36,563 bases of DNA from positions 1-36,563 of the IMG/VR virus record IMGVR_UViG_3300044712_000047; one strand, written 5' to 3'. The translations under genes were made by a program, and so were the position numbers. Source of the stretch: a virus. Numbering within the stretch: the first letter of the stretch is position 1; every line of letters starts with the position of its first letter. The notes beneath the pieces were generated by a model. That model worked only from the letters and a program-made list of their open reading frames with translations, did no database searches and was not told where the DNA came from. Positions 1 through 36,563 of this stretch are shown piece by piece.

Positions 1-40
1 GTGGGCAGCCTCCCGGGCGCCCGCCCGCCCCCTCAGCGTA
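1..40. other. GC-rich left genome end
   Basis: The first 35 bases are almost only G and C, with CCCGGGCGCCCGCC-like blocks, and hold no gene. Terminase genes start directly after it, as is usual next to a packaging (cos or pac) end. The right end of the window is also C-rich and non-coding. That these are the physical ends of a linear molecule is inference; no overhang can be seen in a single-strand text. Confidence 0.4.
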
Positions 41-67
41 TTTTCCTGCAAAATCAACAAAATCTGG

Positions 68-79
68 TAGCCTCTACTT
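68..79 (+). promoter_or_regulatory. possible -10 box for leaderless terS
   Basis: TAGCCT lies six bases before the terS ATG and there is no Shine-Dalgarno sequence in front of that ATG. This fits the actinobacterial TANNNT -10 pattern and a transcript starting at or next to the ATG. No convincing -35 hexamer is present 16-19 bases upstream, so the call is weak. Confidence 0.25.
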
Positions 80-511
80 ATGGGCAGACCAGCGACCTCT
101 ATCGAGCAGAAGCGCATCACAGGCAATCCAGGGCAGCGCAGGCTCCCTGACCCTGAGAAAACCATCGCCGTTCAGGGCGGATACCGTGAGCCACACCAGC
201 CTCTTGACTGGGCTGGACAGCAACTATGGGATCGTGTCTACAAGATGGCATCCACTTGGGTAGCCGAAACTGATGTCGAGCTCCTGCTCATAACCTGCAA
301 GCAGTTAGACCGACAGATTGCCCTCGAAAGTATCTGGCGTGAGAATGAAACCGACTTCCATGTAATGCGACAGCTTCTAGAGCTTGAGAAGGAAATAGTC
401 AACAACCTCGGCAAGTTGGGTATGACCGTAGACTCACGCTCACGACTAGGCTTAGCCGAAATCAAAGCTCAGTCAGCGTTCGAAAGATTGATGTCCGAAA
501 GAGCCCAGTGA
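80..511 (+). CDS. terS: terminase small subunit (P27 family)
   Basis: 143 aa. The N-terminus has the P27-type signature: GRPATS, then a basic stretch with GNPGQRRLP around residues 15-23. The rest is mostly helical. Small subunits bind the packaging site and pass DNA to the large subunit, which follows and overlaps this gene by four bases (GTGA), so the two are translationally coupled. The ATG at 80 is the only sensible start. Length is normal for the family. It is the first gene next to the genome end, the usual place. Confidence 0.88.
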   Translation: MGRPATSIEQKRITGNPGQRRLPDPEKTIAVQGGYREPHQPLDWAGQQLWDRVYKMASTWVAETDVELLLITCKQLDRQIALESIWRENETDFHVMRQLLELEKEIVNNLGKLGMTVDSRSRLGLAEIKAQSAFERLMSERAQ

Positions 512-2022
512 TACCTCCCGCTTGGCTAACGCCCGTTCCACAAGAAGCTATTGACCGTGGTGACGGTGACTTCATCGTTCGCTTTGCAGATGCCTTTGCG
601 ACAATCACCAAAGACTCAGTTGCAGGCCGCTCCGGTAGCAAACTGGTGCTTCGAGAGTGGCAGAAAGAGCTTCTACATCAAGTATTCGCTCGTGACGAGG
701 ATGGCGGTCTACGCAACCGCATCTCACTTATAGGCATGCCCCGTAAATCAGGAAAGTCAGCTCTCGGTTCTATCATTGCCGCCTTTGGACTGATGGACAT
801 CAAGACTCAGGGTGCTGAAATCTATTCGGTCGCAGCTGACCGCAACCAGGCACGCATCGTATTCGAGGACACCAAGCGTATGATCCAGAACTGCGAACTC
901 AAAGACCATGTGAAGATTTACCGAGACGCAATCCTCGTACCAGCCACCAACAATGTCTACCGAGTCCTATCGGCTGATGCTCCCAGACATGAAGGTTTGA
1001 GTCCTACGATGGTTCTCTTTGATGAGCTCCATGCCCAGCCGAATCGCCAGCTTTTCGATGTTATGTCACTGGCTCAAGGTGCTCGTGGTAAGTCAGCGAC
1101 AATGATTGCTATCACCACGGCGGGGGTAAAAACCGAGAGCCAGACAGGTAAGGACACTATTGCCTATGAGCTTTACCAGTATGGCAAAAAAATCATCAAG
1201 GGTGAGGTGGAAGATGAGACCTTCTTCATGGCTTGGTGGGAGGCTCAGGAGGATGCAGATCATCGCCTTGAGAGCACTTGGAGGGCATCCAATCCAGGCT
1301 ACGGCGACATCTGTGCCGCATCTGACTTCGAATCAGCCGTAAAGCGAACTCCAGAGTCCGAATTTCGCACAAAACGCTGTAATCAGTGGGTTTCATCGCA
1401 ATCTGCGTGGCTTCCGGCGGGTGCTTGGGATGCTCTCGGTGCAGAAATCGAGATTTCGCCCGATGAAGAGTATGTTCTGGGCTTTGACGGCTCTTACGCC
1501 TCCGACTCGACCGCTTTGGTCGTCTGCACCATCCCAAAAGACGATGAATTGCCAAAAGTAGCCCTAATTCGGTCGTGGGAGAAGAATTTTGGCGTAGATG
1601 ACGACTCTTGGCGAGTTCCAATGGATGAAGTCAAGCAATCCATCATTGATTACACGCAAAAATACCCAAAAGTGCGTGAAATCGCCTGTGACCCCTACCG
1701 ATGGGCACAAATGATGCAAGATTTGGAAGAATTAGGCCTTCCAATCGTTGAATACAAGACAAACTTGCTCAATTTGATGATTCCAGCCACCCAAAAGGTG
1801 TTTGATGCCGTAGTCGAGGGCAAATTAGTCCACGATGGCAACCCGTCAATGTCTCGCCACATTGAGAACTGTGTAATCAAGACAGATCACCGAGGACAGC
1901 GTGTAACCAAAGAACACGCCAACTCAAAGAAGAAGATTGACAACGCTATCGCTTTCATTATCGCCTACGACAGAGCAACAGTGGGTAGAATGGAAGAGGT
2001 AGTGCCTCAAGTTTTTGTATAG
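508..2022 (+). CDS. terL: terminase large subunit
   Basis: 504 aa, starting at GTG inside the terS stop. The N-terminal ATPase has Walker A GMPRKSGKS (76-84), Walker B VLFDELHA (169-176) and a likely coupling motif ITTAG (202-206). The C-terminal RNase H-like nuclease begins with GFDGS (325-329); ACDPYRW near 393-399 and DNAIAF near 478-483 fit the later acidic positions. The protein drives DNA into proheads and cuts it at the genome ends. It resembles the terminase-1/HK97-like group common in actinophages. No part is missing. Confidence 0.95.
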   Translation: MIPPAWLTPVPQEAIDRGDGDFIVRFADAFATITKDSVAGRSGSKLVLREWQKELLHQVFARDEDGGLRNRISLIGMPRKSGKSALGSIIAAFGLMDIKTQGAEIYSVAADRNQARIVFEDTKRMIQNCELKDHVKIYRDAILVPATNNVYRVLSADAPRHEGLSPTMVLFDELHAQPNRQLFDVMSLAQGARGKSATMIAITTAGVKTESQTGKDTIAYELYQYGKKIIKGEVEDETFFMAWWEAQEDADHRLESTWRASNPGYGDICAASDFESAVKRTPESEFRTKRCNQWVSSQSAWLPAGAWDALGAEIEISPDEEYVLGFDGSYASDSTALVVCTIPKDDELPKVALIRSWEKNFGVDDDSWRVPMDEVKQSIIDYTQKYPKVREIACDPYRWAQMMQDLEELGLPIVEYKTNLLNLMIPATQKVFDAVVEGKLVHDGNPSMSRHIENCVIKTDHRGQRVTKEHANSKKKIDNAIAFIIAYDRATVGRMEEVVPQVFV

Positions 2023-2032
2023 GCGGTAAGTT

Positions 2033-3379
2033 TTGGGTATTTTAGATAGATTGCTCGGCAGAGAGCAACGAGCAGTCACCTTCCAGACACTCTGGGGCTC
2101 AGGCGACTATGACGACCTATCCAGCCTATCTGGAACCATCGTCAGCTCTCAGACCGCTCTACAGGTCAACGCAATCTTCTCTGCGGTATCCCTAATTAGT
2201 GACACTATCTCGACTTTGCCTGTTGATGTGTTCATCCGCCGTGATGGAGCACGCTATCCGTTCCGCCCACGCCCAACTTGGGTAGCTCAACCGGACATTG
2301 ACACTACCAAAGAAGCCTTCTACGGCTCTGTAATCGTTTCATTGCTCCTAGACGGTAATGCGTTCATCCGCATCTATTCGAACCCGCAGGGCGAGATTGT
2401 GAACCTTACAGTGCTGAATCCGATGGATGTCGAGATTCGCCGCACTGGTATTGGTCGAGTTGGCTTCAAGGTAACTGGTGAGGACAACTTGCTAACCAGT
2501 GACCAGATTGTTTTCATCCCTGATCTAGTACGCCCAGGACAGCTTCGAGGCGTATCGAGAGTCGAAGCACTAAAAGAAAACTTCGGTCTCGCACTAGCAC
2601 TAGAGAAGTACGCTGCTAAATTCTTCGGTTCGGGCACTCAGACCTCTGGTGTCATCGAGATACCTGGAAATGCAACTGCTGAGCAGGCTAAGGCAATGCA
2701 GGAAGCCTTCGATAGCCGTCACAAGGGCTGGGCAAAGGCTCACAAGACCGCAATTCTGTCCGGTGGAGCTCAGTACAAGCCAACCAATGTTCCAAACGAC
2801 CAAGCTCAGTTCCTAGACTCCCGCAGACTAGCTGTTGAAGATGTAGCTCGTGCCTTCAATGTGCCCCCACACCTAATGGGACTACCAGGCACTAACTCAT
2901 ACGCCTCAGTCGAGCAGAACAACCTTGCTTGGGTTACTCACTGCCTACGCCCAATCGTGCAGAAGATCGAGGGTGCTCTGAGCCCTCTTATGGCACGCTA
3001 TGCAGGCGGAGAGCAGGCTTTCATCCGCTTCAACCTAGATGGCTTACTACGAGCTGACATCAACTCTCGTATGACCGCCTTCTCGACTGGTCTCCAATCA
3101 GGTTTCTTGACCATCAACGATGTTCGCCGTCTTGAGGACTTGCCTCCAATCAATGACCCATCGGCTGACACCGTTCGTGTGCCTCTTGCCAATGTGAATG
3201 TCGAAGCAGCCGACCTATCGGCTCAGACTGAGCGTGTAGACATGGCACAGCGTTTGATTCAGGTCGGATTCGACCCAGCAGATGTAATGGACAAGCTGGG
3301 ACTTCCTGCAATTCAGCACACTGGTATCAACTCGGTACAACTTCAGCCAGACCAGCCAACTGATGTCGGAGGCAACTAA
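2033..3379 (+). CDS. portal protein (HK97 type)
   Basis: 448 aa. The dodecameric portal forms the DNA channel at one capsid vertex and binds terminase and connector. Typical features are the opening MGILDRLLGR, an early helix NAIFSAVSLISDTISTLP, GNAFIRIY, and the stem/wing block RPGQLRGVSRVEALKEN followed by FNVPPHLMGLPG. The start is TTG at 2033, chosen because the family's characteristic N-terminus begins exactly there and no ATG fits; the upstream GGCGGTAAG is a weak ribosome site. The next gene overlaps the stop (TAATG). Confidence 0.93.
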   Translation: MGILDRLLGREQRAVTFQTLWGSGDYDDLSSLSGTIVSSQTALQVNAIFSAVSLISDTISTLPVDVFIRRDGARYPFRPRPTWVAQPDIDTTKEAFYGSVIVSLLLDGNAFIRIYSNPQGEIVNLTVLNPMDVEIRRTGIGRVGFKVTGEDNLLTSDQIVFIPDLVRPGQLRGVSRVEALKENFGLALALEKYAAKFFGSGTQTSGVIEIPGNATAEQAKAMQEAFDSRHKGWAKAHKTAILSGGAQYKPTNVPNDQAQFLDSRRLAVEDVARAFNVPPHLMGLPGTNSYASVEQNNLAWVTHCLRPIVQKIEGALSPLMARYAGGEQAFIRFNLDGLLRADINSRMTAFSTGLQSGFLTINDVRRLEDLPPINDPSADTVRVPLANVNVEAADLSAQTERVDMAQRLIQVGFDPADVMDKLGLPAIQHTGINSVQLQPDQPTDVGGN

Positions 3380-3651
3380 TGCCTATCTCTACCGCCCATT
3401 TTTCCGTTGGGACTACCAGAGTGAAGATTGTTGAAGCAGCTAATACTGCACAGCATGTGTGCATCCACAACCACGAGCACTCATCGTCTAATAATGTGTT
3501 TATTGGCGGATCAGATGTCACTACATCCAATGGTATTCACGCTCTGGCAACTTTGACTTCGCAGTTGATTATAGGCCCTGGGGATGACCTGTGGGCTATC
3601 GCAGACGGTGGAACTAACGAACTTCACATTCTCACGGTAAAGCAGGACTAA
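3379..3651 (+). CDS. small head-region protein, unknown function
   Basis: 90 aa, not recognised with certainty. It looks all-beta: short hydrophobic strands, many Thr/Ser/Asn, a His-rich stretch CIHNHEHSS near residues 28-36 and GGSDVTTSNG in the middle, with no membrane segment. It sits between portal and prohead protease and overlaps both by one base (TAATG), so it is made with the head proteins. A capsid decoration or head accessory role is a guess from position and fold style. Confidence 0.6.
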   Translation: MPISTAHFSVGTTRVKIVEAANTAQHVCIHNHEHSSSNNVFIGGSDVTTSNGIHALATLTSQLIIGPGDDLWAIADGGTNELHILTVKQD

Positions 3652-4916
3652 TGCCTTACTTTATTACCGACTCCAACGCCGACTGCTCTGGATGGGCTGT
3701 TGAAAAAGCTGATGGCGAGGTAATTGGATGCCATGACACTAAAGAATCAGCCATTGACCAGATGATTGCGATTTCAATAGAAGAAGGCATTGAGCCCGGA
3801 GGCGAGCGTAGCCTCGAAATTAGAGAAGTTAACTTAACTCCACCAGCCTACATGCGTGCTGCTGCCCGACAGGGTTTGAAGTACTACGAAGAAGGCAAGG
3901 GTGGCGATGGACTGGTTGAAAAGACTATCCGAGAAGCTCGTGCGATGGCATCTGGCAATGTCACCGCTGAGAAGTGGGTTCGGATACGGGCTTGGATTGC
4001 TCGTCACCTTGTGGATTTGGATTCGCCAGCCGCTAGACCTGATTCCCCTGATTATCCAAGTGCTGGCGTAGTAGCTCACTTGCTATGGGGTTCGGGGCCA
4101 TCAAAGCGAGCTGCCCAGCGTGCATTGTCATACGCAGAGGGTGTAGTTGCTAGAATTGAAGCCGAGAACGAAGGCCGAGCGAAAGGCGAAGCATTGTCAA
4201 AGATCGAAACTCGTGTAAATCACACACAGTTTGAGGTTCGTGAAGAAACTGACGGAATGAGGTTTAGTGGCTACGCAGCCGTATTCAATTCTCCATCAGA
4301 GCCCCTACCGTTTACTGAGCAGATTGCTCCTGGAGCCTTCAGAAAGTCCCTCCGTGCCCGTAATGACATCAAGTTCCTCTGGAACCACGACACCGGAGAA
4401 ATCCTAGGTTCCACCAGAGCAGGCACTATGACCTTGAGCGAGGACTCCTACGGTCTAAAGGTTGATGGTTTGCTACCTAACACTTCTCGTGGTCGGGATG
4501 TTGCTGAGCTTCTACGCCGTGGTGACATTGACTCAATGAGCTTTGGCTTCAGCGTTCCTGCTGGTGGTGACGAGTGGAGTGCAGATGGCTCTCAGAGAAC
4601 CCTAAACTCGGTTCGTCTACACGAGGTCAGCCTGGTTGCCTTCCCTGCATACTCGGCTACTGCTGGCACTACCTCCGTGCGTGGCTTTGACAAGGTTGCT
4701 AAGCGTGCATCAGTTGACGCTGACCAGCTTGCAGATGCAATGATAAAGCTAGAACAGGGTGAGGACTTGACCGCAGATGAGGGTCGCCTAATCACCGCTG
4801 CTGTTGAATCCCTAGTTCCGACTGAGGAAGAAGCTCCAGCAACCGAACCTGACAACTCTCAGGCTCTCCTAGAGCTAAAGAAGAAGAAGCTACAACTTCT
4901 ATTGGAGCGTATCTAA
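3651..4916 (+). CDS. prohead maturation protease with extra N-terminal domains
   Basis: 421 aa. Residues about 200-340 are the HK97-type U35 protease: MRFSGYAAVFN, PGAFRKSL, FLWNHD with probable catalytic His246, SMSFGF with the probable catalytic Ser (295/297), and EVSLVAFPAYSAT. Residues 1-50 form a small domain (GWAVEKADGEVIGCHDT) and 66-172 a helical domain with AEKWVRIRAWIARH; this N-terminal part has no function I can name. The protease trims scaffold and capsid delta domains inside the prohead. The last residues, LLELKKKKLQLLLERI, reappear at the end of the next protein, possibly a packaging tag. Confidence 0.92.
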   Translation: MPYFITDSNADCSGWAVEKADGEVIGCHDTKESAIDQMIAISIEEGIEPGGERSLEIREVNLTPPAYMRAAARQGLKYYEEGKGGDGLVEKTIREARAMASGNVTAEKWVRIRAWIARHLVDLDSPAARPDSPDYPSAGVVAHLLWGSGPSKRAAQRALSYAEGVVARIEAENEGRAKGEALSKIETRVNHTQFEVREETDGMRFSGYAAVFNSPSEPLPFTEQIAPGAFRKSLRARNDIKFLWNHDTGEILGSTRAGTMTLSEDSYGLKVDGLLPNTSRGRDVAELLRRGDIDSMSFGFSVPAGGDEWSADGSQRTLNSVRLHEVSLVAFPAYSATAGTTSVRGFDKVAKRASVDADQLADAMIKLEQGEDLTADEGRLITAAVESLVPTEEEAPATEPDNSQALLELKKKKLQLLLERI

Positions 4917-5263
4917 TGGAAGAGTGGGAGCTTCTCAACGAGAGACAGCAGTCACAGGCTGAGGACTTGGCTGAGAACGCCCTAGAGTATGGCAAATTTG
5001 ACCAGACCGCAGGTGCAAACGGATCTCACTATGCTCCAGCTAGTGCCAACCCATTCAAGGCAAGTGGCATGATTTGTAAGAACTGCGTGTTCTATGATGA
5101 AGCTGGGCGTGGTTGCCAAATCGTGACTGGTGAAATCGAGCCAGAAGCTATCTGCAAACTATGGATCATTCCTGAAACTATGATTGTAGAAGCGACAAAC
5201 AATTCTCGTAGTGTACTTGAACTGAAAAAGAAAAAACTCAATCTGATTATGGACAGGAAATAA
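4916..5263 (+). CDS. four-cysteine (HiPIP-like) head-region protein
   Basis: 115 aa. Cys54, Cys57, Cys67 and Cys80 with Trp83 give CxxC-x9-C-x12-C-x2-W, close to the layout of high-potential iron-sulfur proteins and zinc knuckles; which metal binds cannot be told. The last 16 residues, starting VLELKKKKL, match the C-terminus of the preceding protease (LELKKKKL identical) although the codons differ. It overlaps the protease stop (TAATG). A role inside the prohead is inferred from the shared tail and position. The metal-site reading is moderate; the gene call is firm. Confidence 0.8.
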   Translation: MEEWELLNERQQSQAEDLAENALEYGKFDQTAGANGSHYAPASANPFKASGMICKNCVFYDEAGRGCQIVTGEIEPEAICKLWIIPETMIVEATNNSRSVLELKKKKLNLIMDRK

Positions 5264-5264
5264 C

Positions 5265-5453
5265 ATGGCAACTAAAGCAGACATCAAGAAAGTAATCTTG
5301 GAGGTTGCAGGCAACCCTGATTCCGGTGTTATCTTCGAATACGCAGAGCGTTTCGCAGATGCTATCGTTGGCCTTGACTCTCCAGCAGTTGAGACTGCAT
5401 CTGACAGGCCAATCAAGGAAACCCGTGTAACCAAGCCAGAAGAGACTCGCTAG
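5265..5453 (+). CDS. small protein preceding major capsid
   Basis: 62 aa, starting at the ATG just after the previous stop. ADIKKVILEVAGNPDSG and the following AERFADAIVGLD resemble small proteins commonly found next to actinophage capsid genes. The C-terminal third is charged and probably disordered (KETRVTKPEETR). No catalytic motif or membrane helix is present. Function unknown; a capsid-assembly or protease-cleavable scaffold role is possible. A terminator follows, so it closes this transcript unit. Confidence 0.7.
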   Translation: MATKADIKKVILEVAGNPDSGVIFEYAERFADAIVGLDSPAVETASDRPIKETRVTKPEETR

Positions 5454-5476
5454 TCCTCTGCCAAGCAACGGGTTTG

Positions 5477-5513
5477 CCCCACCAGAATCTTTCGGCTGGT
5501 GGGGTTTTCCTTT
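5477..5513 (+). terminator. rho-independent terminator before capsid gene
   Basis: Perfect 9-bp stem CCCCACCAG (5477-5485) and CTGGTGGGG (5496-5504), 10-base loop, then TTTTCCTTT. It separates the terminase-protease genes from the capsid gene. Confidence 0.9.
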
Positions 5514-5528
5514 ACCTGTCCAAACGCT

Positions 5529-5543
5529 TGTAAACTATTTACA
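5529..5543. promoter_or_regulatory. perfect inverted repeat in capsid leader
   Basis: TGTAAA-CTA-TTTACA is a perfect inverted repeat 16 bases after the terminator and about 80 bases before the capsid ATG. Such a site looks like the operator of a dimeric repressor or activator. No clear -35/-10 pair accompanies it, so its role is inference. Confidence 0.4.
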
Positions 5544-5622
5544 GCGGATGTGAGTCAGCTCTGCCGTATTCAGTTGAGCGTCAACGCCACTGGTTATCCA
5601 TTAGAAACTATAAGGAGACTAA

Positions 5623-6780
5623 ATGTCTGAGTTCATCAAGGCTCAGCAGGAACTCCGTGCTAACTTGACCATGCAGATTCGTGATGTAATCGAATCCGCA
5701 GAGGCCGAGAAGCGTGGACTTGACGCTGCTGAACTACAAAAGATTGACCGCATCGAAGCCGACATCCGTTCGGCTGACGAGGCAATCGCTGTTGCACAGC
5801 GCAACGAAGAGCGTAAGGTTGAGGCAGCTGTAGCTGCTAAGGGCTTTGCACTACCACAGGCTGAGGAGCGTTCTGCTTCTGCAATCCTTCGTGAGATTGC
5901 ACAGACCCGTGGTGCACACACCTTCGAACAGCGCACCCTAACCCCTTCCACCAACACCGTTCCTAAGTCGTTCTACGACCAGGTATTCGATGTTGCTCGT
6001 ATGGTCGGCCCAATGCTAGATGTTGGTCAGCGCATCAACACCGCATCTGGTGAGGACATCACCATCCCAACCCTAACCGCCTACAGCACCGCAACCCTAA
6101 CTGCTGCTGCTGGAACCGTAGCTACCTCAGAGCCTACTTACAGCTCCATCACTCTTGGATCCTACAAGTACGGTCTGCTAATTCCGGTGTCCTCAGAGCT
6201 AGTCCAGGATGCAGGATTCGACATCTCTGCTCACCTAGCAGAGCAGGCTGGTAACGGTCTAGGCTACGCAATCAACACCGCACTAACCACTGGTGACGGA
6301 TCAGACAAGCCAAACGGTGTAGTAACCGCTGCTGGTTCTGGTGTAACTGGTGGCACTGGCGTTGCTGGTGCGTTTACCGCTGACAACCTGATTGACCTTC
6401 AGTACACCCTAGACGGTGCAGCTCGCCGTCTGCCAGGTGTTGCTTACATGGCCAACACTTCCTCACTGGGTGTAATGAGAAAACTCAAAGACTCAGTCGG
6501 AAATTACCTCTACAATGTCGGCGTAGGTACCCCAGATACTTTTGCTGGATACACCGTTATCGAGAACCCAGCATTGGCATCCAACGCTATCGGCGCAAAG
6601 TCAGTACTATTCGGTCACATGCCTTCTTACAAGGTTCGTGTTGCTGGTGGTCTACAGGTTGCAACCTCAACCGACTTTGCTTTCAACACTGACACCATCA
6701 CCTACCGTGTGATGTTGCGTGTTGACGGTGACTTGACTCACGCAAGCCACATCAAGTACTTCAAGGGTGGCGCAAGCTAA
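5623..6780 (+). CDS. major capsid protein (HK97 fold)
   Basis: 385 aa. Residues 1 to about 100 are charged and helical (delta/scaffold domain), ending near residue 100 where the maturation protease would cut; the mature part starts around TPSTNTVPKSFYDQVFD. Further HK97-family marks are DVGQRINTASGEDITIPT, SSELVQDAGFD, the loop TTGDGSDKPNGVV and the C-terminal VMLRVDGDLTHASHIKYFK. A strong AAGGAG (5612-5617) precedes the ATG. The gene is bracketed by terminators, so its level can be set apart from its neighbours. Leu codons are mostly CTA. Confidence 0.96.
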   Translation: MSEFIKAQQELRANLTMQIRDVIESAEAEKRGLDAAELQKIDRIEADIRSADEAIAVAQRNEERKVEAAVAAKGFALPQAEERSASAILREIAQTRGAHTFEQRTLTPSTNTVPKSFYDQVFDVARMVGPMLDVGQRINTASGEDITIPTLTAYSTATLTAAAGTVATSEPTYSSITLGSYKYGLLIPVSSELVQDAGFDISAHLAEQAGNGLGYAINTALTTGDGSDKPNGVVTAAGSGVTGGTGVAGAFTADNLIDLQYTLDGAARRLPGVAYMANTSSLGVMRKLKDSVGNYLYNVGVGTPDTFAGYTVIENPALASNAIGAKSVLFGHMPSYKVRVAGGLQVATSTDFAFNTDTITYRVMLRVDGDLTHASHIKYFKGGAS

Positions 6781-6800
6781 TCTCTTGAAACAAGCTGAAG

Positions 6801-6835
6801 CCCCCCGTGTTGTAGGTTGCACGGGGGGTTTCTTC
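6801..6835 (+). terminator. rho-independent terminator after capsid gene
   Basis: Stem CCCCCCGTG (6801-6809) with CACGGGGGG (6820-6828), followed by TTTCTTCT. All nine pairs are perfect. It caps the capsid transcript. Confidence 0.93.
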
Positions 6836-6851
6836 TATGTAGAGTGTTCGT

Positions 6852-8039
6852 ATGATAACCTACAAACAACTCAAGGGTGCTGTAGCCCTAGCGTCTAATA
6901 CTCCTGGTATGCCTACTGGCTACGGGAACCAAGCAAAGCTTTTAGTCGAGCGTATGCTTCGCCACGGTCTCAAGGTGGCTGCCCTCTCCAACTACGGACT
7001 AGAGGGAGCAAAGTCTGTGCTCAACATTGATGGACAGACAATTCCACACTACCCAAGAGGGCTAACGGCTTATTCCACGGATGTAATGCCAGTCTGGACT
7101 AAAGAGTTCGCCTCGATGCACCCTGGACTCAAGACCGTGCTATTCACGCTCTACGATGTATGGGTTTACAACAACCTCAAGTATGATGACACGATTGTCT
7201 CTTGGGTTCCACTAGATCACATCACGCTACCGCCTGGAGTGCGTGAGTTTCTAATCAGAGAGAATGTCAAGCCAGTCACGATGTCGCCTCACGGTCAGCG
7301 ACAGCTAGAAATGATGGGTATTCAGTCCACTTACATTCCTCACGGCATTGATACTTCGGTCTATAAGCCAACCGCAGAGTTTCAAGGCAAGCCAACCCGT
7401 GAGTTTATGGGAGTCCCAGAGGGAGCTTTCCTAGTCGGTATGGTCGCTGCCAATAAAGCCAACGGTCAGATTCACCGCAAAGCTTTCGCAGAGAACCTAC
7501 TAGCCTTCGCTTTGCACCAGAAGAAGTATCCAGACAGTTACCTCTACATCCACAGCGAGCCGTCTCGTGCCTATAACGGATTCGGTCTCGATGTGCTGAT
7601 TACTATGGCTGGCATCCCAAAGGACAATGTGCTATTCCCTGATCCTTACCAGCTACGCACCGGATACTCCGAAGAAGAGATGGCTGGCTTCTACACGGCT
7701 TTTGATGTCCTACTAAGCACTTCATACGGTGAGGGCTTTGGAATCCCGACTGTGGAGGCTCAGGCGTGCGGTACGAGGGTGATTACGAGCAACTTTGCCG
7801 CCTCTGCCGACCTAGCGTCTCCTGATAGCTGGAAGGTCGAAGGACAGGCGTTCTGGGATGAGCCTCAGTCGTCATTCTTTATGATTCCATCCGTCAACGG
7901 CATCGTGGCAGCTCTTGATAAGGCTTACAATGCTGAGCGTGGCACTTCTCAGCAGGCGATTGACTTTGCCAAGCAGTTTGATGTAGAGAAGGTCTGGGAA
8001 GAAAGCTGGATGCCGTTCCTACGAGAGCTGTATAAGTGA
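6852..8039 (+). CDS. GT-B glycosyltransferase (GT4-like)
   Basis: 395 aa. It starts with the nucleotide-sugar type segment MPTGYGNQAKLL (20-31) and ends with the GT4 donor-site signature near residue 290, SYGEGFGIPTVEAQACG, including the EGFG and the E of VEAQ. It should move a sugar from an activated donor to an acceptor. It is followed with a four-base overlap by a second transferase and then a cytidylyltransferase, so the three form a cassette. Substrate unknown: virion protein (capsid or tail) glycosylation fits its place between capsid and connector genes. No signal peptide, so it acts in the cytoplasm. Confidence 0.85.
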   Translation: MITYKQLKGAVALASNTPGMPTGYGNQAKLLVERMLRHGLKVAALSNYGLEGAKSVLNIDGQTIPHYPRGLTAYSTDVMPVWTKEFASMHPGLKTVLFTLYDVWVYNNLKYDDTIVSWVPLDHITLPPGVREFLIRENVKPVTMSPHGQRQLEMMGIQSTYIPHGIDTSVYKPTAEFQGKPTREFMGVPEGAFLVGMVAANKANGQIHRKAFAENLLAFALHQKKYPDSYLYIHSEPSRAYNGFGLDVLITMAGIPKDNVLFPDPYQLRTGYSEEEMAGFYTAFDVLLSTSYGEGFGIPTVEAQACGTRVITSNFAASADLASPDSWKVEGQAFWDEPQSSFFMIPSVNGIVAALDKAYNAERGTSQQAIDFAKQFDVEKVWEESWMPFLRELYK

Positions 8040-8686
8040 TTCCAGTTCTAGGATTCGCTACCCTTACAAAGTTTGACCTAGCCCAACGCCTAATTGACTC
8101 GATTGACTACCCAGTCGAGCATCTGGTCATTGTCAATAACTCAGGAACAAAGTCTTGGCAACCAACCGTAAGTAAGGAATTTGTAAGGAATGTCTGGCAC
8201 ATCGAAGTCCCACACGGACTCGGTGCTAATGGTGCTTGGAATCTCATTATCAAGTCAACGCCTCACGCTCCTTACTGGGTCATCCCAAATGATGATGCTT
8301 ACTTCGAAGCAGGAGCTTTACAAACCATTGCAGAACAGGTAGATACCCAAGCCTTCAACTTCCTGAAGATTGATCCCAAATGGTCTTGCGTAATTCCAGG
8401 TGAAGGTGCTGTAATGAAGGCAGGGTTATGGGATGAAGCTTTCCACCCAATCTATTTTGACGATGACGAATACGAGTGGAGGATGAACAAACTTGGAGTC
8501 AGATTCAACACCATCAATGCAACAGTCCACCACGACAACTCGTCAACGCTTGCCAGTGGGTATCACGAGCGGAATAATGTTACTTTTTCTCGCAATCAGT
8601 CGCTATTTACAAACAAGAAAGCAGCAGAGGACACAAACATCCGAGGCTGGTCACTCAAAATCAGAAGGGACAACAGATGGGACTAA
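8036..8686 (+). CDS. GT-A type glycosyltransferase
   Basis: 216 aa, GTG start inside the previous stop. HLVIVNNSG near residue 33 is the first strand of a Rossmann-like GT-A fold. WVIPNDDAYF near residues 80-89 gives the metal/nucleotide-binding DD. FDDDEYEWRMNKLGV (around 141-155) resembles the acceptor-side ED/W segment of GT2 enzymes. It is short for GT2 but contains the whole core. Paired with the upstream GT-B enzyme it could build a disaccharide or longer glycan. Specificity cannot be read. The following gene overlaps it by ten bases. Confidence 0.75.
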   Translation: MIPVLGFATLTKFDLAQRLIDSIDYPVEHLVIVNNSGTKSWQPTVSKEFVRNVWHIEVPHGLGANGAWNLIIKSTPHAPYWVIPNDDAYFEAGALQTIAEQVDTQAFNFLKIDPKWSCVIPGEGAVMKAGLWDEAFHPIYFDDDEYEWRMNKLGVRFNTINATVHHDNSSTLASGYHERNNVTFSRNQSLFTNKKAAEDTNIRGWSLKIRRDNRWD

Positions 8687-9099
8687 AGGTTTATACGGGG
8701 GGAACATTCGACCTGATTCATTCAGGCCATGTGAATTTTCTTCGGGCTTGTGCAGAGATTGGCAGTGTTACCGTTGCGCTGAATACCGATGAATTTATCA
8801 CCGAGTATAAAGGCAAGCCTCCGGTTATGAATTACTACGAGCGACTCCAAGTGCTATCGGAGTTTCGCTCAATTACAAACATCATCCCAAATACACTAGG
8901 CTCAGACAGCAGAGCAGCTATTGAGCTGGCAAGTCCTAACATCATTGCTATTGGATCCGACTGGGCACGCAAGGACTACTACAAGCAAATGGGCTTTACG
9001 CAGGACTGGCTAGACGAGCGGGACATTATGTTGCTCTACATCCCATACACGCCTGGCATCAGCACCACAGAACTCAAGAGGCGAATCAGAGTAAACTAG
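8677..9099 (+). CDS. glycerol-3-phosphate cytidylyltransferase-like protein
   Basis: 140 aa, whole nucleotidyltransferase domain. GGTFDLIHSGH (8-18) holds the HxGH signature (His15-His18) of the TagD/cytidylyltransferase family, and ISTTELKRRI near the end matches the family's ISTTxxxxRI nucleotide motif. Relatives couple CTP to glycerol-3-phosphate or sugar phosphates, making CDP-activated donors. Directly behind two glycosyltransferases it probably supplies an activated substrate for them. Which phosphate it uses is unknown. It overlaps the previous gene by ten bases in another frame. Confidence 0.87.
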   Translation: MGLKVYTGGTFDLIHSGHVNFLRACAEIGSVTVALNTDEFITEYKGKPPVMNYYERLQVLSEFRSITNIIPNTLGSDSRAAIELASPNIIAIGSDWARKDYYKQMGFTQDWLDERDIMLLYIPYTPGISTTELKRRIRVN

Positions 9100-9103
9100 A
9101 TAC

Positions 9104-9715
9104 ATGGCGATTACTAACGGGTACTGCACGCTACAGCAGTTGAAGGACAGCCTTCGAATCAGCGACAATGTTGATGACACGATGCTAGAGCTTGCTATCG
9201 AGACCGCATCCCGCCAGATTGACGATTACTGCGAGCGTGTGTTCTACACCACTTCTGCTACCCGTTATTACACCCCTAGAGACTCGTATGTTTGTGAGAC
9301 CGATGACATCGTTAGCATCACAACTCTCAAGAGCTCCTCTGCCGGAAACGGAACCTACGACATCACTTGGGCAACCACTGACTACCAGACTGAGCCTTTG
9401 AACGGTATCGCTGGTGGCATCAGCTCTCCAGTGACTCACATAAGGGCTATTGGCAACTACCTGTTCCCTATGTGGAGCCCTAGTAGCGTAAATGCTGGCG
9501 AAGCTACTGTGCAGGTTGTGGGAACATTCGGTTGGTCAGCAGTGCCTACTGCAATCAAATACGCAACCATTTTGCTAAGCTCCCGCCTATTCAAGCGTAT
9601 GGACAGCCCGCTAGGTGTGGCTGGTATTGGCGACCTAGGTGTAATCCGAGTCAGCCGTATTGATCCTGACATTGACGCTCTAATCAGCCCATTCAAGAAG
9701 ATGAGGATGGCGTAG
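9104..9715 (+). CDS. head-tail connector (gp6-like adaptor)
   Basis: 203 aa. The N-terminal block YCTLQQLKDSLRI followed by DDTMLELAIETASRQIDDYC is typical of the gp6-like adaptor family, which forms a ring under the portal. The C-terminal half is longer than in HK97 gp6, with a beta-rich section and an end rich in basic residues (FKKMRMA). It comes straight after the sugar cassette and overlaps the next gene's GTG by one base. No other role fits this position. Confidence 0.83.
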   Translation: MAITNGYCTLQQLKDSLRISDNVDDTMLELAIETASRQIDDYCERVFYTTSATRYYTPRDSYVCETDDIVSITTLKSSSAGNGTYDITWATTDYQTEPLNGIAGGISSPVTHIRAIGNYLFPMWSPSSVNAGEATVQVVGTFGWSAVPTAIKYATILLSSRLFKRMDSPLGVAGIGDLGVIRVSRIDPDIDALISPFKKMRMA

Positions 9716-10119
9716 TGGCAGACATCGCAGACATCCGTGCAGGGATTGTAGCGAACCTAGCTACCATCAGCGGTCTACGCACCTCTGCGGAACTGATTGA
9801 CAACCCCACGCCTCCTATAGCTCTTGTCAGCCTAGAGTCCATTGACTACGACCTGGCAATGCAACAGGGACTCACTCAATACAACTTCCTAATCACCGTC
9901 ATCGTTGGGCGTAGTGCCGAGCGTGAGATGCAACGCAAGCTTGATTCATACTGTCAGCCGACTGGGGCATACTCAGTCAAGTCTGCTGTAGAATCTAATA
10001 GAACTCTGTCGGGCGAGATTTATGACCTTCGGGTAATAAGTACTGGTTCGATTGGGTCAATACAAATAAACGACCAAACCTACTTGGCGGCTGAGTTCAC
10101 AGTCACCGTCTATGCATAA
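9715..10119 (+). CDS. tail terminator protein
   Basis: 134 aa, GTG start overlapping the previous stop (TAGTG). It shows the pattern of actinophage tail terminators: IRAGIVANLATISGLRT, NPTPPIALV, an internal FLITVIVGRSAEREMQRKLD and a C-terminal YLAAEFTVTVYA. The protein caps the tail tube and sets the joint to the head. Its place between connector and tail tube gene supports this. No oddities seen. Confidence 0.75.
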   Translation: MADIADIRAGIVANLATISGLRTSAELIDNPTPPIALVSLESIDYDLAMQQGLTQYNFLITVIVGRSAEREMQRKLDSYCQPTGAYSVKSAVESNRTLSGEIYDLRVISTGSIGSIQINDQTYLAAEFTVTVYA

Positions 10120-10128
10120 GGAGAAATA

Positions 10129-10542
10129 ATGGGTAAGTTCATTGCCACCGGAACTAAGGTGACACTAAATGGAACCGACATCTCCAGCTCTTGTGCCCGT
10201 GCAGAGCTGGTGATCAACGCCGCCGAGGTTGATGTAACCGATTTTGGTAGCGCAGGCTGGACTGAGGTCATCGGTGGCCTAAAGTCTGGTCAGGTATCGC
10301 TTGACTTCCACAGCGACTTCGGAGTGGGTGCAGTTTCGACCCTATTCCAGCCGCTAGTTGGAACCATCGGAACCGTGACTATCGTTGCTGCTAACGGAAC
10401 CGCTGCTTCGGCAACGACTCCGCTATACACCGCAACCGTGCTTGTAAATTCCTTCAGCCCTATTGCTGGGGCTGTGGGCGACCTCAGCACCTTCAGCGTG
10501 ACGCTACCAACCACCGGAGCCGTCACCTACGCAACCGCATAA
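10129..10542 (+). CDS. major tail (tube) protein
   Basis: 137 aa with a strong AAGGAG site before the ATG. Small, all-beta: GTKVTLNGTDISS, AEVDVTDFGSAGWTEVIGGLKSG-type turn (about residues 30-52), and repeated Thr/Val-rich strands at the end (LPTTGAVTYATA). This matches the tail tube subunit that polymerises on the tape measure. It lies directly before the tail assembly chaperone pair, the conserved order in siphoviruses. Confidence 0.88.
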   Translation: MGKFIATGTKVTLNGTDISSSCARAELVINAAEVDVTDFGSAGWTEVIGGLKSGQVSLDFHSDFGVGAVSTLFQPLVGTIGTVTIVAANGTAASATTPLYTATVLVNSFSPIAGAVGDLSTFSVTLPTTGAVTYATA

Positions 10543-10551
10543 GGAGAATAA

Positions 10552-10803
10552 ATGAAACTCAACCTACAAGTTACTTACGACAACGGCAAGTCCAAGGAAG
10601 TAGTGTGCAACGCTGCTGATCTGGTTGCCTTTGAAGATAAGTACAATGTTTCAATCTCTGTACTGGGAACCGAGACCAAGCTGGGCTACTTGCTCTACTT
10701 GGCTTGGCACTCGGAGAAGCGCACTGGTTCGACCCAGGACAGCTTCGACAAGTGGCTTGAGTCTGTGGCATCTGTCGGAGACTCAGGCAACGACCCAAAA
10801 TAA
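10552..10803 (+). CDS. tail assembly chaperone, short form
   Basis: 83 aa, with AAGGAG before the ATG. It corresponds to the lambda gpG role: an abundant chaperone that coats the tape measure during tail assembly. YLAWHSEKRTG and the acidic centre fit actinophage homologues. The end GNDPK is encoded by GAC CCA AAA, forming the slippery heptamer C CCA AAA; most ribosomes stop at TAA 10801-10803, the rest shift to the long form. Confidence 0.88.
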   Translation: MKLNLQVTYDNGKSKEVVCNAADLVAFEDKYNVSISVLGTETKLGYLLYLAWHSEKRTGSTQDSFDKWLESVASVGDSGNDPK

Positions 10804-10952
10804 AGGGGCTGGGAGATTCCTCCTCTCACTGGTTCATCGCTGGACTAGCTGTCGAGACAGGAATCGCCCCCAGCTTACTGATGCAGGAATCCCCACGAAT
10901 GTTGTGGACTATGCAAAGATGGTTGGCTGCTAAGAACCTTCCAAGGCAATAA
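10552..10952 (+). CDS. tail assembly chaperone, long form by -1 frameshift
   Basis: Slippage on CCCAAAA (10794-10800) re-reads base 10800 and continues 50 codons in the -1 frame to the TAA at 10950-10952, giving 133 aa. The added tail, from IKGLGDSSSHWFIAG to WLAAKNLPRQ, has the family pattern WFIAGLAVETGIAPS and MLWTMQRWL seen in gpGT-type proteins. It has no start of its own. A terminator hairpin begins six bases after the stop. This is known siphovirus biology; the exact slip site here is read from sequence. Confidence 0.9.
10794..10800 (+). other. programmed -1 ribosomal slippery site
   Basis: C CCA AAA (X XXY YYZ) in the zero frame, directly before the TAA of the short chaperone. The -1 frame after it is open for 50 codons with conserved content. 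The GC-rich sequence just downstream (GGGGCTGGGAG) could supply a stimulating structure. Confidence 0.88.
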
Positions 10953-10957
10953 GGAGA

Positions 10958-10984
10958 ACCGCCCTTCGGGGCGGTTTTTCTTTT
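10958..10984 (+). terminator. rho-independent terminator after chaperone genes
   Basis: ACCGCCC (10958-10964), UUCG tetraloop, GGGCGGT (10969-10975), then TTTTCTTTT. The stable C(UUCG)G loop makes this a textbook terminator. It lowers transcription into the tape measure region relative to the tube and chaperone genes. Confidence 0.94.
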
Positions 10985-11020
10985 GACGGTAAACTTATAC
11001 GAGATGATTGGCGGTTCCCA

Positions 11021-11740
11021 TTGGCTCTACCTATAGCGGCAGCAGCACGAGTTATTCCACAAGCAGTGGTAAGAATGACTCCTATGCGTGGGGGAACCTT
11101 CGGTGCAACTTCCGGTGTTCGGTTGGAGATTACCAACTGGAATGAAGTAATGAAAGTCATTGTCAAAATGGACAAGGACTACGCACGAGAGCTTAGAAAA
11201 GACTTCAAGCGCATTGCTCGACCTGTTCAAACTGCTATCAAGCAAGGCATCCCTGGCAAGGGTAAGCCACCACTAAGCGGAATGAGACAGGTGCACTTCG
11301 GTCGCCTAGCGTGGGGATCAACCTACGGCAAGGGTGCAAAGCCATCCAAGTCGGTTCTTATTCAGACTCCTAATACTCGCAAGCGTAAATACAAGAACAC
11401 TGAGATTGCCATCGCTCGTCTACAGGTGCAGTCGCCTGCTACCGTGCTTGCTGACATGGCAGGTCGCAAGAGCAACACAAAGGCTCGTAAGGGACTCACG
11501 CCTAAGTACGACTACATGTATACCATCAATGGTCAGAAGGTTCCTGGTAAGCGTCAGCACACCGTAAAGCAGTGGAACTTCGTATCTCAAATTTCAGGTG
11601 GTAAGTTCATCAAGCAAACCTATGCATCTCGTTTCATCTGGCCTTCAGCTCTAAAGGCTCTTCCACAGGCTCAAAAAGAGATTGATGCTTCCATCACTCA
11701 AGCTAACATTCGTGTCAACCAGCTGCTTAGGAGTTTGTAA
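11021..11740 (+). CDS. minor tail / tail completion-like protein
   Basis: 239 aa from a TTG at 11021; no upstream ATG is in frame, and ATG codons at 11075 and 11084 are alternatives (residues 19 and 22). The middle has RKDFKRIARPVQTAIKQGIPG, reminiscent of HK97 gp10-like proteins, and the whole protein is very basic with several Lys/Arg-rich runs (TRKRKYKN). No enzyme motif is seen. It sits after a terminator and directly before the tape measure gene (TAATG overlap), so a tail assembly role is likely; identity is not certain. Confidence 0.7.
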   Translation: MALPIAAAARVIPQAVVRMTPMRGGTFGATSGVRLEITNWNEVMKVIVKMDKDYARELRKDFKRIARPVQTAIKQGIPGKGKPPLSGMRQVHFGRLAWGSTYGKGAKPSKSVLIQTPNTRKRKYKNTEIAIARLQVQSPATVLADMAGRKSNTKARKGLTPKYDYMYTINGQKVPGKRQHTVKQWNFVSQISGGKFIKQTYASRFIWPSALKALPQAQKEIDASITQANIRVNQLLRSL

Positions 11741-14700
11741 TGGCGGGTAAAGTCAATGTCCCAGTAACAGTTGCGATTCAGGGACTCGCTAAGACGCAAG
11801 CTCAACTAGGTCAGCTTGGTAAAGGCATTTCTTCGGTTGGTAAGACCGCAGGCTTGGCTGCTGCTGGTTTTGCTGCCTTTGCAGGTGGTATCGCCATTGG
11901 TAACTTCATTGGTCAGGCTATCGAAGGTGCTCGTGACCTAGAGCGTAACTACGCAGGTCTAAAAGCTGTATTCGAAAATCTAACGCCTCGTATGAAAACC
12001 TTTAGCGAGAGTGCCGTAAACATGGGTCTCTCAATGAAGGATGCTTCAAAGGCATCTGTATTCATCGGTTCGGTGCTAAAGCAGTCTGGCTTTTCAATTA
12101 GTGAGACCGCTGACCTCACTGAGCGTCTAGTAGGACTAGCAACTGACCTATCCATCACCTATGGTTACGATGTGCAAGAAGCCCTGATGGGTATGACTGC
12201 ATTGTTCCGTGGTGAATACGACCCGATTGAAAAGTTCGGTGTTGCTATGAAGCAATCCGAAATCAACTCGGAACTAGCAGCTCGTGGTATGGGCAACCTT
12301 GAGGGAGCTGCCCGCCGTTTTGCCGAACAGCAGATTCGTGTCGAGCTTTTGTTCCAGAGGTCGCAGGATGCACAGGGAGCGTTTGCCCGTCAGTCTGGAA
12401 CGCTTGCAGCTGAGCAACTAAAGCTATCCGCAAGCTTTGACAATGTTCGTGACACTGTAGCGAAGTCATTGCTTCCAAGCATTGCTGGCGCACTAATTGA
12501 TTTGCAGGGCATTCTAGATCGAGTAGCTCCGAAGATGGAAGCTGCTTTTGAGAAGGCTGGCCCTGTCCTAGATCGTCTTGTAGATTCCGTTATGCCACTG
12601 ATTGAGGATGCGATTGTCATTCTTATTGATGGCTTCTCAAAGGCTACAGAGTTTGTTGGTGAGCTACTTGATCCAACTACTTCACTTGGGGAAACTCTTG
12701 CGGGTATTGCTGTTGGGTTTGAGAACCTCATAGAACTAGTTACTACCGGACTTGACCAGAACCCTTGGATTATCGAGCTTGGTAGCTGGCTGGGCGAGAC
12801 CTTCCTAAATGCCATCCACGACATCATCTATGGTCTAAACGAGTTCCTAGTTGTTCTAGGTGTCCTTGGTGAGCAATGGCACGCATTTGTCACTGGTGAC
12901 TGGGAAACCCTGTTCAATACTGACTGGACTGCACAAGTAAATGGTGCTCTAGCTGTCAATGATGCTATTTACAATCAAGAACTAGCCGTTAGACAACTAA
13001 ACGCTGAGCTATCTGAAACTGAGCGTCAGGCTTATCGCAATGCTAAGGCTGTGACCGCCCAGGCTGCAGGTCTTTCCAACTCAAACCTGCCTAAGTACAT
13101 TCGTGACAGCCTGAGTGGTGCTAATGCAGTCAGCGAGGACAAGGGCGGTGGCGGTGGTGGCGAAAAGAAGGCTAAGGACTATGTAAAAGAGTTCTTCAGC
13201 AAAATTACCGAGGAAATCAAGAAACAGCGTGCTCGTGTTCAGCTTGAGCAGATGGGTGCGTCTGAAGGTCTTATTGACTCCATCCTTGGCTCACAAAGCT
13301 GGGAAAAGATTTGGCTACAAATCAAATCCGGTAAGAAGCCACTTGAAACTCTACAAAAGCAATTCAATCAGACTGCTGCTGGTGCTAAGGAACTTGCAGA
13401 TGCGGCTAAGGCATCGGCTGACGCACTCAAGGCATACGAAGATGCTGTTGCTGAAATTGACGCAGAGCTTACGGCAACTCTTGAGGACATCAAGAAGCGT
13501 TTTGATGATGTTCGCATAACTTTTAGCGACCTGATAAATGGATTCTCTGTTCTACCTACTGTTGCTCGTGAGCTGGGTCAGTTTGAGGCAGAGGCTTCTA
13601 ACTTCCTACAGTCACTTGAGGATTCGCTTCTATCAGCCTTCCGCAATGGCGACCTACTCGAAGAGGGCTACAACAACCTTCGCAAGTATGCACAGGGCGA
13701 ACTAGCAGTTCTAGCTGGCATCCAGCGTAAGCGTGACGAGCTGGCTCAGCGTGTAAGCCTAGCTGAGTCAATGATCAATGAATACCGTCAGGCATTTACG
13801 GCTTCTATGAGCCTCACAAGCCTGATGGACAGCCTTTCGGGTGATGTCCAGAAGAGAACTGTTACTGAAGTCTCAAAGGGCGTTACACAGCTCGGTAAAG
13901 ACCTACGCAACTTCAGCGTCACCGTCACCCGTTCCTACGAGGAAACCATTGACGATGTTGCCAACAAGTCTCAGGGCTTACTAAACGGCTTCCGTGACAT
14001 GGCAACTAAGGCTCGTAGCTTCGCAGAGAACCTACGCAAGCTACGGGACATGAAGCTTGACCCTCGACTATTCAGTCAGCTTGTCCAGGCAGGTGTCGAG
14101 GCAGGTGGAGCAACTGCTCAAGCTCTGGTAGAGGGTGGCTACGATACCGTTAGGGAAATCAGCGACCTATTCGCTGAGGTAGATACTCTCGGTGGCGAAC
14201 TAGGCTTTGATGTCTCTAAGACCTTCTACGACTCAGGTCAGAAGCTAATTGACCAGCTACTTGCAGGTATGCGTGCCGAGCAGGATGCGCTTGAGACGCA
14301 AGCAGAGACCATGGCAGAGGCTTTTGCCAAGGCTTTCAGGGAAAAGTTTGGTCAGGCAATTACAGCCGCTCAGTCAGCCGCAGAGACCGCTGCACGAGGC
14401 GTTGCCGATACTGCTAAGGGTGAGCTACAAGTGCCTCCAGCAGCTATTGACCAAGAGGCTCTTGCTACCCTAAAGAGACTAATTGAGCGGGCTAACCAAT
14501 ACATCATCAACCTAGGTGGTACTAACCTTTCGGCAACTGCTGGTGCAGTAGTCAAGCGTGATCTATACCAAGAGCTGTTCGACTTGGTAAATGCGGGCAA
14601 AAAGGTTGATTTGACTGGAATTGAAGCTGGTTTGACTTCTGCCGAACTTGCTCAGCGTGCGGCTAATGCAGGTGCAAATGTCACCAACATCACCGTCAAT

Positions 14701-14802
14701 GTCAGCACTGATGCCACTCAGTCAAACGCTATGGTCGGACAGACGATTGCGAATGTCATCAACAACTACACCAACAAGGGTGGAGCCCTTGTTGCCTACT
14801 AG
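11740..14802 (+). CDS. tape measure protein
   Basis: 1020 aa, the longest gene. Residues 30-60 are hydrophobic (GLAAAGFAAFAGGIAIG), followed by the conserved block with LATDLSITYGYD and MTALFRGEYDPIEKFGVAM found in tape measures. The centre is helical with coiled coils, has a Gly-run linker GGGGGGE near residue 470, and further hydrophobic stretches. With about 0.15 nm per residue the tail would be near 150 nm. It sets tail length and may help DNA pass the membrane. It overlaps the previous stop (TAATG). Confidence 0.95.
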   Translation: MAGKVNVPVTVAIQGLAKTQAQLGQLGKGISSVGKTAGLAAAGFAAFAGGIAIGNFIGQAIEGARDLERNYAGLKAVFENLTPRMKTFSESAVNMGLSMKDASKASVFIGSVLKQSGFSISETADLTERLVGLATDLSITYGYDVQEALMGMTALFRGEYDPIEKFGVAMKQSEINSELAARGMGNLEGAARRFAEQQIRVELLFQRSQDAQGAFARQSGTLAAEQLKLSASFDNVRDTVAKSLLPSIAGALIDLQGILDRVAPKMEAAFEKAGPVLDRLVDSVMPLIEDAIVILIDGFSKATEFVGELLDPTTSLGETLAGIAVGFENLIELVTTGLDQNPWIIELGSWLGETFLNAIHDIIYGLNEFLVVLGVLGEQWHAFVTGDWETLFNTDWTAQVNGALAVNDAIYNQELAVRQLNAELSETERQAYRNAKAVTAQAAGLSNSNLPKYIRDSLSGANAVSEDKGGGGGGEKKAKDYVKEFFSKITEEIKKQRARVQLEQMGASEGLIDSILGSQSWEKIWLQIKSGKKPLETLQKQFNQTAAGAKELADAAKASADALKAYEDAVAEIDAELTATLEDIKKRFDDVRITFSDLINGFSVLPTVARELGQFEAEASNFLQSLEDSLLSAFRNGDLLEEGYNNLRKYAQGELAVLAGIQRKRDELAQRVSLAESMINEYRQAFTASMSLTSLMDSLSGDVQKRTVTEVSKGVTQLGKDLRNFSVTVTRSYEETIDDVANKSQGLLNGFRDMATKARSFAENLRKLRDMKLDPRLFSQLVQAGVEAGGATAQALVEGGYDTVREISDLFAEVDTLGGELGFDVSKTFYDSGQKLIDQLLAGMRAEQDALETQAETMAEAFAKAFREKFGQAITAAQSAAETAARGVADTAKGELQVPPAAIDQEALATLKRLIERANQYIINLGGTNLSATAGAVVKRDLYQELFDLVNAGKKVDLTGIEAGLTSAELAQRAANAGANVTNITVNVSTDATQSNAMVGQTIANVINNYTNKGGALVAY

Positions 14803-14814
14803 TGGAGAACAAAG

Positions 14815-16041
14815 ATGAGCCTACCAGTTCCTAAAGTAGAAATCGGTTTCGACCTAGTTGGCTCCGATGCACCATTTTTCACGCTAGATGACCCAGTAAA
14901 AGGTCGCCTAGACAACACCACATACACGCTATCTGGCTCTATTTTCTACGATGTAACTGACAAGGTAAAAGCCATCAGCATCCGCCGTGGTAAGAACCGA
15001 CAGCTAGATCAGTACGACCCTGGACTGGCGAATGTCGTGTTCAACAACGATGACCGCACCTTTGACCCTGAGTATGCTGATAGCCCTTATGCCGGACAGA
15101 TTATTCCAAAGCGTGCTGTTCGCATCTCATCTGGTGGCGAGTTCCTATTCCACGGCTCTGTAGATGACTGGAACCTTGACTATGTGCCGTTTGGTTCCTC
15201 AGAGGCTTCTATGGCTTGTAGCGATGGCTTCTCCGACCTACAACGCAGAACTCTAACTGCTGGCACTGCAACGCCACAAACAACTGGTGAGCGTATCGAG
15301 ACGATTCTCTCATCAGCAGATGTCAACTGGCCTACTGCCGACAGAAACATTGACACGGGTCAGACCGACCTAGGTGCAGATGTTATTGCAGAAGATACTG
15401 TAGTAATTGACTATCTACGCACGGTCACTCAGTCAGAGCCAGGACAGCTATTCCTATCTAGGGACAACAAACTCACCTTCTTTGGTCGCAATCCACAGCC
15501 TGCGACTACTGCATTGAAATTCACTGATGATGGAACAGGCATCCCGTATCAGAACCTCAAGGTTGTATACGGCTCTGAGTTGCTCTACAACGAGATTGTG
15601 CTTAGCAATGTAAACAATGTGACTGCTGTCGCTACAGATCAGACTTCAGTAGAGCAGTATGGCATCTTGAACTACACCGCCAGCGGTTTGCTCATCTCAA
15701 GCTCAGGCGACCTAGCCAACATTGCTGTTCACACCGCAGACAAATACTCCAGCCCTGAATACAGGTTTGACTCACTAGACCTTATCTTGGATAAGTTCGA
15801 TACTGACACTCAGACTGACTTGCTCTCGATGGAGCTAGGCGACCTTGTGCAAATCGTGTTCACGCCTAACCAGATTCCACCAAGCATTAGCAAGTATGCC
15901 GAGGTTATTCGCATCAGTCACGACATCACTCCTAGGGGTCATGTTATGTCGCTGGGCTTCTCAACCATTGATGTCGGCTTCTGGACTCTTTCCAATCCTG
16001 CCTTTGGTAGACTATCTGCAGGAAACACATTAGCTTTCTAG
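14815..16041 (+). CDS. minor tail protein (distal tail/baseplate)
   Basis: 408 aa. The N-terminal half carries ISIRRGKNRQLDQYDPGLA and VFNNDDRTFDPEY, a block shared by many actinophage minor tail proteins that lie after the tape measure. The C-terminus ends with a beta-rich domain (ITPRGHVMSLGFST). It probably forms the tail tip ring joining tube and adhesins. There is no protease or hydrolase motif. GGAGAA precedes the ATG by seven bases. Confidence 0.8.
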   Translation: MSLPVPKVEIGFDLVGSDAPFFTLDDPVKGRLDNTTYTLSGSIFYDVTDKVKAISIRRGKNRQLDQYDPGLANVVFNNDDRTFDPEYADSPYAGQIIPKRAVRISSGGEFLFHGSVDDWNLDYVPFGSSEASMACSDGFSDLQRRTLTAGTATPQTTGERIETILSSADVNWPTADRNIDTGQTDLGADVIAEDTVVIDYLRTVTQSEPGQLFLSRDNKLTFFGRNPQPATTALKFTDDGTGIPYQNLKVVYGSELLYNEIVLSNVNNVTAVATDQTSVEQYGILNYTASGLLISSSGDLANIAVHTADKYSSPEYRFDSLDLILDKFDTDTQTDLLSMELGDLVQIVFTPNQIPPSISKYAEVIRISHDITPRGHVMSLGFSTIDVGFWTLSNPAFGRLSAGNTLAF

Positions 16042-16048
16042 GAGAATA

Positions 16049-16615
16049 ATGGCTGGAGCAGGATACAAGTCTTGGGATGCTTTGGACATCCTAGCTGCCG
16101 CCGAAGTAAACACATACCTTATGGAGCAATCCGTAATGTATTTTGCAAGTGCCGCAGCTCGTAGTGCAGCTTTGCCTACTCCTTCGGCTGGTATGCACTC
16201 GTACCGTGCTGATGGCACTGTCGTAGAGGTCTACAACGGCTCTGCATGGGTTTCTGCCAACTCAGTAGGTGGAACTCTATCCATCAACGCTACAGCGGTC
16301 ACAAACACCCTTACAAGCTCTACAGTGACCTCCTACACGGTTGCTTCGACTGACCAGTCAACTGTTCTACGCTTCACTGCATCAGGAACCGCTACCGTGA
16401 CCGTAGGAACTGCCACAGGCTTCACTGCCGCACAGCGTGTAGACATCCTGGCTGATGGCACTGCGGGCGTAAGGCTAGTCGCTGGAGCAGGCGTTACCTT
16501 TGCTGGTGCTGGCACTGCTGGAACTGCATACACTTTGGCTCAGTACGAAGCCGCAACTATCTTGGCGGTAGCATCTAACACTTACCGCATCATCGGAAAC
16601 ATCGAAGCGGTCTAG
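16049..16615 (+). CDS. minor tail protein, paralogue 1
   Basis: 188 aa with a good AGGAG site. The N-terminal 70 residues (SWDALDILAAAEVNTYLMEQ, then VYNGSAWV) align by eye with the next protein, implying a duplication. The rest is Thr/Ala/Val-rich and beta, ending in AATILAVASNTYRIIGN. This kind of N-terminus attaches short fibres to the tail tip in actinophages; the C-terminal strands may contact the host. No enzyme motif. Confidence 0.72.
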   Translation: MAGAGYKSWDALDILAAAEVNTYLMEQSVMYFASAAARSAALPTPSAGMHSYRADGTVVEVYNGSAWVSANSVGGTLSINATAVTNTLTSSTVTSYTVASTDQSTVLRFTASGTATVTVGTATGFTAAQRVDILADGTAGVRLVAGAGVTFAGAGTAGTAYTLAQYEAATILAVASNTYRIIGNIEAV

Positions 16616-16622
16616 GAGAGAA

Positions 16623-17297
16623 ATGTCAGGTTGGAAATCTTGGGCTGTCAATGAGACGGTTGAAGCTAGTGACTTTCAGAACTACATTCAAGATCAGGTA
16701 GTCCAGGTTTACGCAGGAACCGCTGCTCGTGGCTCTGCTCTGGGAACTGCCGTCACCGCTGGTATGGTCAGCTACCTCACTGATTCAGGGGTTCTACAGT
16801 ATTACACAGGCTCGGTCTGGGCGAATGTTAGCTCGCCTGGTGACATCACAGCCGTAACTGCTGGCACTGGCTTGGCTGGCGGAGGCACATCTGGCGATGT
16901 AACCCTCAATGTGAACTACGCTGCTGTCGGTTCGGCTGTCCTAGCCTCACCTAACATCACTGGCACGGCAGTAATCGCCGCTGGTTCGGTCACTGGCAAC
17001 CTAACGGTCGCTGGCGATCTAGTAGACACTGGCTGGACTGCTTCCCGTGTTCTAACGACTTCTGCTGGCACTGCTGCTGTAACTAGCACCGTGACTGGCA
17101 CTGAGCTTAGCTATCTTTCAGGCGTAACCTCCGCTCTCCAGACCCAACTCGGCGCAAGAGTTCTAACCACTAATGGAACTGTTGCTACGGCTGCTGTAGG
17201 CTCTGCTGTAGTCAGAAACATCACGCTGTCTACTGCTACTCCGGGAACTGCATCTGGTGGCATGGATGGAGATGTCTGGCTGGTATACACACCGTAA
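16623..17297 (+). CDS. minor tail protein, paralogue 2
   Basis: 224 aa. N-terminal SWAVNETVEASDFQNYIQDQ and LQYYTGSVWANV match the preceding paralogue in spacing, but the C-terminal part differs: GTGLAGGGTSGDVTLNVNYA is a motif seen in many phage fibre proteins, followed by repeated small strands. The shared head with a changed tail suggests modular fibres. GGAGAG precedes the ATG. Confidence 0.72.
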   Translation: MSGWKSWAVNETVEASDFQNYIQDQVVQVYAGTAARGSALGTAVTAGMVSYLTDSGVLQYYTGSVWANVSSPGDITAVTAGTGLAGGGTSGDVTLNVNYAAVGSAVLASPNITGTAVIAAGSVTGNLTVAGDLVDTGWTASRVLTTSAGTAAVTSTVTGTELSYLSGVTSALQTQLGARVLTTNGTVATAAVGSAVVRNITLSTATPGTASGGMDGDVWLVYTP

Positions 17298-17306
17298 GGA
17301 ACCTAA

Positions 17307-19733
17307 ATGCCTGCACATGTTCAAGTCTCTAGTTCTTGGAAAACCGTTTCGGCTCTTTATACCCGTGTCGGCGGTTCTTGGAAGAATGTAGTCGAAGGCT
17401 ATACCCGTATCGGTGGAGCTTGGAAAGCATTTTTTACTTCGACCCCCGCCCTGAATGTTGATTACCTTGTAATCGCTGGTGGCGGTGGCGGTGGAACTTC
17501 GGGCTATAACGGTGGCGGTGGCGGTGGTGCTGGTGGATACCGCACTGCTACTGGCATGTCTCTAGCGACAAACACTTTTTACACCGTAACAGTTGGTGCT
17601 GGTGGAGCTTCTGGTGGTTCTGGTTCTATTGGCGCAGGTTCCAATGGTGGAACTGGTGGTAACTCCGTGTTTAGCACAATCACATCTAATGGCGGTGGCG
17701 GTGGCGGTGGTGGCGGCACACCAGTTGTCAATCCCGGTGTTGCAGGTGGTTCAGGTGGTGGTGCGGCCGCAGGATCGCCAGCAGGTGCAGGAAACACGCC
17801 AAGCACAAGTCCATCGCAGGGTAACAATGGTGGCATTGGGCAGTCTGACGGATTCTCGCAAGCAAGCTCTGGTGGTGGTGGTGGAGCTGGCGCTGTTGGT
17901 TCCAACGGAACCTACGGTGGCACAAGCATCGGTTTTGGTGGAGCTGGTGGAGCTGGTCTAGCGTCAAGCATTACAGGAACTTCCGTAACCCGTGCTGGCG
18001 GTGGTGGTGGTTCGGCCGCTACCAACGCTTCTGGATCGGCTGGAGCTGGTGGTGCTGGTGGCGGTGGTGCGGGTTCTATTACCGCAAGCCCGGCAACCGC
18101 TGGAACAGCTAACACTGGCGGTGGCGGTGGTGGTGGTAATACTACTGGCGGTTCTGGTGCTGGTGGTTCAGGTGTTGTAATCCTTAGATACCCAAGCAGC
18201 TATGGCCTAGCTGTTGGAGCAGGTCTAACTGCTTCTACAACCACTAGCAATGGTTTCAGCGTCACAACCTTTACTGCTGGAACTGGCACTATCTCATTTG
18301 CTCCACTTGTAACCGTAGATTACTTGGTTATCGCAGGTGGTGGCGGTGGTGGTTCGTCATACAACTCTGGTTCTGGTGGTGGCGGAGCTGGTGGTTACAG
18401 AACAACCGTAGGCACTTCCGGTGGTGGAGCATCTGCAGAAACTTCGTTGAGCCTCATTCAAGGCGTAAATTACACCGTAACTGTGGGTGCAGGTGGTAAT
18501 GGAACTCCAGCACCCGGGCCAACAGGCGCACAAAGTAATGGTTCAAACGGATCGAACTCAGTGTTTGGTTCGATTACCAGCACTGGCGGTGGTGGTGGTG
18601 CAGGTGGTAATGACCGCTATGTAGGTTCAACTGGTGGATCTGGTGGTGGTAGCCAAGCAGGTCGTGGTGCAAGCTCTGGGACTTCTAATCAAGGTTTCGC
18701 TGGTGGAACTGCTCCGTCTGCGGTATCACTAGCAACAGACAACGCAGGTGGCGGTGGTGGTGCTGGAGCCGTGGGTGGCAACGCATCTGGCACTTCAGCC
18801 GGTGCAGGTGGTGCGGGTGTAGCATCAAGCATTACAGGCACTTCTGTTACCCGTGGTGGCGGTGGTGGTGGCGGAACTAGAACATCTATCAACATTGGTG
18901 CAGGTGGCAACGGTGGTGGCGGTTCAGGCGGCGGCTATGTTCCAAGCGGAAATGATGGCAATGCAACAATCGCTCCAACTGCCGGAACGCCAAATACTGG
19001 TGGCGGTGGTGGTGGAACTGGCGAGGGCCTTACTCCTATGAATGGAGCCAACGGTGGTTCTGGTGTCGTAATCATTCGCTACCCATCAACCATTGACATC
19101 CGCAATGGCGCTGGCCTGACCTACACAACCTCTGTTGTAGGTAGCAACAAGGTCACAGTATTTACCGCCGGAACAGGAAACATTCAGTTTGCAACGGCAG
19201 CTAACTCGTCATTCGTTCTGCTTGAGACCGTCACTCTGACTTCAAACCAAGCCTCCGTGGAGTTCGCAAACCTAAATAGCAAGTATGGAAGCACCTATCA
19301 GCACCTTCAGATTAGGGCGGTTGTTCGGTCGAACAATGCTCAGATTTGGGAAGAGACAAAGCTAACATTCAATGGTTCTAGCTCTGGTTACTGGTCGCAC
19401 CTTCTAGGTGGCACGGGTGGCAGCGTATTCTCAGGCGACTCTGGTTCTGCAAGCTACATAAAGCCTTGGGCGTTTGCAGTGGGAGCCAATGCAACCGCAA
19501 ATGTATTCGGTGCAGCAATTATTGACATTCTTGATCCATTTGAAACCACAAAGAACAAGACCGTTAGAACTCTTGGTGGTCGTGTGCCTGCTAATGGTGA
19601 AACTAGAGCTGCTATCTCGTCTGGTGCGTGGAATAGCACTGCCGCAGTGACTAGCATTACGATTAGTCCTGAAGCTGGTAGCCAATGGGTTACTGGAACC
19701 AGGTTCTCAATCTACGGTCTGCGAGGAAGCTAA
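17307..19733 (+). CDS. large glycine-rich tail adhesin
   Basis: 808 aa. Residues 1-50 hold three WK-type repeats (SSSWKTV, GGSWKNV, GGAWKAF). Two Gly-rich modules follow (about 52-330 and 335-630), each opening VDYLVIAGGGGGG, with internal ASSITGTSVTR and closing on ILRYPS/IIRYPS. The final 180 residues form a beta domain with counterparts in the next two genes. The Gly runs recall the polyglycine-II helices of phage S16 gp38, a receptor-binding adhesin; that analogy is inference. It is probably a main host-recognition protein. GGT/GGC codons dominate and make the DNA internally repetitive. Confidence 0.85.
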   Translation: MPAHVQVSSSWKTVSALYTRVGGSWKNVVEGYTRIGGAWKAFFTSTPALNVDYLVIAGGGGGGTSGYNGGGGGGAGGYRTATGMSLATNTFYTVTVGAGGASGGSGSIGAGSNGGTGGNSVFSTITSNGGGGGGGGGTPVVNPGVAGGSGGGAAAGSPAGAGNTPSTSPSQGNNGGIGQSDGFSQASSGGGGGAGAVGSNGTYGGTSIGFGGAGGAGLASSITGTSVTRAGGGGGSAATNASGSAGAGGAGGGGAGSITASPATAGTANTGGGGGGGNTTGGSGAGGSGVVILRYPSSYGLAVGAGLTASTTTSNGFSVTTFTAGTGTISFAPLVTVDYLVIAGGGGGGSSYNSGSGGGGAGGYRTTVGTSGGGASAETSLSLIQGVNYTVTVGAGGNGTPAPGPTGAQSNGSNGSNSVFGSITSTGGGGGAGGNDRYVGSTGGSGGGSQAGRGASSGTSNQGFAGGTAPSAVSLATDNAGGGGGAGAVGGNASGTSAGAGGAGVASSITGTSVTRGGGGGGGTRTSINIGAGGNGGGGSGGGYVPSGNDGNATIAPTAGTPNTGGGGGGTGEGLTPMNGANGGSGVVIIRYPSTIDIRNGAGLTYTTSVVGSNKVTVFTAGTGNIQFATAANSSFVLLETVTLTSNQASVEFANLNSKYGSTYQHLQIRAVVRSNNAQIWEETKLTFNGSSSGYWSHLLGGTGGSVFSGDSGSASYIKPWAFAVGANATANVFGAAIIDILDPFETTKNKTVRTLGGRVPANGETRAAISSGAWNSTAAVTSITISPEAGSQWVTGTRFSIYGLRGS

Positions 19734-20221
19734 TGTCATACATACCTTTGGCAAATGTAACGCTGGCAAGCAATAGCACCAGTGTCACCTTTTCTAACAT
19801 TCCGGGCATCTTCAAGGACATAGTGCTGGTCGGTAACTGGACAAACAGCTCCACTTCATCCGCTGGTAGATTGCAGGTGAATGGCGATTCAGGCGCAAAC
19901 TATAATGGCGTATGGATTACAGCTAACGGAAGTTCAACAGCTAGTGGAAATGAAGCATCCCAGACATCGGCTCGTATTGCAGGTGCTATTTCAGGGCCAG
20001 ACAACGCTTACACAAATTATGTGTCTTTGCACTTTATGGACTATGCCGCAACCGATAAGCACAAGACAATAATCAGCAGATTCGGATCAGCCAACAGGGA
20101 ATCACAAGCTACTGCCTCTCGGTGGGCTTCTACAAGTGCAATAACCTCAATTCGGTTCTTTGACATTTTGGGACAGACCTTCCAAACTGGGGCTACATTC
20201 AGTCTCTACGGGGTGGTATAA
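19733..20221 (+). CDS. tail tip beta-domain protein 1
   Basis: 162 aa from the ATG overlapping the previous stop (TAATG); an upstream in-frame ATG at 19685 lies inside the previous gene and was rejected. VTLASNSTSVTFSNIP, a central variable part, and SAITSIRFFDI followed by FQTGATFSLYG repeat the design of the C-terminal domain of the 808-aa adhesin. It looks like a free-standing copy of that domain. It may form trimers at the tail tip or act as an exchangeable tip. Confidence 0.75.
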   Translation: MSYIPLANVTLASNSTSVTFSNIPGIFKDIVLVGNWTNSSTSSAGRLQVNGDSGANYNGVWITANGSSTASGNEASQTSARIAGAISGPDNAYTNYVSLHFMDYAATDKHKTIISRFGSANRESQATASRWASTSAITSIRFFDILGQTFQTGATFSLYGVV

Positions 20222-20746
20222 ATGACAATGACGCTTATTCAGCACACCGAACTAGGGTCGGCTCAATCGAGTATTACTTTTAGCTCTATTCCCCAGACTT
20301 ATACAGACTTGCTATTAGTGACTTCTCTAAGATCAGCTCGCTCGGCTGGCTTTGAGGAATACCGAATTTTCTTCAACGGTGCAAATAGCAATCTGTCGTC
20401 TCGCTATCTTGAGGGTGACGGTGCAAGTGGGGTCAGCGGGACAACTGCAAATGGCTACATTGGTATTGGCAACTCAAATACCTCAACTAGCAATACATTC
20501 GGCAATCAACAGATTTACATTCCAAACTACACATCAAGCAACGCCAAGTCTTATTCATCCGACAGCGTTAGCGAAACTAATGCAACAACTGCATACTCAG
20601 ATATTGTTGTAGGGCTATGGAATCAAACTTCAGCCATTACAAGCATTACGATAATCAACGGAACTGGTAACAACTGGATGCAATACAGCTCGGCAACTTT
20701 GTATGGCATCCTAAAAGGTAGTTCAAACGGCGTGACCGTTAGCTAA
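20222..20746 (+). CDS. tail tip beta-domain protein 2
   Basis: 174 aa. Opening SSITFSSIPQTYTDLLLV and ending TSAITSITIINGTG and ATLYGILKG place it with the preceding protein and the end of the 808-aa adhesin; the middle is unrelated in sequence. The ATG follows the previous stop directly. Three related domains in a row with divergent centres suggest receptor-binding diversification. Confidence 0.75.
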   Translation: MTMTLIQHTELGSAQSSITFSSIPQTYTDLLLVTSLRSARSAGFEEYRIFFNGANSNLSSRYLEGDGASGVSGTTANGYIGIGNSNTSTSNTFGNQQIYIPNYTSSNAKSYSSDSVSETNATTAYSDIVVGLWNQTSAITSITIINGTGNNWMQYSSATLYGILKGSSNGVTVS

Positions 20747-20760
20747 CAGAAAGAAAAGAA

Positions 20761-20994
20761 ATGACTGAAATCATTACCAAGCTAGTCGTGGATTGCGAAA
20801 CAGGCGAACAAATCATCGTGCCTCTGACTGATGAAGAACTAGCAGAGCGTGAGGCAATGCGTATTCAGGCTGAAGCAGAACAGGCTCAGCGTGAGGCAGA
20901 CGAACTAGCCAAGGCAGAAGCCAAGGCATCGGCACAAGCAAAGTTGGCAGCACTCGGTTTGACCGAGGCTGAGATTGCAGCACTGAGCAACTAA
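20761..20994 (+). CDS. short coiled-coil protein in fibre block
   Basis: 77 aa. The first 25 residues are beta-like (IITKLVVDCETGEQIIVPLT), the rest is one Ala/Glu/Lys-rich helix, EELAEREAMRIQAEAEQAQR and onward, ending LTEAEIAALSN. Such proteins often follow tail fibre genes and may be a fibre chaperone or linker; there is no direct proof. The next gene overlaps the stop (TAATG). Confidence 0.65.
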   Translation: MTEIITKLVVDCETGEQIIVPLTDEELAEREAMRIQAEAEQAQREADELAKAEAKASAQAKLAALGLTEAEIAALSN

Positions 20995-21821
20995 TGTCTC
21001 CGATTACGCTTGGGGTTGTTGCGGCAGCTAACCGCATCCCTAGAACCTTTGCGGTTGATTACCTTGTAATCGCTGGTGGTGGTGCTGGTGGTGGTGACGG
21101 CGCTGGTGGTGGTGGAGGTGCTGGTGGTTATCGCACTTCAGCCGGGACATCGGGCGGTGGAGCAAGTGCTGAATCACCGCTAACAATTAGCCGTAATACC
21201 AATTACACCGTCACTATCGGTGGTGGTGGTTCCAATTCTGTATTCTCAACCATTACTTCTTTAGCAGGTGGTGGCGGTGGTGCTTACTCAGATGGTGCTT
21301 CTGGTGGTTCCGGTGGTGGTGGATCACGCACTAATGGTGGCGTTGAAAAAGTCGGTGGTGCGGGAACAACTGGTCAGGGCTACGCAGGTGGTAATAGCAA
21401 CGGTGGTTCAATCTCTGGTGGTGGTGGAGGAGCTGGCGCTGCTGGTGGTAGTGGTGATGGTGCTACTGGTGTGGCTTCGAGCATCACAGGCACTTCAGTA
21501 ACCCGTGCAGGTGGTGGAGGTTCTGGAACTGGTGCGGAAGCTTTCCAATTCTACGGCGGAACTGGCGGTGGTGGCAAAGGTGCCAATGGCTACTACATGA
21601 GAGGTGCAGATTCGGGAACTGTCAATACCGGCGGTGGCGGTGGAGGTGGCTCTCTAGGAACCTATGGCGCTGGACAGGGTGGATCGGGTATCGTAATCCT
21701 TCGCTATCCTGCCCTATACACAATTACTCTTGGTGCTGGATTGACCGGCACTACTTCAACAGTTGGACAAAACAAGGTGACAACTATCACTTCTGGAACT
21801 GGACAAGTATCATTTACTTAG
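20994..21821 (+). CDS. second glycine-rich tail adhesin
   Basis: 275 aa, one Gly-rich module of the same type as in the 808-aa protein: VDYLVIAGGGAGGG near residue 22, GGGAGGYRTSAGTSGGGAS, SSITGTSVTRAGGGG, IVILRYPALY and a closing TTITSGTGQVSFT. It has neither the WK repeats nor the C-terminal beta domain. It may be a co-adhesin or an exchangeable module. Its coding DNA shares long GGT-rich stretches with the larger gene, so recombination between them is possible. Confidence 0.8.
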   Translation: MSPITLGVVAAANRIPRTFAVDYLVIAGGGAGGGDGAGGGGGAGGYRTSAGTSGGGASAESPLTISRNTNYTVTIGGGGSNSVFSTITSLAGGGGGAYSDGASGGSGGGGSRTNGGVEKVGGAGTTGQGYAGGNSNGGSISGGGGGAGAAGGSGDGATGVASSITGTSVTRAGGGGSGTGAEAFQFYGGTGGGGKGANGYYMRGADSGTVNTGGGGGGGSLGTYGAGQGGSGIVILRYPALYTITLGAGLTGTTSTVGQNKVTTITSGTGQVSFT

Positions 21822-21829
21822 GAGAAACC

Positions 21830-22180
21830 ATGGCACATTACGCATTTCTTGACGACAACAACATCGTCACCGAGGTCATTACTGGCATTGACGAGACCGA
21901 GCTAATCGAGGGCAAGCACCCTGAAGTTTGGTATGGCGAGTTCCGTGGACAGGTCTGCAAGCGCACCAGCTACAACGGCAACTACCGCAAGAACTACGCT
22001 GGCGTGGGTTACCGCTATGACGAAGAGCTAGATGCCTTCATCGCACCTCAGCCATTCGCATCTTGGACTCTTGACGAGGATTGCCGCTGGCAGGCCCCGG
22101 TTCCATACCCTACTGACGGGCTGATGTATAAGTGGGATGAAGAAACCCTGGACTGGGAGCCACTCGTCTTTAGCGAGTAA
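21830..22180 (+). CDS. small conserved tail-region protein
   Basis: 116 aa with AGGAG before the ATG. YAFLDDNNIVTEVITGIDE, NYRKNYAGVGYRYDEELDAF and PYPTDGLMYKWDEETLDW form a pattern I know from small proteins in marine cyanophage and pelagiphage structural regions, where function is unsettled. No membrane helix or signal. Its place at the end of the fibre block suggests a tail or baseplate attachment role. Confidence 0.72.
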   Translation: MAHYAFLDDNNIVTEVITGIDETELIEGKHPEVWYGEFRGQVCKRTSYNGNYRKNYAGVGYRYDEELDAFIAPQPFASWTLDEDCRWQAPVPYPTDGLMYKWDEETLDWEPLVFSE

Positions 22181-22225
22181 ACTAGACAAGTTACAACCTA
22201 CATTCAAACCGGAAGGCACGAGTGT

Positions 22226-22429
22226 ATGGATGACCAAATCCCAACCTGGGCAATCGAGCTAATCAAACAGGTTGAGCGTCTCAATGAAAAAATCCCAACG
22301 CACATTGACTGGGTGGAGCGCAACTTGAAGGATCACGAACGCCGTATCCGCTTCCTAGAGAAGATGGTCTGGTTGGCTGCTGGTGCGTCAGGATTCATCG
22401 GGGCTTTCGTGACTTCGATGCTCGGATAG
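22226..22429 (+). CDS. lysis-region membrane protein (holin/XhlA-like)
   Basis: 67 aa. Residues 10-45 form a charged helix (coiled coil, HERRIRFLEK) and residues 47-66 one membrane segment (MVWLAAGASGFIGAFVTS). This layout matches XhlA-like lysis proteins and small holins. GGAAGG lies nine bases before the ATG. It is directly followed by the endolysin and then a two-helix holin, so it is part of the lysis cassette. Confidence 0.7.
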   Translation: MDDQIPTWAIELIKQVERLNEKIPTHIDWVERNLKDHERRIRFLEKMVWLAAGASGFIGAFVTSMLG

Positions 22430-22438
22430 ACTTGTCCT

Positions 22439-22870
22439 ATGAGATTTCCATTTGACCCTAAGTTCATCACTGGTCGCTTCGGCACGCTCTCTGAGTTCCG
22501 CAAGAAGAACGGTATGCAACCACACTCCGGCGTGGACTGGGCACGACCAGAGGGCACTCCAATCCCTTCAATCGCCAACGGCACTATCGTTCTACAGCAG
22601 TTCTCCCAGGTGCTGGGCAATGTATCTGTGCTTCGTGTCATGGACAAGCAAAAGCAGATTTGGTATGTGGGATTCTGCCACCTAAAGGCTGAGGGCCACG
22701 AGGTAGGTCAGAAGATCAAAGAGGGCGAGACCATCGGCTTCGTAGGCAACACTGGCTCAGCCAGCAGCGGTGCACACCTACATCTAACTGTAAGCAAGGA
22801 GCTCAAGGGTGTATTCGGCCCAACCAGCGTAAAGATTGACCCCATCGAGTTCATAAAGGCGAACAAATGA
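22439..22870 (+). CDS. endolysin, M23 metallopeptidase
   Basis: 143 aa, only a catalytic domain. His29 and Asp33 (HSGVD), His81 (FCHLK) and His113/His115 (HLHL) fit the zinc-site pattern HxxxD...HxH of M23/lysostaphin-type peptidases, which cut peptide bridges of peptidoglycan. There is no signal peptide and no cell-wall binding domain, so it should rely on the holin for release. It overlaps the holin gene by four bases (ATGA). Confidence 0.9.
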   Translation: MRFPFDPKFITGRFGTLSEFRKKNGMQPHSGVDWARPEGTPIPSIANGTIVLQQFSQVLGNVSVLRVMDKQKQIWYVGFCHLKAEGHEVGQKIKEGETIGFVGNTGSASSGAHLHLTVSKELKGVFGPTSVKIDPIEFIKANK

Positions 22871-23223
22871 AAGAAGTAGTAAAGCAGATCATTGTCAGGT
22901 CTATCGGTCTGACCCTAGCCACCTTCTTCGGTGGAACTGCTATCGGTGCTGTCGCTGGCGACTGGGTACTCGGATCCATCATCGGCGTTGCTTCGGCTTT
23001 CGCTGTAGTGCTGACCACCATCGGTGTCGCTGTCGCCTGGAAGGGCACTCTGGAGCTATCTGACATTCAGAACGCTTACCGTGCTGCTGTAGCCAAGTCT
23101 GACTCTGAGGCTGTCGAGGATGCCCTCAAGGTTACTGAGGATGGCAACTTCGATTTTGATGATGTTGTCTATGACGGTGACGATGACTTGTACGACCCAA
23201 ACGCTACTGACGGCGTGAAGTAG
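22867..23223 (+). CDS. holin
   Basis: 118 aa. Two membrane segments at about 12-31 and 34-58 (SIGLTLATFFGGTAIGAVAG; IIGVASAFAVVLTTIGVAV), a short turn between them, then an acidic soluble C-terminus (FDFDDVVYDGDDDLYD). It makes the membrane hole for endolysin exit. Its 3' end overlaps the end of the leftward whiB gene by 20 bases, so the two transcripts converge. Confidence 0.82.
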   Translation: MKEVVKQIIVRSIGLTLATFFGGTAIGAVAGDWVLGSIIGVASAFAVVLTTIGVAVAWKGTLELSDIQNAYRAAVAKSDSEAVEDALKVTEDGNFDFDDVVYDGDDDLYDPNATDGVK

Positions 23224-23485
23224 TCCTGCCCTTAGCCTTTAGCTTCAGACGCTCTTTGAGGGTCAGCCCTCCCCAGATGCCATACTGCTCGTTGTTCACT
23301 AGGGCGAACTGTAGGCACTTGTTCTTCACCGGACATTCTTCGCAGAACTTCTTAGCCATGACTACATCGCCGTTTCTGCCCCCGATGTCTGGGAACCACA
23401 GCTCACCGTCTACCTCCTGGCAGATTGGTGCTCCGTGCTTGCGGATTGCTTCGGCTAGTTCTGTGAACGCTTGATCTGGTTTCAT
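23204..23485 (-). CDS. WhiB-family Fe-S regulator 1
   Basis: 93 aa from ATG 23485 (or 96 aa from GTG 23494). Four cysteines follow the WhiB pattern C-x25-C-x2-C-x5-C (ICQ, FCEECPVKNKC), with the G/W turn YGIWGG and a basic tail LKLKAKGRTTSRRQ that could touch DNA. WhiB proteins bind a 4Fe-4S cluster and region 4 of the main sigma factor. I favour the ATG because a promoter ends 7 bases before it, predicting a leaderless message; the GTG overlaps the -10 box. Phage WhiBs can silence host whiB genes. Confidence 0.93.
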   Translation of the reverse strand: MKPDQAFTELAEAIRKHGAPICQEVDGELWFPDIGGRNGDVVMAKKFCEECPVKNKCLQFALVNNEQYGIWGGLTLKERLKLKAKGRTTSRRQ

Positions 23486-23492
23486 AAGTGAC

Positions 23493-23522
23493 ACGATACG
23501 ACTATGAAAAAGAATTTGTCAA
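23493..23522 (-). promoter_or_regulatory. leftward promoter of whiB1 (leaderless)
   Basis: On the minus strand: TTGACA (23522-23517), 18-base spacer, TATCGT (23498-23493), then seven bases to the ATG at 23485. The distance places the transcript start on the ATG itself. Its -35 box is only six bases from that of the rightward promoter. Confidence 0.65.
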
Positions 23523-23528
23523 ATTGAG

Positions 23529-23556
23529 TTGACGAGCACTTGCAATCGTGTATAGT
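23529..23556 (+). promoter_or_regulatory. rightward promoter opposite whiB1
   Basis: TTGACG (23529-23534), 16-base spacer, TATAGT (23551-23556). Transcription would start near 23562 and run antisense through whiB2 into the exonuclease operon unless stopped at the hairpin 23602-23633. With the leftward promoter it makes a back-to-back switch. Confidence 0.65.
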
Positions 23557-23561
23557 GATAA

Positions 23562-23603
23562 GTGGAAAGTTTGCTCCTTGTTCTCTTTCCTCTCTCTCTG
23601 TAG
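23562..23603 (+). other. possible 13-codon Leu-rich leader ORF
   Basis: GTG 23562 to TAG 23601-23603 encodes VESLLLVLFPLSL with six Leu. The GTG lies where the rightward transcript should start and the stop touches the hairpin. The tract is pyrimidine-rich, so the peptide could be a by-product of composition. Speculative. Confidence 0.25.
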
Positions 23604-23633
23604 ACCCCCGCTGACCCCCTTCGGCGGGGGTCT
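23602..23633. terminator. strong GC hairpin, terminator or attenuator
   Basis: AGACCCCCGC (23602-23611) pairs perfectly with GCGGGGGTCT (23624-23633). A second GACCCCC (23613-23619) could pair with the same 3' arm, so two hairpins exclude each other. The right flank is TCTCTCTCTATCTCT rather than pure T, and the left flank is CT-rich too. On the minus strand it follows the whiB2 stop. It may end whiB2, or a short rightward RNA of about 75 bases. Confidence 0.65.
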
Positions 23634-23637
23634 CTCT

Positions 23638-23895
23638 CTATCTCTCAGAGGCTTTAGTCCCACCCCAGATGCCATACGGCTCACGAGCGGTAATTGCGTA
23701 GTCTAGACAGAGCTTCTTTACCGGACACTCACGGCATAGGCGAATAGCTATGTTTTCCATCTCTCGTGCGGCTTCGGTCAGTGCTCCAACATCTTCAGGG
23801 AAGAACACATCGGGATAGTCCTCACAGGCAACTTTCTTCCCGACTTTGATAATCGCAGACTGCAATGCGATGTATTTTTTATTTGCTTCTTTCAA
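23638..23895 (-). CDS. WhiB-family Fe-S regulator 2
   Basis: 85 aa from a TTG start with GGAAGGA upstream. Cysteines C24, C54, C57, C63 (VAC, LCRECPVKKLC) give C-x29-C-x2-C-x5-C and YGIWGG is present. Unlike WhiB1 the protein ends five residues after the turn (TKASER), lacking the basic DNA-contact tail, so it may work through sigma-factor binding only. It faces the exonuclease gene with 43 bases between their starts. Its transcript would leave over the hairpin at 23602-23633. Confidence 0.92.
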   Translation of the reverse strand: MKEANKKYIALQSAIIKVGKKVACEDYPDVFFPEDVGALTEAAREMENIAIRLCRECPVKKLCLDYAITAREPYGIWGGTKASER

Positions 23896-23919
23896 AATGT
23901 CCTTCCCATCCTCTAGGGT
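23891..23919 (+). promoter_or_regulatory. possible promoter for exonuclease operon
   Basis: TTCAAA (23891-23896), 17-base spacer, TAGGGT (23914-23919), 20 bases before the exonuclease ATG. The -35 is a poor match (4 of 6), so this is a weak candidate; the promoter at 23529 is an alternative source of this transcript. Confidence 0.3.
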
Positions 23920-23938
23920 ATTGCTTAGAAGGAGAAAA

Positions 23939-24835
23939 ATGAACGATTTGAGCAGTACCGACCTAAAGCAGTTCCGAGCACATTACCTCGGAACCTTTGC
24001 TTCAGATAGCCCTGAGTGGCACGAACTACGCACTAAGGGAATTGGCGGATCCGAGATTGGAACCGTGATGGGTCTAAACCCCTGGGAGTCTGCATACGCA
24101 CTCTGGGCGAAAAAGACCGGAAAGATTACTGACGACTTCAAGGAGAACTGGGCTGTCCGTCTAGGCAAAGCCTTTGAGGAGCCAATCGTCAAGCTATTCG
24201 AGCAAGAACACCCTGAGCTAGAAATTTATTCCTGTGGCACATTCGCCTCAAAGGATGTTGACTTTATGCACGCTAACCCAGATGCCCTTGCTAAGCACAA
24301 GGAGACTGGTGAGTGGTATGTCATTGAAATCAAGACTGCTCGCTACCCTTGGGAGTCAGTCCCGCTGCACTATGTATCGCAAGTCCAGCACTACATGGAT
24401 GTTCTAAACATTGACAAGTCCTATGTAGTCGCCGTGGCTGGTATGGACTACAAGGAGTACTACATCCCTGCCGACCCATTCCAGCAGTCAGTCCAGCGTG
24501 ACGCTGCCTTTAGGTTCTGGCAACAGCTAAAGAACGACCAGCGACCAGAGTGGGATGGTAGCGAGAGCACCTATCAGGCTGTACGCAGAATGAACCCTCA
24601 GATTGAGGATCGAGATGTTGAGTTAGGCGAACTAGGTGTCAACCTATGGAACGCTCAACGCAGGCTTGACGAGGCTCAAGCCGAACTAAACGAGTTCAAG
24701 TCAGCAACCCTAGAAGTTATGGGTTATGCACGAACCGCTTATGTGACAGTTGACGACATGCCACCTGTCAAGGTAGCCTCAAGACAAATGCGTGGCGGAA
24801 GCCCCGCCCTAATCATCCACAAGAAGGGGAACTAA
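23939..24835 (+). CDS. YqaJ-type viral recombination exonuclease
   Basis: 298 aa. The ATG at 23939 follows AAGGAG by four bases; the reading frame is open further up, but that part lies opposite whiB2 and looks non-coding. GIGGSEIGTVMGLNPW (34-49) is the YqaJ hallmark. PD-(D/E)xK nuclease residues: Glu80 (AFEEP), Asp115 (NPDAL), Glu130-x-Lys132 (VIEIKTA) and QVQHYM (148-153). It chews one strand from duplex ends, giving 3' tails for the annealing protein two genes on. Also related to lambda Exo. Confidence 0.92.
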   Translation: MNDLSSTDLKQFRAHYLGTFASDSPEWHELRTKGIGGSEIGTVMGLNPWESAYALWAKKTGKITDDFKENWAVRLGKAFEEPIVKLFEQEHPELEIYSCGTFASKDVDFMHANPDALAKHKETGEWYVIEIKTARYPWESVPLHYVSQVQHYMDVLNIDKSYVVAVAGMDYKEYYIPADPFQQSVQRDAAFRFWQQLKNDQRPEWDGSESTYQAVRRMNPQIEDRDVELGELGVNLWNAQRRLDEAQAELNEFKSATLEVMGYARTAYVTVDDMPPVKVASRQMRGGSPALIIHKKGN

Positions 24836-25020
24836 TGCAGTTATTTCTCGGTGACAGGGTAACTCTTGTCAATGGTCAGACCTTTGCGAATGGCGTTTGC
24901 AAGGGAATCGTGCTACACGATGACAAATCACTAGACCGTCTATACCTAGAGGGTTTCGATCAGGCGTTCTGGATGTCAGACGACTGGAAGGTTGTAGAAG
25001 AAGAAGAGGAGGACAAGTAA
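24835..25020 (+). CDS. small acidic protein between exonuclease and annealing protein
   Basis: 61 aa. N-terminal beta-like LGDRVTLVNGQTF, then VCKGIVLHDDKSLDRLYLEG, ending with a strongly acidic EEEEEDK. The overlap on both sides (TAATG) ties it to its neighbours. It may be an SH3-like small barrel; function not recognised. Confidence 0.6.
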   Translation: MQLFLGDRVTLVNGQTFANGVCKGIVLHDDKSLDRLYLEGFDQAFWMSDDWKVVEEEEEDK

Positions 25021-25631
25021 TGGCACGCTTCAATCTCGATGACTACGAGACCGTTGAATCTCGTATCAAGCGTTTTACTGAGACCTACAATGATGGCAGG
25101 ATCATCACCGAATGGGCTAACGAGTTTGCCGAGCAGCCTGAGAAGGCTCGCTGGGTAGTCAAGGCGACTATCTACCTATCTGCTGGCGACCAAGCGAACA
25201 AGCTCGCTAAGGCCACTGGCTATGCGTCTGAGACCGAAGGCACAGGCGGGGCGAACAATGTGGATGCCCTTGCCAACTGTGAGACCAGTGCCATCGGGCG
25301 TGCCCTCGCTAACCTCGGTATGTCCGGTAACAAGCGTGCCAGCCGTGAGGAGATGCAGAAGGTCGAACGAGTGGCATCTGAGAGCTGGCTAGATAAAGCA
25401 GATAAGCTTTCCGATGTAGAAGCGTTGCGTATGCTCTGGGCACAAGCCAAGGCAGCTAACGCCGACACTGAGATTCTGGACAGGATAAAAGACCGTGCCA
25501 ACACACTCGCCAGTGCAAGCAGCCTCCTTGGAGGAACTCAGGGAAGCCTACCAGGACTCGCTGAGGCGGATGCTGGAAGCGGAACAGCAAGGTCGGCTAC
25601 TAAAGGCAGAGTCACTCCGCCAAGAAAGTAA
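25020..25631 (+). CDS. putative single-strand annealing protein (ERF/Sak-like)
   Basis: 203 aa. The core, residues 20-115, contains WVVKATIYL and the block NCETSAIGRALANLGMSG (86-103), followed by ASREEM, a pattern found in recombination-associated phage proteins that sit next to YqaJ nucleases. The last 50 residues are low-complexity (Ser/Gly/Ala). It would anneal the 3' tails made by the exonuclease. Identification relies on motif and neighbour and is moderate; a plain DNA-binding accessory protein is possible. A second frame is used over its last 137 bases. Confidence 0.6.
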   Translation: MARFNLDDYETVESRIKRFTETYNDGRIITEWANEFAEQPEKARWVVKATIYLSAGDQANKLAKATGYASETEGTGGANNVDALANCETSAIGRALANLGMSGNKRASREEMQKVERVASESWLDKADKLSDVEALRMLWAQAKAANADTEILDRIKDRANTLASASSLLGGTQGSLPGLAEADAGSGTARSATKGRVTPPRK

Positions 25632-25737
25632 CTTCTGGAAAATCGAGTTCCTACAGCGATTGAAGGCTATAAGTGAATCCATCAGAGATCATCAAGCAGA
25701 TAGCAGAACTGACTCAGGAGAACAGCAAGGGAGCTGA
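25495..25737 (+). CDS. overlapping small helical protein, possible
   Basis: 80 aa from GTG 25495; a shorter version could begin at TTG 25528 or the ATG of MLEAEQQG. It overlaps the previous gene by 137 bases and the next by 65. It fills the otherwise uncovered bases 25632-25672, and its content (LEELREAYQDSLRRMLEAEQ, FWKIEFLQRLKAI) is a credible charged coiled coil, while the overlapped neighbour is low-complexity there. No function recognised. Real or not needs conservation data. Confidence 0.4.
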   Translation: MPTHSPVQAASLEELREAYQDSLRRMLEAEQQGRLLKAESLRQESNFWKIEFLQRLKAISESIRDHQADSRTDSGEQQGS

Positions 25738-25999
25738 TGCTCTCTACACTGCTGAGATTGAGTTAGCCGAGCTTGAACATAAATTAGATCTTATAGAGCA
25801 GAGGGCGTTCATCCGTAACCAAGGCAGTGTTGCGGATAGAACGGCTCTTGCCCGTCTGGAAGCTGCTGACGCACGCTTAGAGCGGGATGTAGCGAGAGCT
25901 AAAGTAAATCGCATCAAGGTCAAAATCAAAGCCCTAGAATCGGCACTGATGGCTACAGGCACACAAGCTAGACTTCTCTCCGCCGAACTCAAAATCTAA
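25673..25999 (+). CDS. coiled-coil protein, unknown function
   Basis: 108 aa from GTG with GAAGG seven bases before it. Almost wholly helical: ELTQENSKGADALYTAEIEL and VARAKVNRIKVKIKALESAL, many Glu/Lys/Arg/Leu. It lies between the annealing protein and an HNH-like protein. It could be a structural partner of the recombination proteins; that is only position. AAGGAG for the next gene follows at once. Confidence 0.65.
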   Translation: MNPSEIIKQIAELTQENSKGADALYTAEIELAELEHKLDLIEQRAFIRNQGSVADRTALARLEAADARLERDVARAKVNRIKVKIKALESALMATGTQARLLSAELKI

Positions 26000-26008
26000 G
26001 GAGACACA

Positions 26009-26353
26009 ATGGCCCTAACCAGAGCAATGTTGGAAAAGCTACGGACTAGGGACAAGCTGTGCTGGCACTGTGGCGAGAATGATGACCTCGTGCCGCATCA
26101 CCGGAGAAACAGGGGCATGGGTGGCTCAAAGCTCCTAGATCGCCTCGACAACCTGATGATGGTCTGCGCCATCTACAACGGCATGATGGAATCCGACTCG
26201 GCTACCGCTAACCAGGCACGAGATTTCGGTCACAAACTCGCCTCTTGGCAAGATTTCACAGAACCAGTATTTGACACGCCGAATAGAACTTGGTACATTC
26301 TGACCTCGAAGGGTGAGAAGCTGGAGACAGAACCACCGCAACATCTAATTTAG
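26009..26353 (+). CDS. HNH-like endonuclease family protein
   Basis: 114 aa. CWHCGENDDLVPHHRRNRGM (18-37) gives the first zinc Cys pair and the HH of an HNH/beta-beta-alpha metal site. The second part, NLMMVCAIYNGMMESD, keeps C and N but reads IYN where an active HNH has HN, so catalysis may be altered. Similar proteins are widespread in actinophages in this neighbourhood. AAGGAG precedes the ATG. Possible roles: recombination or host DNA degradation. Confidence 0.72.
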   Translation: MALTRAMLEKLRTRDKLCWHCGENDDLVPHHRRNRGMGGSKLLDRLDNLMMVCAIYNGMMESDSATANQARDFGHKLASWQDFTEPVFDTPNRTWYILTSKGEKLETEPPQHLI

Positions 26354-26360
26354 GAGAGAG

Positions 26361-26600
26361 ATGGACTTGGAGCTACTAGCCAAGGCTATGCGAGAGCGAG
26401 CCTTGTTGATAGATGGTGACGAATCGCTGAGCGAGAGCTTGGCAATAGATCAGGTCGCCATAGAGAAAGCAAAAGAAAAGAAGCGTGCACAGGTCGAGAA
26501 CCTGAAGCGTCTTTACTTCAACGCTGGGCGATGGGTAGGCGGAGCCAGAGACCACACCGCCCGTGAAGCCTTTACCAAGATGAAGGCACGAGAGCAGTGA
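26361..26600 (+). CDS. small helical protein before methyltransferase
   Basis: 79 aa, helical and basic: LLAKAMRERALLIDGDES, then EKAKEKKRAQVENLKRLYF and RWVGGARDHTAREAF. GGAGAGAG precedes the ATG. It overlaps the methyltransferase start by four bases (GTGA). No motif recognised. The Lys/Arg face could bind nucleic acid. Confidence 0.6.
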   Translation: MDLELLAKAMRERALLIDGDESLSESLAIDQVAIEKAKEKKRAQVENLKRLYFNAGRWVGGARDHTAREAFTKMKAREQ

Positions 26601-27166
26601 AGATAGGCAGCCTATTCTCAGGCTACGGGGGCTTAGACCTAGCGGTCTCAAATGTCACCGGAGCGACTGTTGCTTGGCATTGTGAATGGGAGTCAGCTCC
26701 CTCAGCCATTCTGGAGAAGCGTTTTCCAGGCGTGCCTAACTTCCACGATGTATCGAAGGTTGACTGGACTCAGGTTGAGCCAGTAGACATTCTCACAGGC
26801 GGGTTTCCCTGCCAAGACCTATCCCTAGCTGGTAAGCGTGCGGGGATGAAAGACGGAACAAGATCAGGACTATGGTCTGAGTTCCACAAAGCAATCGAAA
26901 TTTTGAGACCAAGATTGGTGGTAATTGAAAATGTTAGAGGACTACTCAGCGCAACAGCCCATAGCGACATGGAACCCTGCCCGTGGTGTATGGGAGACAA
27001 CGCAAGTGAACCTCCTTTGCGGGCACTCGGAGCCGTACTTGGAGACTTGGCCGACATCGGGTATAGCAGTAAATGGGTCGGTGTACGAGCTGCCGATGCA
27101 GGTGCACCGCACAACCGATTCCGAATCTTTATCATTGCCTACCCCCAGAGCACAGGAGCCAGGTAG
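26597..27166 (+). CDS. cytosine-5 DNA methyltransferase, motifs I-VIII part
   Basis: 189 aa from GTG. Motif I SLFSGYGGLD (5-14), motif IV GGFPCQDLS with catalytic Cys72, motif VI VIENVRGL (109-116) and motif VIII VRAADAGAPHNRFRIFIIA (163-181) are all intact. The frame ends soon after motif VIII, so the target domain and motifs IX-X are missing; they are found in the next gene, in the +1 frame, overlapping by 236 bases. Two-subunit C5 enzymes (M.AquI, M.EcoHK31I) are a precedent. It likely protects phage DNA from host restriction. Confidence 0.88.
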   Translation: MKIGSLFSGYGGLDLAVSNVTGATVAWHCEWESAPSAILEKRFPGVPNFHDVSKVDWTQVEPVDILTGGFPCQDLSLAGKRAGMKDGTRSGLWSEFHKAIEILRPRLVVIENVRGLLSATAHSDMEPCPWCMGDNASEPPLRALGAVLGDLADIGYSSKWVGVRAADAGAPHNRFRIFIIAYPQSTGAR

Positions 27167-28163
27167 CACCTCGCCTGGATACGGCGACTCGCTGAATGAC
27201 TTTGCTAACCGTGTGACTAAGGGATACGCCCCTAAAGACCTAGAACTATTGCGTTCCCCAACGGCGAGCCAAGGTGAGGGTGGGGCTCTAGGCGAGGAGA
27301 CTGCAAGAGCTAGGGGCAATACCGTTGGCATCCGTGACAACGCCTTGGACATTGCGAAGCTCAATGGGCTACCCGTTTCAAGGGTGGTAGAGAACTTGAT
27401 GCCTACCCCGAACACTATGGATCACCTGCCCGCCAGAACGCCTGAGCAAAAATTGGCTAACAAGGGCAAAGGTGGTTACGCAAATGTCCGTGAGACCGTA
27501 GTAAATGATTTGATGCCTACTCCAAAAGCCTTAGATGGTATCAAGGGAAATCTAAAGACATCTCAGGAGCGAATTGCATCGGGGCATTTTGTTGATTTGA
27601 CAAATGTGGCTATTGACATCAATAAGGAAACTGCTGAGAAAGCATCTGTGAACCTACCAACCCCAACTGCATCAGATTGGAAAGGTGCGAATAATTCTGG
27701 CTCAGGAACCACTAGTTCAAATGGATTGGCTACAAGGATAGACAATTTAGAGACTAATTGGGGCAAGTTCGAGCCAGCTATTCGCCGATGGGAGCAAGTT
27801 CTCGGCAGACCTGCTCCAGCTCCAACTAAGCCAGATGGCAAAGATGGGGCTCACAGGCTCTCTAGTGCCTTTACAGAATGGATGATGGGACTACCGGAGG
27901 GCTGGATTACTGATGTAGGGCTAAGCCGCAATGAAGAGCTAAAAGCGTGTGGCAATGGAGTAGTCCCTCAGCAGGCTGAGATGGCATTGAGGTTCTTGCT
28001 GGAAGGCGTAGAGCTACCGTCAGTTGAGACGGATGTTCAGTTGCCGACCCCAACCGTTAGCGACATCTACACTGGTAATTTGGCAAGCACCCAGCAGAAG
28101 CCTGGTTCAATGCACAGCGTTACTTTGCCTAGGGCAATCAAGATGCTAGGGGCGGAAGAATGA
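26931..28163 (+). CDS. methyltransferase second part with PTP repeats, motif X
   Basis: 410 aa from ATG 26931 (TTG 26925 also possible). The C-terminus carries RRWEQVLGRPAPAP, EWMMGLPEGWITDVG and GNGVVPQQAEMAL, the last being C5-MTase motif X. The long centre has repeats of the form (L/M)PTPxxxD: LMPTPNTMD, LMPTPKALD, LPTPTASD, LPTPTVSD. The N-terminal 79 codons lie opposite the motif VI-VIII region of the previous gene in another frame, yet contain WPTSGIAVNGSVYELP, a pattern known from such phage proteins. It may be a separate subunit or the end of one frameshifted enzyme. Confidence 0.78.
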   Translation: MLEDYSAQQPIATWNPARGVWETTQVNLLCGHSEPYLETWPTSGIAVNGSVYELPMQVHRTTDSESLSLPTPRAQEPGSTSPGYGDSLNDFANRVTKGYAPKDLELLRSPTASQGEGGALGEETARARGNTVGIRDNALDIAKLNGLPVSRVVENLMPTPNTMDHLPARTPEQKLANKGKGGYANVRETVVNDLMPTPKALDGIKGNLKTSQERIASGHFVDLTNVAIDINKETAEKASVNLPTPTASDWKGANNSGSGTTSSNGLATRIDNLETNWGKFEPAIRRWEQVLGRPAPAPTKPDGKDGAHRLSSAFTEWMMGLPEGWITDVGLSRNEELKACGNGVVPQQAEMALRFLLEGVELPSVETDVQLPTPTVSDIYTGNLASTQQKPGSMHSVTLPRAIKMLGAEE

Positions 28164-28942
28164 GCATAGCAGTAATGAACGCCGTGTGGGAGCACTCACG
28201 GGCAGATGGTAGAGCACGGCTAGTGCTACTAGCTATCGCAGATCATCAAGGAGAAATCGGGGCTTGGCCTTCGATTCAAACCCTTGCACGAATGGTCAAC
28301 AGCTCAGAGCGAAGTGTGCAGCGTGACATTCAGTATTTGCAGGAAATTGGTGAGCTGAAGGTCGAAATTCAGAACGCTCCGACCAAAACTCAGTACAAGT
28401 CAAACCTCTACTGGGTTACGCTCCCAGGGGTGACAGCAGGGGTGACAAATGCGACATCAGGGGTGACAGAATTGAACGCAGGGGTGACAGCAGGTGGCGT
28501 ACTAACCCTTATAGAACCATTACTAGAAACTAATAAAGCCCAAAGCGAAGAATTGTTCATTGAATTTTGGAACGCCTATCCTCGAAAGCTGGATAAAGCA
28601 AAAGCATTTAGAGCCTTCCGGTCTGCTCTTAAGCGAGCCAAGTTCGAGGACATCCTCGCTGGCGTGATTGCGTATCGCAATGATCCGAGTCGCAACCCTG
28701 AGTTCACGAAGTACCCCGCATCCTGGCTAAATGCAGACTCTTGGGAGAACGCTGCAACTCCATCAGTTGATTCTGAGGCTACGGAGCGAGCCAGACTACG
28801 CCGTGAGAAGGAGCTGGAAGCCTCTAGGAGCTTTTTGGAGGAGCAGAGAAGGCTATCACTCCAAGTAGCCCCTCCGAAGCTCTGTGAGCACGGCAAGAAC
28901 CTAGCGATGTGTCCACCTTGTGCAAAGAAGCTAAGTGAGTAA
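28160..28942 (+). CDS. replication initiator-like HTH protein
   Basis: 260 aa. Residues 1-90 form a winged helix: PSIQTLARMVNSSERSVQRD with YLQEIGELKV. Residues 88-118 are a GVT-rich linker coded by four identical DNA repeats. The C-terminal part, FWNAYPRKLDKAKAFRAFRS and YPASWLNADSWE, is common in phage initiators of the DnaD/lambda O sort, and it ends with a Cys/His cluster (CEHGKNLAMCPPC). It probably binds its own iterons and recruits the host helicase. No phage helicase or polymerase is present. Confidence 0.8.
   Translation: MSIAVMNAVWEHSRADGRARLVLLAIADHQGEIGAWPSIQTLARMVNSSERSVQRDIQYLQEIGELKVEIQNAPTKTQYKSNLYWVTLPGVTAGVTNATSGVTELNAGVTAGGVLTLIEPLLETNKAQSEELFIEFWNAYPRKLDKAKAFRAFRSALKRAKFEDILAGVIAYRNDPSRNPEFTKYPASWLNADSWENAATPSVDSEATERARLRREKELEASRSFLEEQRRLSLQVAPPKLCEHGKNLAMCPPCAKKLSE
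28425..28489 (+). repeat. four iterons inside initiator gene, putative origin
   Basis: CAGGGGTGACA occurs exactly four times, at 28425, 28437, 28458 and 28479; steps are 12, 21 and 21 bases, the 21 being two helical turns. The codons GGG GTG ACA are the same in every copy. AT-rich DNA follows to about 28570, with TTATAGAACCATTACTAG. This is the arrangement of oriLambda inside gene O. Confidence 0.7.
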
Positions 28943-29357
28943 GCCGTTTTCGCAGGAGCTCTACGACAGAGACGATGCTGCCAAGGAGTTTGTCATTGAC
29001 TACTTCACGATTCGACATGGGTTTGTGGTCTATGTGAATCCTGACCCCTACGGCATTGATCTCATCGTAGAGAACGAGCGTGGCAGATTCGAGCTAGAGG
29101 TGGAGGTGAAGCACAACTGGAAGGGAGACAAATTCCCGTACAAAACCATTCATTTTGCTGCTAGAAAACTCAAGTTTGCGGAGAATCCAGAGCGGGTGAA
29201 CTTCATCATGCTCAATGACGACTGGACATACGGAATGGTGATTGACGGCGAAACATTTGCCAGCTCTCCCGTTATTGTCAAAGACACCATTTACACGACT
29301 CGTGAAAGATTTATTGAGATTCCCGTTGATAAAGGCACACTTCTAAAGCTTTTTTGA
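28935..29357 (+). CDS. PD-(D/E)xK nuclease-like protein
   Basis: 140 aa from GTG overlapping the previous stop. YGIDLIVENERGRFELEVEV leading to K59 gives Asp42 and Glu57-x-Lys59, the spacing of a PD-(D/E)xK site. The C-terminal half has strand-rich segments (RVNFIMLNDDWTYGMVIDG). It could be a resolvase- or restriction-like nuclease; no specific family could be fixed. It lies with replication genes. Confidence 0.65.
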   Translation: MSKPFSQELYDRDDAAKEFVIDYFTIRHGFVVYVNPDPYGIDLIVENERGRFELEVEVKHNWKGDKFPYKTIHFAARKLKFAENPERVNFIMLNDDWTYGMVIDGETFASSPVIVKDTIYTTRERFIEIPVDKGTLLKLF

Positions 29358-29369
29358 TAGCCTTAGCGA

Positions 29370-29630
29370 GTGTGGGAACGAGAAACTTGCGTTCGTTGTG
29401 GTCTCTCGTGGGAGGTCACAAAGAAGCGTGGCAATGACCGAGTGCTTTGCCAGAGCTGTCGTAGCAGAAGAGCTGTGACAGTTCAAAGCGGTGAGTTCAA
29501 GTGCCTTCCGTGGCACGGCAGATTTGCCGAAGATCTAGTTACACCGATTGACGACCTAGGCGAAGAAATGTTGCCTGGCAAGAGAATCTGTGGCAACCTA
29601 GACTGCGTGCTACCCGCACACATAGAGTGA
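29370..29630 (+). CDS. zinc-finger protein with HNH-like end
   Basis: 86 aa from GTG. CVRC (7-10) and CQSC (27-30) form a zinc ribbon; the end, GKRICGNLDCVLPAHIE, is the CG..DCV..HI pattern seen in actinophage HNH-like small proteins. It overlaps the next message region and probably binds DNA or RNA. No complete catalytic HNH is present. Confidence 0.6.
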   Translation: MWERETCVRCGLSWEVTKKRGNDRVLCQSCRSRRAVTVQSGEFKCLPWHGRFAEDLVTPIDDLGEEMLPGKRICGNLDCVLPAHIE

Positions 29631-29644
29631 AAGGAACAACCTAC

Positions 29645-29986
29645 ATGGCACTACAACTGTCCTTTGTCGGCTTCGTGGAAGAAGTCAAGACATTCGACTG
29701 GGGTTCGGTCGTAACCGTATCCCACAGCAACCGTCAGAAGAATGACGCAGGCGAGTGGGAGACCACTAGCCGTGACTACATTGATGTCACAGTTGACCCA
29801 TCTTCCGAGTTCGGTTGGCTACTACAGGCAAAGAAGGGTCTGCGTATCGCAGTGACCGGAAACGCCAAGCTCTCGACCTATCCTAAGAAGGATGGCTCGA
29901 CTGGAGTCCGTATCAAACTCTGGCCTAAAGAGGTAGAAACCTTTGAGTCAGGTGCGGTCGTTGACCCGAACGAGGCTCCGTTCTGA
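29645..29986 (+). CDS. SSB-like single-strand DNA-binding protein
   Basis: 113 aa from ATG 29645, with AAAGGA nine bases before; an in-frame GTG at 29627 overlaps the previous gene and has no better site. Predicted OB fold: VVTVSHSNRQKND, DYIDVTVD, KKGLRIAVTGNAKLSTYPK, VRIKLWPKEVE. It ends DPNEAPF, like the acidic PF tip by which SSBs call in partner proteins. It should coat single strands in replication and annealing. RusA follows, overlapping its stop. Confidence 0.75.
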   Translation: MALQLSFVGFVEEVKTFDWGSVVTVSHSNRQKNDAGEWETTSRDYIDVTVDPSSEFGWLLQAKKGLRIAVTGNAKLSTYPKKDGSTGVRIKLWPKEVETFESGAVVDPNEAPF

Positions 29987-30375
29987 TAGTTCTAGAAGTT
30001 CTCGGTGATCCTGCTCCACAGGGCTCTAAAAAAGTCGTGCGGGGTAGGCTCATCGAGGCTTCAAAGAAACTAAAGCCTTGGCGTGCGGCTATTGAAAAAG
30101 CGTGCCAACCATACGCATCAGAAAACATCTACCTTGGCCCAGTAAGGCTTGAGGTAGATTTCTTTTTACCCAGACCTCCATCAATCAAGATGACGAAGCG
30201 CCCCCTGCCAATCGTGCCACCGGATGTGGACAAGCTTTTGCGAGCAGTTGGTGACGGCATCGGACAATCAGGCTGCATCTGGGGTGACGACAGCCAAGTA
30301 GTCGAGATTATTGGGCGGAAGTATTACGCCGATGACCGCCCGCCTGGTGCAATCATAAAGATAACGAACCTATAA
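29983..30375 (+). CDS. RusA-family Holliday junction resolvase (CTG start)
   Basis: 130 aa if translation starts at CTG 29983. In-frame DNA before the GTG at 30037 codes LEVLGDPAPQGSKKVVRGRL, the conserved RusA N-terminus, so the GTG version (112 aa) lacks a real part of the fold. No ATG, GTG or TTG is available upstream; CTG overlaps the SSB stop (CTGA) and GAGG lies seven bases before it. Catalytic acids: PPDVDKLL and WGDDSQV. It cuts four-way junctions left by recombination or replication. Confidence 0.85.
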   Translation: MIVLEVLGDPAPQGSKKVVRGRLIEASKKLKPWRAAIEKACQPYASENIYLGPVRLEVDFFLPRPPSIKMTKRPLPIVPPDVDKLLRAVGDGIGQSGCIWGDDSQVVEIIGRKYYADDRPPGAIIKITNL

Positions 30376-30391
30376 CAGTTTCAAAATGTGT

Positions 30392-30421
30392 TTGACATTC
30401 GGTTCAAAAGCCGAATAACCT
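30392..30421 (+). promoter_or_regulatory. promoter with hairpin spacer, leaderless gene
   Basis: TTGACA (30392-30397), 18-base spacer, TAACCT (30416-30421), then six bases to ATG 30428, with no ribosome site. The spacer 30398-30415 is an inverted repeat, TTCGGTT...AGCCGAA (one G-T pair), which may be an operator. A transcript here would start at the ATG. Confidence 0.6.
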
Positions 30422-30427
30422 GTCCCT

Positions 30428-30622
30428 ATGAAAACAACGAGAGAGCTAAAGCAGGACATCGAGTTCAACCTCGACCTGCTATACCAAAAAGGCTATGACC
30501 TAGGCTTCCGCACTCTGCTTGAAGATTTAGAGCAGATCGCAGATGCCTGGTGGAACGCAGGTTTCACCTCCCCGGCAGAGATGCTACGAATGGAAATCAA
30601 AAAACTAAGGAGCGAAAATTGA
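30428..30622 (+). CDS. small helical protein, first gene of right operon
   Basis: 64 aa. Helical and acidic (IEFNLDLLYQKGYDLGFRTL, QIADAWWNAGF, EMLRMEIKKLRSEN). No known motif. It is the first gene after the promoter at 30392 and its ATG lies at the predicted transcript start. It overlaps the next gene by four bases (TTGA). Confidence 0.65.
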   Translation: MKTTRELKQDIEFNLDLLYQKGYDLGFRTLLEDLEQIADAWWNAGFTSPAEMLRMEIKKLRSEN

Positions 30623-30831
30623 AGATTCTAAACTGGATTCAGCGACAAATTGCCGAGCTATTGTTCGCCAACATTCTTGATGAGGATTACTGGATGGGCA
30701 TCAGGCATGCCAGGATCAGCGGTCTCAAGGCTGACATCATGTTCTTAGAGAACCTGGCAAAAGGTCAGAACAAGACCAACGCCAAGGGCATCCAGATTGC
30801 CATTGACAAGCTCAAGGAGATGGACAAGTGA
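30619..30831 (+). CDS. small helical protein, unknown
   Basis: 70 aa from TTG 30619, six bases after AAGGAG and overlapping the previous stop. A start further upstream in the same frame would sit in the neighbour and lacks a ribosome site. KILNWIQRQIAELLFANIL suggests an amphipathic helix; the end is Lys-rich (QIAIDKLKEMDK). No function recognised. Confidence 0.6.
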   Translation: MKILNWIQRQIAELLFANILDEDYWMGIRHARISGLKADIMFLENLAKGQNKTNAKGIQIAIDKLKEMDK

Positions 30832-31127
30832 TGAAGATTACCGTCTGGGAGCTTCCAAACTGTGTTCAATGTAATCAGACCAAGCGTGAGTTTGACAAGC
30901 GTGGCATCGTTTACACCACTCGCAAGCTCACCCCAAAAGCTGTTGACAAGTTCTTGAATTACGGCTTTACCTCAGCACCGATTGTAGAGACTGATGACCG
31001 CCGCTGGTCAGGCTTTCGGCTGGACAAAATCAAGAGTCTGGAACATCACCTCAAGACCGAGCGTATGCGTGGTGTCAATGTGCCACTAGAGCCTATGGTG
31101 CAGGTAGCAGACGAGGTGGAAGAATGA
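30831..31127 (+). CDS. NrdH-like glutaredoxin
   Basis: 98 aa from ATG overlapping the previous stop (TGATGA). The CVQC active site is at residues 11-14 after TVWELPN; further fold marks are FDKRGIVYTTRKL, TSAPIVETDD and RRWSGFRLDKIKSL, the WSGFRxDKI stretch being typical of NrdH. It donates electrons, usually to ribonucleotide reductase. No reductase gene is in this window, so it should serve the host enzyme to raise dNTP supply. Confidence 0.85.
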   Translation: MKITVWELPNCVQCNQTKREFDKRGIVYTTRKLTPKAVDKFLNYGFTSAPIVETDDRRWSGFRLDKIKSLEHHLKTERMRGVNVPLEPMVQVADEVEE

Positions 31128-31384
31128 GAGTAAAGAAGCCAGCAGAGCTAACGAAAGAACAATGGGCTAAATACAGGGAAGGTCTAAAGCTATCGCTTCA
31201 CGCAATAGACAAGAGCCTAGACCTGATTGCAGACATGAACTTTCAAGCTGGGGAGATAGTCGAGCGTAAACGCATTATTAAGCTGCTTGAAAACCCTTAT
31301 TGGCACAGCATCCAATCTCCAGACATCCACATTGACTGTGAGATGTGCAAAACAATCAAACTAATCAAAGGAGAGCAGAAGTGA
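31124..31384 (+). CDS. hypothetical protein with C-terminal Cys pair
   Basis: 86 aa, overlapping both neighbours by four bases (ATGA and GTGA). Helical N-terminus (LTKEQWAKYREGLKLSLHAI), VERKRIIKLLEN in the middle, and CEMC near the end, a lone Cys pair that could bind metal as a dimer. Small proteins with a similar ending are common in actinophage right arms. Function unknown. Confidence 0.6.
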   Translation: MRVKKPAELTKEQWAKYREGLKLSLHAIDKSLDLIADMNFQAGEIVERKRIIKLLENPYWHSIQSPDIHIDCEMCKTIKLIKGEQK

Positions 31385-31500
31385 GTGACTTGAGGCCCAT
31401 CATGGTTGAGCTTGCCGATTGGACACTAGACGGCGGCTGGCTCTATCTAGTCTTAGGCTGGGTTGTCGTTCGTTTCTTGATTTGGAAGGCATTTCACTAA
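31381..31500 (+). CDS. small membrane protein, 39 aa
   Basis: GTG 31381 to TAA 31498-31500; it overlaps the previous stop (GTGA) and the next start (TAATG), which supports it. MSDLRPIMVELADWTLDGGW is followed by one membrane segment, LYLVLGWVVVRFLIW. It is too short for many gene callers. Function unknown; a membrane anchor or lysis/exclusion helper is possible. Confidence 0.55.
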   Translation: MSDLRPIMVELADWTLDGGWLYLVLGWVVVRFLIWKAFH

Positions 31501-31709
31501 TGAGCAACTGGAACAGAACTAACTATCGCCAGGTAATTGAACTGCTAAAGGATGACAAGCTGGTGTGGTCTCCTGACTTCGATGCGATACGAGTCTTACT
31601 AGCCGATGTGTTCGATGAACACCTAATTGAGAGCAACTTCAGCTTCAGCACTCTAAACTATCTAGCAGAGAAACTGCTTGAGGATGAGAACAACTTGGAG
31701 GTTCGATAA
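31500..31709 (+). CDS. hypothetical protein, 69 aa
   Basis: ATG 31500 overlaps the previous stop (TAATG). An in-frame ATG 81 bases upstream lies inside the membrane-protein gene and was rejected. Sequence: WNRTNYRQVIELLKDD, FDAIRVLLADVFDEHL, YLAEKLLEDENN: helical, acidic. No family recognised. Overlaps the next gene by one base. Confidence 0.6.
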   Translation: MSNWNRTNYRQVIELLKDDKLVWSPDFDAIRVLLADVFDEHLIESNFSFSTLNYLAEKLLEDENNLEVR

Positions 31710-31936
31710 TGCTAGAAGATTTGAAGCCGCCAACTGACCCACGAGGATCATGCAAGGTTGCAAAGGTATTAGACAGCTTGAGCGAGACCGACCAAGAGAT
31801 TCTGACGGGTGCAATTTTCGACTCAAACAACTGGCCTATCAAGACGCTTTCAAAAGCACTCGCTGACCGAGGCTTACAAATAAGTGATACCCCACTTACC
31901 TCACACCGATTCAAAAGCTGTGCGTGCTTCCGCTGA
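31709..31936 (+). CDS. small HTH-like regulator
   Basis: 75 aa. LKPPTDPRGSCKVAKVLDSL, then a helix pair (SETDQEILTGAIFD, WPIKTLSKALADRG) and the end TSHRFKSCACF. I recall this PR-SCKVA...HR-K-CAC pattern from small actinophage proteins. The second helix pair resembles a helix-turn-helix. It overlaps the phosphoesterase start by one base, so the two are coupled. Role probably DNA binding; not proven. Confidence 0.65.
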   Translation: MLEDLKPPTDPRGSCKVAKVLDSLSETDQEILTGAIFDSNNWPIKTLSKALADRGLQISDTPLTSHRFKSCACFR

Positions 31937-33093
31937 TGCTAGAAAACTTACAATCAGCCGAGCGAGTGACCACTCCACCAAACTTCCGACCAGCCTTTGA
32001 GTTTGACGGAGAGACTGGAGTGGCTACCTTGCCTCCGGTATCTGGCGTTGAGGTTCCAAGCTTTGAAGAGTTCCTAATCGAGCAGGGGTTCGACCCAAGC
32101 CAGTATGAGGTTGTAGGCAACCCACGCACCTCCAGATGGCAGAAGTATGACGGCGATTGGCTAACGAGCTACCGTTTCAACTTCCGCAAGCGCAATGGAC
32201 TTGGTGCTGATCTACCGCTGCTTCTTCAAGAGGCGAAGAAAAAAGTCAAGGTCAAACCTCTACCAAACGCCCAGGACAAAGCCCTAGTCGTGCTCTGGTC
32301 AGACCTACAGGTTGGCAAGGTTGACTACCGAGGCAACACCCAAGCCCTAGTAGACCGTATCGAACTGATGAAAATTCGGTTGGAAGGCCTAATAAAGAAA
32401 GAAAAACCCAATCAGGTTTTATTCGTTGACCTAGGCGACACTGTAGAGGGCTTCAACAACGCCGCCGACATGGTGCAACTGCAGTCAAACGACCTTAGCA
32501 TCATGGAGCAGGTAGACCTAGCCACCACATTTGCATACGATGTGCTCAAGTCCATCTACCGCCTAGTCCCTAACATCACCTACGCTTCGGTCGGCTCCAA
32601 TCACTGCCAATGGCGTATCGGCAAACAGGCGGTGGGCAAGCCTACAGACGACTGGGGCGTATTCATCGGCAGACAGCTCGCCCGACTATCGAAGGAAGCA
32701 AACCTCAACATTCGCTTCATCGAGCCCCAGCCACAGGATGACACCTTAGCTATTGATGTATTCCAAGATCAGTTTCACATCCTTGGCGTGATGCACGGAC
32801 ACCAAGCTGGCAACCGACCAGAAGCCGTGCCCGACTGGTGGCGGAAGCAAAGTTTCGGTCGTCAGCCCGTGGCGGATGCGACTACGCTCGTGCACGGTCA
32901 CTGGCATCACCTTCGGATTCTTGAGCTAGGCAGCACCCCCCGTGGCACTTCCCGCTTCTTGATTCAAGCCCCAACCCTCGACAACGGATCAAACTGGTAT
33001 AGGAGGGGGTCTGGTGAGGATTCGGTTCCAGGCTTAGCTGTATTTGCTTTAGAGCGGGGGGCTGATTACACGGGAACAGTTTGGAAATTATGA
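31936..33093 (+). CDS. metallophosphoesterase
   Basis: 385 aa from ATG overlapping the previous stop (TGATG); a GTG 12 bases earlier is possible. Metal motifs: WSDLQVGK, DLGDTVEG, GSNHCQW, GVMHGHQ and VHGHWHH, the five blocks of the calcineurin-like/Mre11 family. A first 100 residues without a known domain precede them. It may process DNA ends, RNA or nucleotides. Copy one of the AAAATTCGGTT repeat lies inside (32371), read as KIRLEG. Confidence 0.88.
   Translation: MLENLQSAERVTTPPNFRPAFEFDGETGVATLPPVSGVEVPSFEEFLIEQGFDPSQYEVVGNPRTSRWQKYDGDWLTSYRFNFRKRNGLGADLPLLLQEAKKKVKVKPLPNAQDKALVVLWSDLQVGKVDYRGNTQALVDRIELMKIRLEGLIKKEKPNQVLFVDLGDTVEGFNNAADMVQLQSNDLSIMEQVDLATTFAYDVLKSIYRLVPNITYASVGSNHCQWRIGKQAVGKPTDDWGVFIGRQLARLSKEANLNIRFIEPQPQDDTLAIDVFQDQFHILGVMHGHQAGNRPEAVPDWWRKQSFGRQPVADATTLVHGHWHHLRILELGSTPRGTSRFLIQAPTLDNGSNWYRRGSGEDSVPGLAVFALERGADYTGTVWKL
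32371..32394 (+). repeat. AAAATTCGGTT repeat, copy in phosphoesterase gene
   Basis: AAAATTCGGTTGGA then AGGCCTAATA; it differs from the unit at 33641 by one extra A and one base (22 of 24 by eye). Read as KIRLEGLI. Confidence 0.7.
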
Positions 33094-33269
33094 GCCCGAT
33101 TTACTCCTATAAATGCCCGAAGTGCCAAACCGTCACATCAGACAACCGCACGATAGCCGAGCGTGATGCCGAGACCTACTGCAAGAACTGCAAGACCCTT
33201 CTCCAGAGAATCCTAAAATTCGGTTCGGTGGCCTTTAGGGGCTCCGGGTTCTACTCCACGGATAAATGA
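33090..33269 (+). CDS. FmdB-like zinc ribbon protein
   Basis: 59 aa from ATG 33090, overlapping the previous stop. YSYKCPKC and YCKNCKTLLQRILKF form a CxxC...CxxC ribbon; GSGFYSTDK is the FmdB-family ending. Likely a nucleic-acid or transcription-machinery binder. The repeat AAAATTCGGTT at 33215 is read here as KFGS, a different frame from the copy in the phosphoesterase. Confidence 0.82.
   Translation: MSPIYSYKCPKCQTVTSDNRTIAERDAETYCKNCKTLLQRILKFGSVAFRGSGFYSTDK
33215..33240 (+). repeat. AAAATTCGGTT repeat, copy in zinc ribbon gene
   Basis: AAAATTCGGTT, CGGTGGCC, TTTAGGG; same order of blocks as the tandem units. Read as KFGSVAFRG, i.e. in another codon phase than the copy at 32371, so protein similarity cannot explain it. 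Confidence 0.7.
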
Positions 33270-33589
33270 GGGGTTACAACTTCCAGGCTCCGTGCCTAGT
33301 CTGTGGCGTGCTTGTGCGAGGCGGTAACAAGTGCGAGCAACATAAGAATCCGCCCCGTGACTATTCAGCAAGAGCCGCAAAGAAAAAAGCTACAGGGCAA
33401 TACTCCGGTGATTACCGCAAGCGAGCCCGCATCATCCGTGATGCTGCCGTCATCTGCCACATCTGCAAAGAAGGCTTTAGACCTCTCGACCCTTGGCAAG
33501 CCGACCACCTAATACCTGGCGACAGACACTCCCCGCTTTTGCCAGCTCACAGATCATGCAACGCCAGCCGAGGAAATAAACAAATCTAA
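33266..33589 (+). CDS. HNH endonuclease
   Basis: 107 aa, ATGA overlap with the previous gene. N-terminal zinc pairs CLVC and CEQH; C-terminal HNH: CHICKEGF, WQADHLIPGD, LLPAHRSCNASRGN, all residues present. HNH nucleases often assist terminase at packaging or act in recombination. It is not next to terminase on the linear map, but across the joined ends it would be about 3 kb before terS. A repeat begins on its stop codon. Confidence 0.86.
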   Translation: MRGYNFQAPCLVCGVLVRGGNKCEQHKNPPRDYSARAAKKKATGQYSGDYRKRARIIRDAAVICHICKEGFRPLDPWQADHLIPGDRHSPLLPAHRSCNASRGNKQI

Positions 33590-33667
33590 AAATTCGGTTG
33601 GAAACCCATTAGGCAAAAATTCGGTTCGAGCCAAAAAGCAAAAATTCGGTTGGAGGCCTATTAGGGC
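33589..33667 (+). repeat. three tandem AAAATTCGGTT repeats
   Basis: Units begin at 33589, 33616 and 33641 (steps 27 and 25). Each has AAAATTCGGTT, then G/C-rich GGAAACCC, CGAGCC or GGAGGCC, then an ATTAGG-type end in units one and three. More copies lie at 32371 and 33215 inside genes. All are on the plus strand. They may be regulator binding sites or an origin/recombination element. Confidence 0.75.
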
Positions 33668-33704
33668 ACAGATAGGCACAAATCGAGCAAAAAACCGCCT
33701 GATC

Positions 33705-33718
33705 CGAACAAATGTTCA
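33705..33718. promoter_or_regulatory. SOS/LexA-like box 1
   Basis: CGAACAAATGTTCA: GAACA-AA-TGTTC is a perfect 12-base palindrome and all but the last base fits the Gram-positive/actinobacterial LexA box CGAAC-N4-GTTCG. Another dyad-symmetric regulator is possible. Confidence 0.5.
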
Positions 33719-33883
33719 TCAAGCCCCCCTAGACGCAGCCTGGGCGATACCGGCAACCCCGCCCCGCAGGTCACATACGCCCCGCTGAGGGCATTTACCC
33801 CCCTCCTAGGGGTCAGCACATAGCTCAAGCCCGCAAATCGCCACACAGCGAAAATGGGGGGTTTTGCCCTTTATTTATGCGGG

Positions 33884-33897
33884 CGAACACCTGTTCG
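33884..33897. promoter_or_regulatory. SOS/LexA-like box 2
   Basis: CGAACACCTGTTCG is an exact match to CGAAC-N4-GTTCG, with palindromic arms. It lies 179 bases from box 1 and about 165 before the first right-arm gene; TTTATTTATG just before it could be promoter-like. Confidence 0.62.
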
Positions 33898-33994
33898 AAA
33901 ACGGCTTAGCCCTGAAAATGCCCGAAAAACGCCCTTTGCAGATAGCTCACAGGTTTCTCACAGCTAAGCGTTATCAAACTGTTACCAACTGTGG

Positions 33995-34024
33995 TTGAGT
34001 CTTGGCGTGTCGGGTTACTAATGT
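33995..34024 (+). promoter_or_regulatory. possible promoter for right-arm genes
   Basis: TTGAGT (33995-34000), 18-base spacer, TAATGT (34019-34024), 38 bases before ATG 34063. The -10 is a fair TANNNT match. A second -10-like TTATAG lies at 34027-34032. Confidence 0.4.
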
Positions 34025-34062
34025 AGTTATAGGCAAACTGCCTACCTAGAGAGAGGGAAACA

Positions 34063-34317
34063 ATGAACCACCACGCAGAACCAAGAATCTTGGCTCAGGC
34101 ACTTGGAAACAACCACACCGCTATTAAGGCGGTCACTTACGAATACCCTGGATTTTGGCTAATCAAAACCGCCAAAGACACCTATTGCCTTGGCGATACC
34201 AATGGCTATTGGGCTTGGCACAATGAAGAGGGAAACCTAGAGGGTCAAACCCCGCTAAGAGATGCCCTTCACATCGCTTTTGCTTTTGCGGTATGGCTAG
34301 ACAAGGTGGAGGCGTAA
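34063..34317 (+). CDS. hypothetical protein, first right-arm gene
   Basis: 84 aa behind GAGAGAGGGA. NNHTAIKAVTYEYPGFWLIK and a C-terminal helix AFAFAVWLDKV; a Trp/Tyr-rich centre (GDTNGYWAWHNEEG). Not recognised. It opens the packed right-arm group and is probably transcribed from the promoter about 40 bases before. The next gene follows after two bases. Confidence 0.6.
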   Translation: MNHHAEPRILAQALGNNHTAIKAVTYEYPGFWLIKTAKDTYCLGDTNGYWAWHNEEGNLEGQTPLRDALHIAFAFAVWLDKVEA

Positions 34318-34319
34318 AA

Positions 34320-34490
34320 ATGGCAATTAGATACCGTTTCAGCTTTACCGTTGTTGTTGAAGAGGGCACGCCCGAAGCAAAAGCGTATTACTGGCTGAGT
34401 GACACGCTGAAAGGATCGGACAGAGAACTGCCCGACAACATTTTTAGCGTGCAAACCGTACCAACCGTTGAAATCGTGGAGGATAACTAA
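34320..34490 (+). CDS. hypothetical protein, 56 aa
   Basis: ATG 34320 with GGAGG seven bases before it, which decides the start over an in-frame ATG at 34293. Beta-like start MAIRYRFSFTVVVEEG, then TPEAKAYYWLSDTLKGSD. No family recognised. Its stop overlaps the next ATG (TAATG). Confidence 0.55.
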   Translation: MAIRYRFSFTVVVEEGTPEAKAYYWLSDTLKGSDRELPDNIFSVQTVPTVEIVEDN

Positions 34491-34624
34491 TGAACCAAGA
34501 ACAGAGAAGAGCCCTAACGGTGTTCGCCCTATCTTTTGCCCCCCTTGTCGCCTATGTCATTGCCCCGCAATTTGTGGCGGGCTTGATTTGGGACATTGGG
34601 CTATTCATTGAAGGATGGTTCTGA
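34490..34624 (+). CDS. small membrane protein, 44 aa
   Basis: ATG 34490 with GGAGG seven bases before. Charged start MNQEQRRA, then a hydrophobic segment LTVFALSFAPLVAYVIAP and a second short one (FVAGLIWDIGLFI). One or two membrane passes. Overlaps the next gene by one base. Too short for usual gene finders; role unknown. Confidence 0.55.
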   Translation: MNQEQRRALTVFALSFAPLVAYVIAPQFVAGLIWDIGLFIEGWF

Positions 34625-34860
34625 TGATTGTGGCACAGGTAGAAACTCGAAACTTTAGCTTTACCGCTTATGGACACACCCAACGGGAGGCTAAGGAGCT
34701 TTTGCGTAAAGCTTGGGAGAAACACCAAGAGCAAACCGAAGCTTGGCTGACTTGGGACGAATTGCAAGAAGATGTTTTTTTTCTGTTCGTTCGTTTTGGA
34801 GATGTCTTTAGGGACAACGATTTATTCATCAGTGGGGACACCCCGCCAAGAAACAACTAG
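34624..34860 (+). CDS. hypothetical protein, 78 aa
   Basis: ATG 34624 with AAGGA eight bases before; the in-frame ATG at 34615 overlaps that site and was not chosen. VETRNFSFTAYGHTQREAKE suggests a small alpha/beta fold; C-terminus VFFLFVRFGDVF is hydrophobic. Not recognised. Confidence 0.55.
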   Translation: MIVAQVETRNFSFTAYGHTQREAKELLRKAWEKHQEQTEAWLTWDELQEDVFFLFVRFGDVFRDNDLFISGDTPPRNN

Positions 34861-34874
34861 GGAGAGAGTGAAAA

Positions 34875-35048
34875 ATGGATTGGAATCAAGACAACACAAT
34901 AACCAAGGAGATGGGGCAAGAAATGTACCCAACCAAGGAGCTAATCAAGCTTTTTAGAGAGCTAAAAAAAGACGGCTATAGCGGGCTATCGCTAGGGCTA
35001 ATCATTGACCTAATTCGTTTCCAAATTGAAGCCAAAGAGAGGAACTAA
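34875..35048 (+). CDS. hypothetical protein, 57 aa
   Basis: ATG 34875 behind GGAGAG with eight bases between. MDWNQDNTITKEMGQEMYPT, then ELIKLFRELKKDGYSG and a helix LIIDLIRFQIEAKERN. It looks like a small helical protein; YSGLSLGLIIDLIRF could be a HTH second helix. It is shorter than usual gene-finding cut-offs but spacing and ribosome site support it. Confidence 0.5.
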   Translation: MDWNQDNTITKEMGQEMYPTKELIKLFRELKKDGYSGLSLGLIIDLIRFQIEAKERN

Positions 35049-35052
35049 GAAA

Positions 35053-35340
35053 ATGAATAGTGTTTTTGTGGAGGCTAAAGAGTGGTTCGACAAGACGGGC
35101 GGAAATAGCTATTTCTCTGCCCGAATTGAAATAGACGGTAAAGAGGTTGCCCGCTTGCCGTTTCAGTATGGCTACGGCTCACATTATGAGTTTCAGGCTC
35201 TGCGAGAGCTACAAGAAAAAAAGCTAGTGCCCGCTGAGGTTAGAAGCCTATGGGGACTAACAGAACTAGGCGTATCGGTATACAAGACAATAAAGCCCGC
35301 TCTGCTGCGAGAGGTAAAGGCTTGGGGCTCTAATGCTTGA
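35053..35340 (+). CDS. hypothetical protein, 95 aa
   Basis: ATG 35053 with GAGAGGA about ten bases before. NSVFVEAKEWFDKTGGNSYF, IEIDGKEVARLPFQYGYGSH, then helices. The beta-then-helix pattern with YGYGSHYEF looks conserved, but I cannot name it. It overlaps the next small ORF by eight bases. Confidence 0.55.
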   Translation: MNSVFVEAKEWFDKTGGNSYFSARIEIDGKEVARLPFQYGYGSHYEFQALRELQEKKLVPAEVRSLWGLTELGVSVYKTIKPALLREVKAWGSNA

Positions 35341-35431
35341 ACTAATCGAGTGCCCTAGACACGAAGGCAGTTTTGACTGTACGCCCTTCTGCGATCTTTG
35401 CGAAGGCAACCAAGAGTTTCACCGGAACTAG
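35333..35431 (+). CDS. tiny Cys-rich protein, 32 aa
   Basis: MLELIECPRHEGSFDCTPFC then DLCEGNQEFHRN. Cys7, Cys16, Cys20, Cys23 with His10 could bind one zinc. It overlaps the previous stop region; the ribosome site is weak. Tentative, but the Cys spacing and the gap it fills argue for it. Confidence 0.4.
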   Translation: MLELIECPRHEGSFDCTPFCDLCEGNQEFHRN

Positions 35432-35460
35432 ACAACCACCAAGAGAGAGAGAAAAGAAAA

Positions 35461-35787
35461 ATGGGAGCACGCACAACCTGGAAACTACAACAGAACGGAC
35501 AAGAACTAAGTCTGTATTCACATTGGGGAGGTGAGACGAAACTCAGAGACACAAGGCAAGCCCTCAGAGCTGCCAAAGACAGGTGGCACGATGACACCTA
35601 CGCAATGCGGATTTTTGTATCTCACATTGTCGGCGAAGATTGGACATCAAACACGGGCTACGGCTTGGGGCTTGGGTATGAGTTCGAAGAGGAATACCTA
35701 CCTTGTGAGATTGACTTCACAAACCAAACCATCACTTATGGTTTGCTGAACCGTATGAGCTTTGCTGATTTCTTGGAGGCTAACTAA
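35461..35787 (+). CDS. hypothetical protein, 108 aa
   Basis: ATG 35461 behind an AGAGAGAGAG run; in-frame ATG 35398 has no site and overlaps the Cys-rich ORF. MGARTTWKLQQNGQELSLYS, HWGGETK, IFVSHIVGEDWTSNTGYGLG and EFEEEYLPCEIDF: beta-rich acidic protein of unknown function. Similar W-x-GG/YGLG proteins are seen in actinophage right arms. Confidence 0.6.
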   Translation: MGARTTWKLQQNGQELSLYSHWGGETKLRDTRQALRAAKDRWHDDTYAMRIFVSHIVGEDWTSNTGYGLGLGYEFEEEYLPCEIDFTNQTITYGLLNRMSFADFLEAN

Positions 35788-35921
35788 TGATTCGTTATCT
35801 GTATGAGTGTGACACCTGCTCAGAAAATCATTTCGCCGATTTCACCGATGCGGAAGAGGCAAAGACTTGGGCTGAATGTTGGGAGCAAGCGGGCTTGAAA
35901 ATGTGGGAGGTGACACAATGA
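35787..35921 (+). CDS. hypothetical protein, 44 aa
   Basis: ATG 35787 overlaps the previous stop (TAATG), GGAGG seven bases before. MIRYLYECDTCSENHFADFT, then a helix with AECWEQAGLKMWEVTQ. CDTC plus later Cys may bind zinc. It overlaps the next gene by four bases (ATGA). Confidence 0.5.
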   Translation: MIRYLYECDTCSENHFADFTDAEEAKTWAECWEQAGLKMWEVTQ

Positions 35922-36094
35922 GAGGCAAGCACGCAAGAGGCAAACACGCCAAGAGGGGCAACCCCCTGCTAAAGATTGCAACGGGCTTAGTCGCCCTAGC
36001 GGTTATCGCCACCGCTCTCCCCGCCCTGCTCGCCCTTGGTATCTTCGTTGGTATCTTGTCGGCTTGGCTTGGTAGAGGTTTGACTAAACGATAA
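35918..36094 (+). CDS. basic membrane protein, 58 aa
   Basis: ATG 35918 with GGGAGG seven bases before and a four-base overlap with the previous gene; in-frame ATG 35876 lies in that gene and was rejected. Lys/Arg-rich repeat RGKHARGKHAKRGN at the N-terminus, then a hydrophobic stretch of about 28 residues (LLKIATGLVALAVIATALPA and on), ending basic. Probable inner-membrane protein with inside-positive start. Function unknown. A terminator follows. Confidence 0.6.
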   Translation: MRGKHARGKHAKRGNPLLKIATGLVALAVIATALPALLALGIFVGILSAWLGRGLTKR

Positions 36095-36115
36095 CCAACC
36101 AACCCCTAACCCGAA

Positions 36116-36147
36116 ACCCGCTACCCCCCCAAAGGTGGCGGGTTTTC
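36116..36147 (+). terminator. terminator after last gene
   Basis: ACCCGCTACC (36116-36125) pairs with GGTGGCGGGT (36134-36143) with one G-T pair, followed by TTTTC. It ends the right-arm transcript. Confidence 0.8.
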
Positions 36148-36563
36148 GCATACCCTGACCCCTCGCCCTGAAAACGCTGCTTCCGGCGATCGAAAGAGCA
36201 AAAAACGCCCCTGCTTAGCTCCTAACGGCATTATCCCCTGTTTGCATACAATCACATTTCCCACACCCTAAAAAGCCTTCTAAGGGCAACCTAGCCCCTC
36301 AGATTCACGCTGCCCCCGCCCTGCAACTTGTGATCTTTGGCAACACCGCCACGCCCCTACCCCTGCGATAGCGATACAGCGACACCACTGCCACCCCTGC
36401 CCCGCTCACGCCGTTTTGTGCCTGCGGGGGTAGCCCCTCACGCCCTGCCATCGCCCGCCCCGAACCGAACCCTAACCCTCAACTAGAGGTTGAACCCCTA
36501 TCCCCTAGAGGGGGGACACCCTAGGGGGGTGGTCAAGCCCTGAGCGACCCGACCAGCCGACAC
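36148..36563. other. C-rich right genome end
   Basis: No gene is seen in about 415 bases. The plus strand is strongly C-rich with many CCCC runs. Near the end there are hairpins (CAAC-TAGAG-GTTG, CCCCT-AG-AGGGG) and a near direct repeat CCCTAGAGGGGGG / CCCTAGGGGGG. Such DNA next to a genome end fits terminase binding or packaging signals. Confidence 0.5.

Follow-up and report, generated by a model that had tools for sequence, protein, structure and literature searches.

In-gene origins of replication are a known kind, and the iteron plasmids RK2, P1, and F have their origins outside the rep gene. In phage lambda and the Stx phages, the origin lies inside gene O (PMC7466680; PMC5043065). Dimers of O bind the lambda iterons, which are near-perfect inverted repeats (PMC5043065), and in Stx phage P27, iteron mutations that leave the O protein unchanged abolish origin function (PMC7466680; PMC5043065). 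Similarly, phage SPP1 has oriL inside gene 38, where it is bound by gp38 (PMC6316719). The origin of repABC plasmids lies inside the repC coding sequence; the initiator gene alone is a minimal replicon, and replication is lost upon silent mutation of the AT-rich region (PMC3155836). In oriC and RK2, 13-mers form the unwinding element (PMC5043065). Here, we describe viral DNA that very probably serves as a phage replication origin and lies inside the gene for the phage's own initiator, and we propose a mechanism for it.

A repeat array and an AT-rich tract within an initiator gene

The window, which is the whole stretch of DNA analyzed, comprises 36,563 nt of virus record IMGVR_UViG_3300044712_000047 (IMG/VR, positions 1–36,563), from a virus of bacteria. 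A gene on the forward strand (28160–28942) encodes a protein of 260 aa with a winged HTH, a disordered linker, and a helical C-terminal domain. Its N terminus matches PF13730 HTH_36 (E = 4.5e-8, 33.2 bits versus a Pfam cut-off of 25), and residues 1–215 match phrog_270, "replication initiation protein" (E = 6e-36); by these matches, the protein is a predicted phage replication initiator of the HTH_36/phrog_270 type.

AlphaFold2 models the winged-helix DNA-binding domain (codons 1–92, 28160–28435, forward strand) confidently over residues 1–90, with helices at 2–12, 17–28, 39–46, and 50–63 and wing strands at 66–69 and 83–86. The predicted recognition helix is formed by residues 50–63 (28307–28348, forward strand) and includes R55 (codon 28322–28324). 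The linker coded by the repeats, residues 94–122, is disordered (pLDDT 32–46), and the modeled C-terminal helical domain is of the EFW..YPRK..K type (28535–28942, forward strand); this domain is also present in initiators with a different N-terminal domain and different repeats. VIA-align gave the winged helix Z of about 8–9 to many winged helices, and the fold comparison returned generic winged helices. Foldseek found no match to the model at E ≤ 0.001, and a PDB search by sequence found no relative. No clear case emerged of a small plasmid with an initiator of this type as its sole replicon, the match in pRA1 being to the C-terminal domain only.

The 11-mer CAGGGGTGACA occurs in this gene in four exact copies on the forward strand (28425–28435, 28437–28447, 28458–28468, and 28479–28489), at steps of 12, 21, and 21, and nowhere else on either strand of the record. 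In the frame of the gene, each copy reads (C)CA GGG GTG ACA. A first-pass annotation of the DNA had pointed to this array and to its identical codons; a recount bore out the copies and their steps, and the codons are the same throughout despite the rarity of GGG, which makes up 4% of Gly codons in the main ORFs of the phage. When the same peptide was randomly recoded with synonymous codons, four identical 8-mers arose in 20 of 20,000 trials. The copies had also been placed between the HTH and C-terminal parts of the protein, and AlphaFold2 likewise puts the iteron-coded linker between the winged helix (residues 1–90) and the helical C-terminal part. The core motif GGGTGACA is non-palindromic, and no inverted repeats were found in 27500–29500.

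As also proposed, an AT-rich stretch follows the iterons directly. The tract, a putative unwinding element, spans 28501–28568 on the forward strand, and positions 28509–28568 have the highest A+T content of all 60-bp windows of the record (72% versus 49% overall). It contains one above-threshold AACCAT box, TAGAACCATTA (28512–28522, forward strand; PWM score 15.4, threshold 8.2), which lies 22 bp beyond iteron 4, the spacing seen most often with GGGTGACA arrays. A weaker box, ACTAACCCTTA (28501–28511, forward strand), precedes the strong box by exactly 11 bp and scores 6.6, below the threshold. Cumulative GC skew, which had been suggested as a check, lent no support to an origin near 28.5 kb: no turning point was seen there, and the skew is uninformative because nearly all genes are on one strand.

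The phage had been described as being without a polymerase or helicase, and we found no polymerase, helicase, primase, or helicase loader in the ~40 ORFs scanned with PHROGs and/or Pfam, some small ORFs falling outside the scan and the record perhaps being incomplete. Upstream of the initiator gene, a C5-cytosine methyltransferase is seemingly split into overlapping ORFs in different frames (26597–27166 and 26925–28163), which match phrog_363 at positions 54–218 and then 258–315; this seems to be a frameshift, a programmed shift, or a sequencing error. Two glycosyltransferase-like genes (6852–8686) directly follow the major head protein gene.

Comparison with described origins

Like the origins of lambda and the Stx phages, the locus has four repeats mid-gene that would bind the initiator; an AT-rich tract adjoins them on the downstream side, and the DNA-binding part of the protein is N-terminal. 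However, its iterons are non-palindromic direct repeats, unlike the inverted repeats of lambda. Lambda O (NC_001416) scored −0.3 bits against an HMM of the window family and is not detectably homologous to it, and the lambda O linker contains no GGGTG and no AACCAT box. No lambda-O family in Pfam matched the window initiator; PHROG groups named "O-like" do match it, a likeness by group name. Membership in the lambda O family is not supported, as neither sequence homology of the DNA-binding domain to lambda O nor inverted-repeat iterons were found. Thus, the first-pass term "lambda-like" fits the layout and, in our reading, the working of the locus, whereas family membership is unsupported because lambda O is not detectably homologous, its iterons are inverted, and it carries no AACCAT box.

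Compared by description, SPP1 differs in having its own helicase and loader and a second origin, oriR (PMC6316719). The repABC plasmids differ as well, since no iterons were found in p42d repC (PMC3155836). The iteron plasmids RK2, P1, and F resemble the locus in having helix-phased direct repeats beside AT-rich repeats that form the unwinding element (PMC5043065), but RK2 has 13-mers rather than 11-bp-phased AACCAT boxes, and the initiator families differ. By analogy, the AACCAT element may resemble the oriC and RK2 13-mers in role. Lastly, the RepA_N initiators (pSK41; PLE RepA, PMC7145576) are winged-helix proteins that bind iterons, as the window initiator presumably does. Their structures 4pt7 and 4pql scored Z of 7.9 and 8.3 among many other winged helices, values that are common for any winged helix, and no sequence match between RepA_N and the window initiator was found.

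Motif arrays in viral genomes

We scanned 2.9 million IMG/VR viral contigs for three copies of GGGTGACA with gaps of 4–34 bases, ignoring the proteins, and added a fixed-spacing scan. ORFs with an N-terminal winged helix homologous to that of the window contained 155 of the 196 GGGTGACA arrays, 105 of 121 arrays of the sister motif GGGTGCAA, and 54 of 70 arrays of the sister motif GGGTGAAC. A permuted control motif formed 51 arrays, none of them (0/51) in homologous wHTH genes. Conversely, 295 of the 297 ORFs of at least 100 aa with a window-type winged helix at the motif loci bear an array. Among divergent array-bearing proteins (<50% identity in the wHTH), 52 of 60 match phrog_270, and 4 of 60 match RP-C weakly. 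As a clean class, GGGTGGACA was rejected as weak: wHTH genes account for only 12 of its 35 arrays. One GGGTGACA array (L137) lies antisense in an open frame of 1096 codons that is not an HTH_36 gene; a neighboring peptide resembles the C terminus of a phage primase.

Copies in the arrays are found in both coding strands and in every permitted frame, with more than one frame used in 254 of 332 arrays. The forward frame in which the motif makes TGA is empty for GGGTGACA and GGGTGAAC, whereas GGGTGCAA, which has no stop there, uses it 86 times.

An AACCAT box downstream of the arrays

A de novo search of the 120 bp after the last iteron, read in gene sense, returned WWKAACCATYA; of 201 non-redundant arrays, 66% have it there, compared with 1.5% in a control stretch further downstream and 3% upstream. 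The copies are spaced 10–12 bp in AT-rich DNA. They occur in all three frames (46/99/53), and genes with at least two copies have them in different frames in 48 of 70 cases. The strand of the box is fixed relative to the gene, being opposite in 3 of 194. The AT-rich part is also under selection at the DNA level, and roughly one-quarter to one-third of the arrays lack the box. With the top A+T window and this conserved phased motif, an AT-rich region adjoins the iterons, where it would act as a putative site of unwinding.

A link between the box and the C-terminal domain was considered and rejected, as several C-terminal types carry the box. It is weak or absent in most loci that have the same C terminus and another N terminus; the presence of the AACCAT element follows the winged-helix module, not any single C-terminal type. 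Separately, in five Arthrobacter phage loci (L161, L162, and L608–L610), the AACC element is a near-perfect repeat, TTGAACCGTCC, with up to four copies including variants.

Residue 55 and iteron specificity

When all N-domain columns were compared with the motif class by mutual information, column 55 ranked first (z = 36, 23, and 18 at 80, 60, and 50% clustering), followed by column 52 (z = 12, 10, and 8). At column 55, GGGTGACA pairs with R in all 35 clusters (50% identity), GGGTGCAA mostly with Y, and GGGTGAAC mostly with K. When the tree was built with the helix columns left out, residue 55 and the motif changed together in six of six supported independent pairs; the Y versus K split (GCAA versus GAAC) has few supported pairs only.

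The same co-variation is seen in Arthrobacter phages, which were chosen by protein similarity and not by motif, with the helix CS[PAEV]RSVQ-X-KLR. Where X is N (Galaxy, Abidatro, Andrew, Renna12, Kuleana, Marchesin, LittleTokyo, and one metagenomic phage), the repeats are mostly GGGGTG[AC]AC. Where X is R (Coral, Amelia, Cote, Orcanus, Juno112, Daob, Basilisk, Kepler, and PhluffyCoco), three of the four repeats read GGGGTG[AC]CA at the same sites and in the same frames, and the first is GGGGTGTCT. One repeat of the Coral group reads GGGTGTCT and falls outside the rule, and the N/R switch separates phage groups that differ elsewhere too. These pairings are strong indirect evidence that each initiator would bind the repeats in its own gene. 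The residue-to-iteron code is an incomplete sketch because the classes were defined by search patterns.

Two further kinds of locus were observed. Vibrio phage 1.036.O (L603) has three AACCATCA boxes and R at the specificity position, and no GGGTG repeats were found in it; its initiator perhaps uses another iteron type. In 11 loci (L022, L037, L042, L046, L053–L057, L060, and L063), the same C-terminal domain is joined to another N-terminal domain, with different peptide repeats in the linker (TENP, AENP, and SSGFP). These probably represent another in-gene iteron type that was swapped together with its DNA-binding domain.

Proposed mechanism and alternatives

In the proposed mechanism, the winged helix of the initiator would bind the four GGGTGACA direct repeats at steps of 12, 21, and 21 bp, and R55 in the recognition helix would read the three variable bases at the end of the iteron. 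The bound initiators would bend the DNA and oligomerize into a nucleoprotein array, which would open the neighboring AT-rich tract and the AACCATTA box or boxes in it, and one strand of the opened tract would probably be captured. The disordered linker and the C-terminal domain may help to recruit the host helicase and replisome. The sequences themselves show the repeats, selection on the DNA of both elements, and the co-variation of residue 55 with the iteron; binding, melting, helicase recruitment, and origin firing are inferred for the window phage.

Iteron systems often combine autoregulation with initiation, and the in-gene repeats might have autoregulation as their role, either alone or alongside initiation. 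If they were operators within the coding sequence by which the initiator keeps its own gene repressed, with the origin elsewhere, binding by the product's own helix would fit equally well. However, the repeats are located some 265 bp into the gene, far from a promoter position, and an AT-rich tract with an 11-bp-phased motif at a set distance fits unwinding rather than repression. We consider repression with an origin elsewhere unlikely, and an origin within the initiator gene the better reading.

The arrays might also be functionless tandem duplications produced by slippage. Most occurrences of the pattern in cellular genomes are plain tandem repeats, with 6 of 106 in wHTH genes (on contigs titled Campylobacter, Methylotenera, Comamonadaceae, Rhizobium, Verrucomicrobiia, and Saccharibacter), and the cellular scan was therefore not used as support. 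In the phage genes, by contrast, exact copies of the 8-mer are separated by differing spacers, the copies switch frame and strand, the permuted control motif never occurs in such genes, and the iterons co-vary with residue 55. Chance or slippage was rejected for the phage genes and is very improbable as their source.

That selection acts on the DNA itself had been claimed from the window, and the codons of relatives had been set beforehand as the test that could refute it. In 27 non-redundant IMG/VR relatives, 101 of 101 GVT repeats are coded GGG GTG ACA, against a background use in their genes of 10.5% for GGG, 27.9% for GTG, and 23% for ACA. The usual iteron step among relatives is 21 bp. 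In four of them (L009, L012, L028, and L035), the last copy is one base off register, so that the peptide is RGDT and not GVT while the DNA is still GGGTGACA. With the motif also read in other frames and from the opposite strand, it is the peptide that is free to vary, and the test thus came out in favor of selection on the DNA. The initiator gene carries several copies of a motif, and it is the DNA, not the peptide, that is conserved in them. A repetitive disordered GVT linker selected for oligomerization or partner binding would suit the regular recurrence of GVT in 7-residue steps in the window family, but it is ruled out for practical purposes by the invariant codons and by the frames and strand that, in other phages, turn the motif into GDx, LSP, CHP, or VTP, with only the stop-making frame avoided.

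Implications for phage replication

Beyond the window, we see about an even chance that one origin design is shared by very many phage initiators, spanning diverse hosts. In this design, an in-gene array of GGGTG-N3 iterons would come first, and a single recognition-helix residue would largely dictate the final three bases of the iteron (R: ACA/CCA; N: AAC/CAC; K: AAC; Y: CAA). An array of WWKAACCATYA phased at 11 bp would come next and serve as a sequence-specific element for unwinding and strand capture. In literature mostly outside subscription journals, we found no description of the GGGTG-N3 motif, the one-residue rule, or the frame-free 11-bp-phased box, and an earlier description is possible.

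Many phage genomes have no mapped origin. As both elements are free of frame, the origin type should be readable from the protein sequence and vice versa. The AACCAT array, being independent of frame, suggests a conserved unwinding element, which the initiator or a host protein would read. If the design holds, the origins of many tailed phages and prophages would be locatable from sequence, with the hosts seen including Actinomycetota, Pseudomonadota, and Campylobacterota.

Follow-up and report, generated by a model that had tools for sequence, protein, structure and literature searches.

We show that ATTCGGT(T/C) is a polar nucleotide-level signal that runs through whole genomes in one group of related actinophage contigs, and that the cluster of 11-mers near the right end of one such genome is the densest patch of this genome-wide polar motif. 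The window, i.e. the whole stretch of DNA that was analysed, is a 36,563-base phage contig from IMG/VR, and the hosts of these phages appear to be actinobacteria. The signal is assigned to the DNA or RNA level because its copies lie on one strand, occur in every reading frame and form dense arrays between operons. Most members of the group have the word in top rank, on a single strand and in all codon phases, and 0 of 5 sister genomes do, which represents a strong selective footprint. It is a serious possibility, if somewhat short of an even one, that we are dealing with a phage-specific polar code, in which one 8-bp word with dozens of sense-strand copies and concerted clade-specific variants would be read by some factor in actinobacteria so as to control how phage DNA or RNA is transcribed, replicated or protected. 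No earlier description of the motif was found in a literature search whose scope excluded most subscription journals.

Motif copies in the window

The genes, motif copies and other features of the window are as follows.

80-2022: terminase genes
824, 1567, 6609, 7580, 9526, 19505 and 20150, plus strand: further copies of ATTCGGT, left of 20.2 kb
28160: replication initiator
30391-30418, plus strand: promoter-like sequence (TTGACA, spacer, AATAAC), so named from its letters
31924-33093, plus strand: phosphoesterase/exonuclease gene (phrog_284), containing two coding motif copies
32371-32381, plus strand: coding copy AAA ATT CGG TTG in the phosphoesterase gene
33020-33027, plus strand: coding copy ATTCGGTT in the phosphoesterase gene, part of the synonymous-shuffle excess
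33090-33269, plus strand: FmdB-like Zn-ribbon gene, containing one coding motif copy
33215-33225, plus strand: coding copy in the Zn-ribbon gene, in a different codon phase
33266-33589, plus strand: HNH endonuclease gene, the final gene of its operon, with the array directly after it
33588-33666, plus strand: non-coding array of three AAAAATTCGGTT units (at 33588, 33615 and 33640), after the HNH stop codon
33592, 33619 and 33644, plus strand: ATTCGGT inside the array units
Past the HNH gene: a non-coding region that holds the array, the LexA-like boxes and promoter-like sequence, then small right-end genes
33705-33717, strand not assigned: LexA/SOS-like box CGAACAAATGTTC
33884-33896 (start about 33883): second LexA/SOS-like box GCGAACACCTGTTCGAA

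All five copies of the 11-mer AAAATTCGGTT named in the original prediction (32371, 33215, 33589, 33616 and 33641) are present on the plus strand, while the minus strand of the window contains none and the pattern read backwards does not occur. Between 30300 and 33700 these five copies compare with 0.0025 expected (maximum of one in 2000 simulations), and seven copies of ATTCGGTT compare with 0.09 expected (maximum of two in 2000 simulations). With up to two mismatches allowed, AAAATTCGGTT has 21 matches versus 7.0 expected, a number reached in 0 of 100 shuffles. The reading in different codon phases also held, i.e. AAA ATT CGG TTG (KIRL) in the phosphoesterase gene and CTA AAA TTC GGT TCG (LKFGS) in the Zn-ribbon gene. 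The GGCC and TTAGG tail ascribed to most copies proved less uniform than claimed: the copy at 33616 lacks both elements, that at 33589 has CCC, and that at 32371 reads GGCCTAATAA. The copy reported near 33019 exists, its exact form being ATTCGGTT at 33020.

A weaker relative had also been placed in a promoter at 30392; it is there, but it starts at 30397, reads ATTCGGTTCAAAAGCCGAAT and contains a perfect 6-bp dyad. This dyad, ATTCGG-N8-CCGAAT (30397-30416), lies inside the spacer between TTGACA and AATAAC, and an ATG at 30428 would be nearly leaderless. The promoter-like sequence was not called in a scan with a promoter consensus. TCGGT is found in the same spacer in L016, L167 and L028 and is absent from it in L007 and L008.

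The description of the motif as a family confined to two genes and one array was too narrow, as the motif is genome-wide and polar. There are 33 copies of TTCGGT on the plus strand of the window, and ATTCGGTT occurs additionally at 9526 and 20150. The first 10 kb contain five motif copies versus 0.85 expected (1 of 300 shuffles), and the region of 10-22.9 kb shows no enrichment (2 versus 1.46 expected). Only the right part has the version with the A-run, polarity is seen in the core and the motif is present in relatives, so that neither an equal frequency elsewhere nor an absence from all relatives was observed.

Other elements were noticed around the array. Boxes of the form CGAAC-N4-GTTC lie between the array and the promoter of the right-end operon in the window and in 26 of 42 array-bearing loci; the LexA box consensus is tCGAAC-N4-GNNCGa (PMC9380542), and judged by these boxes SOS control of the phage early operon is possible. 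A second conserved element, GTTATCAAACTGTTACC (TATAAC-N5-GATAAC on the other strand), is located just upstream of TTGACA promoters, at 33970-33986 and near the end of the RusA-like gene (about 30375) in the window and at the same place in many relatives, array-less phages included. A C5-cytosine methyltransferase is seemingly split over two overlapping frames (26597-27166 and 26925-28163), Pfam matching the N-terminal half only and PHROG the remainder, which seems to be a frameshift or an assembly error.

Arrays in related phages

Relatives were taken to be the 67 viral loci retrieved with the HNH protein. Within 280 nt past the HNH stop codon these loci carry 167 copies of ATTCGGT on the plus strand versus one on the minus strand, with at least one copy in 42 of the 67; elsewhere in the same loci (535 kb) the numbers are 131 and 35. 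After thinning to 38 loci less than 90% identical, 31 of which extend 120 nt or more past the gene, plus-strand copies are found in 14 of the 31 and a minus-strand copy in one (38 versus 1 copies). LexA-like boxes lie downstream in 26 of 42 array-bearing loci versus 1 of the 25 others, nine of which have less than 130 nt after the gene. The only isolate found among the HNH-based relatives, Pontimonas phage phiPsal1, lacks the array; it is described as lytic (PMC6106888).

The distance from a stop codon to the beginning of an array is no more than about 30 nt. In L090, L102 and L113 the word also forms arrays behind other genes that close an operon, and in L162 and L169 its arrays stand ahead of successive TTGACA promoters. 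The units are 25-27 bp apart in the window and mostly 24-27 bp apart in clade A, to which the window belongs, but relatives mainly have 10-12 bp spacing, with values near 11 and 22 in several clades; the 11-bp form of the unit is GATTCGGTCAG. Spacing of 11 bp may stem from tandem duplication and was not weighed as strong evidence. Intergenic sites point in the same direction as the nearest gene in 55 of 73 cases and do not in 18 of 73, some of the nearest genes probably being spurious ORFs.

A DNA pattern search for three units returned 89 stretches of viral sequence, among them many coding repeats of 12 nt from unrelated viruses; in L074, L096, L123 and other unrelated viral contigs, extended repeats with a 12-nt period that contain ATTCGGT or CTTCGGT probably encode repeat proteins. 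The array pattern scan of genome contigs yielded 15 stretches, and among the six inspected there was no convincing array of this type.

Independent contigs, the window included (36551-36563 and 1-32), end in (C/G)GACAC about 2.6-3.4 kb past the HNH gene. The sequences of L012 and L014 continue through this end into CCCCGCCCGCCCCC, and the end is probably cos. The array itself was rejected as a cos or packaging site, the contig ends (...GACAC) lying 2.6-3.4 kb from it in the window, L008, L010, L015, L016, L034 and L039. An intrinsic terminator or folded RNA was likewise rejected (no stable conserved fold and no Rfam match in the scan), as were a replication origin (the cumulative GC skew shows no turn peculiar to 33.6 kb), a tRNA-like element (no tRNA) and a WhiB7-type promoter (no -10 element in the arrays on inspection).

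Codon-level tests of the coding copies

The view that the repeat is a signal at the DNA or RNA level and not a coding coincidence is borne out by synonymous shuffles and by recurrence in relatives. Among 67 windows in which the amino acids are invariant, AAA ATT CGG TTG at 32371 is the only four-codon run identical across four lineages, and array-less relatives have other codons and residues at the aligned place. When the phosphoesterase and Zn-ribbon genes were shuffled synonymously, the observed count of ATTCGGTT was reached in only 0 to 8 of 1000 shuffles in 7 of 7 array-bearing loci, and the phosphoesterase gene has no ATTCGGTT in 8 of 8 array-less relatives.

Genome-wide polarity

When the shuffle test was extended to whole records, the excess appeared in numerous regions of the genome and was not limited to the vicinity of the array. 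In each of the 12 array-bearing genomes tested, TTCGGT on the sense strand of coding sequence is more frequent than expected in every one of the three codon phases, with no overall enrichment of antisense TTCGGT; five array-less genomes do not show the three-phase sense enrichment. Among all hexamers in the sense coding sequence TTCGGT ranks first in 9 of these 12, including the window, and fifth, eighth and twelfth in G007, G018 and G019, respectively, versus ranks of 466 to 3343 in the five array-less genomes. The nine genomes that remain when G007, G018 and G019 are left out contain 287 sense copies versus about 72 expected, spread evenly along genes, with A before the core and T or C after it. 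For the window alone the effect is modest (28 versus 12.9 under synonymous shuffle), and its 7-mer ranks are less striking (16 for ATTCGGT and 2 for TTCGGTC). A thirteenth array-bearing record, G009, was included in the 7-mer ranking and tested separately from the sets of 12 used for the three-phase and hexamer analyses; its signal is weak (5 versus 2.3 expected, rank 164). In the pooled HNH loci (28 of the 42 array-bearing loci and 24 of the 25 others) the counts are 145 versus 35.2 expected with arrays and 42 versus 35.3 without, 13 of those 24 being slightly above expectation.

Two genomes have variant words. In G007 the array word is CTCGGTT and the top coding hexamer is ACTCGG, and in G018 the array word is AATTCGGTC, with 2-bp gaps, and the top coding hexamer is ATTCGG. 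The genome-wide variant thus tracks the array variant: the word has shifted as a whole across the genome, which a single trans-acting reader would predict.

Since almost all genes point in the same direction, orientation to transcription is indistinguishable from orientation to the DNA strand. Across 4.3 kb of minority-strand genes there are two sense versus five major-strand copies, some of them inherited in common, and minority-strand WhiB genes have 0 versus 1 copies in 15 independent genes, a sample with no power. Two records stand apart. Piece 2 of G004 has 10 antisense copies versus 3.2 expected, in one bin, probably from a false ORF over an array. In the relative L171 coding TTCGGT is in excess (8 versus 1.5, rank 2) and no ATTCGGTT array was seen; its sequence may represent coding polarity without an array.

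Host-type genomes

TTCGGT shows no consistent polar excess in about 50 sampled actinobacterial genomes, which need not be those of the true hosts of the phages. This applies to seven genomes of one actinobacterial order, to 14 others of the class and to 32 further actinobacterial genomes (112 versus 92.6 expected sense, 114 versus 91.4 antisense); G150 has 129 copies versus 115 expected. One host-type genome, G034 (60 kb sampled, L400-L402), has no sense TTCGGT in 54 kb of coding sequence versus 11.1 expected and 7 antisense copies versus 11.1, an apparent avoidance of the word.

Possible readers of the motif

That the pattern is an artefact of codon-pair or compositional bias is very improbable. 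Synonymous shuffles do ignore dinucleotides across codon borders, and the effect in the window is modest as given above, but enrichment in three phases, its lack on the antisense strand and in sister phages of similar GC content, the variants that track the arrays and the dense non-coding arrays all argue for a real signal. A signal read in mRNA is unlikely: AUUCGGU(U/C) would be bound by an RNA-binding protein, or would protect or mark phage mRNA, and the arrays in 3' UTRs would be high-avidity sites. The strictly sense orientation even in coding sequence, the arrays close after stop codons and the lack of any sense copy in G034 agree with this explanation, but there is no conserved fold (z from -1.6 to +1.7) and no Rfam match, a copy that forms a perfect dyad is located between promoter elements, and unit distances near 11 and 22 fit a DNA-level reading, although they could also arise by tandem duplication.

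Two further explanations place the reader on DNA. A Chi-like function is likewise unlikely. In it, ATTCGGT(T/C) would be recognised by a recombination nuclease, of host or phage origin, that enters a DNA end from one side, so that one-strand copies and arrays near the right cos end would protect the genome and promote recombination. This explanation agrees with a polar 8-mer that is confined to one strand and distributed evenly along genes, with arrays where coding constraint is absent, with the position of the window's array 2.9 kb from a contig end resembling cos, and with the YqaJ-type recombinase gene carried by the phages. Against it, though not as a final refutation, stands the lack of TTCGGT enrichment in the sampled actinobacterial chromosomes, which need not be those of the true hosts. 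If the motif is Chi-like, it would be a recombination word for uncultured aquatic actinobacteria. Quite unlikely are direct-repeat sites for the host protein BldC (small, MerR-like) or for a head-to-tail BldC/Xis-like wHTH protein. BldC binds direct repeats AATTCGGAC (PMC5859096), the crystal DNA is CAATTCGGACAATTCGGACA, and one natural site begins AATTCGGTC, the very word of the G018 arrays. Of 121 genomes from one actinobacterial order, which need not be that of the true host, 92 have BldC above the cut-off; in the 30 actinobacterial loci examined its DNA-binding core differs hardly at all from that of the Streptomyces protein; and CGGACGATTCGGAC, with 9-bp direct repeats, lies just upstream of bldC in four genomes (G075, G098, G044 and G081) as a candidate autoregulatory site. 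However, BldC repeats are 9 bp apart and phage units about 11 or 24-27 bp, lone coding copies do not suit a protein that requires two repeats, and ATTCGGT pairs are not enriched in host-type genomes. HTH_17 at E 0.01 has no match in the window and strong matches only in two array-less records; matches that are weak and partial occur in four array-bearing records (G003, G007, G008 and G010) and one array-less record (G012). Neither the window nor the other array-bearing records searched thus hold a clear BldC-like gene.

The explanation that we tentatively favour is stoperator-like: protein-binding sites in a common orientation would form a network in which the arrays at operon junctions serve as strong blocks. 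This reading is made by analogy and is possible rather than probable. A single sequence-specific protein, at work in the infected cell, would bind the DNA at every copy in a fixed orientation. Lone sites along genes might hinder or tune transcription elongation in one direction, the promoter-spacer site (30397) might act as an operator, and arrays might form a strong block separating one operon from the next operon's promoter region with its LexA boxes. An oriented one-protein network is proposed because of the operon-end position, the single orientation, the single genic copies, the promoter-spacer copy and the concerted change of the word; from these we infer the protein reader and the effect on elongation. 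The absence of an RNA fold was also counted in favour of the stoperator-like network. Counted against it were the failure of the promoter copy to be conserved in L007 and L008, the weak coding copies in array-bearing G009, and the description of the array-less phiPsal1 as lytic.

It also weighs against the network that no protein family is present in 13 of 13 array-bearing and 0 of 5 array-less records. The suggestion that the 75-aa HTH protein at 31709 is the specific partner was not upheld, its family also occurring in array-less phages. A WhiB family gene cluster is carried by 11 of the 13 array-bearing records and by 2 of the 5 array-less ones. Among the window proteins scanned no gene for a repressor or for lysogeny was recognised, a further point against the network, although diverged repressors could escape such a scan.

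Comparison with known systems

Chi words are short, polar, over-represented on one strand and inside genes, and enriched in the host chromosome. The phage motif is likewise short, polar, one-stranded and within genes, but it is not enriched in the sampled actinobacterial chromosomes.

The WhiB7 promoter element, GAAAATCGGTTGTGGT (PMC10245118), has the same AAAAT followed by CGGTTG; it differs in that the A-run is not retained in most phage relatives and the arrays show no -10 element. BldC operators (PMC5859096) share the core AATTCGG, direct asymmetric repeats, a variable repeat number and an actinobacterial setting. They differ in spacing (9 bp versus about 11 or 24-27 bp in the phages) and the phages have isolated coding copies; the phage units do not form two or more AATT-N3-4-C/G repeats about 9 bp apart. 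BldC is a lead and not a membership, because the phage sites match neither its 9-bp spacing nor its requirement for two repeats.

Compared with the stoperators of cluster A mycobacteriophages (L5, Bxb1), the phages described here have another motif, dense operon-end arrays and no recognised repressor or lysogeny gene. The likeness is in asymmetric short sites, tens per genome and mostly in one orientation, some of them in promoters, with a motif that varies between subgroups; stoperators predominantly share one orientation relative to transcription (PMC6550527). Many asymmetric sites oriented to transcription are indeed found in the phages, though transcription and DNA strand coincide in them. 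If the network is stoperator-like, genome-wide elongation control would extend beyond temperate mycobacteriophages.
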